DNA of 64,000 nucleotides, from contig NZ_KK211332.1 of NCBI RefSeq assembly GCF_000621705.1, positions 1 to 64,000 on the forward strand, given 5' to 3'. The position numbers and the translations under genes were made by a program. Below are positions 1-64,000 of the stretch, piece by piece (within the stretch, counting starts at the first letter, position 1; every line of letters starts with the position of its first letter). The DNA comes from Prolixibacter bellariivorans ATCC BAA-1284. GTDB taxonomy: Bacteria; Bacteroidota; Bacteroidia; Bacteroidales; Prolixibacteraceae. Below the pieces are notes generated by a model, which did no database searches, was not told the origin of the DNA, and saw only the letters and a program-made list of their open reading frames with translations.

Positions 1-124
1 CAATTATTTCATTTATCAATTTCTTATAACCAAAGAAACTACCCGAATCTGAAATAAAATGGGAAACAATCTGGAAACAATCTGAAATTCTTTCCTATTG
101 ACAACAAATCAGATATAAAACATG
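1..124 (-). promoter_or_regulatory. Promoter/operator repeat, copy A
   Basis: This stretch is about 123 bp long and nearly identical (three mismatches seen) to 6306-6429, which lies in front of a pectate lyase gene. Read on the minus strand it carries two tandem AGATTGTTTCC units with 11-bp period (complement of 61-84). They are followed 22 nt downstream by TTTCTTTG (31-38), one mismatch from the Bacteroidota -7 element TAnnTTTG. It should drive a minus-strand gene lying left of the window, probably a paralogue of the lyase. The operator role is inference from repetition and OmpR-type spacing. Confidence 0.65.
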
Positions 125-137
125 AACTTTCATATCA

Positions 138-1661
138 TCATTTCACCAACACCATCCGTATGGCCATTCCAGCTTTTCCGGGCAATGGAATTACATTTTT
201 TCTTCCCGAATATAGTTTTGGAAGCTTTTCTGTGGTCATATTCCAAGTATCAATGACATCAACCTCGTATTTTTTACCCTCGGGTAAACTGAGGTTATAA
301 AGAACAGGTTGAAATTCATAAGGAATATATTCCAGAAAATATTCGTCCTTATAAGACAGTCTATTAACGTCCCATGCATTTCTGTGTGTACTTTTAACCG
401 GTGTCAAATATGCGGGTGCTGATTCTATAATTTTCCTGAGGAATTTTATGCGAGCAGGACTTTCTCCTTTTAAGGTTCCTCCTTTCGACCACCATAATAC
501 TGCCGAAGAGGTAAGGTCATCTGTTAATAACGTTTCTCCATGTCCTACATAGCCACCGTTAATAACTCCAACCCAGATTCGATCCGTCATTGCGCGTCCT
601 GTAAGACTTCCCCAAGGTCTTTCTATGTTGCCTTCATATTTACACTCATCGTATATAACCGGCTTTTTTAATTTTTCCCGCCAATCATTGGCTTGCTCGA
701 CATTTCGACTCTGAATACTAAGATGGGAAATCAAAGGACTCTCGGTGAATACTTTTCCAGAGTTGTGTATGCTTCGTAGATGATTGTATGGATCATTATC
801 AGCAAATAACTGCAAGTAGTGTTGCCAGTCAGCCATATTTTTGCTCTTGATTAAATTGTATTCATTAGCCATACTCCACCACACATTTTTATAAGCAGCA
901 AACCGGGCAATGACATAGCGTATGTACCGATCGTTCGTGGCAGCATCCATATTCTTAAAGCCCCAACGATCGTAAGGATGAAAAATAATCAGGTCGGCCT
1001 GAATCCCCAATGAATCCAATTGTCCAATTCGTTTTTCGATATTCCTGAAAAAAGCCGGATTAAATCGGGTGTAATCCCAATCGGTAAGCGGTTTTCCCTC
1101 AAACGGATAATACTTTGGCTCATTTTTGTTATATCTATAACTCTTTGGGAAAATACACATTCTTATTTTATTGAAATACCTTTTTGATAAGGTTTTCACT
1201 GTCAGGTCTCCCAGACTATCACCCTGATGTACCCATGCATAGCAAGTAGTCCCAAAAGGATGATAGGGTGTACCATCGGAATAGGCAAAATAAAAAGTAT
1301 CCTTGACCGATACCAGACCATGGTTTCCGGGTGCTGGTGCTGTACAAACCAACTTGCCTTTTTTCCCATTCAGTTTTTTAATATTACTTTTAGTCTCATA
1401 CGTCCATTCTCCTTCAAACTGAGGCATAAACCGAACTTTGTATTTGCCTTCGCCATCATAAAAACCAGCAACAGATACAACTTTACCAGCCTGCCGGAAA
1501 TCGGCACTCAATTCAACATCCATAAAAGGATTGCCTGTTTTTGGGCCATTAAGAGTTAATTCGAAAATCTTCCATCTCTCCACTTTTGTTTGGGCTAATG
1601 CATTACTATTTTGTATGCTCAAAACAACACAGATACATGCAATCACTAATTTAAATTTCAT
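138..1661 (-). CDS. DUF5060-domain glycoside hydrolase-like protein
   Basis: This is a secreted protein of 507 residues when started at 1661. That start gives a clean signal peptide ending NALAQ; the upstream ATG at 1694 adds 11 non-signal residues. Residues about 25-95 form a DUF5060 beta-sandwich (NPFMDVELSADF, then GFYDGEGKYKVRF). The rest resembles the DUF4038/DUF5605 TIM-barrel glycosidases. MANEY near the middle and YDECKY about 80 residues later are plausible acid/base and nucleophile glutamates. Related barrels include the GH140 apiosidases acting on rhamnogalacturonan II, but nothing here fixes the substrate. It is the last visible gene of the pectin block, 280 bp after a DUF1593 gene. 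Family is fairly sure, activity is inference. Confidence 0.8.
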   Translation of the reverse strand: MKFKLVIACICVVLSIQNSNALAQTKVERWKIFELTLNGPKTGNPFMDVELSADFRQAGKVVSVAGFYDGEGKYKVRFMPQFEGEWTYETKSNIKKLNGKKGKLVCTAPAPGNHGLVSVKDTFYFAYSDGTPYHPFGTTCYAWVHQGDSLGDLTVKTLSKRYFNKIRMCIFPKSYRYNKNEPKYYPFEGKPLTDWDYTRFNPAFFRNIEKRIGQLDSLGIQADLIIFHPYDRWGFKNMDAATNDRYIRYVIARFAAYKNVWWSMANEYNLIKSKNMADWQHYLQLFADNDPYNHLRSIHNSGKVFTESPLISHLSIQSRNVEQANDWREKLKKPVIYDECKYEGNIERPWGSLTGRAMTDRIWVGVINGGYVGHGETLLTDDLTSSAVLWWSKGGTLKGESPARIKFLRKIIESAPAYLTPVKSTHRNAWDVNRLSYKDEYFLEYIPYEFQPVLYNLSLPEGKKYEVDVIDTWNMTTEKLPKLYSGRKNVIPLPGKAGMAIRMVLVK

Positions 1662-1953
1662 AGGTGTTCCTTTTTTAGTGTTAAAATAGTTCACTATTGC
1701 TTTTTCATAATGCCTCTAAAAGGGTTCGGGGTAAAGGTTTATGAAAATCATCTAAGTCAATTCAACAAGTATTAATCTATTGGTTTTTTAGTAGTTTTAA
1801 TTAATTCACATCCCCCTCATTATGAAACGAGAGAGATTATTTGATGTTGAAAATCATCCATGATTCTATATCATTTATGGTTCGTTACAGCTCAACTGAG
1901 ATGTACCGTCCTTGCGTCTGGTAACACCGCTTATAGCATCTCGAACTCGTCGA

Positions 1954-1977
1954 TAAGAGGAATAAATTATCCTCTTA
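1954..1977 (-). terminator. Weak hairpin at end of DUF1593 gene
   Basis: The arms TAAGAGGA (1954-1961) and TCCTCTTA (1970-1977) form a perfect 8-bp stem with an 8-nt loop. The right arm includes the stop codon of the DUF1593 gene. There is no clear U-tract, so it may only attenuate or stabilise the transcript before the next gene 300 bp on. The rest of 1662-1953 shows nothing recognisable. Confidence 0.3.
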
Positions 1978-3414
1978 ATTTATAGTTACTATAACTCGCT
2001 TGTAACGGGTCAATACTGGTGAACCATTGTCTTTCACTTCACAAATCACATGAATGGTTTGGCCCAGAGCGGCATCTTCTGGTACGGTGAATGAAGCATC
2101 CTGCTGATCGGCATCCTGGAATCCAATGGTTCCTTTATAGGTTTCGGCTTCCTTGTATTGCCACCATTGGTAATTTAGTTTATTACCATCCGGATCATAG
2201 CTCCCTTTGGCACTCAATTGAATTTTACTACCGGGTTTTGCCGTTATGCTCAAAGCGTTTTTCAGTTTGACCACTGGAGGATGATTGGCATCTTGATACG
2301 ATTTTACGCACCAATCGGCCCTTGCGGCAAAATCGTTCTGAAGAGCATCTGTCCAACGGGCAATTGGCTTGAAATACTCCTTCATCAAATCCAGATTTTT
2401 GGGGTATTCATGTTTCATATATTGGCGCCCCCAGCCTGTTTCTGTATACCATCTTCCTTTCGGATAAGTGTAGCCCGATTCAGGTACAGGATCAAGCCAG
2501 GTATTCGCCCTGACTCTAGTGTAGCGGCCACCCCAACTTCCCCAATCGGGATGATCCATGTTCCCGTTTGTCAAGCCGGTATTTATGGCATAAAAGAATG
2601 ATGGGGAATCGCCTTCCGATCTAAAATCGCCTTCCTGAAATCCACCCTTGTCACCTTCCTTATGTGCCTGGTAGAGCGAACAGAGTGGCCCGTGACCTTC
2701 CAGGATATGGGATTTCATCCAGTCGGCTTTAAAGTATTTTTGTTTATCCGCCGGTAATACTTTATCCCATTGGTAAGCAACGGCCCAAAACTGATCGCAG
2801 ATGATGGTCAGAATGTTGTATTTTCCCCAGTTGGGCCGAATATAGGATTGATACGTGTTATCCTGTTCCCAGATAAAAAAGAACCGTAACTTTTTGGCCA
2901 CATAAGCCATTTTATCCGGGTATTTTTCCTGAATGGTTTTCAGAGCCCTGGCCAGGGTATTGGTGCCACCCCAGGCCTGAATCCAGACCGGACGATTATC
3001 TGATTCATCCAACAGTACTTTTACTATTTGTTGTGACCCTGGAGTGATGGAATCCATCTCACCTTCTTTATCCACATTACCAAGGAATGTGTGTGCTTTC
3101 AGATAGCCGGGTGTGGGGTAATCAGGATCATTTTTTCTCAGATTAGGATAGACTTTGGCATAGGCATCCAGGTATGGATCCATCCAATCGTCCCCCGCCC
3201 AGTTGTGGCCATGAGAGTGGTACTGCGAACTCGTCGTGATAATACCATCGATATCAAAATCATCAGAATAGAGCAGAAAACGTACCATCGAACACTGATC
3301 ATCAATCTCCGCATCGGTCAAGACAATAACACGTGGTTTTACATCTGTATTTTGAGCAATTACTTGTCCGGTAATAAACAAAAACAGAAGACCTAAAATT
3401 AGTTGCTTATTCAT
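1975..3414 (-). CDS. DUF1593 (Sde182-type) secreted protein, type A
   Basis: This 479-residue protein has a signal peptide (MNKQLILGLLFLFITG...). The start at 3414 is preferred because a longer frame would run into the pectate lyase gene 7 bp upstream. The N-terminal two-thirds is the nucleoside-hydrolase-like domain of the DUF1593/Sde182 family, with LTDAEIDDQCSM in place of the DxDxxxDD metal site of nucleoside hydrolases. The C-terminal 100 residues form an Ig-like Sde182 C-terminal domain (SAKGSYDPDGNKLNYQWW). It is closely similar to the protein at 17019-18470. It is co-transcribed with two PL1 lyases, which suggests a role on pectin fragments. The reaction is unknown. Confidence 0.85.
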   Translation of the reverse strand: MNKQLILGLLFLFITGQVIAQNTDVKPRVIVLTDAEIDDQCSMVRFLLYSDDFDIDGIITTSSQYHSHGHNWAGDDWMDPYLDAYAKVYPNLRKNDPDYPTPGYLKAHTFLGNVDKEGEMDSITPGSQQIVKVLLDESDNRPVWIQAWGGTNTLARALKTIQEKYPDKMAYVAKKLRFFFIWEQDNTYQSYIRPNWGKYNILTIICDQFWAVAYQWDKVLPADKQKYFKADWMKSHILEGHGPLCSLYQAHKEGDKGGFQEGDFRSEGDSPSFFYAINTGLTNGNMDHPDWGSWGGRYTRVRANTWLDPVPESGYTYPKGRWYTETGWGRQYMKHEYPKNLDLMKEYFKPIARWTDALQNDFAARADWCVKSYQDANHPPVVKLKNALSITAKPGSKIQLSAKGSYDPDGNKLNYQWWQYKEAETYKGTIGFQDADQQDASFTVPEDAALGQTIHVICEVKDNGSPVLTRYKRVIVTIN

Positions 3415-3421
3415 GATCGTT

Positions 3422-4846
3422 TTATTTAAGGTTGTTAATGTATTTCTCCAGCATGGTATAACCATCTGCTCCAACTTTATTTCTGTCGGCAGCATTGTTC
3501 GGATTTAGGCCATGCTTCGTTTCCCATTTGTCGGGCATACCATCATGGTCGGTATCTGCTGGTGCAGGAGTGCTTTTCAGCACAGGCCAGCCACCGACAT
3601 CTTTCTGGGAATCGATAATTCCACATTTCTTTGATGGATCGGCAACCTTGTGGTCTTTTTTGTAGGTTGGGCCTTCGTAAGTGGCATAACCATTTTTAAC
3701 TTCGTTAATAATTCGGATGTCTACAGGATCTCGTTTAGGTAGGATATCTCCTGCGTTGGCAAGAACAGATTTATAAGCTTCTTCAGCCGTTTGCTGGTTG
3801 ATTGCCATGGCTGTCCATGGTTGGTCAAGTTTTAAACCCGGAATAGCAGCAGGGTTCTTTTTCTTAGCTTCTTGAACTCCTTTAATAGCTGTTAAGGAAG
3901 GCATTACGCCTTTCCAATTGTCCGACGTAACTTCAGCACTACCAACCATCACATTTTGGGCAATATACCATTTTCCATAGTCAGCATCGCCATTACGAGA
4001 CCAAGGATTGGCAATTTGATGGCTTACATCGCCAGGTTCCGTTGCTGGGCCCGGTTTGTAATAGTTCGCCACCATATTGATGTTGGAGAAATTAAACTTA
4101 TCAGTCCCCAGCTGATTGACTTCACCTCCGTAGGTAGGCTCGTAGCCCCAGTTGTACACTACATTGTTTCGGTAGTCAACATTGCCGCACCCCGATGCGA
4201 AGCGTGGATTACGATTGGAATGATTGGCAATCAAATTGTGGTGAAACGTGCTGTAGTTCGATCCCCAAATACCGCCATAGCCATGATTGCCTTTGGGGTG
4301 GTTGGATTGGTAAAGACTTTCTGAAATCACACACCATTGCACCGTTAGATTCTTACCGTGATATATGGAGACTGTTTCATCCTCACTCCAACTGGCGGAC
4401 ACATGATCTAAAATAAGATTGTTGGTAAACCGACTGGTAATCGCGTCTGTTGCGTCTCCTGATTCATCTCCAAGTCGAACCCGGATGTAACGAACGATAA
4501 CCTCGTCAGCATCAATCAAAAGTGGATATCCTCTCAGGGTAATACCGTCTCCAGGTGCTGTTTGCCCTGCTATTGTGATATAGGGATGTTTAATTCTCAT
4601 ATCACTTTTCAGGTCTATTGTTCCCGAAATTCTGAAAACAATAGTTCGTGGCCCAGATGCTTCAACCCCTGCACGAAGACTCCCTTCGCCTGAATCATTG
4701 AGGTTAGTAACTTCATAAACAGCGCCACCACGGCCTCCTACAGTATATTTTCCATAGCCTTCAGCGGTTGGAAATGCCAATTGTTGAGACCATGATGTAG
4801 AAACGAACAGTAAAATGACTGCTATCGATAAAAAATATTTTTTCAT
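3422..4846 (-). CDS. Pectate lyase, PL1 family
   Basis: This secreted right-handed beta-helix lyase has 474 residues and a signal peptide ending TSWSQ. The sequence starts with AFPTAEGYGKYTVGGRGG, the usual opening of Bacteroidota PL1 proteins. Later come the Ca-site region LDHVSASWSEDE and NRNPRF, which carries the likely catalytic arginine. The C-terminus has a DTDHDGMPDKWE calcium-binding repeat and a GYTMLEKYINNL tail. It should cleave homogalacturonan by beta-elimination outside the cell. It sits 86 bp after another PL1 gene and 7 bp before DUF1593, in one operon. Confidence 0.92.
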   Translation of the reverse strand: MKKYFLSIAVILLFVSTSWSQQLAFPTAEGYGKYTVGGRGGAVYEVTNLNDSGEGSLRAGVEASGPRTIVFRISGTIDLKSDMRIKHPYITIAGQTAPGDGITLRGYPLLIDADEVIVRYIRVRLGDESGDATDAITSRFTNNLILDHVSASWSEDETVSIYHGKNLTVQWCVISESLYQSNHPKGNHGYGGIWGSNYSTFHHNLIANHSNRNPRFASGCGNVDYRNNVVYNWGYEPTYGGEVNQLGTDKFNFSNINMVANYYKPGPATEPGDVSHQIANPWSRNGDADYGKWYIAQNVMVGSAEVTSDNWKGVMPSLTAIKGVQEAKKKNPAAIPGLKLDQPWTAMAINQQTAEEAYKSVLANAGDILPKRDPVDIRIINEVKNGYATYEGPTYKKDHKVADPSKKCGIIDSQKDVGGWPVLKSTPAPADTDHDGMPDKWETKHGLNPNNAADRNKVGADGYTMLEKYINNLK

Positions 4847-4932
4847 GATTAAAATGTTTAGTTGAGATTTCTTTTGTATTCAAATTTGACAAATGTGATG
4901 TTGCTCGACTGCCGATATTGAACCGTCATCAC

Positions 4933-6273
4933 CTAATTTATACTATTCATGTATTTCTCCAGCATGGTATAGCCATCAGATGCAACAGTGTTTCCATCAG
5001 CAGCGTTATTGGGATTCAGGCCATTTTTCACCTCCCAGCTATCAGGCATTCCATCTTTATCGCTGTCTTTTAACGCGGGAGCCGACTGTAGTTCCGGCCA
5101 GCCACCAACGTCCTCCTGACTTTTGATAATTTTTCCCGTACGGTTTTTAACATCGTTCACAATGCGTTGATCGACAGCATCACGTTTTGGCAGAAATGCC
5201 CCACCGGTTTCGAGCACCCGATGGTATGCTGATTTCGCATCTTCTTTGTTCACAAGGCCGGTTTCGAATGGGTTGGTCTGTTTATAATCGCCGATTTCCC
5301 CATCCGTCCAGTTTTTACGAAACTTCACCAAACTCCATTGGTTTTCGGGAAGTTTGCCGTTGTAGTAATTTCCTGCGAAATAAGATTTGTTATAAGGTGA
5401 GCCAGTGGAATAAGCAATCCCATTGTTTTTTGAATCTACTCCCGGAATCAGATAGTTACCGACATAATTGAGCCGGGTAACACTAATAGAATCCGCATTA
5501 TAACCAGCATGATCACCTCCCCAGTTGTAGATCACATTGTTTCTAAAATCGAGCAACAAACCTTTAGGATCTTTATAATATGGATTACTATTATAGTTTC
5601 CTGGGCGGGGATTACGACCTTTATTATTTGCATAGAGATTATGCAGATAACTGTATTTTGCACCTCCAGTTCCACGAATTAAAGATCCGAACCCGTGGTT
5701 GTCTGGATTCAAACCTTCAGTAATGAAACACCATTCAACGGTCACATTCGTTAAAGTGGGCTTACTGGTGGCAGCAGATAGCGCTTCATCCAAGGTCCAG
5801 CTGGCCGAACAATGATCAACGATGATATTTTCACCTGCGCTTACGCTAATAGCATCTTTCCCTTGCTTACTGCCTATCCCATACTTCCCGTCACCCAAAC
5901 GAACACGGAGGTAGCGAACAACAACATCATGTGTTAAAATCTGTAGTGTTTCCCCTTTCAGGCAAATTCCCCCCCCCGGTGCCGTTTGTCCGGCAATTGT
6001 GATGTATGGGTTTTTTATCCTCAATCTATTTTTAAGCTCAATTGTACCGGAAATACCAAATACAATGGTGCGTGGACCTTCCTGTTCCACAGCCCAGCGC
6101 AAACTACCAGTACCATTGTCCTTCAGGTTTGTTACGTATATAACCTGGCCGCCCCGTCCGCCCATGGCGTATGCTCCGAAGCCTTCGGCACCCGGAAATG
6201 CCAGTTGCTGAGCCCATGTAGCAGTAACAGATAATAAAAAAAATACGAATAGTGAAAGAATCTTTTTTTTCAT
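4933..6273 (-). CDS. Pectate lyase, PL1 family
   Basis: A second PL1 lyase, 446 residues from 6273. That ATG gives a standard signal peptide (MKKKILSLFVFFLLSVTATWAQ); an upstream TTG at 6324 would add non-signal residues. Family marks are AFPGAEGFGAYAMGGRGGQ, VDHCSASWTLDE, KGRNPRPG and a DSDKDGMPDSWE calcium repeat with the same C-terminal tail as its neighbour. It is clearly paralogous to the downstream lyase but well diverged. It is the first gene of a four-gene minus-strand unit driven from the promoter repeat at 6306-6429, so it is a likely direct target of the nearby two-component system. Confidence 0.92.
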   Translation of the reverse strand: MKKKILSLFVFFLLSVTATWAQQLAFPGAEGFGAYAMGGRGGQVIYVTNLKDNGTGSLRWAVEQEGPRTIVFGISGTIELKNRLRIKNPYITIAGQTAPGGGICLKGETLQILTHDVVVRYLRVRLGDGKYGIGSKQGKDAISVSAGENIIVDHCSASWTLDEALSAATSKPTLTNVTVEWCFITEGLNPDNHGFGSLIRGTGGAKYSYLHNLYANNKGRNPRPGNYNSNPYYKDPKGLLLDFRNNVIYNWGGDHAGYNADSISVTRLNYVGNYLIPGVDSKNNGIAYSTGSPYNKSYFAGNYYNGKLPENQWSLVKFRKNWTDGEIGDYKQTNPFETGLVNKEDAKSAYHRVLETGGAFLPKRDAVDQRIVNDVKNRTGKIIKSQEDVGGWPELQSAPALKDSDKDGMPDSWEVKNGLNPNNAADGNTVASDGYTMLEKYMNSIN

Positions 6274-6305
6274 AGCAATCCAAATTTTAGTATTATGCCT
6301 ATTCT

Positions 6306-6429
6306 CAATTATTTCATTTATCAATTTCTTATAACCAAAGAAACTACCCGAATCTGAAATAAAATGGGAAACAATCTGGAGACAATCTGAAATTCTGTCC
6401 TATTGACAACAAATCAGATATAAGACATC
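6306..6429 (-). promoter_or_regulatory. Promoter/operator repeat, copy B (PL1 operon)
   Basis: This is the second copy of the promoter repeat, in front of the pectate lyase operon. Tandem AGATTGTTTCC units (complement of 6366-6389; one unit has a single change) end 22 nt from TTTCTTTG (6336-6343), the candidate -7 element. That leaves a leader of about 55-60 nt before the ATG at 6273. The same repeat-to-box spacing is found in copies A and C. Confidence 0.7.
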
Positions 6430-6833
6430 AACATTTTCTTCTCTTCTTCACAATAAACTCATTATCCATGAACAAATAGAAAACTAAGCTTAAACCAAAT
6501 TCATCCTTAGCTGTGTCTAAAATGACCAACCTTTTCCTGCTCAGACTATTCTACCTGATGATTCTTATTTCTACGTATTCATGAAAAGAAAAAAGAGCTT
6601 TTCAGCTCTTTTTAATCAAGTAAAGTACCGGAACAAAACACCTCCGGTTATTCAATGTTGTTGAGAGTGGAGATGAAAAGTTACAATTCAAGTTTCTGTT
6701 TTTGGGGAAAGTTGACTGGAGGTCGTTCACAGCTTGACTATTCCTCTGAGATAAAAACAGGTAAATTCTGGATGCAATTACACTCTCTTTACAAAACGTC
6801 CGTCATTTTACGAAATTTTACCGACCATCTTCC
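6430..6833. other. Intergenic, no gene seen
   Basis: About 400 bp between the SGNH hydrolase and the pectate lyase promoter. Apart from the hairpin at 6590-6613 I see no gene, RNA or repeat. The short open frames here have no recognisable product. Confidence 0.5.
6590..6613 (-). terminator. Intrinsic terminator (both strands)
   Basis: The arms AAAAAGAGCT (6590-6599) and AGCTCTTTTT (6604-6613) form a perfect 10-bp stem with a 4-nt loop. A-rich and T-rich edges allow termination in both directions. It ends the minus-strand unit finishing with the SGNH hydrolase at 6834. Confidence 0.75.
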
Positions 6834-7709
6834 TCATTTGGGTTTGCCCAGATTCAGAACGAGTTCCTCATAAAACTTTTTAGCCATCTTGATATTTCCT
6901 TTGTCATTGGGATGGTATTTGTCATAGGGAACACCAGGATATCTGCGCCCCCACATATCTCCACCTTTGTATGGTGGTTTGGCCGCGGGATCAGGGATGT
7001 GGTCAGTGTAGTCCAGTCCAGCTCCATTTTCCATATCCACCATAATAATCTTGATTTTATCATTTGTCCTTTGAGCTACCAATCTTGAGACTTCATTATT
7101 AAATTGGCTGGTTGGACCTGAATCTTCCAGATAAAACCTTTTGATGATTTTACACAGAAATACCGTTACCGGATGATTATCTTTGACCGAATACGCATTA
7201 ATCATATCCAGCATATCCATGACCTGCCGGGGTTTCTGTGCCCAGTCTCTGCCATTGGTACCCACATGAACCAGGAGAATATCAGGCTGATATACGGGCA
7301 ATACCTCTTGAACCTTTTCGGTAATCGCGGGGATGGTCCAACCCGGATAGGCCTCGTTATTCCAATCATACCAATTCGGGTCATCTTTCGGCCGCTTACC
7401 ATGATCCTGTGAACCAACAAAATCGACGTTATAGCCTGCTTTGACCAACATCTCATACAATGCTTTCCGATAGCCGGTCCTTTCCGCTACAGACGGATAG
7501 CGATAATGTTCTCCCGCTGTAATGGAATTCCCCACAGGCATAATTTTGATTGGTTTTGCTGCTTTTAGGTTCAGACCGGCAAGCAGCAGAATCAAAAACA
7601 AAATAAAACTCAACCCCGCGGTAATGACTTTTGTTCTCTTCTCAGCGAAAAATAGTGGAAAAGAACTACGACACAGCAAAGTATCGGCATTTTTGTTCCT
7701 ATATGGCAT
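6834..7709 (-). CDS. SGNH/GDSL hydrolase, likely carbohydrate esterase
   Basis: A 291-residue protein from the ATG at 7709, with an N-terminal hydrophobic segment after a basic stretch (signal peptide or anchor). The SGNH blocks are visible: GNSITAG with the nucleophile serine near residue 50, HVGTNGRDW with the oxyanion asparagine, and DKYHPNDKG with the catalytic Asp/His. Proteins like this in pectin loci remove acetyl or related esters from rhamnogalacturonan or uronate chains, which fits the lyase, GH28 and GH105 neighbours. Substrate is inference. A GH105 scar lies just upstream. Confidence 0.85.
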   Translation of the reverse strand: MPYRNKNADTLLCRSSFPLFFAEKRTKVITAGLSFILFLILLLAGLNLKAAKPIKIMPVGNSITAGEHYRYPSVAERTGYRKALYEMLVKAGYNVDFVGSQDHGKRPKDDPNWYDWNNEAYPGWTIPAITEKVQEVLPVYQPDILLVHVGTNGRDWAQKPRQVMDMLDMINAYSVKDNHPVTVFLCKIIKRFYLEDSGPTSQFNNEVSRLVAQRTNDKIKIIMVDMENGAGLDYTDHIPDPAAKPPYKGGDMWGRRYPGVPYDKYHPNDKGNIKMAKKFYEELVLNLGKPK

Positions 7710-7762
7710 GATGAATTTTTGTTTAAGACTTGGCTGATGATTTCTGCCCAACTTCGCTACTA

Positions 7763-7850
7763 CTACTTTTCAGACCATTCGCTTTTTAATAGAAAATAAA
7801 ATGCGCTGTTTATGGAATTAGGTTTGGTTTTCAGTATTCTAATTATATAC
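7763..7850 (-). pseudogene. Remnant of a GH105 C-terminus
   Basis: Translating the minus strand of this short gap gives KPNSINSAFYFLLKSEW followed by SEK and a stop. The intact GH105 at 15555-16994 ends KPNSINSAFHFLLKSEW, PEK, stop. Only about 28 codons survive, squeezed between the SGNH hydrolase and the GH28-like gene, without a start codon. It marks where a GH105 copy was once present or where a duplication junction fell. Confidence 0.75.
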
Positions 7851-7864
7851 TTTTGTTTAACCAA

Positions 7865-9220
7865 CTAGTTGACAGATACGTTTCCAACATCTTCTTTTAC
7901 AAGCCATTTTCGGGCATCTGGTAGTTCTGTCGTTATATGGCAATTGATAAAATCAACCTTATCTGTATGTCTAATAAAAAAACCATAGGCATTTGTAATC
8001 CCAAATTTGCTTCCTTCCGGGTATTTCCCATTATACTCCATAACCGTTTGGTTGGTGGTATTTATTCCACCTTTTAACGCTAGATTTAAATTCTCAAAAG
8101 TTACATTCTGGATATTGTGCCCTTTAATCCCTGTGATTATAGAAGGATATTGTTGCGTAAATCCATTGCCACTAATATTTTTAAAATGGATATTAGAAAT
8201 ACTTCCAATTCTTGGTTTTCTTCCCGGAACCGTACGTTCTCTATTTGCCAGGAGCATAAAAATGGCTTGCCCTGAATTTGATATCTGACAATCGCTGATA
8301 TTGATATTATCAATCACAGCGCCATCCATCGACTCAATTACCAGCGCCGAATTTTGATGTGCATTTTTCAGGGTTAATCCGGAAACGTCGAAATTCATGA
8401 AGCTTCCTATACCATCTGTCCCTAGCTTAAAACAGTTTCCGGCATCTACATTCAGTTTGTCTATAACGCAGTTGCGAACGACAACATCTTTACAGCCATA
8501 TTCGCTTCCGCTTTTAAAGCAGATGCCATCATCTTCGGATTTAATATTGCAGTCTTCTATATTCACATTATGGCAATCCACGATGTCTATGCCGTCGCGA
8601 TTTGGTGTTAGTTTGCCGGTATTCACTTTTATATTGCGAATGGTAACACTATCAGATTCAATATACACCTGGGTCCAGCATCCGGGGTCTTTCATGGTAA
8701 TATCTGAAACCGTAATGTTTTTGGAGCCGACAAATGCTAAAATTGAGGGCCTGTCTTTCTCTGTTCCCAGTTCCTTTACGTTCATCCACGGGGAATAATC
8801 TCCCTGACCGTCAATTTTACCTTTTCCTGTAATGGTTACATTTCGTACATGATTGCCGTAAATCAACCGGCGTTGGCAATCATGTAACATTCGGTTCGGA
8901 AATTGGGTCTCAATCTTGTGATGAGGATATGCGGCTTCTGCATCTGATTGAATTCCTAATATTGTCGCAGCCGAATCTACTTTTAGGACCATATCATTCC
9001 CAAGCACTAATTGTCCTGATAAGAAGGTTCCTTCTGAAAATAAAACGGTGCCCCCTGTTCCTTTACACGCATCAATAGCTTTTTGAATGGCTTTCTGGTC
9101 GTTGGTTACTCCGTCTCCTTTTGCACCATAGTCATAGACATTATAGATAGCTGTTTTTTCTTCTCTATTAGAACAATTAAGACAGATGAGCATGATAAAA
9201 AATAGAAAGCACTTATTCAT
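7865..9220 (-). CDS. GH28-like parallel beta-helix lipoprotein, atypical active site
   Basis: A 451-residue lipoprotein (lipobox LICLNC, cysteine 16) with the typical GH28 opening NVYDYGAKGDGVTND. The repeats predict a right-handed beta-helix. The NTD site appears as NRDGID (207-212) and the Asp pair as EDDGICFKSG (229 on). The family's GHG is replaced by AGNCFKLGTDG (260-270) and RIK by ALVIESMDG (292-300). The fold and part of the acidic cluster are kept, but catalysis or substrate binding must differ from classical polygalacturonase. It lies 99 bp downstream of a type B DUF1593 gene, probably in one operon. Confidence 0.8.
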   Translation of the reverse strand: MNKCFLFFIMLICLNCSNREEKTAIYNVYDYGAKGDGVTNDQKAIQKAIDACKGTGGTVLFSEGTFLSGQLVLGNDMVLKVDSAATILGIQSDAEAAYPHHKIETQFPNRMLHDCQRRLIYGNHVRNVTITGKGKIDGQGDYSPWMNVKELGTEKDRPSILAFVGSKNITVSDITMKDPGCWTQVYIESDSVTIRNIKVNTGKLTPNRDGIDIVDCHNVNIEDCNIKSEDDGICFKSGSEYGCKDVVVRNCVIDKLNVDAGNCFKLGTDGIGSFMNFDVSGLTLKNAHQNSALVIESMDGAVIDNINISDCQISNSGQAIFMLLANRERTVPGRKPRIGSISNIHFKNISGNGFTQQYPSIITGIKGHNIQNVTFENLNLALKGGINTTNQTVMEYNGKYPEGSKFGITNAYGFFIRHTDKVDFINCHITTELPDARKWLVKEDVGNVSVN

Positions 9221-9319
9221 TTCCTATGGTTCTTAAATTTCTTCGTTACCATGATGTGTATTGCACATGAATGGAATATGCTTATCTTATATATTCGCTA
9301 ATAACACTATTTCATTTTG

Positions 9320-10603
9320 TTATTTTTCCGAAAGCCATTTCCATCGTTTTGCCCAATCCAGCAATGCTTCGTTTCGCCACTTTAGTATCGTTTTAGCTCC
9401 TTGCCATTGCCCGTCGAATAATTTCGGATCTGAGCGGTCAGTATACCAATTGGTGCCTAACTGATAATCTGCAGGTCCTGGTTTGCCCGGCCAATGGTCA
9501 TCTACCACAAACGTACCTTCACGGTCTCGAAATCCTGGAATACCTGAAGTAATCGTATAAGTTAATGTCTCGGCCTTTTTGGGCGCATATCTTACTCCAT
9601 AGTTGCCATTGCCAAGATAGAAACCTCCCCATTTTTGCCCCGCAACCTTCAGTGTAAAACAGGTGGAATCAGATGGAATTTCGATTTTCGGCCCCTTGAG
9701 GTGGAATTCCAGTACAGAATAAACCGGAACCGTATCAGCAATTGTTGCATTTTGGTTGAAAATAATCCGAGGACTGTGGTTCATCTTTTCAAAACTGCCG
9801 CCCCAGCTTTCCCCCTGGGGATTGTTCGGAACACCGTTCATCATATACAATACCGAGGGTGTATCCCCCATCTTGATCCGACCGTCATAGTATCTTTTGA
9901 AATCTTTTCCTAAGTATCCCGCACCACGGATATAACGAGCGTAATAGTTATCGGTATTCAGGCTGTCCGGTACACCGGTATTGGAAAAGAAGCCCCTGTA
10001 GGAAGCATTCACCTCAATAAACCATAGATCAGGAAAATTTTCGGCAATATAGGCGTAGCTGTTCACGCTCCATTTCTTATTCGGTCCGCCAATCCAGTAA
10101 ACTTTGATTTTACTCTGAATTTCCGGTGCATCATGCAGCGCTTGAGCTACATCGTCCAGCCCACCCCAAACTAACACCCAGAGTGGCCGGTCGCTTTTCT
10201 TCTGTGCACATTTGATAATCCAGTCCGAGCCCTCACTGGCCTTGGTGTACCCAACGTACGGTGCTCCCCCGCGACGCCCCTGCTTGGTCACAGACCTCAG
10301 GTATTCGGGTGATGGAAAATCTTTCCTGTGTTTCCGAAGATTGGGCAGATCTTTTTCATAGAGACCGATCGCTCGCAAAATCTGGTTTTCATTACCGTAT
10401 CCATAGGAAGGAGAAGAAACGAGCCCCTCAATATCAAACATATCACTATACATCAGCAAGTGAATCATCGATTGATTATCATCCGGATCTGTACCTCCAA
10501 TATCCGTGCTGATAAGCACCCGTGGCTTCTCTGACACCGGCTGCTGAGCAAACAGTGGAGCGCTACAAACTAAGAAACTAAAAATCAGTGCAATTCTATT
10601 CAT
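9320..10603 (-). CDS. DUF1593 protein with C-terminal DUF5060-like domain, type B
   Basis: A 427-residue secreted protein (signal peptide MNRIALIFSFLVCSAPLFAQ). The N-terminal nucleoside-hydrolase-like domain opens with STDIGGTDPDDNQSM, closer to the nucleoside-hydrolase metal site than the type A paralogues. After about residue 300 the sequence (YSVLEFHLKG..., GFYLGNGNYGVRYAPK) follows the pattern of DUF5060, the domain that begins the glycosidase at 138-1661. It is therefore a different architecture from 1975-3414 and 17019-18470. It is a close relative of 29551-30864. Reaction unknown; context suggests pectin fragments. Confidence 0.82.
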   Translation of the reverse strand: MNRIALIFSFLVCSAPLFAQQPVSEKPRVLISTDIGGTDPDDNQSMIHLLMYSDMFDIEGLVSSPSYGYGNENQILRAIGLYEKDLPNLRKHRKDFPSPEYLRSVTKQGRRGGAPYVGYTKASEGSDWIIKCAQKKSDRPLWVLVWGGLDDVAQALHDAPEIQSKIKVYWIGGPNKKWSVNSYAYIAENFPDLWFIEVNASYRGFFSNTGVPDSLNTDNYYARYIRGAGYLGKDFKRYYDGRIKMGDTPSVLYMMNGVPNNPQGESWGGSFEKMNHSPRIIFNQNATIADTVPVYSVLEFHLKGPKIEIPSDSTCFTLKVAGQKWGGFYLGNGNYGVRYAPKKAETLTYTITSGIPGFRDREGTFVVDDHWPGKPGPADYQLGTNWYTDRSDPKLFDGQWQGAKTILKWRNEALLDWAKRWKWLSEK

Positions 10604-10679
10604 GATCGGATAAATTTTATTTCAAAATATTTTTAATAAATTCTTTATCAATTGCTTATTAGCCGTCTGTTACTCTTTT

Positions 10680-11486
10680 TTATTTGACATACAGAATTCG
10701 ACCTTCCGGATTGAACGTTACATTGACATTTTTATGTGACTTTTCCAGCCGAATCGTATAGGTGACTACTCCCCCTCTGTCGGTCATATCTGCATCTCGT
10801 ATATCATAGTCTTTATAGGATTCATGGATGGTACTCATAATGGGCGACGGAACCTTAGATTCCGGAAGATCTTTATGATATTCCAATAAGTTTACTTTAT
10901 CATCAAACAGAAAGACCGCAGCATCTCCGGCAATGATATAATACTTTTTCCCGTTTTCGATTACGTATTTGGCTCTGTCAATATCATCTAACGGACCGTA
11001 ATTTGTGCGTATATATTCCATGATTGAAGCTGGAATTTCATCGTCTTTCAATTCTTTTCGATATTTAATCAAATGCCCCTTGTCATCGATCCAAAAATAC
11101 CGGTGCTTCCCATCAATTTTGAATTCTATTTGATATTCGGTTCTCCCTCCTTCTTCAAATTTGTCCGCATCACCCACGTCGAAAAAAGGTTCTTTAGAAC
11201 GGATGGTTTTAAGAACAACCCCGGGAATTTGACTCACGTACAAGTCCTGGTGATATTTTAGGATCTGCCCCTTGTAATTTATCGTCACTTCGTTCAACTT
11301 ATCATTTACTTTACACCTCACTTCATAGTCGCCATCTTTTAGTTTCCAACGAATATCTTCCGCATTAGGAAACTTTAATTGAAAGGAATTCAAGACCACA
11401 GCGGGTATGTTTTCCTGACTAATACTCTGTGCTGCTGCACTCATCCCCAAAAGGACGAAAACTAATATGTAAATCGTCTTCTTCAC
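10680..11486 (-). CDS. PepSY-like domain secreted protein
   Basis: A secreted protein of about 268 residues with tandem PepSY-like (DUF2874-type) repeats: four related units beginning near the patterns IPAVVLNSF, IPGVVLKTI, IPASIMEYI and VPSPIMSTI. No ATG gives a signal peptide. A GTG at 11486 gives MKKTIYILVFVLLGMSAAAQ, so I use it; the in-frame ATG at 11546 would add an unlikely leader. The gene follows the histidine kinase gene and has its own copy of the 11-bp-repeat operator. Such proteins often accompany two-component systems in Bacteroidota and may act as periplasmic modulators. Function here is inference. Confidence 0.75.
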   Translation of the reverse strand: MKKTIYILVFVLLGMSAAAQSISQENIPAVVLNSFQLKFPNAEDIRWKLKDGDYEVRCKVNDKLNEVTINYKGQILKYHQDLYVSQIPGVVLKTIRSKEPFFDVGDADKFEEGGRTEYQIEFKIDGKHRYFWIDDKGHLIKYRKELKDDEIPASIMEYIRTNYGPLDDIDRAKYVIENGKKYYIIAGDAAVFLFDDKVNLLEYHKDLPESKVPSPIMSTIHESYKDYDIRDADMTDRGGVVTYTIRLEKSHKNVNVTFNPEGRILYVK

Positions 11487-11507
11487 CTTTTTCAAATTTT
11501 GTTGATA

Positions 11508-11561
11508 CAAAGAAAAAACATGAACCTGTAATAAAATGGGAAACAATCTGGAAACAATCTG
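11508..11561 (-). promoter_or_regulatory. Promoter/operator, copy C (PepSY gene)
   Basis: Two tandem AGATTGTTTCC units (complement of 11538-11561) are followed 22 nt downstream by TTTCTTTG (11508-11515), exactly the layout of copies A and B. Outside this core the similarity to A and B falls away. That makes the repeat plus box the conserved functional unit rather than a recent duplication. It lies between the kinase stop (11603) and the PepSY GTG (11486), suggesting autoregulation of the two-component locus. Confidence 0.7.
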
Positions 11562-11602
11562 GAATTTCTTCCTGTCAAAAACAAATGATAACCAAATATT
11601 AG

Positions 11603-12874
11603 CTAACGCTTCTCGCTTACTTCAAAGACATGTTTCCCATTGAACGAATAGAATAACTTTAATCCAGATACATCAGCTATGGCACGCACAATTGCCAGTC
11701 CCAATCCGGTTGAACCAATATCTGTTGAATTTCTGGCAAAACGTTCAAACAATTTATCATCCAGCTTCACTGATTCCTTACTTGTATTTTCAATGGTGAA
11801 TGAGGATGAACAAAGTTTGACAAGGACCTCTCCTCCGCGTTGGTTATGAAAAATTGCATTTTTTACCAGGTTCATGACCAGAATGACTGCAAGGTCCTTG
11901 TTCATTTTAAAGACCCAACTATCTTCTTTTTGATATTCGATCTTAATATCCTGGTATTCCGTGTAATCTGAAAAATCCTGAATAATCTTGCTAAAAACAT
12001 CGTCGAAATAAACTTGTTCCACTTGTATGTATTGCCTGTTCTCAATTTTTGAAAACAATAACAGCGATTTATTCAGCCCTGAAAGTCGCCGTAAGGTATC
12101 GATAATGGCACCAAGTTTCTGGATTTGATCTTTCGATAAATCCTCATCTCCGGCAAATAATTCGAGTTTATTAATTCCGATAGCCAAAGGGGTTTGCAAT
12201 TCATGCGCAACATTCTCAATAAATTGCTTTTGGTTGTTAAAGATATCTACGTTAGTCCTTACCAGATTTGTAACCGAATCGTTCAACATTCGGAATTCCT
12301 CGATTTTTGTCTTAGTGGGTTCGGGAATGGCTCCCCTGTCCAGCCTGAACTTATTGAGGTAATTCAACAGTTGGTAGAAAGGTTCCCAGGTTTTCTTCAG
12401 GACAAAATTGTTGACCAGAATCGAACTGGCGAATAGCAGCAGGTACAACCAAAATAATGAGGTGGCGATTTTTTGAATTAATTTGGATTTATCTATCTCG
12501 TGTGAGATAAGCTTCATTTCATAATATTTCCCATTAGATGCAACAAAAGCGGTAGTCAACAACCTGGTTTGGTACGTCTTGTTTTTGAGGTTGGAAAAAA
12601 CGACGGTATCTCTGTAAGTATCCCTAACCTGAAGAGCAAACTTTTCATCTACCCGTTTTATGAGATAGTTATTTTCCTCAAAGGTATCCTGTTCAACGAT
12701 TAGAGAATCATCCTTTAATTTGTCGATGACCACAATTTTATAATCAGCAAGGCCTTCATCAATGGTCTTTTTAACCTGCTTGAGTACCTGATAATAGAAC
12801 AGAATCGCCCACAAACTGATCAGGACAAACAAAATCGCAGAAAGCAATGTTAATGTGTGATTAATGAGCTTCAT
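11603..12874 (-). CDS. Sensor histidine kinase
   Basis: A 423-residue inner-membrane kinase. TM1 is at about 8-30 and TM2 at about 138-158, enclosing a periplasmic sensor of about 105 residues without a recognised fold. The dimerisation/phosphoacceptor motif NVAHELQTP places His224. The ATPase domain shows the N box NLVKNAIFHN and the G box STGLGLAIVRA. It overlaps the upstream response regulator gene by 4 bp, so the two are translated together. The family phosphorylates its partner regulator. The signal is probably pectin-related, judged only from surrounding genes and the shared operator. Confidence 0.92.
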   Translation of the reverse strand: MKLINHTLTLLSAILFVLISLWAILFYYQVLKQVKKTIDEGLADYKIVVIDKLKDDSLIVEQDTFEENNYLIKRVDEKFALQVRDTYRDTVVFSNLKNKTYQTRLLTTAFVASNGKYYEMKLISHEIDKSKLIQKIATSLFWLYLLLFASSILVNNFVLKKTWEPFYQLLNYLNKFRLDRGAIPEPTKTKIEEFRMLNDSVTNLVRTNVDIFNNQKQFIENVAHELQTPLAIGINKLELFAGDEDLSKDQIQKLGAIIDTLRRLSGLNKSLLLFSKIENRQYIQVEQVYFDDVFSKIIQDFSDYTEYQDIKIEYQKEDSWVFKMNKDLAVILVMNLVKNAIFHNQRGGEVLVKLCSSSFTIENTSKESVKLDDKLFERFARNSTDIGSTGLGLAIVRAIADVSGLKLFYSFNGKHVFEVSEKR

Positions 12875-13548
12875 TTCACAATTAATTTGTAACCCATCCC
12901 GTAAACGACATCGATATCAATCATGGCATCACTATTCCGTAGTTTTTTTCGCAAGTTCTTAATTTGCGAATAAATAAAATCGAAATCATTGGCCTGATCG
13001 ATGTAGTCACCCCAGATATTTTCAGCAATTGCTGATTTACTGGTAACCCTGTTTTTGTTCATCATTAAGAACACAAGAATATCAAATTCTTTACGGTTCA
13101 GATTGACAGGTCCATCATTTACCAAAGCCAATCTTTCTTCAATATTGATCTTCACATTTTCCAGCTCCAACATCTGGTGGTTATCTGCTCTTCGGCGGCG
13201 TATGACCGATTTTATCCGCGCATTCAATTCGGCCAGGTGGAAGGGCTTGGTCAGGTAGTCATCAGCCCCAAGGTCAAGCCCCTTTATTTTATCATCCAGA
13301 GAATCTTTTGCTGAAATGATAATGACACTATCTGCTTTTTCAATGCTTTTCAATTTCTGCAACAGTGCCAGACCATTTCCATCGGGTAGCATAATATCAA
13401 GAAGAATACAGTCGTAATCATAAGAAACAATCTTATCCAAACCGGAACTAAAGGTCCCGGCCTCTTCGACTATATAGCCCTCATCCTGAAGAAATTTCCT
13501 GATTAGTTCCTTCATTTCGGGTTCATCTTCTATGACAAGGATTTTCAT
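12871..13548 (-). CDS. Response regulator, OmpR/PhoB family
   Basis: A 225-residue regulator from the ATG at 13548 (MKILVIEDEPEMKEL); the in-frame ATG at 13575 adds nine residues without homology. The receiver has the acidic pair EDE, phosphoacceptor Asp in LLDIMLPDG, and KPF. The C-terminal winged helix includes NRKEFDILVFLM and ends VVYGMGYKL. OmpR-type regulators bind direct repeats with about 10-11 bp spacing, which is what occurs at 61-84, 6366-6389 and 11538-11561. It is therefore the best candidate to bind those sites. Confidence 0.93.
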   Translation of the reverse strand: MKILVIEDEPEMKELIRKFLQDEGYIVEEAGTFSSGLDKIVSYDYDCILLDIMLPDGNGLALLQKLKSIEKADSVIIISAKDSLDDKIKGLDLGADDYLTKPFHLAELNARIKSVIRRRRADNHQMLELENVKINIEERLALVNDGPVNLNRKEFDILVFLMMNKNRVTSKSAIAENIWGDYIDQANDFDFIYSQIKNLRKKLRNSDAMIDIDVVYGMGYKLIVK

Positions 13549-13857
13549 ATAACTGAGTTTATCGTTGGTGAACAAAAGTCATATTGCCCACTTGAAATTT
13601 GACAACAAAACGGCCATAAAGTAATTCTGCGCACACAATGGCAAATGAACCGACAAGCTCAGCACATCATGCTGAAATGTATATTTTCGAATTTTCACGA
13701 GATTCTTTTGATTTAGCGTAAAAATGAAAGATTCTGGCTCGTTCCACCTGGAAAGTTTGCCAGTATCTTTCACTTTTTCAGAATAAAACCAATTGAATTT
13801 TCCCATTCAACTGCAGCAAAATTTTGATTTGTTAACCTGCATTATGCATTAGAAAAT
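13549..13857. other. Intergenic, no gene seen
   Basis: About 310 bp upstream of the two-component genes, presumably their promoter region. I find no convincing gene. A 75-codon minus-strand frame within it has no recognisable features, and the AGATTGTTTCC pair is absent. Confidence 0.5.
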
Positions 13858-15471
13858 TTATTTCGCTTCCCGGACTATCTTATTCTCTGGTACGCTTTTG
13901 TCAAATTCTAAATGATCAGCCTTTCCTGCTATTTTTACCATTTCTTTTCCAGAATGATATTCCAGGTTGGTCAATTGAACATGACTTACATCGTTTAGCA
14001 GAATAGGTAGTTTCTCCGGGGCTGTTTCAGCAATTTTTAATTTGTCGATCGTTATACTGTCGCTAAAGGATATACTTGCTGGTGAACCAACTTTATTGGA
14101 GATGGTCAGGTTGTCAAATGTAATGTTTTTGGCATCCTTCACGTCAATCCCAAGCTTTCCTCCCAGTTCAATATTCTTAAATGACACGTGGTTAACAGGC
14201 ATTTCTGGCAGCCCGATGATTTGAATGATGTTGCGCTTTGCATATGCACATCGAATATTTTCAAAGTGGATATTCTCCACCACAGGTGTTCCGCTGTTCA
14301 CTTCCTGCACAGGAAGCCTGTCCCCGCCGGAATAAAGCATATTAATCCGAATGGCTTCGCGCTGAATGGTATCTGCAGATATATCTTTAAACCAACAATT
14401 CCGAATGTAAGCGCCCCTTCCCCTGTCGGTTTTTATGCGGATCACCCTGTCAGTGCCGTTGAATCGACAGTCATACGCGTATACATTTTCAACGCCTCCT
14501 GACATTTCGCTTCCAATGACAATACCTCCATGACCTCGCAACCCTTTGTTGTGACGGATCAGGATATTTTTGCAGGGCATTCCAATCCTCCGGCCATCTT
14601 TATTACGCCCTGATTTTATGGTGATGCAATCATCGCCTGTGGAAATGGTGTTGTATTCAATCAGTACATTCGTGCATGAATTAGGATTGATACCATCACC
14701 ATTTGGAGTATGGCCATATTCGCCATCGGTAAGGATATGAATACCCCGAACAATTAAATCCTCACAAAAACTGGGATTGATAGTCCAAAAAGCACCATAT
14801 TTGAACGTCACTCCTTCCAGCAGGACATGTTGGCAATACAGTGGACCAAAAAATACCGGAGGCAGGTAATTATCCAACGAATTAAAATGCCTTTCCTTTA
14901 GAGGAACCTCATTTTCATTCATTTCTATTAATTTACGATTGCCAAATCCCGGATTTTTACGCTGTTCCCACCAGGGTTTTCCCTGTCCATTCAATACTCC
15001 TTTACCTGTAATCGCAATGTTTTTCTGTTTAAACGCATAAATGAAAGGTGAATAAGCATACACTTCCGACCCTTCAAAATTAGTCAGTACTTCTGGCAAA
15101 TAATCGTTGAAATCCTGACTGAAAAGCAGTTCCGCTCCTTCCTCCAAATGAAGGTTGATGTTGCTCAATAATACGATGGGGCCTGTTAACCATTTACCCG
15201 GAGGAACAACCACGGTACCGCCACCAGACGCTGATAGCTGTTTTATGGCTTTGTTAATGGCTTCCGTGTTTTTAAATTTGCCACCCTCTTTTGCCCCAAA
15301 ATCGGTAATATTTACAGATTTATCAGGGAAATGTGGCCTATGAAAATCGAATTCCCCGAAAGGTGTAACGAACGGCTCGATCTTATTGGGAACCTGTGCC
15401 CATGCATGTTGGCACAAGCCTACTAATACAATTTGTATCAGTACTAATTTTAATGTTGATTTCCAGTTCAT
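13858..15471 (-). CDS. Polygalacturonase, GH28
   Basis: A 537-residue secreted GH28 enzyme (signal peptide ending HAWAQ). All four family motifs are present: NGDG (257-260), GDD (279-281), GHGG (313-316) and RIK (345-347). It is therefore expected to be active, hydrolysing alpha-1,4-galacturonosyl bonds, possibly in exo mode as in many Bacteroidota relatives. The N-terminus carries ITDFGAKEGGKFKNTEAIN, typical of the family. It is followed upstream by GH105 (84 bp) and DUF1593 in the same direction, probably one transcript. It is the contrast case for the motif-poor GH28-like protein at 7865. Confidence 0.93.
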   Translation of the reverse strand: MNWKSTLKLVLIQIVLVGLCQHAWAQVPNKIEPFVTPFGEFDFHRPHFPDKSVNITDFGAKEGGKFKNTEAINKAIKQLSASGGGTVVVPPGKWLTGPIVLLSNINLHLEEGAELLFSQDFNDYLPEVLTNFEGSEVYAYSPFIYAFKQKNIAITGKGVLNGQGKPWWEQRKNPGFGNRKLIEMNENEVPLKERHFNSLDNYLPPVFFGPLYCQHVLLEGVTFKYGAFWTINPSFCEDLIVRGIHILTDGEYGHTPNGDGINPNSCTNVLIEYNTISTGDDCITIKSGRNKDGRRIGMPCKNILIRHNKGLRGHGGIVIGSEMSGGVENVYAYDCRFNGTDRVIRIKTDRGRGAYIRNCWFKDISADTIQREAIRINMLYSGGDRLPVQEVNSGTPVVENIHFENIRCAYAKRNIIQIIGLPEMPVNHVSFKNIELGGKLGIDVKDAKNITFDNLTISNKVGSPASISFSDSITIDKLKIAETAPEKLPILLNDVSHVQLTNLEYHSGKEMVKIAGKADHLEFDKSVPENKIVREAK

Positions 15472-15554
15472 AATGATTGTTTCTTTGTTTTTAGCATATG
15501 TATCACACTATGGATTCCTCTGGTCTTTAGAAGAATCTGGCCACAAGACCTTAA

Positions 15555-16994
15555 CTACTTTTCAGGCCATTCGCTTTTTAATAGAAAATGAAAGGCACTG
15601 TTAATAGAATTGGGTTTAGGCTTCACTATGATGAACTTGTCATTTTCTAATAGGCGTATCATTTCGGCACCGGCGTAAAGTACCGGACCATAACCATGAG
15701 TGGCGTAAATGCTTCTGCCCCGATAGTAATAATAGGTATTGTCGCTTGCAAAAGTAGTTCCTTCACAGGTTCCGTCTACAGCCCCGTTTTTTAAAACGCG
15801 TGTGTTAACGGCATTCCAGCCCATTATCGCAACAGGACCATACACATGACTAATCCATCCTTCATTGATTCCTTTCGCGATACAATAGGTGAAAATAGCG
15901 GTACAGGAAGTTTCCAGATAGGTATCGTTTTTGTCCAGTAAATTATGCCAAAAACCGGTACCATCCTGAAGATGAGCCAAAGTACGAACCATAGAACGGA
16001 ACAAATCCAAAACCTTATTGCGGCCAGGGTAATTCTCAGGTAAGACACTCAAGACTTCAGACATAGATAAAATTGCCCAACCGTTTGCACGTCCCCAGTA
16101 AAAGCGAGGATCATACTCTCCGGAGTTTTTATTCCATCCGTGATCAAACAATCCAACTGAAGGGACATACAGTCTCTGAGCCATTTGGAGTATTTGTCTT
16201 ACTGCATCATCGTAATATTTATGATCTCCGGTAAGTTTACCCATGTTCACCAGGAAAGGTACACTCATATACAGATCGTCTGCCCAAACCGATACATACT
16301 GTGGACGGTGACGTGCAAGTGTACCATCTTTCAAACGGAATTGCCTGTTGGAAATATAATCGGCAATGGTGTCTATCAACGGCAAATAATCCTTGTTCTT
16401 ATTCTTCAGATAGGTCTTGATCATCGCCGCACCGATTGACCCGCAGTCGTCCAACGCCTTAAAATTGGGAGTTCTGCCCCAACCGCCCCGGGCTTCTTTA
16501 CCGAATACCTCATGGTTCTTCTCAAAATAGGGCAGGGTTTTAACTACCAGATTAAAAAAACGGGTATTGTCGGCAAAATATGTCGAGTCACCTGTCACAT
16601 CATCAATGTATTCGAAAGCAGAAAGAACCACTCCGTTGGTATAAGACCATTCGCCGGCAAATCCTTCTGAAACGCGTGCATTCTTGTTCGGCGTGGTAAA
16701 ATCAGTAATCTCTTTTCCTGTTTTTGAATCGATAATTTTCAAATCGCAGGTCGAATCATAATAGTTCCGCACCCGGTTTAATACTCCTTTAATACTATCA
16801 ACTGATGGATAGGTGTAAGGAACAGGATAATCCGGAACTCGGCTCTCTGTTTTTTCCTGTGCAAACAGGTTTGAGGTATTTAGTGAAATGCAAACGATAA
16901 GCAGCACCCATTTGTACAAGCTCATCCGTTTTCTGCAATTTGGCGCATCTTTAACTACGGAACGATAAATCCTCATTTTACTTAAAGTTTTCAT
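15555..16994 (-). CDS. Unsaturated rhamnogalacturonyl hydrolase, GH105
   Basis: A 479-residue (alpha/alpha)6-barrel enzyme removing the 4,5-unsaturated galacturonate left by pectin or rhamnogalacturonan lyases. Family marks are WADDLYMSVPF with the catalytic Asp, FYWGRANGW, and LETSCTAIFTY. The hydrophobic leader ends SNLFAQ, indicating export to the periplasm. In-frame ATGs at 16994, 16976 and 16925 all precede the leader, so the exact start is unsure. It is flanked by GH28 and a type A DUF1593. The same GH105-DUF1593 pairing recurs at 28254-30864. Its last 28 codons are duplicated at 7763-7850. Confidence 0.92.
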   Translation of the reverse strand: MKTLSKMRIYRSVVKDAPNCRKRMSLYKWVLLIVCISLNTSNLFAQEKTESRVPDYPVPYTYPSVDSIKGVLNRVRNYYDSTCDLKIIDSKTGKEITDFTTPNKNARVSEGFAGEWSYTNGVVLSAFEYIDDVTGDSTYFADNTRFFNLVVKTLPYFEKNHEVFGKEARGGWGRTPNFKALDDCGSIGAAMIKTYLKNKNKDYLPLIDTIADYISNRQFRLKDGTLARHRPQYVSVWADDLYMSVPFLVNMGKLTGDHKYYDDAVRQILQMAQRLYVPSVGLFDHGWNKNSGEYDPRFYWGRANGWAILSMSEVLSVLPENYPGRNKVLDLFRSMVRTLAHLQDGTGFWHNLLDKNDTYLETSCTAIFTYCIAKGINEGWISHVYGPVAIMGWNAVNTRVLKNGAVDGTCEGTTFASDNTYYYYRGRSIYATHGYGPVLYAGAEMIRLLENDKFIIVKPKPNSINSAFHFLLKSEWPEK

Positions 16995-17018
16995 ATTTAC
17001 TGTATGTTTGATTTAAAT

Positions 17019-18470
17019 CTATTCAACCGTAACGACCACACGCTGGTAACGGGTCAGTTGCGGAGTACCGTTATCTTTCACTTCACAAATCACATGAATG
17101 GTTTCGCCCGGAGCAGCATCTTCGGGTACGTTGAATGAAGCATCCCGCTGATCGGCATTTTGAATATCGATGACTCCGCCATAGGTATCTGCTTCTTTAT
17201 ATTCCCACCATGTGTAGCTTAATTGATCGCCATCCGGATCGGTTGTCCCTTTAGCGCTCAGTTGAATTTTGCTACCGGGTTTTGCCTTTATGTCAAGAGC
17301 ATTGGCCAGTTGAACAACCGGAGGATGATTGGCATCTTTGAAGGGCTTTACACACCATTCAGCGCGTGCTGCAAAATCGTTTTGAAATGCATCCGACCAT
17401 CTCCAGATGGGTTTAAAATATTCTTTGAATGCTTCGCTTGTGGCCGATGTTAAACCTTCCTTTTCGCCAAGCCTTCCCCAACCCGAGCCTCCATACCAGC
17501 GACCTTTTGGATATTCATAGCCTTTAACCGGTACCGGATCAAGCCAGGTATTCTCGCGTACCCTTACATAGCGGCCGCCCCAGCCGCCCCAATCCGGCGA
17601 TTCGGTGCTGCGCAATCCGGTTGGAATCTCATATATAAAAGCGGGTGAATCTCCCTCTGAGCGGAAATCTCCTTTGTCAAAACCTTCCTCATCACCCGTG
17701 TGCGCCTTGTAAAGCGAACACAAGGGCCCATGATTTTGCAGGATATGTTCATTCATCCATGCAGCATCGAAATACTTTTGCATTTTTTCCGGCTGAATAT
17801 TTTTCCACCGATAGGCTATGGCCTCAAACTGGTCGGAAATGATGGTTGGAATATTATATTTCCCCCAGTGAGGGCGGATGTAAGACTGATAGGTTGAATC
17901 TTGTTCCCATATAAAGAAAAAGCGCATTTTTTTTGCGACTTCAGCCATTCGTTCAGGATGTTTCTCTTCAATGGTTTTCAGCGCCCGGGCCAGGGTATTT
18001 GTACCACCCCAGGCCTCTATCCAGACGGGTCGATTGTCTGATTTATTCAACAATACTTTTACAATTTGCTGTGACCCCGGTGTGATGGAATCCATCTCGC
18101 CTTCAGACGCCACATTTCCAAGGAACGAATGCGCTCTCAGGTACTCCGGCGTCGGGTAACCCTTACTGTTTTTAATCAGGTTGGGATAAACTTTTCCATA
18201 GGCATCAAGGAAGGGTTTCAACCAATCATCACCGGCCCACCGATGTCCATGAGAATGATACTGAGAACTTGTCGTAATAATTCCTTCGATATCGAAATCG
18301 TTTGCGTAAAGCAGAAAACGCACCATGGAACATTGGTCGTCAATCTCAGCATCGGTCAATACGATAACCCGTGGCTTTATTGGACTTACAAATTTATGTT
18401 GCGAACTGGAACACCCCGCTATTATCGTGATCAGCGATAATAAGAATAGAAACGAAAAATTAGAGCGCAT
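17019..18470 (-). CDS. DUF1593 (Sde182-type) lipoprotein, type A
   Basis: A 483-residue lipoprotein (lipobox IIAGC). It is strongly similar along its whole length to the protein at 1975-3414: LTDAEIDDQCSMVRFLLY, then YHSHGHRWAGDDW, then an Ig-like C-terminal domain with SAKGTTDPDGDQLSYTWW. The lipid anchor, absent in its paralogue, suggests the pair works in different compartments or that one is released. Only 24 bp separate it from the GH105 gene. The substrate is unknown; repeated linkage to pectin enzymes is the main functional clue. Confidence 0.86.
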   Translation of the reverse strand: MRSNFSFLFLLSLITIIAGCSSSQHKFVSPIKPRVIVLTDAEIDDQCSMVRFLLYANDFDIEGIITTSSQYHSHGHRWAGDDWLKPFLDAYGKVYPNLIKNSKGYPTPEYLRAHSFLGNVASEGEMDSITPGSQQIVKVLLNKSDNRPVWIEAWGGTNTLARALKTIEEKHPERMAEVAKKMRFFFIWEQDSTYQSYIRPHWGKYNIPTIISDQFEAIAYRWKNIQPEKMQKYFDAAWMNEHILQNHGPLCSLYKAHTGDEEGFDKGDFRSEGDSPAFIYEIPTGLRSTESPDWGGWGGRYVRVRENTWLDPVPVKGYEYPKGRWYGGSGWGRLGEKEGLTSATSEAFKEYFKPIWRWSDAFQNDFAARAEWCVKPFKDANHPPVVQLANALDIKAKPGSKIQLSAKGTTDPDGDQLSYTWWEYKEADTYGGVIDIQNADQRDASFNVPEDAAPGETIHVICEVKDNGTPQLTRYQRVVVTVE

Positions 18471-18517
18471 ATTATTTATGTTTAGTTGTGTATGAAATAT
18501 ACCTTAGTCGTTCCCGA

Positions 18518-18721
18518 TTAATTCAACCGACTGTAACTCTGCAGAACTTTCCCCACAGACACGGTAAACATGCCCGGTTCCAAAACCTCATGCATGTTCC
18601 GGTCGAAGAATTTCAGTTTGTCCAAGGTATTTTTTAAATCCACTATTTTTGATTCCCCTTTCGTCAGAAATATTTTCTTAAACCCTTTCAACTCCACCAA
18701 TGTCTTCACACTGATTAACAT
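18518..18721 (-). pseudogene. Remnant of a GH3 beta-glycosidase C-terminus
   Basis: The minus strand encodes VELKGFKKIFLTKGESK, then LKFFDRNMHEVLEPGMFTVS and VGK. This is the hallmark of the fibronectin-III-like domain that ends GH3 enzymes. About 67 codons survive and nothing of the catalytic domains is present. It lies between the DUF1593 gene and the SusCD terminator, so a GH3 gene was probably deleted from this locus. Confidence 0.75.
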
Positions 18722-18779
18722 TCAAATAGAAACTTTACCAAGAAAGACTTCATATATTTTTCGACGATTACGCAAAAGA

Positions 18780-18817
18780 ACAGGTATAGCATAAGCTTTC
18801 CACTATGCTATACCTGT
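18780..18817 (-). terminator. Terminator of the SusC/SusD operon
   Basis: A perfect 14-bp inverted repeat (ACAGGTATAGCATA at 18780-18793, complement at 18804-18817) with a 10-nt loop, 17 bp past the stop of the LamG lipoprotein gene. A short U-rich stretch follows on the minus strand (UCUUUUG). Very likely it ends the susC-susD-LamG transcript. Confidence 0.7.
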
Positions 18818-18833
18818 CCAAAAGACAATTAAA

Positions 18834-19934
18834 TTAGGGTTGTGTTTGCAATTGAACAGTAACAACCTGATCTAACGTTAAAACTTTGTCATAGATTTTT
18901 ACCTGGTCAATCAGGCCCCTGAACATCCGCTGGTAACCATAATGGATGCACTCTTGATTGAATTGCCCGATAGCCAGATGACCAATACCCTGTCCGATAG
19001 GTCCGGCCGGATAAGGAAACTCATTATCCATGTAGGCTTTACTAACGTTGTCGCCAAAATAATATTTCAAAGTTCCACCATTATCATTCGCATCATAGGT
19101 GACGGCAAAAAACACCCAGTTTGAAGCACTGCCAAGCGGGTTGGTTGTTATCTTGGCACTACTTATCGCCGCTGACTTGTCTGGCCACTGGTTAATACCA
19201 GTATTGAGACTACCACCTTTCATATAAACGATATCGAAACCATCATGGCCACTATTAATCCATGAAACAACACGGTTCCCTCCCGAACCAGTTTCGTCTA
19301 ATTTGTTATTAACCCAACCGGTCACCGTAATCTGAGTCATACCGGCCAACTCAGGTATCATTGTTGAACTATGAACGTAGTTATAAGTATCGTATTTTGT
19401 ACCAAAATCGACTGAGTGGGTTCCGCCACTTCTCGGTACATTGTCCGACCATGATGGTATATTTGCACTCATGTCAAGGGCATCATACTGGGTAGCTAAT
19501 GAACCGGAATTGTGAACGACTGTGTCCTGACCTTCATCAAAATTGTAGGCGAATAAAGGCTCTGGAACAGGTACAGGAGTATAATCTATTGGTGCAAAAT
19601 CTGATTTATCATCAGCATTATCGACATAGCCCGGAGGAGCCTCACATGCCATGATGATATCATTGGGATCGCCAAGGCCATCACCATCTTTGTCCGCATA
19701 GAATGGGCTCGCCTCTTCACATGGAAGATTATCATTGTTGTCAGTATTGTCGGCAACATAACCAACTGGCTGAATAGCGGAGTAGACAAAAACCAGTGGA
19801 TTACCTCTTCCGTCCCCGTCCTTGTCCTCGTACCAGGCCTGCTTAGGGTTCCAGGGATTAGTCTTCGTACAACTAACCATGGTAATACCAATTAAGGCGA
19901 TGTACATTATTGCTAATATTGATATCTTTTTCAT
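18834..19934 (-). CDS. LamG-domain surface lipoprotein, likely glycan-binding
   Basis: A 366-residue lipoprotein from the ATG at 19934 (MKKISILAIMYIALIGITMVSC, Cys22); longer starts lack a signal. Residues about 30-120 hold two acidic calcium-binding stretches (YEDKDGDGRGNP, YADKDGDGLGDP) as in thrombospondin type 3 repeats. Residues about 150-365 form a LamG/concanavalin-like jelly roll (VTGWVNNKLDE, DQVKIYDKVLT). It is the third gene of the Sus operon, where surface glycan-binding proteins of SusE/F type normally sit. I infer it helps capture pectic oligosaccharides at the surface. Fold call is firm; ligand is unknown. Confidence 0.8.
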   Translation of the reverse strand: MKKISILAIMYIALIGITMVSCTKTNPWNPKQAWYEDKDGDGRGNPLVFVYSAIQPVGYVADNTDNNDNLPCEEASPFYADKDGDGLGDPNDIIMACEAPPGYVDNADDKSDFAPIDYTPVPVPEPLFAYNFDEGQDTVVHNSGSLATQYDALDMSANIPSWSDNVPRSGGTHSVDFGTKYDTYNYVHSSTMIPELAGMTQITVTGWVNNKLDETGSGGNRVVSWINSGHDGFDIVYMKGGSLNTGINQWPDKSAAISSAKITTNPLGSASNWVFFAVTYDANDNGGTLKYYFGDNVSKAYMDNEFPYPAGPIGQGIGHLAIGQFNQECIHYGYQRMFRGLIDQVKIYDKVLTLDQVVTVQLQTQP

Positions 19935-20051
19935 TTTTGTTTCATTTTTGTTTTGTACAAGATGCATTTTCCAGCAGCCGTTTTTCAAGCTTACAGTCTG
20001 AAATGCTTCAAATACCTGGCTTGAAAAACTGGCTGAATGGCTACAAGACAA

Positions 20052-21773
20052 TTAATATCCAGGATTCTGGTCATCGTTAGTCAACCCTTCATTAAGCGTA
20101 ATTGCATTTTCAGGTATCGGGCGCAGGTACCATTTGTCCTGGAATGTAATGCCGTTTTTCTCAAAATCAACATTGTATTTTTCGAGCATGTACTTCAACA
20201 TTTTTGTCCTTCTCAGCATGGGCCATCTTCCATCATATTCGCCCAGCATCTCTTTCCCTTTCTCCAGGAAGAGGGCTTCCAAAGCCGATTGCTGGTCGGT
20301 AGCGTTATCCAGCGCATTGGTCAGATCGGTTCCGTTTGGATCAATCTTGTTACCCGGACGATCAATCACTTTCTGCACCAGATCACGGGCTTCGGGAATC
20401 TGATTCAGGGCAATACAGGCTTCAGCTTTCAGAAAATAGGTCCCCGCAAGACGGGCCAGCACAATATCCCTGACACTTGCACTGTACTCGAGAGTACTGT
20501 TCAACGCGTTCTCCGGGCAATCGAACTTCTTAAAGCCTGGTACACGCCCACTGGTACCACCCCAGGCCTGTTCGGCATATTTTTGCCGGTCGTTCTTCCA
20601 GATAGGGAAAAGAAGGAACCCACTCGCCAGGTCACGACCCGTCATAGTCTTCACTTCCTGTATATACTGAGCACTGTCTGCTGCTGTCAACTCCGTTTTG
20701 TTGGGATCCCAAATTACAGGGTTATAATACATCACCTGCTCTGTACCATCGGGGTTATAATAGTTAAAGTAAGGCTTGTACGTATACCACATAAAGTCAT
20801 AAGCATAGCGTTCGTCGTTCTGCTGGAAACTATGATGAATCTGGTAGGCCGGGATTAAGGTTTCAGTGGAGCGCTTCATTCCGAGACCCGCGCTTCCGCC
20901 ATAAGATGCAAAGAGAGACGATTGTGTATTACCATCTTTTTGGACATCAGCGATCGAGTTCAGGCTGTACTGAACCGTAAAGATGAAATCTTTATTATTT
21001 TCACCGGCCTCGTCCCAAAGTTTGTTATACGGGATGCTGATGTCCCCTTTACTGGAGATCACCGCATCGGCATAGTCCTTGGCTTTTTGAAAATCGTCGG
21101 ACGAGCCCAGATCCCATCCCCGGCTCAGGTAGACCTTGGCCAGGTAATGATTGACAACGTCCTTGTTTACCCTGCCTGGCGAGGCGCTGGCAGATACCTC
21201 GGTCAAGGCCTGTTCCATCTCGCTGATCACAAACGCGTAACTGTCGGCCAAGCTGGACCTTGGAATGTTTATTTTCGGGCTGTTGGTATATTCGTCACTG
21301 ATAACGATCCCTCCAAACTGCTCCATAAGGATAAAATGATAAAAAGCCCTTAAAAAACGAAGTTCACCATCATACTGTGTTCTTTGAGCATCGCTCAGAT
21401 CTGTCGGCAGATTGTTGTAATACAGCCCTGCATTGGCAGCCTGGATAGCCTTGTAGCAATTGGTATAAAAGTCTTCTACATGACTTTCAGACGGGTCCAG
21501 GGACTGATAACGGGTCAGTGCCGCCAAGGCTACTGCATCTTCCGCCTTTGCTTCCTGGTAAAGGTCTGTCCCTGCCAGATCAAGAATCGGTGTAGTTCCG
21601 TAAATACTCCTCAGGTCGGAATAAGCAGCGGTCACCAGTGTTTTGTATCCGTCTGCTTTACTGTAAAATTTATCATTGGTTATCCCTCCTTTGTTGTCCT
21701 CATTCAGAAACTTACTGCAAGAGGTGGCAAACAGCAGAAGGATGCTTAAGTATATAAATATTGACTTTTTCAT
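20052..21773 (-). CDS. susD: SusD/RagB outer-membrane lipoprotein
   Basis: A 573-residue SusD-family lipoprotein (lipobox FATSC, Cys19). Family signs are the N-terminal FLNEDNKGGITNDKFY, the TPR-like helices with ELRFLRAFYHFILMEQFGG, and a C-terminal RPIPENAITLNEGLTND-type ending. It forms the lid on the SusC channel and binds the incoming oligosaccharide at the cell surface. It is directly downstream of susC (17 bp) and upstream of the LamG lipoprotein. Its place in a GH28/GH105/PL1 cluster implies a pectic ligand. Confidence 0.95.
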   Translation of the reverse strand: MKKSIFIYLSILLLFATSCSKFLNEDNKGGITNDKFYSKADGYKTLVTAAYSDLRSIYGTTPILDLAGTDLYQEAKAEDAVALAALTRYQSLDPSESHVEDFYTNCYKAIQAANAGLYYNNLPTDLSDAQRTQYDGELRFLRAFYHFILMEQFGGIVISDEYTNSPKINIPRSSLADSYAFVISEMEQALTEVSASASPGRVNKDVVNHYLAKVYLSRGWDLGSSDDFQKAKDYADAVISSKGDISIPYNKLWDEAGENNKDFIFTVQYSLNSIADVQKDGNTQSSLFASYGGSAGLGMKRSTETLIPAYQIHHSFQQNDERYAYDFMWYTYKPYFNYYNPDGTEQVMYYNPVIWDPNKTELTAADSAQYIQEVKTMTGRDLASGFLLFPIWKNDRQKYAEQAWGGTSGRVPGFKKFDCPENALNSTLEYSASVRDIVLARLAGTYFLKAEACIALNQIPEARDLVQKVIDRPGNKIDPNGTDLTNALDNATDQQSALEALFLEKGKEMLGEYDGRWPMLRRTKMLKYMLEKYNVDFEKNGITFQDKWYLRPIPENAITLNEGLTNDDQNPGY

Positions 21774-21790
21774 TACGGTATGTTTTTTTA

Positions 21791-24700
21791 TTAGAACTGA
21801 AGATTGACACCAAACTGATAAGTCACATTGGCCGGGCCATTACCGTCCCTGACCCTGGATACAGCATACTCGGGATCATAACCTGGGTAGTTGGTGAATA
21901 CAAAAGGATTTAGAACATTGGCGTAAACACGCAAACGTTTGATCCCTGCCCTGTCGAAAACAGCGTTTTGATGGAAGGTATACCCCAACACAATGTTTTT
22001 CACTTTAACAAACGATGCATCCTGGTAGTAGGCAGTATTGCCGTTAAAGTTGCTGTTGTTCGCATTCTTGAAGATCGGGTACTTCGCGTTTACATTTTCT
22101 GTGGTATTGGTTGTCCAACCCACATTAGTTGCATAACCGTTGGCATCCAGTACAAAATTATTCCAGTCAATAACCGGTACACCCGCTGGCATATAATAAT
22201 CATAGCTGGCGAGTTTTACAGTACTCCGACTGCCCTGGTCCAGGTAGATATGGGAAAAGTCGTCGTCGATCAACATGCCTTGCTTGGTAATGATGTTAAA
22301 CGAGAAGTCCCAGTTCTTAAACTTCATATTGGAGCTCATTCCTCCGGTCCAACTGGGATCTGGAGTTCCCAGGATAACTTTATCGTCAGCGGTTAACTTA
22401 CCGTCTCCGTTCGTGTCAATGGTGTGTGCCTCCCCGGGAAGTGCCGTATGATTATCATAAACGGTTTTACCGGCATCATAGTCGGCCTGACTCCAGACAC
22501 CCTGGACGCGGTAATCATAAATTACATTGATCGGCTCCCCGATAAAGCGCTTTTCTCCAACCACATCTACTTTCCTTCCATACAAAGACACAATCGCATT
22601 CTTGTTTTTGGCGAAGGTAAAACTGGTGGTCCATGAAAAGTTCTTGGTTTGCACATTGACAGTGTTCAGCGCGACCTCAATCCCCTTGTTGCGTACCGAA
22701 CCAATATTATCACTCATGCTTGCCACGCCACTTTCAACGGCCAGTTTCCGGCTCATTAACAATCCGTCGGACAGCTTGTCATAAACGTCCACTGAACCGT
22801 TTATCCGTTGATTAAAAAACCCAAAATCAAGCCCTAGGTCTGTCTCCCGGGTCTTCTCCCAGGTAAGACTTTGGTTTACAGGACTACCAGGAGCAAAACC
22901 AGTCCAAACGTCACCTCCAAAGTTATAGAGTACTGTACTGCCTACATCAGGACCTGCCTGGGTGGCATAAGCTCCTACTCCGTTGTTGTTCCCCGAGTGA
23001 CCATAACTGAAACGCAGTTTCAGGTTGGATAACCAGTCGGCCTGCAGAAAGGATTCTTCCGATGCACGCCAGGCCACTGCAGCGGATGGGAACGAGGCCC
23101 ATCTGTCCGCCAACTTGGAGCTACCATCATAACGCATTGATGCAGTCAGTAGGTATTTACCCTTGTAGTCATAGTTCAATCGGGCCATGTAAGAGACCAG
23201 AGAAGTCTCCGAATAGGAAGATGAACTGTTCGCCGGGTTAAAATCACCACTAAAAAGGTTATACCAATCTGAGTCATAAGGCATACCCTTGGAATCTACC
23301 TTTAATCTTTCGGTACGGGTAGAATAGGTACTGAAAAGACCTGTTGCGGTTATGTGGTGGACATCATTGATATCTTTTTTATAGGTGAGCACATTGTCCC
23401 ATGAGTAATCAAAGGATTCCGTGTTGTCAGAACTTGCTTCCCGCGTCGGCCTGGGAATTGATCCATAATAGGTGTCCTGGATGATACCGTTAAAAACACC
23501 TTTTCTTCTTCGGTAAAACCGTGGAGCAAGTGTGGACCTGAAAGTCAAACCATCAAAAGGGCTTACTTCCATGTAAGCCGAAGCCAGCACATCATAACGC
23601 CTCGTTTCGTTCTTACCAGCCGCAACTTCCGCCAACGGGCTGAGCGTTCCGGTCTGTCCACGATCCGAATTAAGAGCAGGATCGGCGCCCGGCTGTGCAA
23701 TGATACTTCCATCTGGCGCATACGCGTTCCAGTACGGTGCCATCTTGTTCAGTTCATTATATGCATTTGGATAACCTTCGTCATAAGTAGTTTGAGACAG
23801 GTTGATCGTCGCCCCCATCTGGAAATGTTTCGATGGCTTGTGGTTCACACTGACATTGAGGTTATAGCGGTCCAGGTATTCCTGCTGGAAATTACCTTCC
23901 TCATTCTGATAGCCCATTCCCACGTTGTAAGTCAGATTGTTAGCCGACCCAGACATATTGAGGTAATGGTTCTGCTGGTGCCCTGTACGGGTCAACAGGC
24001 CAAACCAATCCGTGTAGTCCTGCGTGTAGAGCTTGTTGGCAACCGTATAAGCACCGGAACCATCGTTCCTGGCTGCAAGTGGCCCTGGCTTACTACCTTC
24101 CGGAAGTTCCCAGTGACCTGTATTCTGGTTAAAAGTATAGTAATCCATCACCCGGTAATCGGCAAACTCCCGGGCACTCATGAAATCAGGTAAACGGGCA
24201 ATCTGGCGGACACCATAATAGCCGTCATAAGAAATATGCAATTTGCCACCTTTCGTATTTTCAGCGTTCTTGGTGGTGATGATAACAACACCATTGGAAC
24301 CCCTGGAACCGTAAATGGCGGTAGATGAAGCATCCTTTAAGATATCAACCTTGACAATATCCTGGGGGTTCAAAAAATCAATATCCCCAGTCACAATCCC
24401 GTCAACAACGTATAGCGGGTTACCCGATTGCAGCGAGTTCTGGCCCCTGATCTGAATACTCAGGCCACCACCTGGCTTGACCGAGGTCTGGGTGATATCA
24501 ACACCCGGAACCTTCCCCTGGATACCTTCCAAAACGGTGGTCGTTCCCTTACTGACAATATCGTCCGCACTTACGGAGCCTACTGCTCCTGTCAGGTCCG
24601 ACTTCTTCACCGAACCGTAACCTACCGCCACAACTTCATCAAGTCCGATAGATGTTTCCGACATCGTTACATTAATAGTGGTTTTTCCCGAAACGGGTAC

Positions 24701-25012
24701 TTCCTGAGTTTTCATTCCGATAAACGAAAACACAAGGATACCGTCCGTGGGTACATTGGTAAGCGAATATTTACCATCGGCAGCAGTAACTATTCCCTGT
24801 TGGGTTCCTTTTACTACGACAGTTACGCCCGGCAGCGGAGCTCCCGAAGCTTCAGTAACCTCTCCCGACACCGTGATGGTCTGCTGCGCATAAACCGGCG
24901 TCAGACATTGCACAACAATCGCCAGGAATAATAAGGAGGAGAATCTCATGAGTCGAGTTCTCATCGCGATCAATCTTTCTCTCGATTGATTCTTCTCTTT
25001 TGTCATTTTCAT
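21791..25012 (-). CDS. susC: SusC-type TonB-dependent outer-membrane transporter
   Basis: About 1,073 residues from the ATG at 25012; an ATG at 25006 and upstream options are also possible. After a leader with signal peptide (ending PVYAQ) comes a carboxypeptidase-regulatory domain (VSGEVTEASGAPLPGVTVVV). The plug follows (VLEGIQGKVPGVDIT, IQIRGQNSL, YVVDG), then the 22-strand barrel ending VTYQFGVNLQF. It imports oligosaccharides with SusD using TonB energy. It is the first gene of the operon and has a Bacteroidota-type promoter about 290 bp upstream. No adjacent ECF or hybrid sensor gene exists; two DeoR regulators lie beyond the promoter. Confidence 0.95.
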   Translation of the reverse strand: MKMTKEKNQSRERLIAMRTRLMRFSSLLFLAIVVQCLTPVYAQQTITVSGEVTEASGAPLPGVTVVVKGTQQGIVTAADGKYSLTNVPTDGILVFSFIGMKTQEVPVSGKTTINVTMSETSIGLDEVVAVGYGSVKKSDLTGAVGSVSADDIVSKGTTTVLEGIQGKVPGVDITQTSVKPGGGLSIQIRGQNSLQSGNPLYVVDGIVTGDIDFLNPQDIVKVDILKDASSTAIYGSRGSNGVVIITTKNAENTKGGKLHISYDGYYGVRQIARLPDFMSAREFADYRVMDYYTFNQNTGHWELPEGSKPGPLAARNDGSGAYTVANKLYTQDYTDWFGLLTRTGHQQNHYLNMSGSANNLTYNVGMGYQNEEGNFQQEYLDRYNLNVSVNHKPSKHFQMGATINLSQTTYDEGYPNAYNELNKMAPYWNAYAPDGSIIAQPGADPALNSDRGQTGTLSPLAEVAAGKNETRRYDVLASAYMEVSPFDGLTFRSTLAPRFYRRRKGVFNGIIQDTYYGSIPRPTREASSDNTESFDYSWDNVLTYKKDINDVHHITATGLFSTYSTRTERLKVDSKGMPYDSDWYNLFSGDFNPANSSSSYSETSLVSYMARLNYDYKGKYLLTASMRYDGSSKLADRWASFPSAAVAWRASEESFLQADWLSNLKLRFSYGHSGNNNGVGAYATQAGPDVGSTVLYNFGGDVWTGFAPGSPVNQSLTWEKTRETDLGLDFGFFNQRINGSVDVYDKLSDGLLMSRKLAVESGVASMSDNIGSVRNKGIEVALNTVNVQTKNFSWTTSFTFAKNKNAIVSLYGRKVDVVGEKRFIGEPINVIYDYRVQGVWSQADYDAGKTVYDNHTALPGEAHTIDTNGDGKLTADDKVILGTPDPSWTGGMSSNMKFKNWDFSFNIITKQGMLIDDDFSHIYLDQGSRSTVKLASYDYYMPAGVPVIDWNNFVLDANGYATNVGWTTNTTENVNAKYPIFKNANNSNFNGNTAYYQDASFVKVKNIVLGYTFHQNAVFDRAGIKRLRVYANVLNPFVFTNYPGYDPEYAVSRVRDGNGPANVTYQFGVNLQF

Positions 25013-25300
25013 AGGTGCTAAAATTTGGATTTGAATTAAGCGAAGCACATACAACCATGAGTTTACAGGATTCTTTATATTCAATTTCAATGATTAAAAA
25101 AAGACTCCATTTCCCATTGATTATTTTGTTAGGTTTAATACTGAACACTAAACACCCAAGAATAGAATACTTTCAAACACTAAGCACATCAAAATCATTG
25201 AATAAAAACGAAGCTTTCAGCACATCTTGGTTGTTCCCCAATAGCAAATACGAAATACTAATCATTATTTTTCGTAAATCTTCAATATGTTTTCACAACC

Positions 25301-25333
25301 CAAATGTAAGTTTTTAGTAAAAATTAACAAAAT
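25301..25333 (-). promoter_or_regulatory. Predicted susC promoter
   Basis: On the minus strand, TACATTTG (complement of 25301-25308) matches the Bacteroidota -7 consensus TAnnTTTG exactly. TTTTG (complement of 25329-25333) lies 20 nt upstream as a -33 element. The predicted leader is about 280 nt, long enough for post-transcriptional control. Confidence 0.5.
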
Positions 25334-25786
25334 TTATTTATTTTTTATTTACATTAATGTAGATTACTTTCGTTTTTGTTAATAATTTCAAATAGTTTTA
25401 CATAGAATTTAACAAACATAAAAATGACTTACGTATGGCACTTAGCTCATCACGACACAATCTTCGGCTCTATATCTACTTATTATACATACACTTAGAT
25501 ACCCAAAGATGAGAACCAAAATCAATAGCCCCGTAAGAAAAAGCAAAAAATAAATAAATAATTATTTTTTCGTTTACCTGAATATTTTTTCGAACATTAA
25601 CATTTACGTTCTATTAACTCACTAGCTCAGTCAGAGCGTAATTGCCTGATCTAATGAATCATTATTGTTCCGAACGAAATATTTTAATTTCGAAAATGTA
25701 TTGAGCAAGGGAATCAAATATTGAGATTGTATTTGAAAAAACAATTAGTTATTGACTCTGAGCAACATAAAAAAAATGGTAAGAGA
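25334..25786. other. AT-rich divergent control region
   Basis: The region between susC and the first deoR-type gene is very AT-rich and non-coding. It includes CGAAAT (25675-25680) and ATTTCG (25687-25692), an inverted repeat with 6-nt spacer 95 bp before the regulator ATG. That is a possible autoregulatory operator, but the repeat is short and could be chance in such AT-rich DNA. Confidence 0.35.
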
Positions 25787-26623
25787 ATGAAACTTAAAAA
25801 TTTACTGCCAAATCAACGGCGCGAGAAAATATTGGAACTTTTGAGAGAAGACGGTTCGGCTAAAGTTGCCTCTTTGTCCGCATTATTTAAAGTTACTGAG
25901 GTAACCATCCGACAGGATCTCGAGAAACTGGAGAAAGACGGCTTCGTTGAACGGGAACACGGTGGTGCCTTTCTGAAGAATGTTGAGGACCAGGTACGAA
26001 ACTTCTCGCTTGTCCACCAGGAGAATATGGACAAGAAAGCATTGATTGCCGAAAAATGTCTGGAATTTATCGAAAGTGGAGATACGATTATCCTCGATTG
26101 TGGCTCCACAACCACTGAAATAGCAAAAAGGTTAAAAGGATTGAAGAATATAACCGTTATTACAAACGCATTGAATATTGCACTTATCCTCGGGACAGAA
26201 CCTGGAATTGATACAATTCTTACCGGCGGTGAGTTTAAAGCCCCAACTTTATCATTGACAGGGCAAAAAGCGGCAGATTCTTTTAACGGGTTAAATGTCC
26301 ACAAATTATTTTTGGCAACTGCAGGAATTTCTTTAAAAGCAGGCCTCACCTATCCCAGTATCAGTGACATTGTTGTTAAAAAAGCAATGATTGAAGCCGC
26401 CGATACGACATATCTTGTTGCAGACTCAACTAAAATAGGCAAAAAAGCACTAGCAAGCCTGGGGGCATTGACCATTGTTGACTACATTATTACTGACGAA
26501 AGCATTAAAAACAAACACCGACAAGTATTTGAAGAACACGAGATAGAATTGATTATTGCACAAAAAGACAAAACAACTAAAGAATTTATAAAAGCAAAAA
26601 CCGACACGAGTAATGTTCTCTAA
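25787..26623 (+). CDS. DeoR-family transcriptional regulator
   Basis: A 278-residue regulator from the ATG at 25787, which has an A/G-rich leader (AAGAG) and starts just before LLPNQRREKILELL; an ATG at 25721 would add 22 unrelated residues. The N-terminal HTH is VTEVTIRQDLEKLEKDGFV, and the C-terminal DeoR sensor domain has DCGSTTTEIAKRL and GLTYPSISDIVV. DeoR proteins usually sense phosphorylated sugars. It is transcribed divergently from susC and convergently with a close paralogue at 27288. It is a candidate regulator of the pectin genes. Residues after about 255 (KDKTTKEFIKAKTD) are an extra tail absent from the paralogue. Confidence 0.9.
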   Translation: MKLKNLLPNQRREKILELLREDGSAKVASLSALFKVTEVTIRQDLEKLEKDGFVEREHGGAFLKNVEDQVRNFSLVHQENMDKKALIAEKCLEFIESGDTIILDCGSTTTEIAKRLKGLKNITVITNALNIALILGTEPGIDTILTGGEFKAPTLSLTGQKAADSFNGLNVHKLFLATAGISLKAGLTYPSISDIVVKKAMIEAADTTYLVADSTKIGKKALASLGALTIVDYIITDESIKNKHRQVFEEHEIELIIAQKDKTTKEFIKAKTDTSNVL

Positions 26624-27287
26624 ACCTGGCATAACCCGTCACATTAAATTACTTTCGAAAACCAATTGCAAAAAGATGGACTTTCCTCCCATACGGAAAA
26701 AATTAATTTAATCAACAACCTTAATACCGTAATCAGGGTTCTTGTTTGCCAACCTTTTTTGCAACAAGTCTGATTTTACCAACGAATTTTAGGAACCCAC
26801 AAAGTCACGCCCCGGACTTGTGCTGCCTTTACAGCTGATTCGGAGCCTTCCTTTAGCTATTCTTCCAGACATTTGGTCGACAAATCCGGAGCTTGCTTTG
26901 TGCTTGAAGTAACCTGACACAATCAGTCAATTGACTCCTTTCACCTCCCCCTGGAGGCATTCAACCGACCCTGATTGGTGGAACAATCAGGTCAACATTC
27001 TCCAACACGATTTTCATATTCAGCGAGTCCCAATTGATGGCAACTCCCTGACATTTCATCCATTTAGAATACAGAGTTTAAAAAAGTAAAAAGAAAACTA
27101 AACTAAACTGACAATTACGGGATCAATTTCATTGTCACCCCAGTTTATGGAAGTCGTATTCTTAATTGAACAAATTACAGAGGAACTTGCTGAAAATGTA
27201 AACAATAGTAAAAATGTTCGACGAAAGATTTTTTGCTATTCTCAACAGAATATCAAAAAAGCCTTTTGAACACCAACATCAAAACGA
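26624..27287. other. Intergenic between convergent regulators, no gene seen
   Basis: About 660 bp between the stops of the two DeoR paralogues. No gene family, RNA or long repeat is recognisable; the frames present are short. I could not find a convincing terminator with a U-tract. Confidence 0.45.
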
Positions 27288-28049
27288 TTACGCAATAATA
27301 ATCTTAATGTCATTGTCTTGGAGCATTTTACTGTCTGCTTCCCTGATTTTTGAATCGGTTATCAGGAAATCAATTAAAGAAAGAGCACCAAGACTGGCAA
27401 AAGCGCTTTTCCCAATCTTACTGGAGTCGGCAACCAGGTAAACTTCATTGGCTGACTCGATCATGGCGCGCTTAACAACAATATCACTGATACTGGGATA
27501 AGTAAGGCCGGATTTCAATGTGATTCCGGCAGTGGCCAGGAAAAGTTTATCCACATGAAGCCCATCAAAAAAATCGGCAGCTTTCTGACCGGTTAATGAA
27601 AGCGTAGGTGCCTTGAACTCTCCTCCGGTTACCACCAGATTAATCTCAGGAACCCCCCCAAGTATCAGGGCAATATTCAGGGAATTGGTAATAACCGTCA
27701 GGTTCTTAAAGTTGTTGATTAATTTGGCAATTTCAGTGGTTGTTGATCCAGAATCCAGAATAATGGTGTCGCCATCATTGATATACTCCAACGCCTTGCG
27801 ACCAATGATAGCTTTTTCCAACAGATTATCCTGATTTAGTAAAGCAATGTTCTTTACATTTAATCCAATATTTTTGAGGTACGCCCCACCATGCTCCCGT
27901 TCTACAAAACCGTCTTTCTCCAGTTTCTCGAGATCCTGTCGAATGGTTACCTCTGTGACTTTAAATATCTTACTAAGCTGCACGACCTTGGCATGCCCGT
28001 CTTCTCTGATTAGGTCAAGGATTTTCTCCCGTCGTTGATGTGGTAGCAT
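27288..28049 (-). CDS. DeoR-family transcriptional regulator (paralogue)
   Basis: A 253-residue DeoR protein very similar to 25787-26623 throughout. It has the same HTH (VTEVTIRQDLEKLEKDGFV), DSGSTTTEIAKLI and GLTYPSISDIVVKRAMIES. It lacks the C-terminal tail of its partner. The start at 28049 gives MLPHQRREKILDL, matching the other protein. It faces away from the plus-strand GH105/DUF1593 genes, with 204 bp between them. The two regulators could form heterodimers or control the two flanking gene sets separately; the sequence alone does not decide. Confidence 0.9.
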   Translation of the reverse strand: MLPHQRREKILDLIREDGHAKVVQLSKIFKVTEVTIRQDLEKLEKDGFVEREHGGAYLKNIGLNVKNIALLNQDNLLEKAIIGRKALEYINDGDTIILDSGSTTTEIAKLINNFKNLTVITNSLNIALILGGVPEINLVVTGGEFKAPTLSLTGQKAADFFDGLHVDKLFLATAGITLKSGLTYPSISDIVVKRAMIESANEVYLVADSSKIGKSAFASLGALSLIDFLITDSKIREADSKMLQDNDIKIIIA

Positions 28050-28253
28050 TATTTTGTGTATAAGTTGAACGTTCTTCTAACAATTTATCTGAATTCTTTT
28101 CTTCGCCCTGCTAATTACACCCCACACGACCAAACACAAATAATAAAAAGCATAAACGAAGCCAAACGAAATTTAAATCTTTCTCAAACTAAATCTTTCA
28201 AAAAATAGTACATATCTTTGGACTCTGATTGAACCCGGAAAATCTACGCTATC

Positions 28254-29483
28254 ATGAAAGTAATCTTTTACTTGAGTATTATCGCATTTTTATTTACACA
28301 CTGCGATACATCAAAAAAAACAAAAAATAAGGAGAACACCAATCAAAAACCTTATTCATTATTGATGGCTGAATCAGTGATGAACAACAATCCTAAGGCG
28401 TGGACGGTGGACTATCAGTCGAAACCCAACTGGGGATATGTTCAGGGCTTGGTTTGCAAGGCACTCCTTCGGGAATGGGAGGAGACCGGTAATCCAAAAT
28501 ATTTCAATTATGTGAAAAACACGTATGCGGATGTACTAATCGATTCGACAGGAAACATTTTGGGGTATAAAAAGAAGGATTTTAAGCTCGATGATATTAA
28601 TTCAGGAAAAATCCTTTTTGCGCTCTACAAAAAGACCAGGGATATGCGCTATAAAAAAGCGATTGAAACTCTTCGGGACCAGCTTCGGGAGCAACCCAGA
28701 ATACCACAGGGAGGATTTTGGCACAAAAAGATTTACACCAATCAAATGTGGTTGGATGGTCTCTACATGGAGGCTCCGTTTTATGCTCAATATATTGCTA
28801 CTTTCGGCAATCCTTCAAATTTTGACGATGTCACCAATCAATTTTTATTAGTTGAAAAACACCTAAAGGATCCAAAAACCGGGCTCTATTATCATGGATG
28901 GGATGAAAGCAAAAGTGTTTTCTGGGCCGATCCGAAGACCGGACTTTCCAAGAGTTTTTGGGGAAGAGGTATAGGCTGGTTATATATGGCCACCATCGAT
29001 GTGCTCGATTTTTTACCCAAAAATCACAAAGACCACAACAAACTTGTTAATCTGTTCAAAAACCTGACGGACGCCATTATTCACTATCAGCAGAAAGATT
29101 CCGGTGTTTGGTACCAGGTGATGAACATGCCTGGCCGCAAAGGCAACTACCTGGAATCGTCCTGCTCTACCATGTTTACCTATGGAATGATTAAAGGAAT
29201 TGAAACCGGAATTTTAGATAGTAGTTATATTAAGCCGGCCATGAAAGCCTATAATGGGATTTTAGCCACTTTCGTAAAAACAGATAAAAATGGGAATCTT
29301 GAAATTACCTCAGGTTGTTCCGGTGCCGGATTGGGACCTGCAGGAAATACCCGACGCGATGGAACTTTTAAATACTACATCAGTGAACCGGTCCGATCAA
29401 ATGACGGCAAAGCCATTGGTCCTTTTATTATGGAAAGTCTATTGATTGAGAGCAATCCTGTTTTACGGACGATGGTCAAATAA
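28254..29483 (+). CDS. GH105-type unsaturated uronyl hydrolase, lipoprotein
   Basis: A 409-residue lipoprotein (lipobox FLFTHC, Cys17) of the GH105/GH88-like (alpha/alpha)6 family. WLDGLYMEAPFYA carries the catalytic Asp, followed by SFWGRGIGWLYMA and LESSCSTMFTYGMI. It is well diverged from the GH105 at 15555, so it may prefer a different unsaturated disaccharide. The next gene, 67 bp on, is a DUF1593 protein, repeating the GH105-DUF1593 linkage seen at 15555-18470. Confidence 0.9.
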   Translation: MKVIFYLSIIAFLFTHCDTSKKTKNKENTNQKPYSLLMAESVMNNNPKAWTVDYQSKPNWGYVQGLVCKALLREWEETGNPKYFNYVKNTYADVLIDSTGNILGYKKKDFKLDDINSGKILFALYKKTRDMRYKKAIETLRDQLREQPRIPQGGFWHKKIYTNQMWLDGLYMEAPFYAQYIATFGNPSNFDDVTNQFLLVEKHLKDPKTGLYYHGWDESKSVFWADPKTGLSKSFWGRGIGWLYMATIDVLDFLPKNHKDHNKLVNLFKNLTDAIIHYQQKDSGVWYQVMNMPGRKGNYLESSCSTMFTYGMIKGIETGILDSSYIKPAMKAYNGILATFVKTDKNGNLEITSGCSGAGLGPAGNTRRDGTFKYYISEPVRSNDGKAIGPFIMESLLIESNPVLRTMVK

Positions 29484-29550
29484 TTTTGAGTCGTTCAGAT
29501 GCGATTTACAAAATTCGAATTACAAATTTTAACCATAAAAGCTCTTTAAG

Positions 29551-30864
29551 ATGAAATTCAGAATCGAAAACTGGAGTAAATATGGATTATTCTTCCTGGG
29601 AATAATCTCTTTGAGCCTTTTGAGCTGTTCTTCCAAAAAGAACAACAATTCATCTGGTCATGCAGTAAAACCAAGGGTCATTGTGAGTTCAGATATTGGT
29701 GGTACTGATCCGGATGATTTTCAATCCATGATTCATTTTCTGATGTATGCGGATAAATTTCAGGTGGATGGAATTATCGCTTCACCTTACGGCAAAGGTC
29801 GAAAAACAGATATTTTACATATCATCGATTTGTATGCAAAAGACTACCCTAAATTGAAAAAACATGGCGATTTTCCTTCCCCTAACCAATTGCGTTTGGT
29901 CGCGAAACAGGGAGCTACGGATGGAAATCCGGCCAAAGGATGGGGAGAACCTTCCGAAGGTTCAAAATGGATCATAAAACAAGCGAAATCAGATAATCCT
30001 CAACCTTTGTGGATACTTTGTTGGGGCGGACTGGACGATGTGGCACAGGCTCTGCATGATGCCCCGTCGATAGCCTCAAAAATACGGGTTTACTGGATTG
30101 GTGGACCTAATAAAAAATGGAGTGTAAGTCCTTACCAATACATCGCCCGAAATTTTCCCAATTTGTGGATGATCGAAAATAACTCGACCTATCGGGGGTG
30201 GATTATTGACAATAGTGCCAATCCTGACCTTAAACCCAAAGCGTTTTACGAAAAATACATAAAAGGGAAAGGAGCGCTCGGAAGTGATTTTGGCAATTAT
30301 TACGGTGGTTCAATAAAAATGGGTGACTCGCCCTCGGTTGCCTACCTGCTTAACGGAAATCCGGATAACCCGGCAGGGCAAAGTTGGGGAGGCAGTTTTA
30401 CAAAGCTTCCGTATAGTGCGTTTCGAAATTTCAACCAGAATACAACAACTACTGATACGGTTCCGACTTACAGCGTTGTGACCTGGACATTTGATTCGAA
30501 AGAAAATATCGCTGCCAATGAAAATCCGGAAATCTGGATGGAAATTGATGGACAGCGCATTAATGGATTTTACGCTGGCAATGGTGTTTTCAAGGTGCGT
30601 TTCGTACCCAAACGAATTGGCAACTGGAAATACACCGTGAATTGCTCTGTAAAAAGTTTACAGGGGCAAACCGGTGAATTCGTCAGTGCAAATCCGTGGC
30701 CGGGAGCAGAGAATCCAGATAACGCCAAACTAAACAACTGGTGGAGCGATCGAACAGATAAAGACCTGTACGTCGAACAATACCAGGGAACGGAAACAAT
30801 AGCCAAGTGGCGTAAGGATTTCCTTATGGACTGGGCAAAAAGATTCGAATGGATTGCTAACTAA
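29551..30864 (+). CDS. DUF1593 lipoprotein with DUF5060-like C-terminal domain, type B
   Basis: A 437-residue lipoprotein (lipobox SLLSC, Cys26). The nucleoside-hydrolase-like domain begins SSDIGGTDPDDFQSM, and LWILCWGGLDDVAQALHDAP is shared nearly word for word with the protein at 9320. The C-terminal third carries GFYAGNGVFKVRFVPKR and GNWKY, the DUF5060 pattern. It is the second gene of a plus-strand pair with GH105 and is followed by a strong terminator. Function is unknown; see the DUF1593 findings. Confidence 0.83.
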   Translation: MKFRIENWSKYGLFFLGIISLSLLSCSSKKNNNSSGHAVKPRVIVSSDIGGTDPDDFQSMIHFLMYADKFQVDGIIASPYGKGRKTDILHIIDLYAKDYPKLKKHGDFPSPNQLRLVAKQGATDGNPAKGWGEPSEGSKWIIKQAKSDNPQPLWILCWGGLDDVAQALHDAPSIASKIRVYWIGGPNKKWSVSPYQYIARNFPNLWMIENNSTYRGWIIDNSANPDLKPKAFYEKYIKGKGALGSDFGNYYGGSIKMGDSPSVAYLLNGNPDNPAGQSWGGSFTKLPYSAFRNFNQNTTTTDTVPTYSVVTWTFDSKENIAANENPEIWMEIDGQRINGFYAGNGVFKVRFVPKRIGNWKYTVNCSVKSLQGQTGEFVSANPWPGAENPDNAKLNNWWSDRTDKDLYVEQYQGTETIAKWRKDFLMDWAKRFEWIAN

Positions 30865-30878
30865 AATTGGAATAGCCA

Positions 30879-30913
30879 GCGGGCTCTGAAACTCAAATAA
30901 TCTCAGAGCCCGC
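30879..30913 (+). terminator. Intrinsic terminator after DUF1593
   Basis: GCGGGCTCTGA (30879-30889) and TCAGAGCCCGC (30903-30913) form a perfect 11-bp stem with a 13-nt loop. TGTTTTC follows on the plus strand. It lies 15 bp past the DUF1593 stop and closes the GH105-DUF1593 unit. Confidence 0.8.
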
Positions 30914-30997
30914 ATGTTTTCATCAATCATTTTCAGTAAAGTTACAGCACGTTTTCCATCTTGCTCAAGAAGGTTTTTCAAAAAAAAATTGATTTTT

Positions 30998-31345
30998 AAC
31001 TCTCACCATTTCTCCCATTCTCACCTTCTCCCCATCACCTTTTCTCCCTTTCTCCCAATCTCCATTTCTCACTTTCTCCCCCTCTCATCTTCTCCATTTC
31101 CCACGTGCCTGCAGGCCGTTGCCTAACCAGGTAAAAAAAGCCGGGAAGTCAACAACCTTCGGCACCGCACAAAGCCGGCCCGGCCTGTTCGTTCATGTCA
31201 CCTCATCATTGTCATTCCCTCACAGTCCGCACCCGCTTTCTTTTCCGTCGCATTCCCGCTTCGTTCAACCCCCGGCTATACATGAAGCTGCCATCCGTGT
31301 TAATCCGTGAAACGAATCCGTGTGCATCAGTGGACATAATTCGCG
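30998..31345. repeat. Long direct repeat, copy 1
   Basis: It begins with about 100 bp of nearly pure pyrimidine (TTTCTCCC-like units). From 31105 (GTGCCTGCAGGCCGTTGCC) a mixed-sequence part matches copy 2 closely to about 31230 and more loosely to the TCCGTG repeats near 31345. Not flanked by obvious target-site duplications. Confidence 0.7.
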
Positions 31346-31822
31346 TAATTCATGTGGGTAGTCCTTGTACGCTGCCTTAATTCGTGAAATTCGCATTTAT
31401 ACAGAAATAGCCATCTCACACTCGCACGCCGGCTGTTATTTGAGTCACACTTTTCGTGTGGCCACCGCCAACCCTATTACAGCACTTTGCCTTTCGGTAA
31501 TTAGAGGTTTCAGTACGTTTAGCTGAATGCCATTTCGTCCATCTATTACGTAGTCTTAGGAGCGTAGTCAAAAAGCTGTAGCCATCCCGGGTGTCCCAAC
31601 AAAAAGACCGCTGCCCCCATAGCGCCCCTGGCAGCGTTGCGCCCCAAATAACACCCTCCCTACACCAACTGAATTTACATAACATGCAGTTAATAGGAAC
31701 AACCCCACATCCCAACCGTGGGCCAGATTGTCCTATAACCTAATTATGTAAATCAGTAAGCCCCAACCACACCACCATTCCATAGCATCGTCATCCGTCC
31801 GCGTAAATCCGTTTCAATCACC

Positions 31823-32195
31823 GTTTCTCCCTTTCTCCCACTCTCATATTCTCCCATTCTCTTTTTTTGCCTTCGCCTTTCTCCCTTTCTCCCAATCTCC
31901 ATTTCTCACTTTCTCCCCCTCTCATCTTCTCCCGTTCTCCATTTCACCCAGTGCCTGCAGGCCGTTGCCCAACCTGGCAAAAAAAGGCCCGGAAGTCAAC
32001 AACCTTCGACACCGCACAAAGCCGGCCCGGCCTGTTCGTTCATGTCACCTCATCATTGTCATTCCCTCACATCCCGCACCCACTTTCTTTCCCAACTCAC
32101 ACACACTCCGTTCAACGAAAGCCTATACATGAGCCACCATCCGTGAAAATCAGTGAAATCAATCAGTGAATATCCGTGGATCATAATTCGTGTAA
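31823..32195. repeat. Long direct repeat, copy 2
   Basis: Second copy of the block. It has a pyrimidine tract at 31823-31949, then GTGCCTGCAGGCCGTTGCC from 31951 and a closely matching stretch to about 32070, then degenerate TCCGTG/AATTCGTG units. The pyrimidine strand could form triplex or single-stranded structures. Function unknown. Confidence 0.7.
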
Positions 32196-32474
32196 TTAAT
32201 TCTTTACAGAAAAAAGCCACCCAATTTAGGCGGGCGGCAACATAAGCACACTTATTCACCAGGCAAGGTCAGGCCCTTCGGGTTTTGGAAAAAATCTCCA
32301 TCCTCCTTCGTCGAATTGTATTTTTGCCAAAAACCTTGCCTTCAGCCGGCCCGCCTGTTGGCTGGCTTTCTTTTTTCTTTTTCGGTTTCTGTTTTCTTTG
32401 GAAAAATAATTACGGTCTAAAGTCTGTAATCTATTGTCTTATAACTTAATTCTTAACACTTAAAACGTTGGATC

Positions 32475-32503
32475 AAAAAAGACCTCCCTTTCGGAAGGCC
32501 TTT
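32475..32503 (-). terminator. Terminator of the four-gene unknown operon
   Basis: As minus-strand RNA, positions 32503 to 32478 fold into an 11-bp stem (two G-U pairs) capped by a GAAA tetraloop. The six-U run 32475-32480 overlaps the foot of the stem. It lies 12 bp beyond the last stop at 32515. Confidence 0.75.
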
Positions 32504-32514
32504 CCACACAAACC

Positions 32515-32727
32515 TCACACACCGTCACCACCAGGCGACTTCTTTCTCCACTTGCCCCTGACCAGCCTGCTCAGCGTCAGGGAAACAACAAAACTCACTA
32601 CCGCGCCGACAGCAGCTAAAAGCACCGTTTCCAGTAAATCCTGCCCCGTCAGGTTCACCAGGGTACTCAGCAGCGTTCCGCCTAACGTACCGGCGCGGGT
32701 CCCACCATCAACCGCCGGCATGCTCAC
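32515..32727 (-). CDS. Small single-span membrane protein, unknown
   Basis: A 70-residue protein with one clear transmembrane helix (LLAAVGAVVSFVVSLTL, about residues 37-53) and a basic tail RLVRGKWRKK, suggesting cytoplasmic C-terminus. Its ATG overlaps the stop of the preceding gene (ATGA, 32724-32727), so translation is coupled. It is the last gene of a four-gene unit that includes DUF5675. The size and topology resemble phage holin-like proteins, but no sequence match is recognised. Confidence 0.6.
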   Translation of the reverse strand: MSMPAVDGGTRAGTLGGTLLSTLVNLTGQDLLETVLLAAVGAVVSFVVSLTLSRLVRGKWRKKSPGGDGV

Positions 32728-32954
32728 GGCACTTCATCGCTTCCGGACTCTTCGTCCTCCACAGCCACCTGGCTGACAGCGCCGGCAACGGTACCGGCTA
32801 CTGTCAGGTACCCGGCCAGTGTCGTAATGGCTGCCGGTAAAGCAACCGGTGCCGCCAGTAATGTTCCCCCGGCTGCCGCCAGGGCGAGCCCGATAGTTCT
32901 TAATACCCGGAAAAATTTCGGGGTGCGTGCTTTAGCTCTTTTCAGAATATTCAT
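32724..32954 (-). CDS. Small Ala/Gly-rich membrane protein, unknown
   Basis: A 76-residue protein from the ATG at 32954 (MNILKRAKARTPKFF). It has a basic amphipathic start, two short hydrophobic Ala/Gly-rich helices (IGLALAAAGGTLLAAP and LTVAGTVAGAVSQVAV) and an acidic tail (EDEESGSDEVP). The start lies 23 bp inside the 3' end of the DUF5675 gene. A longer frame starting at 33026 would overlap that gene much more. Function unknown; a hairpin-type membrane protein is likely. Confidence 0.6.
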   Translation of the reverse strand: MNILKRAKARTPKFFRVLRTIGLALAAAGGTLLAAPVALPAAITTLAGYLTVAGTVAGAVSQVAVEDEESGSDEVP

Positions 32955-33366
32955 ATCCAACCATTTTGGAATTACGTGTAATGTGAAGAAGGACTTCTTC
33001 ATCTCTTCGAATAGCCGGCAATACATGATTCAGTAATCGTTGATTCGCCGGCCTTGATTGAGTCCCGTAGCCGGGCCCCAATAGTTTGGTCACCGGTGCA
33101 ATGCATCCCAACAACTCGCGCAGGGCATCATTGGCCGGGTGAAACAGAATCCAGGTGCGCCCGGGAACTTTTACAACCTGCAGATGCCAACCCCGTTTAT
33201 CCGTGTAACGTGCCTTCAGGTGATAACTCCCTTCCGGGATACAGGAAATTCTCCGTTGATTGGCCCGCCAGGGCAATTCAATGGTGTGGCAGATTACCTT
33301 CCCCCGGCAATAAACCACACCATTCGTTCCACTGGGGAAATAACTCCGGTAGAGTTCCAGGTCCAC
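32932..33366 (-). CDS. DUF5675 family protein
   Basis: A 144-residue protein of the DUF5675 family, mainly beta. Motifs are ISCIPEGSYHL, WILFHPAND and LLGCIAPV; the spaced His and Cys recall HxGN...GC patterns of small cysteine hydrolases or transpeptidases. That likeness is only suggestive. It starts at a GTG (33364-33366) that overlaps the TAG stop of the upstream gene by one base, so translation is coupled. No signal peptide. DUF5675 genes are often found near phage-type lysis genes, and the two small membrane proteins downstream fit that theme. Confidence 0.75.
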   Translation of the reverse strand: MDLELYRSYFPSGTNGVVYCRGKVICHTIELPWRANQRRISCIPEGSYHLKARYTDKRGWHLQVVKVPGRTWILFHPANDALRELLGCIAPVTKLLGPGYGTQSRPANQRLLNHVLPAIRRDEEVLLHITRNSKMVGYEYSEKS

Positions 33367-34121
33367 TACGGCAGATCAACCGCGACAATGGCCATGGCAT
33401 TCAAGGCACCACTCTTCAGCGGGTAAGCCTCTCCATTGACCATCTGGAAGAACTCAATGGAGAAGGCCAGGAAAATCGGCGACGGACTCGCAGCGTCAAT
33501 CTGCACCTCCAGCGACTGAGCTTCGTGTTCCACGCTGTCAATCTCCACAAAATCGCTCACAGCCATTTTGGTAGAAAAAGATTCCCCCTCAAAATCAACC
33601 GTTGCCCCCAAAGCGCCAAAGCGGAGATGGGTAGCATCCTGCACCATTGCCAAATCGGTCGTGGGTACCAGTGCCGGCAGCGACACCTCCAACGCGCCGG
33701 TTACCCGGTCGACGGCCGTGGCAAAAGGAACATAAATGGTTCCTGCCAGCTGGGCGCCTGCGTTGAACTCAAACCCTTTCAGCAAAGCCGGGTTGCCGTC
33801 GCTCACGGTACGCTCACCGCGGGCGTTGGTCTCATCGGCCTGGATAACCTTCAGCATCTGCGTGGTCAACCGGTTCGAAACCCGGTTATCGGCGGCATGC
33901 ACCATCAGCTGCCGCAGCGCGTTCCGGAGCAGCTTGCTCGCTTTCCCGGCCCGGCCAAACTCCGACCCGTTTTCACGCGTCCTCACAAACGCCGGGTCAT
34001 TCTTGATGCGGTCAGCATCGACGCCACCCTTCGTGCGGGCATAATACTCTCCACCGCTCTTGTAGAAGGAAAGATCACCAATCGCTCCCTCCAGTTTAAT
34101 CAACCCCTTTTGTCTTGCCAT
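33366..34121 (-). CDS. Conserved Bacteroidota protein of unknown function
   Basis: A 251-residue soluble protein starting MARQKGLIKLEGAIGDLSFY. This N-terminus is familiar from many uncharacterised Bacteroidota proteins. The next segment is rich in Arg/Lys and Asn (RTKGGVDADRIKND, GKASKLLRNALRQL). The second half is beta-rich, with VDFEGESFSTKMAV and ending VAVDLP. No signal peptide, membrane helix or enzymatic motif is seen. It is the first gene of a four-gene unit with DUF5675 and two small membrane proteins. G+C looks higher than in the pectin region. A 358-codon frame on the opposite strand is a shadow. Confidence 0.7.
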   Translation of the reverse strand: MARQKGLIKLEGAIGDLSFYKSGGEYYARTKGGVDADRIKNDPAFVRTRENGSEFGRAGKASKLLRNALRQLMVHAADNRVSNRLTTQMLKVIQADETNARGERTVSDGNPALLKGFEFNAGAQLAGTIYVPFATAVDRVTGALEVSLPALVPTTDLAMVQDATHLRFGALGATVDFEGESFSTKMAVSDFVEIDSVEHEAQSLEVQIDAASPSPIFLAFSIEFFQMVNGEAYPLKSGALNAMAIVAVDLP

Positions 34122-34321
34122 AACGCATAGATTTTGGTTACTTCCAACAAGTTACCGTAACCACTGCACCACGGCAAAAACCACCTTCCGCGATAGGTCA
34201 AAACGGGCCATTTGTCCCTAAATGTCTGTCAGGATGGAAGATTATTATTAAATTTCTTCTGAATATTCCGGAAGATTCTCCGGAATTTAGGTAAGGATAA
34301 AGTATAGATAAAGTACAAATT

Positions 34322-34519
34322 ATGCTGTTGCACCGAACTTGTATTTACCCCAAAGATGTGCAGCGGATAACCGGTAAAAGCGAACGGTCGGGGAGAAGGC
34401 TGCTGACCAAAATCCGTCAGGAGCTGGGAAAAGCTTCCCATCAGTTCATCACCGTTGAGGAGTTCGCTAACTACACCGGTTTGCCGGTTTCCACCATCCG
34501 CCAGTACCTTGTCGATTAG
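34322..34519 (+). CDS. Small HTH-like protein, divergent from the unknown operon
   Basis: A 65-residue protein with YPKDVQRITGKSERSGRRLL and FANYTGLPVSTIRQYL. The patterns look like two short helix-turn-helix segments of the DNA-binding kind. It has the size and style of small conserved Bacteroidota proteins that I cannot name. It is transcribed away from the four-gene operon across a 200-bp gap, so it may regulate it. Confidence in coding is good, in function low. Confidence 0.6.
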   Translation: MLLHRTCIYPKDVQRITGKSERSGRRLLTKIRQELGKASHQFITVEEFANYTGLPVSTIRQYLVD

Positions 34520-35158
34520 CCCTAACCGACAACCACAGCACCACTTCATCACTTTCCCATAAAGTTTAAATCAATTTAATACCAATTAGTTGGAAACAAA
34601 AAGCAGGAATTCTAACTTAGTGGATAGTTGAGGCACATCAATCGCGTTCATTCCATTTCAAAAGAATTGAGAACCACACAGTGACCTCCACGGAAACTGT
34701 TCTGCTAATCCACTGATTTCATACGACATACAGCATATGATACAAATCTTGTCACCCCGACGGTTTGAAAATCAAAGAGTTATGAATTCAATTCATAACT
34801 CTTTTTTTATGCTTCCTGCCGTTTCCCTGCCTCGTCTAATGTTATTTTACCAGTTTCAAAGTCTTTATAAATATTCTGTATTTTTTATCTCTATTAAACT
34901 TTCCTGATGTAGCCAACAATACCTTATTTCTTTTTCACTGATTTTGTCACGCAGGGAGGGGGCATTTTACAAATATGGGCTTACATGGTTTTTAGGAGTA
35001 AAGTCGATGTTCTGCATTGAGCAATGCTGACTTGTATCTTTCAATTCGGAACAGGAGGACGATCTTTTTCATGTCTTAGTCGGTTAAATAGTTTATATCC
35101 AATTCAAGCCTGCCATCCCCCTGATTACAGCAGCCATCATTATCAAAATGAATCCAAC
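34520..35158. other. Intergenic, only a terminator seen
   Basis: About 640 bp with no recognisable gene. The one clear structure is the hairpin at 34774-34808. The rest is ordinary non-coding sequence with short meaningless frames. Confidence 0.5.
34774..34808 (+). terminator. Strong intrinsic terminator
   Basis: AAAGAGTTATGAATT (34774-34788) and AATTCATAACTCTTT (34790-34804) are perfect inverted arms; in practice a 12-bp stem with a 7-nt loop. Seven T follow at 34802-34808. It can serve the plus-strand small gene (255 bp upstream) and, by its A-run, the minus-strand unit ending at 35159. Confidence 0.8.
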
Positions 35159-35392
35159 TCATTCCAGCCAAGGCTCCATAAAAAGATTTGTATTAGCAAA
35201 TATCTCCAGATGCTCGTAACGAAGGATATTCTCCAGTTGTTGACGCAAAATATCCACCTCTGAAGAAGGACATTTCTCCTCCAGTATCATTAACACATTC
35301 AGTGTGTCACCATATACCTTACAGCCGGTCAGGCAGGTAACCTGTACATATAGTTTTTCTTGTTCATTACAACATAAAGCTTCACTCATCAT
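35159..35392 (-). CDS. Small hypothetical protein
   Basis: A 77-residue protein (or 76 from the second Met) with a cysteine-rich first half (EALCCNEQEK, VTCLTGCKVYG) and an amphipathic helix after it (VDILRQQLENIL). No family is recognised. It lies 79 bp downstream of the flavin disulfide reductase, same strand, and may be the last gene of the metal operon. The coherent composition supports coding, but it could be spurious. Confidence 0.4.
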   Translation of the reverse strand: MMSEALCCNEQEKLYVQVTCLTGCKVYGDTLNVLMILEEKCPSSEVDILRQQLENILRYEHLEIFANTNLFMEPWLE

Positions 35393-35471
35393 GAAATACT
35401 TTATGATAAGAAAAAACTATCATCAGCAGATACATAACCTGACCGGTTCCAATTTATCCAACTTCTCTTAT

Positions 35472-36833
35472 TTATGGTTTTCCACTGGCAATTTTTCCGG
35501 CCACAATCTCTGCTGCTTTAATCAAAGGATAACCGGCGGGGGATGCTGTAAGACACGGATGTGTTCCGATTTGTGACGACAATAACGCATTAACGGACAT
35601 CCGGTTTTCGATGGCCAGGCCAATGACATTGGTCAACTCTCCGGCACTCAATCCACCAATTACTTCACCGCCAATGATGATTCCCGAACGACGGGCAACC
35701 ACCAGTTTTACCAACTGCTTGTGAGCATCGGGCAAATTACCCGGATGACGATCAACGCCTTCGAAGAAACCCGTTACTACTTCAATACCTTCTTCCAATG
35801 CCCGGGCTTCTGTTATACCGGCCGTCCCATAACCTGTATCACCAATAGCAGTAGAATAGATGGCAATGGTACCACTGAAAGTTTTAATCACATGCAAATT
35901 AAATAAGTTCATGCCGGCAATACGGGCCTCAGCACAGGCTGTAGAGGCCAACATGGTAAATACGCGCCGGCGTGTGACGAAATCACGTTTCTGTGCGCAA
36001 TCCCCCACGGCAAATACGTCGGGGGTATGGGTGCGCATGTATTCGTCAACAGCAATAAATCCACTTTCATCCACATTGATGCCTGATTTGGAGGCCAGTG
36101 CTGTATTCGGCTGGTAGCCCATAGAGAGAATTACCGCGTCGACCTCCTCGGTGAGACCATTTTCGAGACGTACGCCCGTCACTGTATCGCCACCTACAAT
36201 CTCTTTCACACCGTTGCCAGTGATGATATTCACTCCTCGATCTTGGAGCATGGTTTGGATTCGATCGGACAACTCTACATCAAATGCCAGGCTCAAAATG
36301 GAGGGTTCTTTTTCCACCAGGATGACCTCTTTCCCATCCCGCACCAATTCGTCGGAGAACTCCACACCAATGAAGCCGGCACCAATGACCGCCACACGCT
36401 TGCAAGAAGCGAGCTTTTGTTTCATCTCGTCGAGATAAATCTTATCCTTTGGAATCACGAAAACATTTTCCTTTTCGGCCCCGGTCAGCCATTTGGGTTT
36501 GACCGGAACAGAGCCGGTGGCAACAATGAGCTTACCGAACTGAATGGTATCGCCTCCGGCCAGATGAGCGGTTTTGGCTTTTGCATCGATGGCCGTTACT
36601 TCGTCCACAATGGACTCGATTTCATTTTTGGCCATCAGGGCATCGACCGGCATGATGTTTTTGGCACTATCGCCCAACGTGCCAAAAATGTATGGTATTC
36701 CGCAGGGAACCATTACATCTTTTTGCTTTTTGACCAGTGTAAATTTCTTATCCGGATAAGATGATTTTCCGGTTATAGCCGCAACCATACCGGCCGCACT
36801 TCCTCCAATTACTAATACATCAGTTGTTTTCAT
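35472..36833 (-). CDS. FAD-dependent pyridine nucleotide-disulfide oxidoreductase (CoA-disulfide reductase/NADH oxidase type)
   Basis: A 453-residue flavoprotein. The FAD-binding GGSAAGM is at 10-16, the NAD-binding GAGFIGVEF motif near 150-160, and the second FAD motif is FAVGDCAQ. A single redox cysteine in VPCGIPY (Cys44) places it with CoA-disulfide reductases and NADH oxidases/polysulfide reductases rather than two-cysteine enzymes. It follows the TonB receptor at the end of the metal/Fe-S operon. Which of these reactions it runs cannot be told from sequence alone. Confidence 0.88.
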   Translation of the reverse strand: MKTTDVLVIGGSAAGMVAAITGKSSYPDKKFTLVKKQKDVMVPCGIPYIFGTLGDSAKNIMPVDALMAKNEIESIVDEVTAIDAKAKTAHLAGGDTIQFGKLIVATGSVPVKPKWLTGAEKENVFVIPKDKIYLDEMKQKLASCKRVAVIGAGFIGVEFSDELVRDGKEVILVEKEPSILSLAFDVELSDRIQTMLQDRGVNIITGNGVKEIVGGDTVTGVRLENGLTEEVDAVILSMGYQPNTALASKSGINVDESGFIAVDEYMRTHTPDVFAVGDCAQKRDFVTRRRVFTMLASTACAEARIAGMNLFNLHVIKTFSGTIAIYSTAIGDTGYGTAGITEARALEEGIEVVTGFFEGVDRHPGNLPDAHKQLVKLVVARRSGIIIGGEVIGGLSAGELTNVIGLAIENRMSVNALLSSQIGTHPCLTASPAGYPLIKAAEIVAGKIASGKP

Positions 36834-36940
36834 AATATCTAATTCTATTCAAGGTTTACACACTTCCGGTTTAACCGGAAAAATTATCTTTTGAGCGGCC
36901 CGCTGCAGTGTTTCATATTGGTAGAAACAAGCAACGGAAA

Positions 36941-39181
36941 TCAGTTGATTCCAAAGGGAATGCGTATACTGAAACTGATATTCCGTCCCATATTGTCGTA
37001 TCCCAAATCTTTTAGCGTTGATAAATGATCCACATAGGCCCGGTTCAACAGATTGTTTCCCCGAACTGACAAAGCAATCATCTGGTTGGCCCATTTGATT
37101 TCAGTTCCCACTCCTGCGTGTAAGAGGAAATAGCCATCCGTTGGCGTTTCGAACAAGGCCGGATGCTTCTGTTCTGCAGCCAACAAACTTCCGACACAGA
37201 AAAAAGCCTGATGCAAAACGCCAAGTTGGTGTTTCTGAAATCGTAATTCGGTCCTCAGTTTATTTTGCGGAATAAAGGGGAGATACCCGCCACTATTCTG
37301 TTTCCCGATGACCATTGAATAGTTGGTATTGATAGCCAACCAGTGAACAGGCAAAACATCTACCGCCACCTCTCCTCCGTATAAATGGGTATCGGACTGG
37401 GTGTACCGGTAAATTTTAAATCCCTCGGTAGTGGTAGCATCGGTAGGTGCAATGAAAATATACCGGTTGATATGATTGCTGAATCCTGAAACATCGAACA
37501 TAAAACCTGGTGTATGCCAATGGAAGCTCATATCCATTTCGTAGCTGCGCTGGGACTTCAAATCAGTATTTCCCTGCTCATACCGTACACCATGTAACCC
37601 ATTTTCCGTCAGCTCAGCAATATTCGGTGTACGGTACGCCGATGCTACATTAGCTCTTAACAGTACTTTTCCTGAGAAATCATACGTCGCTCCAAATGAT
37701 GCACTCACATTTCCATAATTGTTTTTTACCGCATCTTTGTTTTGCTCAGCTTCCGTTGAAATATGCCGATAATCGTATCGCAGCCCCGTTTGCAATTTCA
37801 GTTTGTCAAAAAATGTTGACTGAGCCAGTCCAAAAAAGGAGAAGTCATTCACATCAGCATCCGGCAACACATGATTGGGGGCCTCATGATTTCGGTTCGT
37901 TTTGTTGGCTCCCTGAATTCCCAGAATATATTCCGATGTCGACATTGTTGGGAAATAGGTCTTCACTTCGTAGGAAAAGGTGCTCAGGTCCATATCGACC
38001 ATTTCAAAAACAGGCTTGCCGTTATCCGTTTGCAGTTTCCGGTTGTTCATTTGATAAGCTGCATTTACATCAACCTTATATTTTTTGATAAACAACGTAT
38101 TCCGGGATGAAAAAAGGTGATTGGTTAAATCCTGGTACCAGTATTTGTTTTCCCTTCCGTTTTCATGAATAAGCGGAATCACATCACCAACAGTCATCCC
38201 GATTTTTGGACGATTGAGGTCATAATATAAACGAAAAAGTCCCAGGGAATTGTTCCATCCGGCAGTCGCTTTCACACTGTATTCGTTAAAACGTGAATTG
38301 GGGACATATTGATTGTTTCCATCCCGGTAGTCGGCATGACTTTTCAAACCTCCCCGAAGTCCCCAATAGAAGTGGTCTGTGCTTCCCTTCAATCCCAAAT
38401 TACTGACAACGCCCCGGGTATTAGAGTGATACTGTATATGATAATCTCCCACAATTTTGCCAACCGGAGCCGGTTTTTCCTTCACCACGTTGATAACTCC
38501 GCCTACCGCATCGGAACCATATAGTAACGAGGCTGGTCCTTTGATGATTTCAACCCGATCGGTTCCGAATTCATCGACCAGGAAGGGATGATTTTCCGAA
38601 AACTGGAAGTTCTCCATTTTTACGCCGTTGTTCAACATCAGGACATTGGTCATCGATAATCCACGAATGACCGGCTTAGCAACTCCCGGCCCTTTCGAAA
38701 TCAAATCGACCCCGGGCATCCGGGCCAGAGCATCCATAAACGAAGGAGTCCCGGCTTGCTCAATATCACGGCTTTTCAGCAGATCAATTTTCATGGCGTT
38801 TTGATGCTGCGTTGAATAAGTCCCGCCCGAAACCACTACCTCCTCAGTTGTAATAAATGCCGGCTGCATTTCCACCAAAAGGTTGTTTTTTTCATGCTCG
38901 TCAGAAACCAATTTTGAGATGGTTTTATACCCGACATGCGAAAACTGAACCAGTACTTTCCCTCCTGAAATGTTTTTAATCTCGAATTTTCCTGCACCAT
39001 CTGTTTGCATGCCTTTGTGGTACTCTGGCAGGTATACATTTACATAAGGCATGGGTTGCTGACTGGCTGCATCAGTGACTTTCCCGCTAATTTCATTCTG
39101 GGCTAATCCAATCCCGATCACAGTAAAAAGCAAAACAGAAGCAAGCCAAATCATTCGCATAAATGGAACAGGTGAGTTCAT
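36941..39181 (-). CDS. TonB-dependent outer-membrane receptor
   Basis: A 746-residue receptor (signal peptide ending GIGLAQ). A carboxypeptidase-regulatory domain (ISGKVTDAASQQPMPYVNV) precedes the plug (AGTPSFMDALARMPGVDLI, KPVIRGLSMTNVLMLNNG, LYGSDAVGG). The barrel ends NMGRNISFSIRIPFGIN. At this size it belongs with metal-chelate/cobalamin/heme receptors rather than SusC. The neighbouring CobO-type gene (75 bp) hints at corrinoid, but no B12 riboswitch fits in the gap. Metal complex or corrinoid uptake is an inference from context. Confidence 0.88.
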   Translation of the reverse strand: MNSPVPFMRMIWLASVLLFTVIGIGLAQNEISGKVTDAASQQPMPYVNVYLPEYHKGMQTDGAGKFEIKNISGGKVLVQFSHVGYKTISKLVSDEHEKNNLLVEMQPAFITTEEVVVSGGTYSTQHQNAMKIDLLKSRDIEQAGTPSFMDALARMPGVDLISKGPGVAKPVIRGLSMTNVLMLNNGVKMENFQFSENHPFLVDEFGTDRVEIIKGPASLLYGSDAVGGVINVVKEKPAPVGKIVGDYHIQYHSNTRGVVSNLGLKGSTDHFYWGLRGGLKSHADYRDGNNQYVPNSRFNEYSVKATAGWNNSLGLFRLYYDLNRPKIGMTVGDVIPLIHENGRENKYWYQDLTNHLFSSRNTLFIKKYKVDVNAAYQMNNRKLQTDNGKPVFEMVDMDLSTFSYEVKTYFPTMSTSEYILGIQGANKTNRNHEAPNHVLPDADVNDFSFFGLAQSTFFDKLKLQTGLRYDYRHISTEAEQNKDAVKNNYGNVSASFGATYDFSGKVLLRANVASAYRTPNIAELTENGLHGVRYEQGNTDLKSQRSYEMDMSFHWHTPGFMFDVSGFSNHINRYIFIAPTDATTTEGFKIYRYTQSDTHLYGGEVAVDVLPVHWLAINTNYSMVIGKQNSGGYLPFIPQNKLRTELRFQKHQLGVLHQAFFCVGSLLAAEQKHPALFETPTDGYFLLHAGVGTEIKWANQMIALSVRGNNLLNRAYVDHLSTLKDLGYDNMGRNISFSIRIPFGIN

Positions 39182-39256
39182 ATTTAGTGTATTAGTTTAT
39201 TTCGCTACAATTAGTCTGGTTATTTTCCGAATGTTGAAAAACGCGCAACAGACACA

Positions 39257-39772
39257 TTAAAATTCAATCCCTCTCCGACCTATTAGCCCCTGTCTATAGT
39301 AGTGTTTCACTTCTTTCATTTCAGTCACCAAATCGGCTATAGTTATCAGATCAGGCGTGGCGTATCTTCCGGTCACAACCACTTCGGTATGTTTCTCACG
39401 AGATTGAATAGCCCTAATTAGTTCTTCCGAAGAAAACAGGTTAAAATGAACAGCAATGCAAGCCTCATCCAGAATAACCAAATCATAATCTCCGGAAGAC
39501 AAGACCGTGGTCACTTCTTCCAATCCTTGCCGGGCTGCATTGATATCTTCCTCCGAAGCTTCTTCGACAATAAAGCATTTCAGACCATACTGCCTGACTG
39601 AAATTTCAGGAAGAGAACGAGCAATTGCCTCATGCTCTGAATAAGTACAACCTTTCACAAACTGAGCAAAGAAAACTTTCTTTCCCGCACCGGCAGCTCG
39701 AACAGCCAGGCCAATTGCAGCCGTGGTCTTTCCTTTTCCGTTACCTGTGTAAACCTGAACATATCCTTTCAT
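39257..39772 (-). CDS. cobO: Cob(I)yrinic acid a,c-diamide/cobalamin adenosyltransferase, CobO/BtuR type
   Basis: A 171-residue P-loop protein. TGNGKGKTTAAIG (9-21) is the ATP site, VLDEACIAVHF-like VILDEACIA the Walker B region, and EVVVTGRYATPDLI the typical C-terminal motif. The enzyme adds the 5'-deoxyadenosyl group of ATP to a reduced corrinoid. Its stop overlaps the start of nothing downstream, but its own start overlaps the stop of the radical SAM gene by one base, so the two are coupled. Presence in an Fe-S/NifX operon is unusual. Confidence 0.85.
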   Translation of the reverse strand: MKGYVQVYTGNGKGKTTAAIGLAVRAAGAGKKVFFAQFVKGCTYSEHEAIARSLPEISVRQYGLKCFIVEEASEEDINAARQGLEEVTTVLSSGDYDLVILDEACIAVHFNLFSSEELIRAIQSREKHTEVVVTGRYATPDLITIADLVTEMKEVKHYYRQGLIGRRGIEF

Positions 39773-40713
39773 TATATAGGCCTGTATTGTCGATAGTAAA
39801 ATATCTTTCCCTTGTATTTAACCTTGTCGATTAGACGCATATGCAGTAGGGAACTTATCACCGAAGTATCGGACTTATCGTTCCAAAGAAGCTCCTCCAT
39901 GGTATCCTCGCGCAATGGATGAACAGCCGTGATATTGAGAATGTCATCAAATGCGTTTCCGGTATAACCGGTATGTTTACCTTCAAAACCGGTTAATAGC
40001 TCAGTGTTCAATCCTTCGTTGTTGAAGAACTGCCAGGCCATAATCAGTTGTTTCGCGATGGGAGCGTCAGCTCTGTTGTCTGCCGGAGGTCGGGTAGGAA
40101 TTGATAAGTAAGATTTATCGGGATGAAATTCTTTAACCAACCGGGCTAACCGTTCTAAATGACCTGCTGCGTCATTATAGTCCCGAACTAACATTGATTC
40201 CGTGCATAATATTCCGGTAAACTCATCGGCAAATGAATGAAGTCCGGATAAATAGGCTTCAAATGTCAAACCCGCTACCGGGCGATTTAGCTTTTTCCAG
40301 TTCTCTTCGTCCGCAGCATCAACTTTTACCGAAACCCAGTCGGCCAGTGACAACGAATCCCTGACATCTTTCTTTGTCAATAAAGATCCATTGCTAATGA
40401 TGGCTATTGGAATACCCAGTTTTTTCAATTGCTCAATGGCTTTGCCCAGATGAATGTCAAGGGTTGGCTCACCATTAGCAACAAAGGTTAAATAATCAGG
40501 ATAGTCATCTGGTTTCAATCGTCTAAGATGTTGTTGTACCTCCTGATAGATAACTTCCGGACGATAAAAGGCCTCTCGTTCCTTCGTATGCCGTTTGGTT
40601 TTGCCTACCTGGCAGTATACGCAGTTGTATGAGCATGCCTTTGGAGAGACAATATTATTTACTCCCAGGCTTTTGCCCAACCTCCGCGATGGTATGGGAC
40701 CAAAACTTATCAT
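39772..40713 (-). CDS. Radical SAM protein
   Basis: A 313-residue radical SAM enzyme with CSYNCVYC (Cys27, Cys31, Cys34) binding the 4Fe-4S cluster, after the characteristic FGPIPSRRLGKSLGVNN. NGEPTLD and ISNGSLL are the SAM-binding strand motifs. The C-terminal 70 residues form a small winged-helix-like region (LREDTMEELLWNDK, VISSLLHMRLIDKVKY). The subfamily is common in anaerobes and archaea and has no settled reaction. It follows a NifX-like gene by 12 bp in the operon. Confidence 0.85.
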   Translation of the reverse strand: MISFGPIPSRRLGKSLGVNNIVSPKACSYNCVYCQVGKTKRHTKEREAFYRPEVIYQEVQQHLRRLKPDDYPDYLTFVANGEPTLDIHLGKAIEQLKKLGIPIAIISNGSLLTKKDVRDSLSLADWVSVKVDAADEENWKKLNRPVAGLTFEAYLSGLHSFADEFTGILCTESMLVRDYNDAAGHLERLARLVKEFHPDKSYLSIPTRPPADNRADAPIAKQLIMAWQFFNNEGLNTELLTGFEGKHTGYTGNAFDDILNITAVHPLREDTMEELLWNDKSDTSVISSLLHMRLIDKVKYKGKIFYYRQYRPI

Positions 40714-40725
40714 TTGACAATTAAT

Positions 40726-41196
40726 TTATTGTTCTTCCTGAAGTCGGTTTTTATCATATTTCCCGGGCATCTTCAAAATCCCCAGGTTGATTTGATACAA
40801 CCCGAAATGATTGACAGTTTTTCGCTTTTCTTCCTTTAACCAGTAAATGTGCTTTAAAAGAACCTCAGTCACTTCGCCTATACATGTGGCAGATATAATC
40901 ACCGGAATAAAATGCTCACGAACCATGTGAAGATTGCGGCCAAATTCCCTCGCAACCAACACATCGACATCCAGCTCGTTCAAAAAGCTGATGATTGCTC
41001 TTCCTTTCCGGGGAGAACCGTGCAGAAACTCTTCGCCGGACTGAATGAATGGATTCTGACGTTCATCGATCATACTCAACTCATCATCCCGGTGTTCATA
41101 AATCAGGAAACGTTCAGCTTCGCCAAAATGCTTCTTTTCAAAAGCATGCCCCTGATTAACCGCAAAAGCGAAGCGCAAAGATTCTTTCATAAGCAT
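40726..41196 (-). CDS. NifX/NifB-like (dinitrogenase Fe-Mo cofactor family) protein
   Basis: A 156-residue protein of the FeMo-cofactor-binding superfamily: FAFAVNQGHAFEKKHFGEAERF at the start (two close ATGs, 41196 and 41190), then DVLVAREFGRNLHMV. About 50 extra residues at the end carry KTVNHFGLYQINLGILK. Family members bind or carry Fe-S or Mo-containing cofactors and are often found with Mrp and MinD-type ATPases, as here. No nitrogenase genes are in view, so nitrogen fixation should not be assumed. Confidence 0.75.
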   Translation of the reverse strand: MLMKESLRFAFAVNQGHAFEKKHFGEAERFLIYEHRDDELSMIDERQNPFIQSGEEFLHGSPRKGRAIISFLNELDVDVLVAREFGRNLHMVREHFIPVIISATCIGEVTEVLLKHIYWLKEEKRKTVNHFGLYQINLGILKMPGKYDKNRLQEEQ

Positions 41197-41250
41197 ATGA
41201 TTTAAGATAATGGCATGAAATAATTGATATCTATATCCACGACATAATTC

Positions 41251-42063
41251 TTATGCCGGTACTTCCTTTTCCTGATCGATTTTTTGCGCCAACTCTTCAA
41301 ATGCTTTTATCAGAATTGCATTTCCGGAGTTAAAGAAGTTCTTACCTTGATCACTCAACTCACAAACATCAGCCATCAACGGTATCTGCGAAAGCAATGG
41401 AACGCCATATTCCCGGGCAAGTTGTTCGCCTCCTCCTTTCCCAAACAGGTAATACTTTTCATCGGGATGTTTTTCCGGTACAAACCAGGCCATATTCTCC
41501 ACAATGCCAATTACTGGAATATCAACGCCGTTGGCAACAAACATATGCGCAGCTTTTCGTCCGTCAGCAATGGCCATTTGTTGCGGCGTAACAACAATAA
41601 TTGATTTTGCCCGTGGAAATTTCTGTGAAAGCGTAATGGAAATATCACCGGTTCCGGGCGGCATATCAATCACCAAATAGTCCAGCTTTCCCCAACGGGT
41701 ATTTTCAATCAGCTGGGTAAGGGCACTGGTTGCTAAAGGGCCGCGCCAGATGACCGCATCTTCCTTTTGCATGAGAAAACCAAGCGACATCACTTTGATA
41801 CCGAACCTCTCAATGGGCTCCATCAGCTCTTTCCCGTTATCTTTCCATACCCGGGGACGGGCATCTTCAAGGCCTAAGGCCATCGGAACAGAAGGTCCGT
41901 ACAGATCGGCATCCAAAATTCCTGTAGCATAGCCTTCGCGCATGAAAGCCACAGCCAGATTAACCGCTACAGTTGATTTCCCTACACCGCCTTTTCCTGA
42001 AGCTACCAGAATAATATTTTCCACTTCCGGTAAAATCTTCGTTTGTATTTCCTTTATTTCCAT
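41251..42063 (-). CDS. mrp: Mrp/NBP35-type P-loop ATPase
   Basis: A 270-residue Fe-S cluster carrier ATPase. The deviant Walker A is SGKGGVGKST (22-31), followed by ILDADLYGPSVPMALG and DMPPGTGD. These match the Mrp/ApbC group that transfers Fe-S clusters to apoproteins. It lacks the N-terminal DUF59 domain found in many bacterial Mrp proteins, as is usual for copies in this sort of operon. A CPxC motif is not evident. It lies between the double-ferredoxin ATPases and the NifX-like gene. Confidence 0.9.
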   Translation of the reverse strand: MEIKEIQTKILPEVENIILVASGKGGVGKSTVAVNLAVAFMREGYATGILDADLYGPSVPMALGLEDARPRVWKDNGKELMEPIERFGIKVMSLGFLMQKEDAVIWRGPLATSALTQLIENTRWGKLDYLVIDMPPGTGDISITLSQKFPRAKSIIVVTPQQMAIADGRKAAHMFVANGVDIPVIGIVENMAWFVPEKHPDEKYYLFGKGGGEQLAREYGVPLLSQIPLMADVCELSDQGKNFFNSGNAILIKAFEELAQKIDQEKEVPA

Positions 42064-42104
42064 GAGTTCATTTCTATATCTGAGTTGATTACCTAATAAT
42101 TCTG

Positions 42105-43010
42105 TCAGTTGTGATGAATGAAACTTTTGCCAGATGTAAGAGATTCTTCCTTAGTAATCTGTCGCCATACTTCCCGCAATTGCTTCGTTATGGTTGAATC
42201 GGGAGCAAACTCGATAACCGACTTGCCTTCAATCATTGCCTTGACAACCGTATCATCGAACGGTATTCGGGCCAGCAACGGTATTTGTTTGTTTTCCAGG
42301 AATATTTCAACCTGTTTGGTTACCTCCAGATTCAGGTCATGTTTGTTTATCAGCGCTGCCATGGGCACCCGAAAAGAATTAACTAATTCCACTAGTCTCT
42401 GCAAATCGTGCAATCCGGATTGGGTCGGTTCAATCACCAGCAAGACCTGATCGGTTCCGGAGACAGCCGCAATGGCAGAGCAGCCAATTCCGGGCGGACC
42501 ATCATTCAGGATATGACAAGCCTTTTTATCGTCTGCTAATTCAAGGGCCTTGTTCCGGACCAACGTAACCAGTTTCCCTGAATTCTCTTCTCCCGGCCCC
42601 ATTCGCGCGTGAACCATCGGGCCAAAACGCGTATCGGAAATGTACCACTCGTTATTCCTGCTACGGGTGGATGTAATCGCTCCAGTCGGACAAGTCCGTT
42701 CGCACAACCGGCATCCTTCACATTGGTATGGATTGATCTCGTAATGACCATGAAGAAAATGAATGGCATTGAACCGGCAGTTCGACTGGCAAATTCCGCA
42801 ACCATCGCACTTATCTGCATCAATCGATGCAACCCAGGCACCCTCGAAAATATGCCGCTCCTTAATTTCGGGCTGCAATATCAGGTGTAAATCAGCCGCA
42901 TCCACATCATTATCGCAAAAAACAGCTTCGGCAGCAATAGATGAGAGTGCAGCCGTAATGCTGGTTTTTCCGGTTCCTCCTTTTCCGCTTAAAATCGTAA
43001 TCTCCTTCAT
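42105..43010 (-). CDS. MinD-superfamily ATPase with inserted 2x[4Fe-4S] ferredoxin
   Basis: A 301-residue ATPase. Walker A is SGKGGTGKTS (8-17). Two ferredoxin motifs follow (CDGCGICQSNC from Cys68 and CEGCRLCERTC from about Cys97), then NDGPPGIGC and PTQSGLHDL. The start overlaps the stop of the homologous gene upstream by 4 bp, so the two are translated together and probably form a heterodimer. Such pairs are frequent next to NifX and Mrp genes in anaerobes; their role in Fe-S or cofactor maturation is inferred. Confidence 0.9.
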   Translation of the reverse strand: MKEITILSGKGGTGKTSITAALSSIAAEAVFCDNDVDAADLHLILQPEIKERHIFEGAWVASIDADKCDGCGICQSNCRFNAIHFLHGHYEINPYQCEGCRLCERTCPTGAITSTRSRNNEWYISDTRFGPMVHARMGPGEENSGKLVTLVRNKALELADDKKACHILNDGPPGIGCSAIAAVSGTDQVLLVIEPTQSGLHDLQRLVELVNSFRVPMAALINKHDLNLEVTKQVEIFLENKQIPLLARIPFDDTVVKAMIEGKSVIEFAPDSTITKQLREVWRQITKEESLTSGKSFIHHN

Positions 43011-43876
43011 AATTCAGCCAAATGATGTCCTACCTTCCCGGTGATTTGTTGATATACAGTTTCAAACTCTTCCGGAACATTTTCAAAAAGATTCCCTGCG
43101 GCATACTCTGCTGCATATTCCCTGCTAAAAGGTATTTCTCCCAGAATTTCAATTTCTTTTTCGGAAAGAAATTTGTGTGTTTCATGATTCCCCAAGCCAC
43201 TCTTGTTGATTACGACGCCATAGGGTTTCTCCAATTCGTCAAGCAATTCCACTGTAAGCTTCAGGTCATGCAAGCCAAAGGGTGTGGGCTCCGTCACCAG
43301 AATCACATAATCGGCATCAGCCACTGTTTCCACTACCGGGCAACTGGTTCCGGGCGGAGCATCATAAATAAGAAGTGAACCCTGTTCGGGAAATTCATTC
43401 TTCAGCTCTTTTATCAGCATAGTCTGCATGGACGAACCAATTTTTAAACGTCCTTCCAACAAACCTTGTCCGTAACCAATGTTGTATTTTGTTATTTGCC
43501 CGATTGATTCCGGTTTCTCAGTTATGGCATCCGACGGACAGGCAACAGAACAAGCACCGCAACTATGACACAAATCGGAATTAACCTGCGCGAGTTTAAC
43601 GGATGGAATGATGACTATGGCATTGAATTCACAATACGTCACACATTTCCGGCAAAACTGACATTTCTCGCTGTCGATAACCGGAATCAACTGATTGACC
43701 GGTTTTTTTTCTATCATTATTTTCTCCGGAAAGAAAAGTGCATCATTGGGTTCCTCTACGTCACAGTCGTATAACACAACATCTTCTCCATCCATGGAAA
43801 AACGTCTGTACAGGTTCAGTGATACCGTTGTTTTTCCGGTACCTCCCTTTCCACTGGCTACCGCTATCTTTTTCAC
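43007..43876 (-). CDS. MinD-superfamily ATPase with inserted 2x[4Fe-4S] ferredoxin (partner)
   Basis: A 289-residue paralogue of the next gene. Walker A is SGKGGTGKTT (8-17), the ferredoxin motifs are CQFCRKCVTYC (from Cys72) and CHSCGACSVAC, then YDAPPGTSCPVV and PTPFGLHDLKL. It comes first of the pair, after an 86-bp gap that holds a hairpin. Cytoplasmic, with no membrane segment. Joint function with the partner is inferred from overlap and homology. Confidence 0.9.
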   Translation of the reverse strand: MKKIAVASGKGGTGKTTVSLNLYRRFSMDGEDVVLYDCDVEEPNDALFFPEKIMIEKKPVNQLIPVIDSEKCQFCRKCVTYCEFNAIVIIPSVKLAQVNSDLCHSCGACSVACPSDAITEKPESIGQITKYNIGYGQGLLEGRLKIGSSMQTMLIKELKNEFPEQGSLLIYDAPPGTSCPVVETVADADYVILVTEPTPFGLHDLKLTVELLDELEKPYGVVINKSGLGNHETHKFLSEKEIEILGEIPFSREYAAEYAAGNLFENVPEEFETVYQQITGKVGHHLAEL

Positions 43877-43909
43877 AAACTCTGATTTGTTAAAACGACA
43901 TTGTTAACA

Positions 43910-43942
43910 GATAATCGCGCACTTTCCAGTAACGCGATTATC
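43910..43942 (-). other. Internal operon hairpin
   Basis: GATAATCGCG (43910-43919) and CGCGATTATC (43933-43942) form a perfect 10-bp stem with a 13-nt loop in the only sizeable gap early in the operon. There is no U-tract, so an mRNA processing or stability element is more likely than a terminator. Confidence 0.5.
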
Positions 43943-43962
43943 GTCATTTACAACTATGAACA

Positions 43963-44160
43963 TTAGAATCGACCTCTGCCGCGGCCTATGCCACGGCCCA
44001 GACCTCTTCCTCTGCCTCCGCGCCCTCTACCCAATCCACGTCCGAATCGGGTATTGTCGCTTTCATCGGGGCTTTCCCCTTTTTCAGGATCACATTTTCC
44101 AAATCCTCTACCGGTGCGGGAACCTTTTCCCAACGGTCCGGTTCTGTCAAATCCAGGCAT
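43963..44160 (-). CDS. DUF5320-like small protein with RG-rich tail
   Basis: A 65-residue protein beginning MPGFDRTGPLGKGSRTGRG, the standard opening of DUF5320 proteins. The last 25 residues are almost purely Arg/Gly (GLGRGRGGRGRGLGRGIGRG), preceded by one Cys (GKCDPEKGE). The tail would be disordered and very basic, able to bind nucleic acid or acidic partners. It directly follows a paralogue by 2 bp. The family usually travels with NifX-like and MinD-type genes; role unknown. Confidence 0.75.
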   Translation of the reverse strand: MPGFDRTGPLGKGSRTGRGFGKCDPEKGESPDESDNTRFGRGLGRGRGGRGRGLGRGIGRGRGRF

Positions 44161-44162
44161 AT

Positions 44163-44360
44163 TTACCTCCCTATTTTTGGTATAAATCCACTTTTTAATC
44201 GTTGTCCACGACCTTTGCCTCCGCCACTCTTTCGGCGTTTGCCAAGGCCGGTACCGAGTTTATTTTTACCGGTAAAATCTTCCGGTTCTTTGCAACGGCC
44301 CAGTTTCCGTCCGGTCTTTGGACCTTTCCCTTCCGGGCCTGTCCCGTTTAATCGTGGCAT
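44163..44360 (-). CDS. DUF5320-like small protein
   Basis: A 65-residue paralogue of the next gene: MPRLNGTGPEGKGPKTGRKL, GRCKEPEDF, and a Gly/Lys/Arg-rich tail (KRRKSGGGKGRGQRLK) less regular than its neighbour's. Its stop and the next start are 2 bp apart, and it starts 1 bp after the NifX-like stop, so it is firmly in the operon. Unknown function; the shared GTGPxGKGxxTGR motif suggests a conserved binding role. Confidence 0.75.
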   Translation of the reverse strand: MPRLNGTGPEGKGPKTGRKLGRCKEPEDFTGKNKLGTGLGKRRKSGGGKGRGQRLKSGFIPKIGR

Positions 44361-44361
44361 G

Positions 44362-44682
44362 TCATTTAGTTTTTAGTTGTCGAATTATTTGTTCAATCGT
44401 CTGGCCGGTATCGGTCAGAGAAATCATCTCGACGTCAAATTTTTCAAGTACATCCTTAGCTTTAGGACCGATGTCTCCGCTAACAATTCTTTCTATTCCC
44501 AATTCGAGCATCTTTCCGGCAGCATTCGTTCCGGCTCCACCATGGGCATTCGCTTGCTCATTCGGGATAAAGGATATGCTTTCTGAATTCTCGTCATAGA
44601 TGCAGTAATAGGCTGCCCGCCCAAATCGTTTTTCAAACAGAGCGGTGAGTTCGCTACCTTTAGAAGTTATAATTGTCTTCAT
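44362..44682 (-). CDS. NifX-like (dinitrogenase Fe-Mo cofactor family) protein
   Basis: A 106-residue single-domain member: MKTIITSKGSELTALFEKRFGRAAYY, then NAHGGAGTNAAGKML and ERIVSGDIGPKAKDVL. It is the typical short NifX/NafY-fold protein found in operons with DUF5320 and MinD ATPases. Cofactor or cluster binding is the family theme; the bound metal is unknown. It lies 24 bp after the DUF89 gene. Confidence 0.88.
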   Translation of the reverse strand: MKTIITSKGSELTALFEKRFGRAAYYCIYDENSESISFIPNEQANAHGGAGTNAAGKMLELGIERIVSGDIGPKAKDVLEKFDVEMISLTDTGQTIEQIIRQLKTK

Positions 44683-44706
44683 ACAATGCTTTTTTCGATT
44701 TATAGT

Positions 44707-45609
44707 TTATAGTTCATGGCATAGAGTCTCGTATTTCTCAACCCCGATAATTTTTTGCTGATAACGCTTGCCATACATCACAACCGGGTCGTCAATGCCA
44801 ACTTTCAGCAGATTAGCAATCACCTGACATCTCGTTGAGAACAGGAAGAAAGTCTCTTTATCTGTTTCGTTATGCAGTTTCCAGAAGTTGGAAGGGCCCT
44901 TGGAAATAATGACATCCGCTTCCCGATAAATTCGTCCGAACGTGCTGTTCCCGGATAAATCACTGAATGATGTAAGTTCTTGCGGAATACCTTTTATTTG
45001 AGCCACACGTTCAATTCCCGCGTCCCGGGCATCATCAACTGTGGCCTCATCGAGAACTCCTTTTTCCCTGACACCGTAGTAAACCTTCGGATGCTGCAAT
45101 TGCTCCAGCAATAATTTATCGGTTACTATTTCGCCCGCTTTATCGCCTATAAACAATACGGCATTGGCTTTTCTGACCCGGTCAAATAACTTCCCTGAAT
45201 CATCAATAACAGGTCGCAAACGAGCAGCAGACACCAAAGACAATTCCAGGTTCTCCAGTGCTCCCTGATGATTCATGACATAATTACCAGCTAATGTGTA
45301 CAGCAGCGCTCTTTGTATCGGGTTAATCGATTTCGAAATATCATTCCGAATCGTCTCTTCCAGCAGTAGAAATTGATCATTGCAATGCTTCGAGTCGTCT
45401 CTGATTGCCTTTTTCAACCGACATCGCCTTTCAAGCAAGTCATTCAGAAAGGAAGGTAATGCCGGTGCCGTTTTTAGCTCATTTTCAGCACTCGCCATAA
45501 AGCGTATGATATCCAGTGTAACTTCATCTGCACGCTCACTATCCGGGCAATGTCTCTGAAGGAACTGTTCTGTCTGCTTTACAATACATGTGACGCATTC
45601 CGGGAACAT
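44707..45609 (-). CDS. DUF89 family protein (ARMT1-like)
   Basis: A 300-residue DUF89 protein. It starts MFPECVTCIVKQTEQFL with the paired cysteines of the prokaryotic short group. It has GDKAGEIVTDKLLLEQL (family metal site) and ISKGPSNFWKL near the end. Characterised DUF89 relatives are metal-dependent phosphatases or carboxyl-modifying enzymes; the prokaryotic CxxC group has no assigned substrate. It is the first gene of the long metal/Fe-S operon, 90 bp downstream of a 32-bp palindrome. Confidence 0.85.
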   Translation of the reverse strand: MFPECVTCIVKQTEQFLQRHCPDSERADEVTLDIIRFMASAENELKTAPALPSFLNDLLERRCRLKKAIRDDSKHCNDQFLLLEETIRNDISKSINPIQRALLYTLAGNYVMNHQGALENLELSLVSAARLRPVIDDSGKLFDRVRKANAVLFIGDKAGEIVTDKLLLEQLQHPKVYYGVREKGVLDEATVDDARDAGIERVAQIKGIPQELTSFSDLSGNSTFGRIYREADVIISKGPSNFWKLHNETDKETFFLFSTRCQVIANLLKVGIDDPVVMYGKRYQQKIIGVEKYETLCHEL

Positions 45610-45698
45610 AACTTATTCTATTAGGAAAGGCTTTTCATCAAAACATGTTTATTAACTACGTCCTGAATGAAAACCTTTTGTTCATGAAACAAAGGTAT

Positions 45699-45730
45699 GA
45701 AACTAAATGAACAAATGTTCATTTAGTTTC
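45699..45730 (-). promoter_or_regulatory. Palindromic operator upstream of the metal/Fe-S operon
   Basis: GAAACTAAATGAACA, a central AA, and TGTTCATTTAGTTTC form a perfect 15-bp inverted repeat about 90 bp before the DUF89 ATG. The core GAACA-WW-TGTTC recurs at 46561-46572 before the DUF134 regulator gene. A weaker related palindrome (TGTTCATGAAACA within 45673-45694) lies just downstream. Binding by DUF134 is inference. Confidence 0.7.
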
Positions 45731-45920
45731 GCGAATTCGATTAATATATCTTGTTTGCAGACATATTTCAACTGAAATAGCTCAGATATGCTTCAATGGT
45801 ATTTTGAAATGTAAAAGGAAAACTGGTGGGTGGAGTAAGCAGATAAACCGAACATTCACTGCCCATATCACTTAATATGGGCAATCAGTAAAACGAATCA
45901 TGTCAGGGTTGCATTCCTAC
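45731..45920. other. Intergenic with short hairpin
   Basis: It contains GCCCATAT (45861-45868) and ATATGGGC (45875-45882), an 8-bp stem with 6-nt loop about 40 bp past the zinc-ribbon stop. There is no U-tract. It may terminate the DUF134-zinc ribbon transcript weakly. Nothing else is seen. Confidence 0.4.
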
Positions 45921-46118
45921 TTATTTGTCTTCCGAATCCTGATTGTCGACGAACTTCTTGAGGTAAAGTTGATGATGGTAAGAACCTTCTTTCAACATAA
46001 TTCGCCCGCATTGCGGACATTTTATTTCACGGCAGGGTATTCCCTTTTTATGCTCCAGGCGCAAATCACATTTGACACAAATGCAGTAGCCGTTATATTC
46101 TTCAGTTTGGTTATTCAT
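45921..46118 (-). CDS. Small zinc-ribbon protein
   Basis: A 65-residue protein with CVKCDLRLEH and IPCREIKCPQCGRIML. Cys-x2-Cys pairs predict a rubredoxin/zinc-ribbon fold binding Zn or Fe. It is separated from the DUF134 gene by 3 bp, so the two are one unit. Proteins like this accompany DUF134 and NifX in many anaerobes. Function unknown. Confidence 0.75.
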   Translation of the reverse strand: MNNQTEEYNGYCICVKCDLRLEHKKGIPCREIKCPQCGRIMLKEGSYHHQLYLKKFVDNQDSEDK

Positions 46119-46121
46119 TGG

Positions 46122-46523
46122 TTAATCAGGGTTTAACGAAATAATATTATCAGAATGGCATCTCCGACAATTGTTTATGGGCTTCAGTGTAATCATCACC
46201 TCCTTGCAATTGTTACAGCGAAACCAATAATCATCAGTGGAATAGCTACCTCCTTGAATCAGAATGGCTTTTCCTTCGACAAAGGCAGCCGCAATTGTCT
46301 TTCGTGCCCGATCGTATATGCGGGTGAAGGTCGGACGGGAAATCTGCATTCGTTCAGCTGCTTCTTCCTGTATTAAATTTTCATAATCGACGAGCCTGAT
46401 GGCTTCATATTCTTCGACAAGCAAAATGCTCGGTTCCAAATTCTTTAGCGGCACTCCAAAAGGTTTGAATCCTTCCATTACTGGCGGCATCGTTACTCGT
46501 CGACTTCTTTTTCGATTCGGCAT
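46122..46523 (-). CDS. DUF134 predicted DNA-binding regulator
   Basis: A 133-residue DUF134 protein: MPNRKRSRRVTMPPVMEGFK, FGVPLKNLE, LLVEEYEAIRLVDYENL, then the HTH EEAAERMQISRPTFTRIY, resembling sigma-70 region 4. A C-terminal CNNC...CRRC knuckle could bind a metal and make the protein a metal or redox sensor. It is positioned to regulate itself (palindrome at 46561-46572) and the operon beginning at 45609. The family is widely linked to NifX and MinD-type genes. Confidence 0.88.
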   Translation of the reverse strand: MPNRKRSRRVTMPPVMEGFKPFGVPLKNLEPSILLVEEYEAIRLVDYENLIQEEAAERMQISRPTFTRIYDRARKTIAAAFVEGKAILIQGGSYSTDDYWFRCNNCKEVMITLKPINNCRRCHSDNIISLNPD

Positions 46524-46560
46524 AAAGTTGGATTTTCAATACAAAAATACAAAACTTTAT

Positions 46561-46572
46561 GAACATTTGTTC
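46561..46572 (-). promoter_or_regulatory. Palindromic operator upstream of DUF134
   Basis: GAACA-TT-TGTTC, the same core as the 45699-45730 palindrome, lies 38 bp before the DUF134 ATG, in the expected promoter position. The flanks are A/T-rich but not extended inverted repeats. Confidence 0.6.
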
Positions 46573-46692
46573 TTAATTTATTCATCAAATCGAAATCTGA
46601 ATGGAGAATACCTCAGTTTTCCACACAACATTGGCCCGATTCCGGCTCTTCTCAAGCAGGCCGGAGCTTCACACCAATGCATCAGAACTCAA

Positions 46693-47868
46693 CTAATTAT
46701 TTTCTTTCTGAAATTTTCCTACAGGAACTTTTTCCCTTTTTCCTCCTGCAAAAGTGATGGCATCAGTCGGACATACATTGATGCAGGTTGCACACGAAAA
46801 GCAATCAGGTATCACCTTATCCTGTTTTAGTATGGTATTCATTACAGTCGAAGGACAGGCCTTTGAACATGCATCACAGTCAATACATTTGCTATAATTC
46901 ACCTTTATCTTCACGAAACTGAACCTTTCGAATAACCAACCGACCAAACCAAACGGACAAAAGAAATGACACCACGGGCGATATACAAACACTGATGCCA
47001 CCAATATTAAGCCAATAAATATCCATCCAACTATACTAACCACCTGCGGATAAAATATCTTGAAAGGATCGATATATTCAACGATATCAAAAGTCCAGGC
47101 GAAAGCAATGACAGTAAACAGTATAAAGAACCCAATCCGAATTCCATTACTTACCGCAAACGGTATTTTATACTGACGTATCAGACCCTTTGTATCCTTT
47201 TTGTTTCGATTCAACCGGAAAATGAAATCCTGCAATGCCCCCAACTGACATCCCCAGGCACAGATAAATTTATTGAAAACAACAACCATCAATAGAAATA
47301 CAAGCAGCGCTACAAAACGAGGGATAAACAATACGTAGTGAATCGCATACATCGTTACAGCATCCTTGACCGTACCCATTGGACTGGGATCCGAGCCCAG
47401 GATAACGCCGAAAACGACTAATGAAATAAGGTATACCCACTTACGATTTTTTGCCGAAACTTTGTCCTTCCTGATTAAATAATACATGAATGAAAGGAAC
47501 AGAAACCATAGTATGAACTTTAGACCAATCTTCATCCAGTTTTTCGAGAGCGATTCAGCATAAATGGCGTAGGTCTCATTTACTTCTTTCAACAGCTCTT
47601 CTTTCGTAACAGGGAAGTTTTTCAATGACTGCTCCAATTGTTTGGGATTCTTCAGATGAAACACACGCATGACAACCTTATCAGGCAACTTATTGGCATC
47701 TGCAAATTCCTTAAGCGACATCTCCTGATTATATTGCAACTCGATTAATGTTTCTGCCTCAACCTTTTTCCCTTCCCACATACTCACTGATATGAGAGAG
47801 AAAGCCACAACAAAAGCTACCACCATGAGTAGCATTCCCAGGGTCATCCAATATCGCCGATTCATCAT
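46693..47868 (-). CDS. Membrane 4Fe-4S protein, NapH/CcoG-like
   Basis: About 391 residues from the paired ATGs at 47868/47865; a start at 47910 would add 14 residues. TM1 is at the N-terminus, followed by a periplasmic segment of about 85 residues rich in charged residues (EFADANKLPDKVV). Four or five more TM helices follow, with FICAWGCQLGALQ and YRPWCHFFCPFG. The C-terminal double ferredoxin has CIDCDACSKACP and CFSCATCINVCP. It resembles the electron-transfer membrane proteins of the NapH group. The partner is unknown; it is the last gene before the DUF134 promoter region, on the same strand. Confidence 0.85.
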   Translation of the reverse strand: MMNRRYWMTLGMLLMVVAFVVAFSLISVSMWEGKKVEAETLIELQYNQEMSLKEFADANKLPDKVVMRVFHLKNPKQLEQSLKNFPVTKEELLKEVNETYAIYAESLSKNWMKIGLKFILWFLFLSFMYYLIRKDKVSAKNRKWVYLISLVVFGVILGSDPSPMGTVKDAVTMYAIHYVLFIPRFVALLVFLLMVVVFNKFICAWGCQLGALQDFIFRLNRNKKDTKGLIRQYKIPFAVSNGIRIGFFILFTVIAFAWTFDIVEYIDPFKIFYPQVVSIVGWIFIGLILVASVFVYRPWCHFFCPFGLVGWLFERFSFVKIKVNYSKCIDCDACSKACPSTVMNTILKQDKVIPDCFSCATCINVCPTDAITFAGGKREKVPVGKFQKENN

Positions 47869-48245
47869 CTGTTTTTTTATTTCCAATATAACGAAAAGAA
47901 AATTTACCAAACGATACCCCCGGGCAATCTACATTTTTTAAAGTAAGATTATTACAGTTAACTCTTATAACTAGTAAAAATTAGCCCTCGAAGAAATCCA
48001 CAAAAAACTCATTTACTTCACATTGATACATTACATCCAATTCAAAAAACAACTCGTCAGTTTATAACAAAGGTCAAACATCTAAATATTTCTATAATTT
48101 CGCCTCCAATAACGGACGCATAAATATTTCATAGCTTAACATAAACATTTCTTCCTCTCCAAAACTTATCCCAGACCACTGAATAACAAAAACATCAATT
48201 GCATTCAAAAACTTGAAATAAAAGAATATTTGAAAAGGTAAATTT
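47869..48245. other. Divergent promoter region, no gene seen
   Basis: About 375 AT-rich bp between the 4Fe-4S membrane protein and the channel gene, transcribed apart. It presumably holds both promoters. No palindrome of the GAACA-WW-TGTTC type and no credible gene is visible. Confidence 0.45.
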
Positions 48246-49196
48246 ATGAAAGAAAAATTACAGTATTTCCCGATCACAACGTATGCCATTGTGATGGGGC
48301 TATCGGGACTAACCATTGTGTTTGGTAAGTTCTACCATATGCAGTGGCTACCACGAATTTTCTATGATTTGTTTCTTTTTCTGACGTTGGGACTGTTTCT
48401 ATTCATTTCAGTCATGTACGGTTTGAAAGCGATGAACCACTTTGAAGAGGTAGTAAAAGATTTCAACCATCGCATTCGGATTAACTTCTTTTCAGCCATA
48501 TCCATTTCCTTTTTGCTGTTATCGGTGGCTTTTATGACTTACTGGCCTTTCCTATCGATGGCGTTTTGGTGGGTCGGACTCATTCTGCACACCATCCTGA
48601 TGTTGTACACCATTAGTTTCTGGATACGGCATAACTTCGAAATTCACTTTATGAATCCGGCCTGGTTCATCCCCGTAGTGGGTAACATCATTATTCCCGT
48701 GGCCGGCGTCGATTACTTACCCAAGGCATTCTCGTTCTTTTACTTCTCGGTTGGCTTCTTTTTCTGGATTATACTCTTTGCCATTTTTCTGAACCGGGCG
48801 ATTTTTCACCATCAGTTGCCGCAAAAATTCATCCCCACTTTATTCATATTGATAGCTCCGCCCGCTGTAGGCTTCATCGCTTACATACGTATAGCACAAA
48901 GTTGGGATACCTTTGCTGTATTCATGTTGTTCATGGCATACTTTTTTGTGGCGTTGCTGATTTTCCTCTACCGAAGTTTCGCGAAACTTACATTTTTCCT
49001 TTCCTGGTGGGCATTTACCTTTCCTCTGATGGCGGTAACACTGGCATCAATTGTAGCGTTTCAGATTTCGCACCAACCATTTTACAGAGGCGTTTCATTT
49101 ATTCTTTTGGTGGTCGATATTTTCACAGTAGTTTTTGTTACCGGGCATACAATTGGAAAAATACGCGAGGGCGAAATCTGTGTCAATGAAGATTAA
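48246..49196 (+). CDS. SLAC1/TehA (TDT) family anion channel-like protein
   Basis: A 316-residue polytopic membrane protein with about ten TM helices, beginning FPITTYAIVMGLSGLTIVFGK, the typical start of the TehA/SLAC1/Mae1 fold. NPAWFIPVVGNIIIPVAG is another family hallmark. Members carry anions such as malate, chloride or sulfite, or confer tellurite tolerance when overexpressed. The DUF302 gene is 31 bp downstream in the same unit. The transported anion is unknown. Confidence 0.88.
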   Translation: MKEKLQYFPITTYAIVMGLSGLTIVFGKFYHMQWLPRIFYDLFLFLTLGLFLFISVMYGLKAMNHFEEVVKDFNHRIRINFFSAISISFLLLSVAFMTYWPFLSMAFWWVGLILHTILMLYTISFWIRHNFEIHFMNPAWFIPVVGNIIIPVAGVDYLPKAFSFFYFSVGFFFWIILFAIFLNRAIFHHQLPQKFIPTLFILIAPPAVGFIAYIRIAQSWDTFAVFMLFMAYFFVALLIFLYRSFAKLTFFLSWWAFTFPLMAVTLASIVAFQISHQPFYRGVSFILLVVDIFTVVFVTGHTIGKIREGEICVNED

Positions 49197-49227
49197 TAAT
49201 GAATAATATCAGATAAACATAACATAC

Positions 49228-49734
49228 ATGAAAACGAAAATAGTAATAATTGTTTCTCTCCTCTTTGGGTTCCTTGGAGGAATTATTTTCACCGGTATTG
49301 CCATCAGTATTTCTTCCGGCGAAATGATGGTAAAAGAATTTAAAAGTCCCTACGATTTTGATAAAACCGTTGACGTAATGGTCAACCGGATTAATGGAGA
49401 AAAAGGCTGGCATGTTACGGAAGTAATCGATCAAAACAAGGAAGTATCCAACAACGGCGGATTTCCGATTGGTAAATTCAAAATTATCAAATATTGCAAC
49501 GGAGCTTATTCTGCCGAAATGCTGAAAGCTGACGACCGTAAAAAGCTGGGAAACATGATGCCCAAATCGTTTGCGGTTTATGAAAAATCAGACGGTCATG
49601 TTTTTGTGTCAACAATGAATGGTGCCGTCATGGGCAAACTATTTGGTGGTGAGACCGAGAGAATCATCGAACAGGTTTCCCTTGAAGTTGAAAATATGAT
49701 GCGCTTCATCAATCTGAAATACACCTTGTTTTGA
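49228..49734 (+). CDS. DUF302 domain protein
   Basis: A 168-residue protein with an N-terminal TM/signal segment (IVIIVSLLFGFLGGIIFTGIA) and a DUF302 domain: YDFDKTVDVMVNRINGEKGW, IKYCNGAYSAEML, MPKSFAVYEKSDG. The domain is usually found with membrane or sulfur/metal genes and has no firm biochemical role. It probably faces the periplasm and is co-transcribed with the channel gene. Confidence 0.88.
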   Translation: MKTKIVIIVSLLFGFLGGIIFTGIAISISSGEMMVKEFKSPYDFDKTVDVMVNRINGEKGWHVTEVIDQNKEVSNNGGFPIGKFKIIKYCNGAYSAEMLKADDRKKLGNMMPKSFAVYEKSDGHVFVSTMNGAVMGKLFGGETERIIEQVSLEVENMMRFINLKYTLF

Positions 49735-49877
49735 AAATGGCAACTGAGTCAACTAATATTGTCGTTTGACAGTTTTGGAATGAAAACAATTGGTGAGGGT
49801 ATGCTTTAATTACTCAATGAAAATCAGCGAAGAAAATATGTCTATCTGTGCGCCATCCAATTGGTGTAATTCAAGTG

Positions 49878-50399
49878 GGACAGCACTTTTCGCTGATTCT
49901 TCATGAAGTACTCGAGCAAGCGGTATTCTGTTGGGGGGTCAGCTTAATTTCCCGGCCTGCCTGACCGCAATTTTCGTGTTCCGGTTGAGCATCAGATCGG
50001 ATATCTCCAGCTGGTTTCCAGTCTCAAGGGAAAGGTTCTTTCTTCGCGAAAGCGCCCTGATTCGGGCCGTCAGCTCCTTAAATTTGAACGGTTTCACGAG
50101 GTAATCGTCAGCGCCCGAATCCAATCCTTTGGCAATGTTATCAGTGGTTCCGAGGGCTGTCAGCATTAAGATGGGGACGTCGATAAAGCCCAGCTTCCGT
50201 ATCTTCGTACAAACTTCCAGGCCATTCATACCGGGAAGGACAATGTCCAGAATTATCAGGTCGACTTCATTCTGGGTCAGCAATTCCAATCCGGTGGGAC
50301 CATCGTATGCAGCAAAGACCGAGTAGCCTTGCTCTTTCAATCCTTTTTTGATGAATGCAACCACATTCTGTTCGTCCTCTATCAGCAGAGTATGTTCAT
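49878..50399 (-). pseudogene. Broken OmpR-family response regulator
   Basis: A receiver domain is readable (LDIVLPGMNGLEV, LTALGTTDNI, DDYLVKPFKFKEL) but the gene is shattered. The natural start, an ATGA overlapping the kinase stop at 50396-50399, reads MNI and then shifts frame before LLIEDEQNVVAF. A second shift follows VRQAG, before REIKLT. A third shift comes in the C-run before TEYRLLEYFMKNQRKVLS, part of the winged helix. Homology ends near 49878. This regulator cannot be functional as drawn, unless sequencing errors caused all three shifts. Confidence 0.8.
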
Positions 50400-50452
50400 C
50401 GTTGTGAAAACAAAGAATCGCTTAAAGGTAATTTCATATAGATTTTTTCAAG
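50396..50452 (-). pseudogene. C-terminal stub of a histidine kinase
   Basis: Eighteen codons, KIYMKLPLSDSLFSQR and stop, match the usual last strand of a Bacteroidota sensor kinase and overlap the broken regulator by 4 bp (ATGA). Everything upstream of 50453 is unrelated sequence, so the kinase was cut off at this point. It marks the left boundary of the accessory block. Confidence 0.65.
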
Positions 50453-50735
50453 TTAAGCTGAGGTAATTTTTGGAGAAAAAAAGGCGAAGGAGAAGGCACA
50501 GGCGAAGGAACAGGCCGAAGGTCTGAAATTGAGAGTGGTTAGGCGGACGCAGTCCGGATGGGGTGAGTAAATATATAATCCGGCAACAACCAGGCATCAC
50601 ACTGACAGGTCTGCCGACGCTGTCAGGTGAGCCAGGAACAGGCCGAAGGTCTAAAATTCCGCAGCTCTTCAGGCTCGTTTCACCATCCCAACCCCCTGTC
50701 GGGTTCACGGACCACCGACAGGGGGCGCACAAAAA
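50448..50735. repeat. Non-coding region with direct repeats and hairpins
   Basis: A 23-bp direct repeat lies at 50508-50530 and 50636-50658 (one mismatch; core CAGGCCGAAGGTCT). Two perfect inverted repeats are present: CTGACAG at 50602-50608/50620-50626 and CCCCCTGTCGG at 50692-50702 with its complement at 50715-50725. A purine-rich stretch (50470-50512) precedes them. It looks structured rather than coding; the frames present have no recognisable product. Confidence 0.6.
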
Positions 50736-50772
50736 AAAATCACCCCGCCGAATCTTCTTCAGCGGGGTGATT
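50731..50772 (-). terminator. Strong intrinsic terminator of the 245-aa unknown gene
   Basis: AATCACCCCGC (50738-50748) and GCGGGGTGATT (50762-50772) form a perfect 11-bp stem with a 13-nt loop. On the minus strand it runs into nine U (50731-50739). It lies 26 bp past the stop at 50799. Confidence 0.9.
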
Positions 50773-50798
50773 CATTTCATCCGGTGGTTACAAATGGG

Positions 50799-51536
50799 CT
50801 ATGCAACCGGTTCGTCGCCCGACGTGGTGTCGGTGGCATCACCTTCAGCCGGTGTTTCTTCTTCTTCCTCAGGTTGCGGCAGTGGCGTCGAAGAGCCATA
50901 AATGACATAATCGTTGTAATACGCTTCGTTGACTCCGTTCCAGTACCGTTTGCCAGCATCGCATATTTTGGAAATCATGGCATATAACTCTTTGCCTTTC
51001 TGAAGCCGCTTCAGACTAGCATCATCGCGTTGATCAACGACTTTCTTCACCTCGTCAATCGCGTTATCCAAATCATCACAGTCTGCATTCAGACCATCGA
51101 TAAATGCCTGCATACCATCGGCGGTGTAAACTATTTCACTGTATCGCTCGGTGGTTTTTACCAGTCCACGCGCGTAACGTACCAGTTCATCATTCTTCAG
51201 GGCCGATGTGGCAGTAAAACGAAAGCTCTGCAATTCCGGCGAACCGTCTCCAAATAACAGCCCGATACGCAGTTCGAACATATCAAGCGAACGCCGCAAT
51301 GCCCCGCGACTGTTCTTTTCAGCTGTCCGTTTCATTTTGAGTACTCCCTGCCAGTAATCGTCAGGCTCAATGTCCTTATTCTCCTGAACCTTGCTTGCCA
51401 ACTCGGTTTCGTATGCAGGAGAAAACCCCAGGGAGAGAAAAACCTCCTTATCCCGGGTGTATAGGTACACCATGTGGTCGCCACGCTGGGTTAATTCGGC
51501 ATAACCAAAAGAAAAATTTGTGTTTTCTGATGCCAT
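50799..51536 (-). CDS. Conserved hypothetical protein, 245 aa
   Basis: A soluble protein with no signal peptide, starting MASENTNFSFGYAELTQRGD. The middle is helical with many Arg/Lys (KMKRTAEKNSRGALRRSLDM) and a possible coiled coil (DCDDLDNAIDEVKKVVDQ). The last 25 residues are an acidic Glu/Thr/Asp tail (QPEEEEETPAEGD). It looks like an uncharacterised Bacteroidota family; I cannot name it. It is a single-gene unit with its own strong terminator, and the 21-bp inverted array lies 200 bp upstream of its start. In length and style it recalls the 251-aa protein at 33366, though I see no clear homology. Confidence 0.65.
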   Translation of the reverse strand: MASENTNFSFGYAELTQRGDHMVYLYTRDKEVFLSLGFSPAYETELASKVQENKDIEPDDYWQGVLKMKRTAEKNSRGALRRSLDMFELRIGLLFGDGSPELQSFRFTATSALKNDELVRYARGLVKTTERYSEIVYTADGMQAFIDGLNADCDDLDNAIDEVKKVVDQRDDASLKRLQKGKELYAMISKICDAGKRYWNGVNEAYYNDYVIYGSSTPLPQPEEEEETPAEGDATDTTSGDEPVA

Positions 51537-51744
51537 GTAGTCAGATTTTTAATGTTAGTTGTTAGTCAGCAATCCGTTGGTGAAGGATTGCATTGTCGTT
51601 CGTATTCGCGAAGAAACAACTGTTCTTCGGTATAGTACATCCCGAAAATAGATAAGAATCCTTTTCCATTATCTTTTCGGGGAAGAAGTATGGTTTGCGG
51701 GAACAATATCCCGTATTTTCGACTGTACAGCGCCTGAAGAGCAG
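51537..51744 (-). other. Promoter region of the 245-aa gene
   Basis: A non-coding 208 bp between the gene and the repeat array, presumably holding the promoter. No exact TAnnTTTG element could be assigned with confidence. Confidence 0.35.
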
Positions 51745-52202
51745 TCAGGACGAGTCCCGATTCCTTAAGGACAGCATGAATGCTCGTCAGGACAACTCAA
51801 CTGGTCGTAAGATTCCACCAAATGCTTGTCAGGACAGCTTGCCGGTCATTCAGGACAGCATGAAAATTCTTAAGGACAACTCGAAAGCTCTTAAGGACAG
51901 GTCGCCAGGCCGTCAGGATACCTCAAAAGGTCGTCAGGACAGGTCGCCAGCTCCTAAGATTCACTCTGCAGTTCTTCAGGACAACTGTAACGAAGAGCGA
52001 AAAGTAGTCCTTACGTGTTTTCAGGTTGTCCTGACAAGATTTTCATATGTCCTGAAAGGATTTTTACCTGTCCTGAACCAATTTCGTTTAGCCCTGAGGA
52101 CCTGTTTGCCGGCCCTGAAGCCATTGGCCTGTCTCCTGACGATAAACCGGGCAGTCCTTAACCTATCCGATGGTACGAAAATGCAATGGCAAGCACTCCT
52201 GA
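51745..52202. repeat. Inverted array of 21-bp repeats
   Basis: Twelve direct units begin with T(C/A)AGGAC or close variants at 51745, 51766, 51787, 51808, 51829, 51850, 51871, 51892, 51913, 51934, 51955 and 51976, exactly 21 bp apart. From 51993 the same unit continues in the opposite orientation, ending TCCTGA/TCCTTA/CCCTGA at 52008, 52029, 52050, 52071, 52092, 52113, 52134, 52155 and 52197 (the slot at 52176 is degenerate). Each unit is 7 conserved bases plus 14 variable ones. The centre is near 51994/51995. A 175-codon open frame through the array is a by-product of the 21-bp period. Confidence 0.85.
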
Positions 52203-52679
52203 CGGATAGAATACCCGGGTAAAAACCGTTTATCATAGCTAATACCGTAAAAGTTCCTCAAAGAACGCTTACGTTCGTTCCGGAATTGAAAAAAGAAAGC
52301 CTCCGGCCTCCGTGCTCCACTGTTCCAACCTTCCGCTAAAGTTTCCGTTTTCTGTCCTGGTAACGAATGAGTTTTTAACTTAAGTAAAAAATATGTTTTA
52401 TGCCAAAAATTTTGATGAATGGCTCGATTTCTTCCATGAACGGCCGGATCTGATATGCAAACGAAAATTATGATAATCGGAAATGGGGGTCTATAAAGGA
52501 ACTGAAAACCAAATTCAGAAAGTTTTTTATTATCTTGAAATGCCTTGAACGACCAACAAATGAAAACTGACCGAAGCAAATTAAAAATCCACTTGACAAG
52601 CTTAAGATATAAGATACCAAAGGTACACATAACACTCCCGTATGGGAAATATATGTTACTTTTAGTACACATATAAACT
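52203..52679. other. Intergenic, no gene seen
   Basis: About 480 bp between the repeat array and the first gene cassette. It is AT-rich and holds no recognisable gene, RNA or repeat. Confidence 0.45.
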
Positions 52680-52725
52680 AGTTGGCAGCAAGCTTAAAAG
52701 AAGCCAAAGCTTTATTAAAGAAACC

Positions 52726-53307
52726 ATGAAAAAAGAAGAAATTAACGAAATCTCAATTGATAAGTATGACGAAAAATCATGGGAACCGCTGATTACTTTT
52801 TTCTGGAATAGATATAATAAAAGATATTTCTTCCCTATCAAAATTCTTCAAGACCATGACGATTTTGAAATTAGGAATAATTGTGGTTTTCTAATCGCAA
52901 CTATTGATTGTATTTTAATTGAAACTTTAGAGCAGTATTACAGTGGACAAGACGAAAGCACGGGAAAAAATCACGACCCTTTTTACTCATTCTTCAAACG
53001 TTCCGAAGCTTTTAAAGGCGTAATTCAAAGTGACAAAGATGCTGGAAAATTTGCAGGTCTTGTAAGGAGCGGATTATTACACCAGTCAAAAACAAAGAAA
53101 GCTTCTGTAATAAACAAGAGAAAATCAACGCCAATTATTGGCTGGATAGACAGTAGTGATAAAAGTAAAGGATTTGAAATAAATAGAGACTTATTTCATT
53201 TGACTGTACATAATGAATTTAATAAGCTCATTGAGAATTTGAAAATTCAAGAGAATAAAGATTTGAGAGAAAAGTTTAAATCAAAAATTTTGACATTAAT
53301 TGAATAA
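52726..53307 (+). CDS. Hypothetical cassette protein
   Basis: A 193-residue soluble protein, MKKEEINEISIDKYDEKSWE, with ITFFWNRYNKRYFFPIKIL, then ETLEQYYSGQDESTGKNHDP and LVRSGLLHQSKTKKAS. No known family is recognised. It is the sole gene of the first cassette, bounded by complementary GTTGGCAGC/GCTGCCAAC edges. The codon use is AT-rich compared with the pectin genes, as in the other cassettes, consistent with acquisition. Confidence 0.6.
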   Translation: MKKEEINEISIDKYDEKSWEPLITFFWNRYNKRYFFPIKILQDHDDFEIRNNCGFLIATIDCILIETLEQYYSGQDESTGKNHDPFYSFFKRSEAFKGVIQSDKDAGKFAGLVRSGLLHQSKTKKASVINKRKSTPIIGWIDSSDKSKGFEINRDLFHLTVHNEFNKLIENLKIQENKDLREKFKSKILTLIE

Positions 53308-53313
53308 AAGCCA

Positions 53314-53452
53314 GCTGCCAACAAATTGTAAATTGCATTGCGGGGTTCGTGCGGTGTCGTTCGCTGGATTCTCGTTTCGCAGTTCCGTGTCCTTCGGACA
53401 GGAATGCTCTTCGAAATCCGCAACGACAACTTACAAGTGACCGTTGTGTGCC
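53314..53452 (+). repeat. attC-like palindrome 1
   Basis: The left arm (AACAAATTGTAAATTGCATTG) and the right arm around 53413-53440 are imperfect complements; the middle has TGTCC-TTC-GGACA. Its centre is nearly identical to palindrome 2. The outer edges are GCTGCCAAC (left) and GTTGTGTGCC (right). Confidence 0.65.
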
Positions 53453-53556
53453 ATTTTGGGTAGGGAAATTTTGCAATTTAAATTCTATAACAGAAAATAA
53501 TGAATCTGATAATTTTATAAGTAAAACAATGAATAAACTGTAAAAACTTAAACAAA

Positions 53557-54228
53557 ATGGAAACAAAAGTAATCCTTCATAATTCGGTAAGTTTAGATTG
53601 TTCTTACGTTGGTTTGACCCCAAATATGGAATTACATTATCAGATTGTGAGCGCCTATAAATCTGATGCATACATGGTTGGTTCCAATACTGCTAAAACA
53701 GGAATTTCAATGTTTGGAGAAACAACAAATGAAGAAAAAGCAGATTTTATAAAACCCAAAAAAGATGAAGCCCTGTCATATTGGATTATACCTGATACAA
53801 AAGGAATTATGAAAGGTTTTTTGCATTACTATCGAAGATTTGAGTTTTGCAAAGATGTAATAGTTTTGGTGTCGAGAGCAACACCTGTTGATTATTTAAA
53901 CTATATGAAAGAAAGGGAATATGAATATGTTATCGCAGGTGAAACTTTTGTTGATTATCAAAATGCCATAAAACAACTTGCAGAAAAATATTCGATACAG
54001 ACCATCTTGGTAGATACAGGTAGTAAGTTAGGAAATGTTTTACTAAATGATAACCTTGTAGATGAAATTAGTTTAATTGTTTCCCCGGAAATAGTTGGAA
54101 AATCTTCTGCAAATTTATTTGAAAATATAGAATCTAAAGTTGAGTTACAATGTACTCGCTGTGAACTGTTAAAAGATAGCTACAGTTGGCTAACTTATAA
54201 AATAAAAACGGCACACAACAAATTGTAA
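53557..54228 (+). CDS. RibD C-terminal/dihydrofolate reductase-like protein
   Basis: A 223-residue protein of the RibD_C/DHFR-like fold. It starts METKVILHNSVSLDCSYVGL, has SDAYMVGSNTAKTG, then TILVDTGSKLGNVLLNDNLV and DEISLIVSPEIVG. Members bind NADPH and reduce riboflavin or folate-type substrates; many are lone, uncharacterised reductases. Here it is the only gene of its cassette. The last 19 bases overlap the start of palindrome 2, as is usual for cassette genes. Real substrate unknown. Confidence 0.8.
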   Translation: METKVILHNSVSLDCSYVGLTPNMELHYQIVSAYKSDAYMVGSNTAKTGISMFGETTNEEKADFIKPKKDEALSYWIIPDTKGIMKGFLHYYRRFEFCKDVIVLVSRATPVDYLNYMKEREYEYVIAGETFVDYQNAIKQLAEKYSIQTILVDTGSKLGNVLLNDNLVDEISLIVSPEIVGKSSANLFENIESKVELQCTRCELLKDSYSWLTYKIKTAHNKL

Positions 54229-54344
54229 ATTGCATTGCGGGGTTCGTGCGGTGTCGTTCGCTTGATTCTCGTTTCGCAGTTCTGTCCTGTCGGACAGGAA
54301 CGCTCTCCGATTCCGCAACGACAACATGTACCAACCGTTAGCGG
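54210..54344 (+). repeat. attC-like palindrome 2
   Basis: It shares about 100 bp of close identity with palindrome 1 (TTGTAAATTGCATTGCGGGG, GGTGTCGTTCGCT, CGTTTCGCAGTTC). The tip is TGTCC-TGTC-GGACA. The edges are GGCACACAAC (left) and GTTAGCGG (right). Confidence 0.65.
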
Positions 54345-54404
54345 CAATGTAATCAGCCTCTTGCGATAAAAAATAAAACTTGCCACAATAGAGAAAAACG
54401 AGAT

Positions 54405-54857
54405 ATGGTGACAATAAAAAAAATTGTCGAAAATAAGAAGCAGTTCCTTGATCTATTGTTGTTGGCAGACGAACAGGAAAATATGATTGACAAGTATTTA
54501 CCTGGTGGAGATTTGTTTGCTTTATATGACGATGATTTGAAAAGTGTTTGCGTTGTTGTGCCGATAGATAGCGAGACCTGCGAGTTGAAAAACATAGCAA
54601 CATACGAGAAACATCAAGGCAAAGGGTACGCTAGAGCACTGATAGATTTCATTTCTGATTTCTACAAAAACGACTACAAAACAATGCTTGTCGGGACTGG
54701 CGAAACACCGACAATCTTGTCATTTTATGAAAGTTGTGGGTTTGAAAAATCACATCGAGTAAAGAATTTTTTCATAGAGAATTACGACCACCCTATTTTC
54801 GAGGACGACATTCAACTTATTGATATGATTTATCTTAAAAAGGATTTATTAGAATAG
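54405..54857 (+). CDS. GNAT-family N-acetyltransferase
   Basis: A 150-residue acetyltransferase. [20 protein letters not shown] leads into the acetyl-CoA loop [16 protein letters not shown] (R/Q-x-x-G-x-G/A), followed by [19 protein letters not shown]. It transfers acetyl from acetyl-CoA to an amine; small-molecule or peptide targets cannot be told apart. Typical cassette cargo: a single gene between attC-like elements. Confidence 0.88.
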
Positions 54858-54904
54858 CATGAATGTATTACAAACGAAATAAAATGCAGAAAAAATAAAC
54901 ACTA

Positions 54905-54965
54905 CCGCTAACACCTTGTAAATTGCATTGGGTGTCCGTTGTAAATTGGGCGTCATGCAGGCGGA
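54905..54965 (+). repeat. attC-like palindrome 3 (truncated)
   Basis: It starts CCGCTAAC, complementary to GTTAGCGG at 54337, and continues CTTGTAAATTGCATTG as in palindromes 1 and 2. It then breaks into GGTGTCCGTTGTAAATTGGG and lacks the middle and right arm. A deletion inside the element is likely. Confidence 0.55.
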
Positions 54966-55002
54966 CCATGAAACAGACGTAAAAAATTTAAAGAGTAAGA
55001 AC

Positions 55003-55776
55003 ATGAAATTTAATTGGAACCCAGATTTGTATGATGACAAACATGATTTTGTTTTCAAATTCGGTGAGGAGATTGTGAAGCTTCTGAACCCTCAAAAGGG
55101 AGAAAAAATTCTAGATATCGGTTGCGGTACCGGAGACTTAACTAAAAAGATATCGGAACAATGTGGAAAAGTCATTGGGATAGATAACTCCAACGAGATG
55201 ATTCAAGCGGCGCAGAAAAAGTATCCGGAGATTTCGTTTATTCACGATGATGCAATAAATTATCAACTTGATGATACATTTGATGCGATATTTTCAAATG
55301 CTGTTTTACATTGGATTACGCAACCAGATACTATGATTCAAAATGCAAACCGACATTTAAAAATCGGTGGTAGATATGTTGTTGAATTTGGCGGAAAAGG
55401 ATGCAATTATTCGATAATTAATACGCTGAAAGAGCAGTTGGACAAAGAAGGATTAAATTATCCGAGCATAGAAAGCATGTTATATTATCCTTCAATTAGT
55501 CAATACTCAACAGTACTTGAAAATAATGGATTTGAAGTTAATTTGGCGTTGCTATTTGACAGACCAACTGAACTAAAAGGAGGAATAAACGGGCTTCATG
55601 ACTTCATCGAAATGTTTTTAAACTGGTTATTTAAACATGTTTCTGATTCAGATAAGTCGGCTATTATTAAAAGGACTATTGATAGTTTAAAACCACAAAT
55701 CTTTGACGGGAAATCCTGGCTTGCTGATTATAGACGGATAAGGATTGTTGCTCATAAGAAAAATGAAATTAAATGA
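55003..55776 (+). CDS. Class I SAM-dependent methyltransferase
   Basis: A 257-residue methyltransferase from the ATG at 55003 (MKFNWNPDLYDDKHDFVFKF); an ATG at 54928 would begin inside the truncated palindrome. Motif I is ILDIGCGTGDLTKKI, then VIGIDNSNEMIQAA and DAIFSNAVLHWI. It resembles trans-aconitate/malonyl-ACP-type methyltransferases, which often appear as mobile cargo. The substrate is unknown. Confidence 0.9.
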   Translation: MKFNWNPDLYDDKHDFVFKFGEEIVKLLNPQKGEKILDIGCGTGDLTKKISEQCGKVIGIDNSNEMIQAAQKKYPEISFIHDDAINYQLDDTFDAIFSNAVLHWITQPDTMIQNANRHLKIGGRYVVEFGGKGCNYSIINTLKEQLDKEGLNYPSIESMLYYPSISQYSTVLENNGFEVNLALLFDRPTELKGGINGLHDFIEMFLNWLFKHVSDSDKSAIIKRTIDSLKPQIFDGKSWLADYRRIRIVAHKKNEIK

Positions 55777-55841
55777 GATGCTCGCGTATTGCACAGATGC
55801 CGTAAGACCTGTAACTTTTAAAATAAAGTTAATCGAAGAAA

Positions 55842-56261
55842 ATGAGTAAGGGATTTTTTACAAATAAAAACTCGAAACCAACTGATGTCGAGATTATAGA
55901 TATTGTCGGTAAAACTAAAGACAATTTGGAACTTTTATTCCGGTATTTGACTGATGAACTACGCCTAAAAGGGGAATTGAAATTTTACGGAATCAATTAT
56001 GGTTGGGCATTAAGATTTAACAAATCAGGAAAATCTGTAGTCTCAATTTATCCGCACAAGGATTGCTTAACTGTTCAGATTATTTTAAATAAAAGTCAGA
56101 CAGATTTTGCATTGTCATCTGGATTTGATTCAAAAATTGTTCAAACGATTAAAAATACTGAGCCAATTCATGAAGGCAAATGGGTTTATTTAACGGTTGA
56201 TGAAAGAACAGAAATTAGTGCTATCAAAAAATTGGTAGATATAAGGATTAAAATAAAATAA
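55842..56261 (+). CDS. DUF3788-like small protein
   Basis: A 139-residue protein with YGINYGWALRFNKSGKSVVSIYP and IHEGKWVYLTV, a pattern of the DUF3788 group of small soluble proteins. The family function is not known. The stop codon touches the left edge of palindrome 4. There is no palindrome between this gene and the methyltransferase, so the two may share a cassette or an element was lost. Confidence 0.65.
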   Translation: MSKGFFTNKNSKPTDVEIIDIVGKTKDNLELLFRYLTDELRLKGELKFYGINYGWALRFNKSGKSVVSIYPHKDCLTVQIILNKSQTDFALSSGFDSKIVQTIKNTEPIHEGKWVYLTVDERTEISAIKKLVDIRIKIK

Positions 56262-56399
56262 CGGTTGTCAACACATGGTATAGTACATGCGGGTTCAGCG
56301 GTTTTTGAGCATTCGTGACTCGTAAAAAAGGTCGGTGTAAACTGATAGGAAATCGCTTTGTACTCCCGCACGACACCATACCATCAACCGTTATACAAC
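56261..56399 (+). repeat. attC-like palindrome 4
   Basis: ACGGTTG (56261-56267) and CAACCGT (56385-56391) are outer arms; inside, CATGGTAT/ATACCAT and TGCGGG/CCCGCA also pair. The sequence differs from palindromes 1 and 2 although the plan is the same. The right edge GTTATACAAC has no visible partner downstream. Confidence 0.6.
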
Positions 56400-56730
56400 A
56401 TGATGATCCTCCCAAATGATTGAGTGAAGTAAAGAATGAAAATGACCGGGACCGGGAACAGGTATAATTCGTATGGTTTCTTGCTCTGTTTCACTTAAAG
56501 GAAAGAGTCCACCGTTGTCAAACATCTGACTTCATGTCGTGTAACAAAAAAAATAAAATGTAAAATTAACCGTTTAGCTTTCGAATATTCTGTAAAAATT
56601 GTACCTTGCTTTTGTTAAATAGCATAGCTTTTCGTTGTGTTTAATGTTTGAGGGGGGCTCCAAATACTTTTTAGAGAAAGTATTTGATTTTAATATTATG
56701 AACAATTATCAAACATTAAAAACCAAAAAA
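56400..56730. other. Intergenic, no gene seen
   Basis: About 330 bp between the cassette array and a lipoprotein gene, with no recognisable gene or RNA. It probably includes the lipoprotein promoter. Confidence 0.45.
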
Positions 56731-57225
56731 ATGAGTTACAAAAAAACGTTATTTCCCCTAATTAGTTTGGCATTCCTGCTTACTTGTTTCAGCTGTGATC
56801 TTCTTAGAGATGCTGAAGGAGGATATACTGAGCCCGACCCATGCGATAAGACAAAAATAGAAAATGAAGAAGAACGCACCTTCGAAATTAGTTGTCATGT
56901 GACAGATCAGAATGGAGATCCTGTCAGCAGTGTAACAGTAGTTTATGACTTCATAAAGGAGTATTGTGACGGAACCCTTAAAGGAGATTTTTCATTTACC
57001 GATACGCCTAATGAAAATGGATATAGTTCTGCTGGGAATTGGGTCACTTATAAATATAACAACGAACTTGATCATGTATTTGTTAAAGTTTATATTGAGG
57101 GTTCTATTTCCAGCTCTGTTGATGAGGTTTTTTACTGGGATGATGTAGATGAGGAGTATATACTTGATTTAGCAAATCGAAAAAAGATCGTTAAATCCTA
57201 TGAAATAACCCATAACATTGATTAG
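56731..57225 (+). CDS. Small lipoprotein of unknown function
   Basis: A 164-residue lipoprotein from the ATG at 56731 (MSYKKTLFPLISLAFLLTCFSC, Cys22); upstream ATGs do not give a signal. The mature part (FEISCHVTDQNGDPVSSVTV, YSSAGNWVTYKYNNELDHVF) looks like one Ig-like or carboxypeptidase-regulatory-type beta domain. No enzyme motif. It stands alone after the cassette array and may be a surface protein. Confidence 0.65.
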   Translation: MSYKKTLFPLISLAFLLTCFSCDLLRDAEGGYTEPDPCDKTKIENEEERTFEISCHVTDQNGDPVSSVTVVYDFIKEYCDGTLKGDFSFTDTPNENGYSSAGNWVTYKYNNELDHVFVKVYIEGSISSSVDEVFYWDDVDEEYILDLANRKKIVKSYEITHNID

Positions 57226-57264
57226 CGGAAAGGTGAATAGCTAGTTGCGAGAGAAAGGCATTTC

Positions 57265-57306
57265 GTTAGCGTCGATCCGGGGATATAGCTTCGGATCGAC
57301 ACTAAC
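57265..57306. other. Imperfect hairpin after the lipoprotein
   Basis: GTTAG-C-GTCGATCCG and CGGATCGAC-A-CTAAC pair over 14 bp with one mismatch and a 12-nt loop, 39 bp past the stop. No U-tract is present, so terminator function is doubtful. Confidence 0.4.
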
Positions 57307-57390
57307 ATGGCTGATTTGTACTTTGCAATACATTGCTTATTATGCAATCAATGTATAGCTAATTTGACAAACCAAACCCGTGAAATTTAA

Positions 57391-57648
57391 ATCATCGTTT
57401 TATTCGTCCTGGCTCAATGTCATACGGGAAAAGTTAGTAAAATTGCCTTGGAAGGGAATTGGGGACGCCTTCTGAATGACCTGAACGAAGACTTATACAC
57501 CAAATTGTATTTCCATCAAGATACACTTGAAAGTTTTGACAGAGTGTGGCTATTACACCCGATGCGTAAATACAAATTCAAAAATGACAGCTTAATAAGT
57601 TACCGAAAATCTGAATTGGAATCCGATTCAGCAAATAAAGCGATTTAG
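57391..57648 (+). pseudogene. Broken small lipoprotein gene
   Basis: From 57391 the frame reads IIVLFVLAQCHTGKVSK and then LEGNWGRLLNDLNEDLYTKL. The first part looks like the end of a signal peptide with lipobox LAQC, but a stop (57388-57390) sits directly before it and there is no start codon. A GTG in another frame (57380) followed by a shift could be the original start. Only about 65 codons follow the lipobox. It is most likely a decayed gene. Confidence 0.4.
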
Positions 57649-57722
57649 GAATATTGGATTAAAAGAAACAAATAAAAACCAACCATAACATATCGTCATA
57701 TGGCACTTATTAAGGGTCTGGC

Positions 57723-57746
57723 AGGATTTCTTCCAGAAATCCTTTT
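57723..57746 (+). terminator. Possible terminator
   Basis: AGGATTTC (57723-57730) and GAAATCCT (57736-57743) form an 8-bp stem with a 5-nt loop, followed by TTT. It would close the plus-strand units to the left, ahead of the AraC gene. Confidence 0.5.
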
Positions 57747-57823
57747 AAATTATTCCTATCATATTTTTCCACAGTTAGTGAACTTAATGCATCTTTACCC
57801 ACGCAAAACATTTCAGCCTTGGA

Positions 57824-58978
57824 ATGAAGGAAAAGAACCAACATACCAATGACCATCGCAGTAGTCTTTTCAAGCTTTTGAGCGGCTTTTTTCGCAGCAA
57901 ATTCAATGTTTGGACGATTGTTACCTCCATCCTCGTACTCGTTGGTATTTATGGGTATTTCCTAAGCTTTCGCGACATCCAGGTGTTTCCTTCGCAGCAC
58001 AATTTTGCCGTTGGCTTTTACGACGACCGTGCCAACGGGGGCCATTCGGAGATTGTACAACATAGCGTCTCCGATTCGATTATCGCTCTCGATTTCCAGT
58101 TAAAGAAAGGATTTCTGAGCCCGTACGTCGGGATAAGCATCGGCCCCACCCGGGACAGCATTATCAATCTGACCCACTACAACCAAATCAGGTTGACTGC
58201 GTCTGCAAAGGGAATCAAAAACATCAACTTCTCGTTGTATACCCGTAACCCGTATTTCCGGAAAAAGGGTAACAGCAACGATTTGAATTTCTATACCCTG
58301 GTGGAGATTTCGCCGGAGGAGAAACAATATGCCATCGATGTCAACCAGATGAATGTGCCCGATTGGTGGCGCAGCCTCAATCATATCTCCCCGCAGGAAA
58401 AAATCAAACCCGACCTAAAGCATGTGTATAATTTCAACATGGGAAATGCCTACGTCCCATTGCTGAATACGACCTGCTCATTGCACATATACTCCATTTC
58501 AATTGTTCGGGATAATAGCCGGCTAGCCATCATGCTAATCATTTCATGGTTAACATTCTTCATCCTTTTAGTTATCATTTATCACCTCCGCGCCTGGTTA
58601 CAACAAAAGCAGGTTTCCATCACCATCTCCTACCGCTCCGTGGAAGTAGAGGAAGAGAAACAACCGGCTGAAGACTTTATCGGTTATATCAACCGGAACT
58701 TTCAGGAGCATGAGCTTTCACTCGAACAGGTGTCTGAGCATACTGGCGTCACGCCGCGCCGGATCGCCCAGTTCATACAGGAAACCTACGATTGCAACTT
58801 CAAAACCTACATCAATCGCATCCGCATTAACGAATCCAAACGGTTACTCCGCGAAACCGATTTACCTATCGGCGAAATTGCCTTCAAGGTAGGATTCGGT
58901 AATCAAAGTCATTTCAACCGCGTTTTCAAAAACCAGACCCAACAAAGCCCTTCACAATACCGTGAAAGTGTGCGCTAG
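57824..58978 (+). CDS. Membrane-anchored AraC-family regulator
   Basis: A 384-residue protein. TM1 is at about 28-49 (VWTIVTSILVLVGIYGYFL) and TM2 at about 229-250 (IMLIISWLTFFILLVIIY). They enclose a periplasmic domain of about 180 residues with a beta-rich, carbohydrate-binding look (GFLSPYVGISIGPT). The C-terminus is an AraC HTH pair (LSLEQVSEHTGVTPRRIAQF, IGEIAFKVGFGNQSHFNRVF). This would read a periplasmic signal and bind DNA from the membrane without phosphotransfer. It lies just upstream of the GH5 and GH39-like genes, its likely targets. Confidence 0.85.
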   Translation: MKEKNQHTNDHRSSLFKLLSGFFRSKFNVWTIVTSILVLVGIYGYFLSFRDIQVFPSQHNFAVGFYDDRANGGHSEIVQHSVSDSIIALDFQLKKGFLSPYVGISIGPTRDSIINLTHYNQIRLTASAKGIKNINFSLYTRNPYFRKKGNSNDLNFYTLVEISPEEKQYAIDVNQMNVPDWWRSLNHISPQEKIKPDLKHVYNFNMGNAYVPLLNTTCSLHIYSISIVRDNSRLAIMLIISWLTFFILLVIIYHLRAWLQQKQVSITISYRSVEVEEEKQPAEDFIGYINRNFQEHELSLEQVSEHTGVTPRRIAQFIQETYDCNFKTYINRIRINESKRLLRETDLPIGEIAFKVGFGNQSHFNRVFKNQTQQSPSQYRESVR

Positions 58979-59149
58979 CGAGTTGCACTTTTTGCAAAAA
59001 GATTTCCATTTTTTGTCAAAAGGAAGAAGAAGCTTCCGCTTAATATTGCGCTGCAGAGAGTCAATTGCGGCATGAGATAAGTGCATTGTATTTGCTGCCT
59101 GCCGAGTCTGACTTTTTTGAATAAGCCAATAAACATTAAACCAACATAA

Positions 59150-60901
59150 ATGAATTTCATGATGAAAACCAAGCTGACCGGCATTCTGATGTTGAGTTTG
59201 CTTTCACTATTTGCCTGTCAGAAGAAAGATAACCCCAATACGCTTTCCGTTTCTCCGTCACAGATTAGTTTTTCGAAAACCGGCAGCAATACACTTATGT
59301 CGCTCCAGACCGATGCAGATTCATGGAATATCAGCAATCCGGCCTCCGACTGGCTTGTTATATCGAACACCAGCGGGACCGACAAGAATGCTCAGATCTC
59401 GTTGAAAGTGGAAAGCCAAACGTTGACTGTCCGCACCGATACGCTCACCATTATGGCCGGTAATGCCAACCCGGTTCACGTGGTGGTATCGCAGGCATCG
59501 TCAGACTATCTCTATAATCTTTCGACCAACGAAAACAGCTTCAGTTTGAAACGCTCGGGTGATTCAGCCATACTCACCGTTACAACCGATGCGCCGGAAT
59601 GGGCCATGAGCGCGGATGCCGATTGGTTGCAGCTGAGTAAAACAGCCGGCGGACAAGGCTCGACCAGCGTTGATTTGACAGCACCCGAAAATATCGGAAC
59701 CGATGCGCGAACCGCGACTCTTACCCTGACCGCCGAACATGCTCCTACGGTTGAAATTACCTTTACACAAAAAGGTGAGATTTACCCCAACTACAATACC
59801 TCGCCACAAACACCCGATGAAACCGGAATGACCAGTACTGCTGCTGAATTGGCTGCAAAAATCAATCTGGGCTGGAACCTGGGAAATTCACTGGAAGCTA
59901 CCGGCGGAGAAACGGCCTGGGGAAATCCGAAAACGACCAAGGCATTGATTGATTTGGTGAAACAAAGCGGATTCAACGCCATTCGGATTCCTTGTTCCTG
60001 GAATCAATATGCCAATGCTGCTACGGCCGAAATACAGGCTGACTGGCTGCAACGGGTGAAAGAGGTCGTTCAGTACTGCATCGACGATGATATGTATGTT
60101 ATCCTGAACATCCACTGGGACGGCGGCTGGTTGGAGAAAAACTGTACACAGGATAAACAGGAAGAAGTGAATGCCAAACAGAAGGCCTTCTGGGAACAGA
60201 TAGCCACGACGATGCGTGATTTCGACGAGCACCTGCTCTTTGCCAGCGCCAACGAACCCGCCGTAGACAATGCGACACAAATGGCGGTGCTGGAATCGTA
60301 TCACCAGAGCTTCATTAATGCCGTGCGTTCAACCGGGGGGAAAAACAGCTACCGGGTACTTGTTATACAAGGTCCCTCGACTGACATTGAGAAAACCAAT
60401 AAACTGATGACGACTTTGCCAACCGACGAGGTTGCCAACCGCCTGATGGTTGAGATTCATTACTATACTCCCTGGAACTTCTGCGGAATGACTGAAGACG
60501 CCGACTGGGGTAAAATGTTCTATTACTGGGGGAACGGCTATCACTCCACCACCGACACCGAACGTAACGCAACCTGGGGTGAAGAATCAACAGTAGATGA
60601 TTTTTTTGGGTTGATGAAACAACAGTTTGTCGATAATGGAATCCCGGTGGTTATGGGAGAATTTAGCGCCGTACGCCGTTCGGATTTGACCGGCGATGCG
60701 TTGACATTGCATTTGGCTTCGAGAGCTTATTTCCTGAAGTATGTGACGCAAAAAGCAAAAGAAGACGGAATTCTCCCGTTTTATTGGGATAATGGTTCGA
60801 TGGACAATAACAATTGTGCTATTTTTAACCGAAACAACGATACCGTATTCGATCAGCAGTCACTGGACGCTTTGGTTCAGGGTGCCAATGCTGCTCAATA
60901 G
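59150..60901 (+). CDS. BACON-domain GH5 endoglycosidase, lipoprotein
   Basis: A 583-residue lipoprotein (lipobox SLFAC; ATGs at 59150, 59159 and 59162, the last giving MKTKLTGILMLSLLSLFAC). Two BACON domains follow (about 30-118 and 120-207), then a GH5 barrel starting GWNLGNSLEA. Catalytic glutamates are Glu369 in ANEP and Glu504 in VMGEFSAV (numbered from 59150). The GH5 type with RIPCSWNQY and NIHWDGGWL resembles cellulase/endo-beta-1,4-glucanases of Bacteroidota, with xyloglucan or mixed-linkage glucan also possible. BACON domains hold surface enzymes away from the membrane. It is followed 60 bp on by the GH39-like gene. Confidence 0.92.
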   Translation: MNFMMKTKLTGILMLSLLSLFACQKKDNPNTLSVSPSQISFSKTGSNTLMSLQTDADSWNISNPASDWLVISNTSGTDKNAQISLKVESQTLTVRTDTLTIMAGNANPVHVVVSQASSDYLYNLSTNENSFSLKRSGDSAILTVTTDAPEWAMSADADWLQLSKTAGGQGSTSVDLTAPENIGTDARTATLTLTAEHAPTVEITFTQKGEIYPNYNTSPQTPDETGMTSTAAELAAKINLGWNLGNSLEATGGETAWGNPKTTKALIDLVKQSGFNAIRIPCSWNQYANAATAEIQADWLQRVKEVVQYCIDDDMYVILNIHWDGGWLEKNCTQDKQEEVNAKQKAFWEQIATTMRDFDEHLLFASANEPAVDNATQMAVLESYHQSFINAVRSTGGKNSYRVLVIQGPSTDIEKTNKLMTTLPTDEVANRLMVEIHYYTPWNFCGMTEDADWGKMFYYWGNGYHSTTDTERNATWGEESTVDDFFGLMKQQFVDNGIPVVMGEFSAVRRSDLTGDALTLHLASRAYFLKYVTQKAKEDGILPFYWDNGSMDNNNCAIFNRNNDTVFDQQSLDALVQGANAAQ

Positions 60902-60961
60902 CTGGTATGGTTGTCTATGATGAAATGAACACGGAAATTCAAACCTATTATTATTCATATC

Positions 60962-62551
60962 ATGAAGAAAACTTTGTTTCTGTTTGCCTTGCTGGGAAGC
61001 GTACTGCTTGGTAGTCCGGCGACGGCCCGCAATCATTCGCAGAAAGCGGCTGAGAAAGTCAGAACCATTAGTGTCGATTACAACCAGGTAAAGGGCGATT
61101 TCAATCACATGTTCCGGGAATGTGTCGGTGCCGGTCGGGCCAACGAAGGTTTGCGCGCCGACTGGCAGCAGCAGCTGGCTGTCGCTCACAAAGATTGCGG
61201 CTTTCAATACATCCGCATGCATGGCCTCTTAACCGATGACATGGGAGTATATAAAATGGACCGAAACGGAAAACCGGAATACAACTTTCAGTATATCGAT
61301 GCGCTGTATGATTATATTCTGAGTATCGGAATGAAACCGTTTGTCGAACTGGGATTCATGCCTAATGCTCTTGCCAGTGGTGATAAAACTATTTTCTGGT
61401 GGAGAGGCAATGTAACGCCGCCGAGGGACTATGATCAATGGGCCGATTTAATCCGCCACCTCGTACAGCATTTCACTCAACGTTACGGCGCCGATGAAGT
61501 GAAAACATGGTACTTCGAAGTATGGAACGAACCGAATCTCTCAGGCTTCTGGGCCGGAACGCAGCAGGAGTACTTCAAACTTTACAAATACACTGTCGAA
61601 GCCATTAAAGGCATCGACAAGGAGTACCGTGTAGGAGGTCCTGCTACAGCGGGTGCGGCCTGGGTTCCTGAGATGATCAATTTTTGCGAAAAGAACCATG
61701 TTCCCATCGACTTTATCAGCACCCATACCTATGGCGTAAAACAGGGCTTCCTGGACGAATACGGAACCACCGGTACCGTGCTGAACAAGGATAAATGGGC
61801 CGTAAGTGGCAATGTCATCCATTCGCGCAAACAAATATCCGAATCATCGATGCCCAACCTGGAGTTGCACTACACCGAATGGAGTGCCTCCTATACTCCC
61901 CATGACCCGATTCACGACAGTTACCATGAAGCGGCTTACATTCTCGAAAAACTGAAACAGGTAGGTAATGCAGCCAATTCGATGTCGTACTGGACCTTTA
62001 CCGATATCTTCGAGGAAGCCGGACCACGATTTACCCCGTTTCATGGCGGCTTTGGCTTGATGAATTACCAGGGGATCAAGAAGCCGGCTTTCTTCGCTTA
62101 TTCTTACCTGAATAAGATGGGAAAGACGGAACTTCAGGATGCCGACAGCGCTTCATGGGCCTGCAAAGATGCCGACGGAGATATGCAGTTGCTGTTTTGG
62201 GATTTCACCTATACCCTACCCGATTCTGTCAATAACCAGGCGTATTACATCAGGAATTTGCCATCCAAACCGAAAGGTAAAGTGAACGTGGAACTTAGTG
62301 GTGTGCCTGCCGGAAAATATCAACTCGAAGTGTACAGGATTGGCTATGACATTAACGATCCGTATACGACCTATTATCAACTGGGAAAGCCGAATCAACT
62401 CAGCCGGCAAGAGGTCGCCTTCATCAAGAAAAAGAATAGTGGCGCCCCGGTTGCTGAAGACTTGATTCAGGTCGACACGTCAGGCAAATTCAGCAAGGAA
62501 TTCCCGCTAAGGGAAAATGACGTGTATTTGGTGAAGTTGGTCAAGCTCTGA
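60962..62551 (+). CDS. GH39-family glycosidase (beta-xylosidase-like)
   Basis: A 529-residue secreted enzyme (signal peptide ending PATARN region). The catalytic pair is Glu190 in VWNEPNLSGFW and Glu306 in LHYTEWSAS, 116 residues apart as in GH39 beta-xylosidases. HGLLTDDMGVY and YWTFTDIFEEAG are further family marks. A C-terminal beta-sandwich (residues about 400-529) completes the usual layout. With the GH5 upstream it suggests breakdown of xylan, xyloglucan or glucan side chains. Exact sugar specificity is not readable. Confidence 0.88.
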   Translation: MKKTLFLFALLGSVLLGSPATARNHSQKAAEKVRTISVDYNQVKGDFNHMFRECVGAGRANEGLRADWQQQLAVAHKDCGFQYIRMHGLLTDDMGVYKMDRNGKPEYNFQYIDALYDYILSIGMKPFVELGFMPNALASGDKTIFWWRGNVTPPRDYDQWADLIRHLVQHFTQRYGADEVKTWYFEVWNEPNLSGFWAGTQQEYFKLYKYTVEAIKGIDKEYRVGGPATAGAAWVPEMINFCEKNHVPIDFISTHTYGVKQGFLDEYGTTGTVLNKDKWAVSGNVIHSRKQISESSMPNLELHYTEWSASYTPHDPIHDSYHEAAYILEKLKQVGNAANSMSYWTFTDIFEEAGPRFTPFHGGFGLMNYQGIKKPAFFAYSYLNKMGKTELQDADSASWACKDADGDMQLLFWDFTYTLPDSVNNQAYYIRNLPSKPKGKVNVELSGVPAGKYQLEVYRIGYDINDPYTTYYQLGKPNQLSRQEVAFIKKKNSGAPVAEDLIQVDTSGKFSKEFPLRENDVYLVKLVKL

Positions 62552-62570
62552 TTGAAACGAAATACCTTAA

Positions 62571-62609
62571 AAAAAAGAGATACGCAGACCTTTTGAGTAT
62601 CTCTTTTTT
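62571..62609 (+). terminator. Bidirectional intrinsic terminator
   Basis: AAAAAAGAGATAC (62571-62583) and GTATCTCTTTTTT (62597-62609) form a perfect 13-bp stem with a 13-nt loop. The A- and T-runs serve both the GH39-like gene and the convergent minus-strand gene. Confidence 0.85.
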
Positions 62610-62628
62610 ATTAACCTATGAAAATCGA

Positions 62629-62806
62629 CTATTCCGATGCTCCTCCACCGTCAATGGTTTGAATGGAACCAGCTTTATTGTATTTCAGCCCGGTCACTTC
62701 AGCACTTCGCAACGATATTTTCCCGTAACGACGGTCACCTGTATATGATGACCATTCGATGGTGAAATCAGAATTAGATACCTTGCTTATATGGCGTGTT
62801 GATGGT
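62629..62806 (-). other. Short frame, possible 3' continuation of the U32 gene
   Basis: In the frame one base off from the U32 gene, the minus strand reads SKVSNSDFTIEWSSYTGD, then ISLRSAEVTGLKYNKAGS and IQTIDGGGASE before a stop at 62629-62631. It overlaps the last codons of U32. The sequence looks protein-like, so it may be a small gene, a fragment of another gene, or a shifted C-terminus. I do not recognise the family. Confidence 0.35.
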
Positions 62807-64000
62807 TGGATGAATCATGTTTTGGAGTTGCTGTGCGGCATCAGCATTAGCACTTAACAGGCTTTTGAAAAGTGCAATAATGCCTGCTTTATCCAGCTCC
62901 GTTTTCGTTTCGGTTTTTATATTCCGTAAATCGATGAAGAAACCGGAATACAGCGTAGGCTGATCGGTAACAATCTCCGTATTCAGAAAATTAACGGCGT
63001 TGTAAATCTGATGATAATTCCCTTTTGTTTTCCGGATAACGAAAGTGTCGTTTCTCAAATTGGTAATCGTAGCATACTTCTCACATTGCTGAACACAGCT
63101 ACCATCCATTTTAGTTTTATGACATCCGGTTACCTGATGAAACAAACACTGTCTGTTCGTCATTAATTCGATTGGGTGAAAGATGCTGCAGTACAATTTG
63201 AAATCTTCAGGTACTTTTATCGACATCCGCTGTTCTTTACTTATCTCATTGGAAAGAAATGCGCCGGAACAGTTGAAACTTTCCTTTAAACATCGCAGGC
63301 TATAGGAATTCGCACTATTCAGGTAGGGCCCGGCTATCCAGGAAATCCCTCTTTTCCAGGCTTCAAAAGCGATGCCTGTATTGTTGGTTACAATACGTTT
63401 TGGTTGCAACTCATCAAGAAATTCTAAGGCTGCCTCATAATCGTCACCGATTAATACGGACGGGAACCATGGTATTAGTTTTGTATGCTTTTTAAACAGG
63501 TCGATAAACCCGGTATTTCCCTTTTTGAAACGATTCGGAAGCTGAAAGTAAACATCTATTGAGGCATCATCACAAATGTCCACATCGGCGGGCGATGATA
63601 TCAACACGGAAAGAGCAGGCTTACCTGGGTTCTTCTGTTTCTTTAAAACCGGAACATTTACAGGGGCAATCATTTCTCTCGAACCATTCAATATGAACAG
63701 TACTCTTTTTTTAATCGACGTGAGTTCCTTAAAAGGCAGATAGAGCGCCGTATCGAAATCAAGCTCCATATGCCTGATGAAATATTCCGTATCATTTATC
63801 GCTTTCAGTCTCTTCAGTATCATCTTGCGATCGATAGCTTCGGTACCAACATCGACCAGGTTAACCGATGAAAGTACATCAAATGATGTGTCCGCAGTTT
63901 CAACCGATACTTTTAACGGAGCGCCGCACTTCCCGGAAATACGTATTGTTAGGGGAAGCTTCGCTGTATCAAATTGTTCTATTTCATTTTTAATGTACGC
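62774..64000 (-). CDS. Peptidase U32 family protein (partial, cut by window edge)
   Basis: The frame is open to position 64000, so the gene starts outside the window; an internal Met at 63823 is not the start. About 408 codons are visible. A DUF3656-like region (IRISGKCGAPLKVSVE, SSVNLVDVGTEAIDRKMI) precedes the U32-type C-terminal half. That half has KLYCSIFHPIELMTNRQC, HQVTGCHKT and GSCVQQCEKYATI, the cysteine motif that binds an Fe-S cluster or metal in U32 proteins. Members act on collagen-like substrates or in tRNA/rRNA and ubiquinone hydroxylation. The visible part does not tell which. Confidence 0.8.
   Translation of the reverse strand, partial: AYIKNEIEQFDTAKLPLTIRISGKCGAPLKVSVETADTSFDVLSSVNLVDVGTEAIDRKMILKRLKAINDTEYFIRHMELDFDTALYLPFKELTSIKKRVLFILNGSREMIAPVNVPVLKKQKNPGKPALSVLISSPADVDICDDASIDVYFQLPNRFKKGNTGFIDLFKKHTKLIPWFPSVLIGDDYEAALEFLDELQPKRIVTNNTGIAFEAWKRGISWIAGPYLNSANSYSLRCLKESFNCSGAFLSNEISKEQRMSIKVPEDFKLYCSIFHPIELMTNRQCLFHQVTGCHKTKMDGSCVQQCEKYATITNLRNDTFVIRKTKGNYHQIYNAVNFLNTEIVTDQPTLYSGFFIDLRNIKTETKTELDKAGIIALFKSLLSANADAAQQLQNMIHPTINTPYKQGI

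Follow-up and report, generated by a model that had tools for sequence, protein, structure and literature searches.

Architecture of the array

The locus raises the question of what kind of element an intergenic stretch of about 466 bases can be when it is built from 22 imperfect repeats of 21 bases arranged as two opposed halves. The stretch lies in what is here called the window, the whole 64,000 nucleotides of Prolixibacter bellariivorans ATCC BAA-1284 contig NZ_KK211332.1 (positions 1 to 64,000) that were analysed. A first-pass annotation had described about 22 units of 21-bp period in two opposed arms, with C and A as alternatives at the second position of the unit, and this description was borne out. 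When the array was written in 21-bp rows, 12 left and 10 right units were seen, and the autocorrelation had its maxima at 21, 42 and 63 in both arms (0.45-0.56, compared with a mean of 0.25 over lags 5-69), with no 7-bp peak in the window array. The motif T[CA]AGGAC was exact in 9 of the 12 left units, one other (L9) having a single change and two reading TAAGATT; it was exact in 5 of the 10 right units, with one change in four and the motif absent from one (R9), so that three of the roughly 22 units are weak. The window contained 14 pairs of the form AGGAC-N16-AGGAC (up to one mismatch), 12 lying within the array, compared with a mean of 1.89 and a maximum of 6 in 100 shuffles. The two arms are one element, since a paralogue on contig C5 matches both of them without a gap (Table 1).

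Table 1. Features at and around the array (window positions)
Feature	Positions	Strand	Remarks
Left neighbour gene, 245 aa	50799..51536	-	beside an array also in G001 (70%) and G002 (58%)
Whole element	51740..52205		extent shared, ungapped at 83%, with the C5 copy
Left arm	51745..51996	+	12 units of 21 bp, consensus TCAGGACAACTCGAAAGCTCG
Right arm	51993..52202	-	10 inverted units of 21 bp; ninth unit motif-less; 4-base overlap with last left unit
Integrase leader, conserved	52258..52488	+	best matches L203 77.5%, L210 and L316 81%, L197 86%, L190 90%
26-codon frame MFYAKNFDEWLDFFHERPDLICKRKL in leader	52393..52473	+	found by eye; short FDERxDL heptad repeat, similar at sister loci
Putative integrase 3'-end remnant, 12 codons (KQIKNPLDKLKI, stop)	52574..52612	+	8/12 identical to the intact L203 integrase
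attI-like site	52607..52690	+	sequence dispersed in the genus; cassette junction at GTT 52681; attI label putative
First cassette gene (probable), 193 aa	52726..53307	+	no Pfam match at E<=0.01
attC-like repeat after first cassette	53319..53388	+	97% identical copy at 54216-54285

The arms had also been said to stand in register, unit k facing unit k, and to allow the transcript to fold into one long interrupted hairpin. The register exists, as it must in any two opposed arrays of equal period, and it brings no extra complementarity: facing units were complementary at 9.2 of 21 positions compared with 9.9 over all left-right pairs (permutation P = 0.91), and at 4.0 of 14 compared with 4.7 in the spacer part. 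Tested for a mirror axis by itself, the window array gave no significant result (0.48, shuffles 0.44; 5 of 40 shuffles equally good); its arms consist of a short motif copied in opposite orientations and do not make a good palindrome. The hairpin fared better in one respect, the predicted RNA fold being more stable than shuffled sequence on both strands (z -5.1 on the + strand and -3.4 on the - strand; 0 of 100 shuffles as stable), and likewise in the related arrays C6 (z -5.3) and L197 (z -3.7; 20 shuffles each). Most predicted left-right pairs lay in motif register (60 of 66 on the + strand and 72 of 83 on the - strand), in registers shifted from the mirrored one by -4 and +2, or by -4 and -3, units; no pair on either strand fell in the mirrored register itself. 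Folding thus predicts that a hairpin is possible, though not the mirrored in-register one, which is unsupported given the facing units, the null axis test and the missing in-register pairs. The z-score mostly restates the inversion, because shuffling destroys the opposed motifs.

No A/T signal at 10.5 bp, of the kind expected from phased A-tract bending or wrapping, was found in any of 24 arms or arrays (P 0.41-0.99). A purine/pyrimidine signal at 10.5 bp, at a nominal and uncorrected P<0.05, was present in 8 of 12 arms of the window-array family, both window arms included (P 0.026 and 0.018), but in none of 12 other arrays.

An open frame of 175 codons (51695-52222) covers the array, and the array might be read as the gene of a heptad-repeat protein. 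In its favour, one of the six frames is open through both the window and the C5 copies. These copies are identical at 389 of 466 bases (83%) with no gap, and the 77 changes between them are distributed 28/27/22 over the codon positions; it is this even spread that argues for an absence of coding constraint. Protein identity was 105/155 in the open frame, compared with 103-108 of 154-155 in the remaining five. The frame open in the C6 array is a different one from that of the window and C5, and the array open frame had no match in Pfam. A heptad-repeat protein gene was dismissed on these grounds as hardly credible, and the comparison with C5 upholds the earlier annotation of the array as non-coding: it appears to be intergenic and free of coding constraint.

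Copies, turnover and integron context

The genome of the window (G000) was searched with the unit pattern, allowing up to two mismatches. Raw hits were more numerous for the reversed control (29 and 50) than for the pattern itself (15 and 22), and since single weak hits therefore mean little, only runs read by eye were retained. Such runs were found at the window, on C5 and on C6, with less similar ones on C4, at C2:446 kb and on C10. Arrays of 21-bp period with differing units occupy the same two loci in G000 and in its sister genomes G001 and G002, namely an exonuclease locus (L021, L169 and L199) and the locus of the window (window, L197 and L210). At the exonuclease locus the arrays measured 499, 951 and 532 bp (16, 6 and 7 modulo 21), so that array length does differ between related genomes, here between species. 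These lengths are not exact multiples of 21 apart, which rules out turnover purely by exact whole units. In G003 the exonuclease locus contained neither an array nor a clean empty site.

Unit consensus differed by locus (TCAGGAC, TCAACAC, TCAAGCC), five-unit higher-order repeats were seen in the arrays of G001, and the adjacent left-arm units L7 and L8 were identical to each other in C5 and not in the window. A tail of about 45 bp is common to six loci (C5, C6, L169, L170, L198 and L199) and is missing from the window copy. In C6, L170 and L199 the tail and first 8 units correspond unit by unit, at 15-20 of 21 identical positions with one pair at 14. No shared leader flank was found among the array copies, and the mirrored ends of the C5 copy are explained by both being array units.

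Between the window and C5, changes were rarer in the motif (12/154) than in the spacer (66/308; p = 2e-4); the overlap of the last left unit with the first right one brings this count to 78 entries for 77 changes. The difference persisted without units L7-L9, which are overwritten in C5, and the motif-less R9 (9/126 compared with 56/252; p = 1.5e-4). In the tail-side arm of C6, L170 and L199 (8-10 units) it had the same direction and was not significant (p 0.1-0.8); in all three, another block, GAAG, is conserved roughly one turn away from GGA. The scarcity of motif changes between the window and C5 could reflect selection for a binding site.

Decayed genes and a cassette array had been noted beside the array, and the putative integrase remnant, the attI-like site and the attC-like repeats agree with this. 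The gene that the first-pass annotation placed some 200 bp downstream, and took for a lone gene of unknown function, is more readily taken for the first cassette in an integron that has decayed, because the leader, integrase remnant, attI-like site and attC-like repeats surround it. Most leader matches extend past 52488. The integrase remnant alone gave E 0.064 and is supported by DNA matches on both sides of it; most of the integrase gene is missing from the window. A fuller arrangement is present in G003, where a 21-bp array with another motif is followed by the leader, a 386-codon tyrosine recombinase and attI-like sequence; this recombinase scored above the cut-off of Pfam Phage_integrase and below those of the NCBIfam recombinase and integron-integrase models. 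In G002 the start of the integrase gene lies at a contig edge. The only homologues of the G003 integrase in the window genome were two distant ones (33% and 26% identical), which are taken to be Xer-type. As judged from its sequence, then, the window locus is probably a decayed integron platform which has lost its integrase and has the array upstream. Multiple attI-like copies, with no close integrase homologue found, point to several relict platforms in G000.

A query made of the leader end and attI-like site fetched 20 loci (L177-L196), of which L179 and L187 end too early and L181, L194 and L195 match a small part only. A 21-bp signal was obtained at 9 of the 20. Five of these were true arrays (L177, which is the window, L178, L184, L188 and L190), and the other four (L185, L189, L192 and L193) were a short leader repeat. 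L186 contains 22- and 23-bp arrays, and L203 supplies a sixth 21-bp array just beyond the flank. No 21-bp array lay within 1.5 kb of the second G003 integrase copy (L225) or of the other-genus homologues (L205-L207). Arrays and integron platforms co-occur at several loci, and neither requires the other. The attC-like repeats (at 53319 and 54216) do not lie within the 21-bp array, which excludes an integron cassette or attC array as its identity, and the window units do not, by eye, contain the integron core site (RYYYAAC), which had been considered as their origin.

Several minor observations were made around these platforms. The FDERxDL leader frame (52393-52473; also L185, L189, L192, L193 and L203) is itself a 21-bp repeat of few units, and in G003 (L310) the exonuclease frame has an FDERxDL-like stretch fused to its end. 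Sequence of the attI-like type (52607-52690) was covered by 12 of the 15 G000 matches of the leader/attI query. On G003:C1 a tyrosine recombinase with a 294-codon frame is present in 12 copies (e.g. 438796-439434 and 1866855-1867493), some about 2.5 kb apart, and is perhaps a separate mobile element.

Periods of other arrays

Repeat periods were surveyed in forty 20-kb stretches, 20 each from G000 and G001 and coding sequence included, over periods of 5-60 or, at a stricter setting, 10-65. The stricter scan found 13 arrays in G000, with periods of 21 (two), 22 (two), 23, 24, 29, 36, 41 and 42 (four) bp, and 14 in G001, with periods of 12, 21, 22 (two), 24, 41 (two), 42 (three), 57 and 65 (three) bp. 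Thus 17 of the 27 arrays in these stretches had a period of 21, 22, 41 or 42 bp; read out, the surveyed arrays of these four periods were mostly unrelated in sequence, L241 and L270 sharing one. Smaller samples from eight other genomes yielded 17 arrays: 21 and 41 bp in G003; 11 (four), 15 and 45 in G013; 42 in G005; 34 in G010; 14, 16, 35, 42 and 43 in G016; 42 in G038; 58 in G051; and none in G023. In G013, which belongs to another genus of the same family, three of the 11-bp arrays were read and found to be opposed (L281-L283), and L279 was opposed by the axis test. Their positions are L281 15110-15250, L282 12000-12200, L283 16800-16980 and L279 7990-8190, each an opposed array of one-turn units.

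In the mirror-axis test at 63 bp, 20 of 33 arrays scored above every one of 40 shuffles; the other 13 include the window. With TRF at fixed settings, the period came to a multiple of 21, give or take 1, in 11 of 15 sampled non-coding arrays (nominal p 4e-7; exceptions at 15, 24, 87 and 99), under a rule set after the data had been seen and with controls, at 2/4 and 2/5, taken from loci chosen for the 21-bp pattern with the pattern region masked. Because the rule is post hoc and the controls are too few, a preference for multiples of 21 special to this group is not established. Among 37 weaker arrays, 10.5 bp did not stand out in a Rayleigh-type test (0.31, below 9 or 9.5).

What surprised was that helical periods recur in unrelated arrays and that arms are opposed. 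It may be proposed, as a doubtful generalisation, that intergenic arrays of 11, 21/22 and 41/42 bp, unrelated in sequence and often mirrored, form one class across the bacterial family, in which conservation applies to the helical period instead of the sequence, the period being held by a protein binding one face or by a copying of units tied to the helical pitch. The same period classes in unrelated sequences, the opposed arms and the heavy turnover at conserved loci pose the question of whether the two-turn period is selected or made by copying, and the opposed form provides a naturally occurring long inverted repeat in which the match between the arms is partial. Intergenic 41-bp arrays were located at L264 7300-8190, L242 13452-13944, L271 17600-18040 and L276 2040-2330. 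The window itself also contains two pyrimidine-rich arrays of 8-bp units (TTTCTCCC), at 31010-31095 and 31824-31949, each followed by similar sequence; a + strand open frame (29551-30864) lies upstream of the first.

Possible nature of the array and known systems

With little better than even confidence, the array is judged to be a non-coding inverted minisatellite, fast-turning, dispersed in the genus and lying beside a decayed integron, any cellular effect being secondary. The array, its dispersal, the turnover of units between species, the lack of coding constraint and the integron-like setting are observed. On this view a degenerate two-turn (21-bp) unit was multiplied into two opposed arms and reached a small number of intergenic sites within the genus, its units being gained, lost and overwritten, presumably through replication slippage, unequal recombination and conversion between copies. 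The mirrored layout may have no dedicated function, and an effect on transcript ends, DNA structure or local promoter activity, of the kind reported for BrickBuilt (see below), would be incidental. Counting against a minisatellite are the rarity of motif changes between the window and C5, the lack of any indel in 466 bp despite 77 substitutions, the array lengths at the exonuclease locus, which do not differ by whole units, and a period which stays at 21 as the sequence turns over and is shared by unrelated families of the genus. Such constancy is not predicted by plain slippage, and strict 21-bp phase is what would be seen if the array served a dedicated DNA-binding protein, with a site every two turns on one face and arms whose polarities are opposed, like those of a bidirectional regulatory or chromosome-organising site. 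The conserved motif and the nominal 10.5-bp purine/pyrimidine signal of the family arms are consistent with this, and one-face binding is a possible candidate reading. Binding sites are nevertheless considered unlikely, as the consensus varies among loci, families with unrelated units share the period, the A/T signal is absent throughout, the motif/spacer difference is not significant at the three other loci, and the exonuclease locus of G003 does without an array.

A role at the RNA level, in which long imperfect hairpins stop or stabilise messages at transcript ends, is held to be quite improbable. The fold scores of the window array, C6 and L197, and the pairing in motif registers, point towards it, as does a near-perfect hairpin in the 11-bp array L281 of G013 (0.93 over 30 bp). 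Gene context speaks both ways. Of 13 classified sampled arrays, 6 lay in convergent, 7 in tandem and 0 in divergent gaps, against 43, 131 and 64 of the 238 background gaps (convergent p 0.02, divergent p 0.04), counted with a crude gene finder (ORFs of at least 90 codons) which left L256 and L264 unclassed and omitting L236, L243, L247, the 24- and 36-bp rows, the 21-bp row in the L246 gene and the window. The window array, however, sits in a divergent gap, as does the weak 23-bp array L243, and when these two were added the avoidance of divergent gaps was gone (2/15; p 0.37) and the convergent excess became marginal (p 0.048). Further points against an RNA element are the absence of mirrored-register pairing, facing units complementary no better than chance, a z-score that largely reflects the inversion, and no Rfam match at E<=1 in 51000-53600. 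There is very little likelihood that the array is a functional part of the integron platform, controlling for example the integrase promoter or recombination. Integrase or attI-like sequence does lie downstream of an array at the window locus and the exonuclease locus, at C2:100 kb (L190), in G003 (L203) and in G002 (L210 and L227), and families with unrelated units occupy the same place; yet only 5 of the 20 leader/attI loci had a true 21-bp array within 1.5 kb, with L203 as a sixth, the integrases at L225 and L205-L207 had none, similar arrays are found elsewhere, and the integrase is gone from the window locus.

As to known systems, the earlier statement that no named element has this form was too strong, BrickBuilt of Porphyromonas gingivalis being close. 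BrickBuilt is described as an intergenic 23-nt minisatellite inside a MITE with leader and tail, whose unit number varies between strains, for which stem-loops are predicted and which has promoter activity (PMC4596501). The same paper describes 22-, 23- and 41-nt repeats in P. gingivalis W83, together with PgRS/MITE464, and the sections consulted give no reason for the period of the 22-, 23- and 41-nt minisatellites (PMC4596501). By these descriptions the array resembles BrickBuilt in being an imperfect tandem repeat between genes, with a period close to two turns of the helix, unequal variability within the unit, a tail flank common to copies (here six loci, the window copy not among them), long predicted stem-loops and no sign of translation. 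Unit number differs at conserved loci in both, here between species and in BrickBuilt between strains. The array differs in its 21-bp unit, in having opposed arms where BrickBuilt has direct repeats, and in adjoining integron-like platforms. The leader of BrickBuilt and its 12-bp IS5-like terminal inverted repeats with target duplication, as given in that account, were none of them demonstrated in the array; dispersed copies, a feature of MITEs in general, are present. Period classes of 22 and 41 are shared with PgRS/MITE464 and the W83 repeats by description only (PMC4596501), the PgRS repeats being direct and of 41 nt. By analogy with what is described, the array is provisionally filed as a variant of BrickBuilt-like minisatellites, departing from them in two defining features, the 23-nt unit and the direct orientation.

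Among titles and abstracts of open-licence papers, no description of inverted 21-bp arrays was found. The REP/BIME elements of enterobacteria likewise place alternating or opposed units between genes, but those units are palindromic, of about 35-40 nt, and have no strict helical period. CRISPR arrays, in which near-identical repeats of about 21-48 nt alternate with unique spacers of comparable length, are excluded by the 7 conserved bases, the 14-base spacers and the inverted arms.

A pattern of three exact motifs, searched in all species genomes, gave at least 120 stretches, and 80 of them (L026-L105) were scanned for motif runs. There was no run of four or more in 31 of the 80, several had chains offset by 7 bp (heptamer arrays), and the opposed chains of L093 proved to be a heptamer array. 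Unit-by-unit reading covered nine; the 71 others scanned and 40 further stretches, all unread, may include inverted relatives. Some of the at least 120 stretches that matched T[CA]AGGAC are cyanobacterial loci (e.g. L027, L052, L085 and L096). The STRR heptamer arrays of filamentous cyanobacteria are likewise short repeat arrays, but with a period of seven bases, at which the window array has no peak. Opposed heptamer arrays of the TCAGGAC/TGAGCAC type were located at L093 4502-4770 and L088 680-1020 (Acidobacteria MAG).
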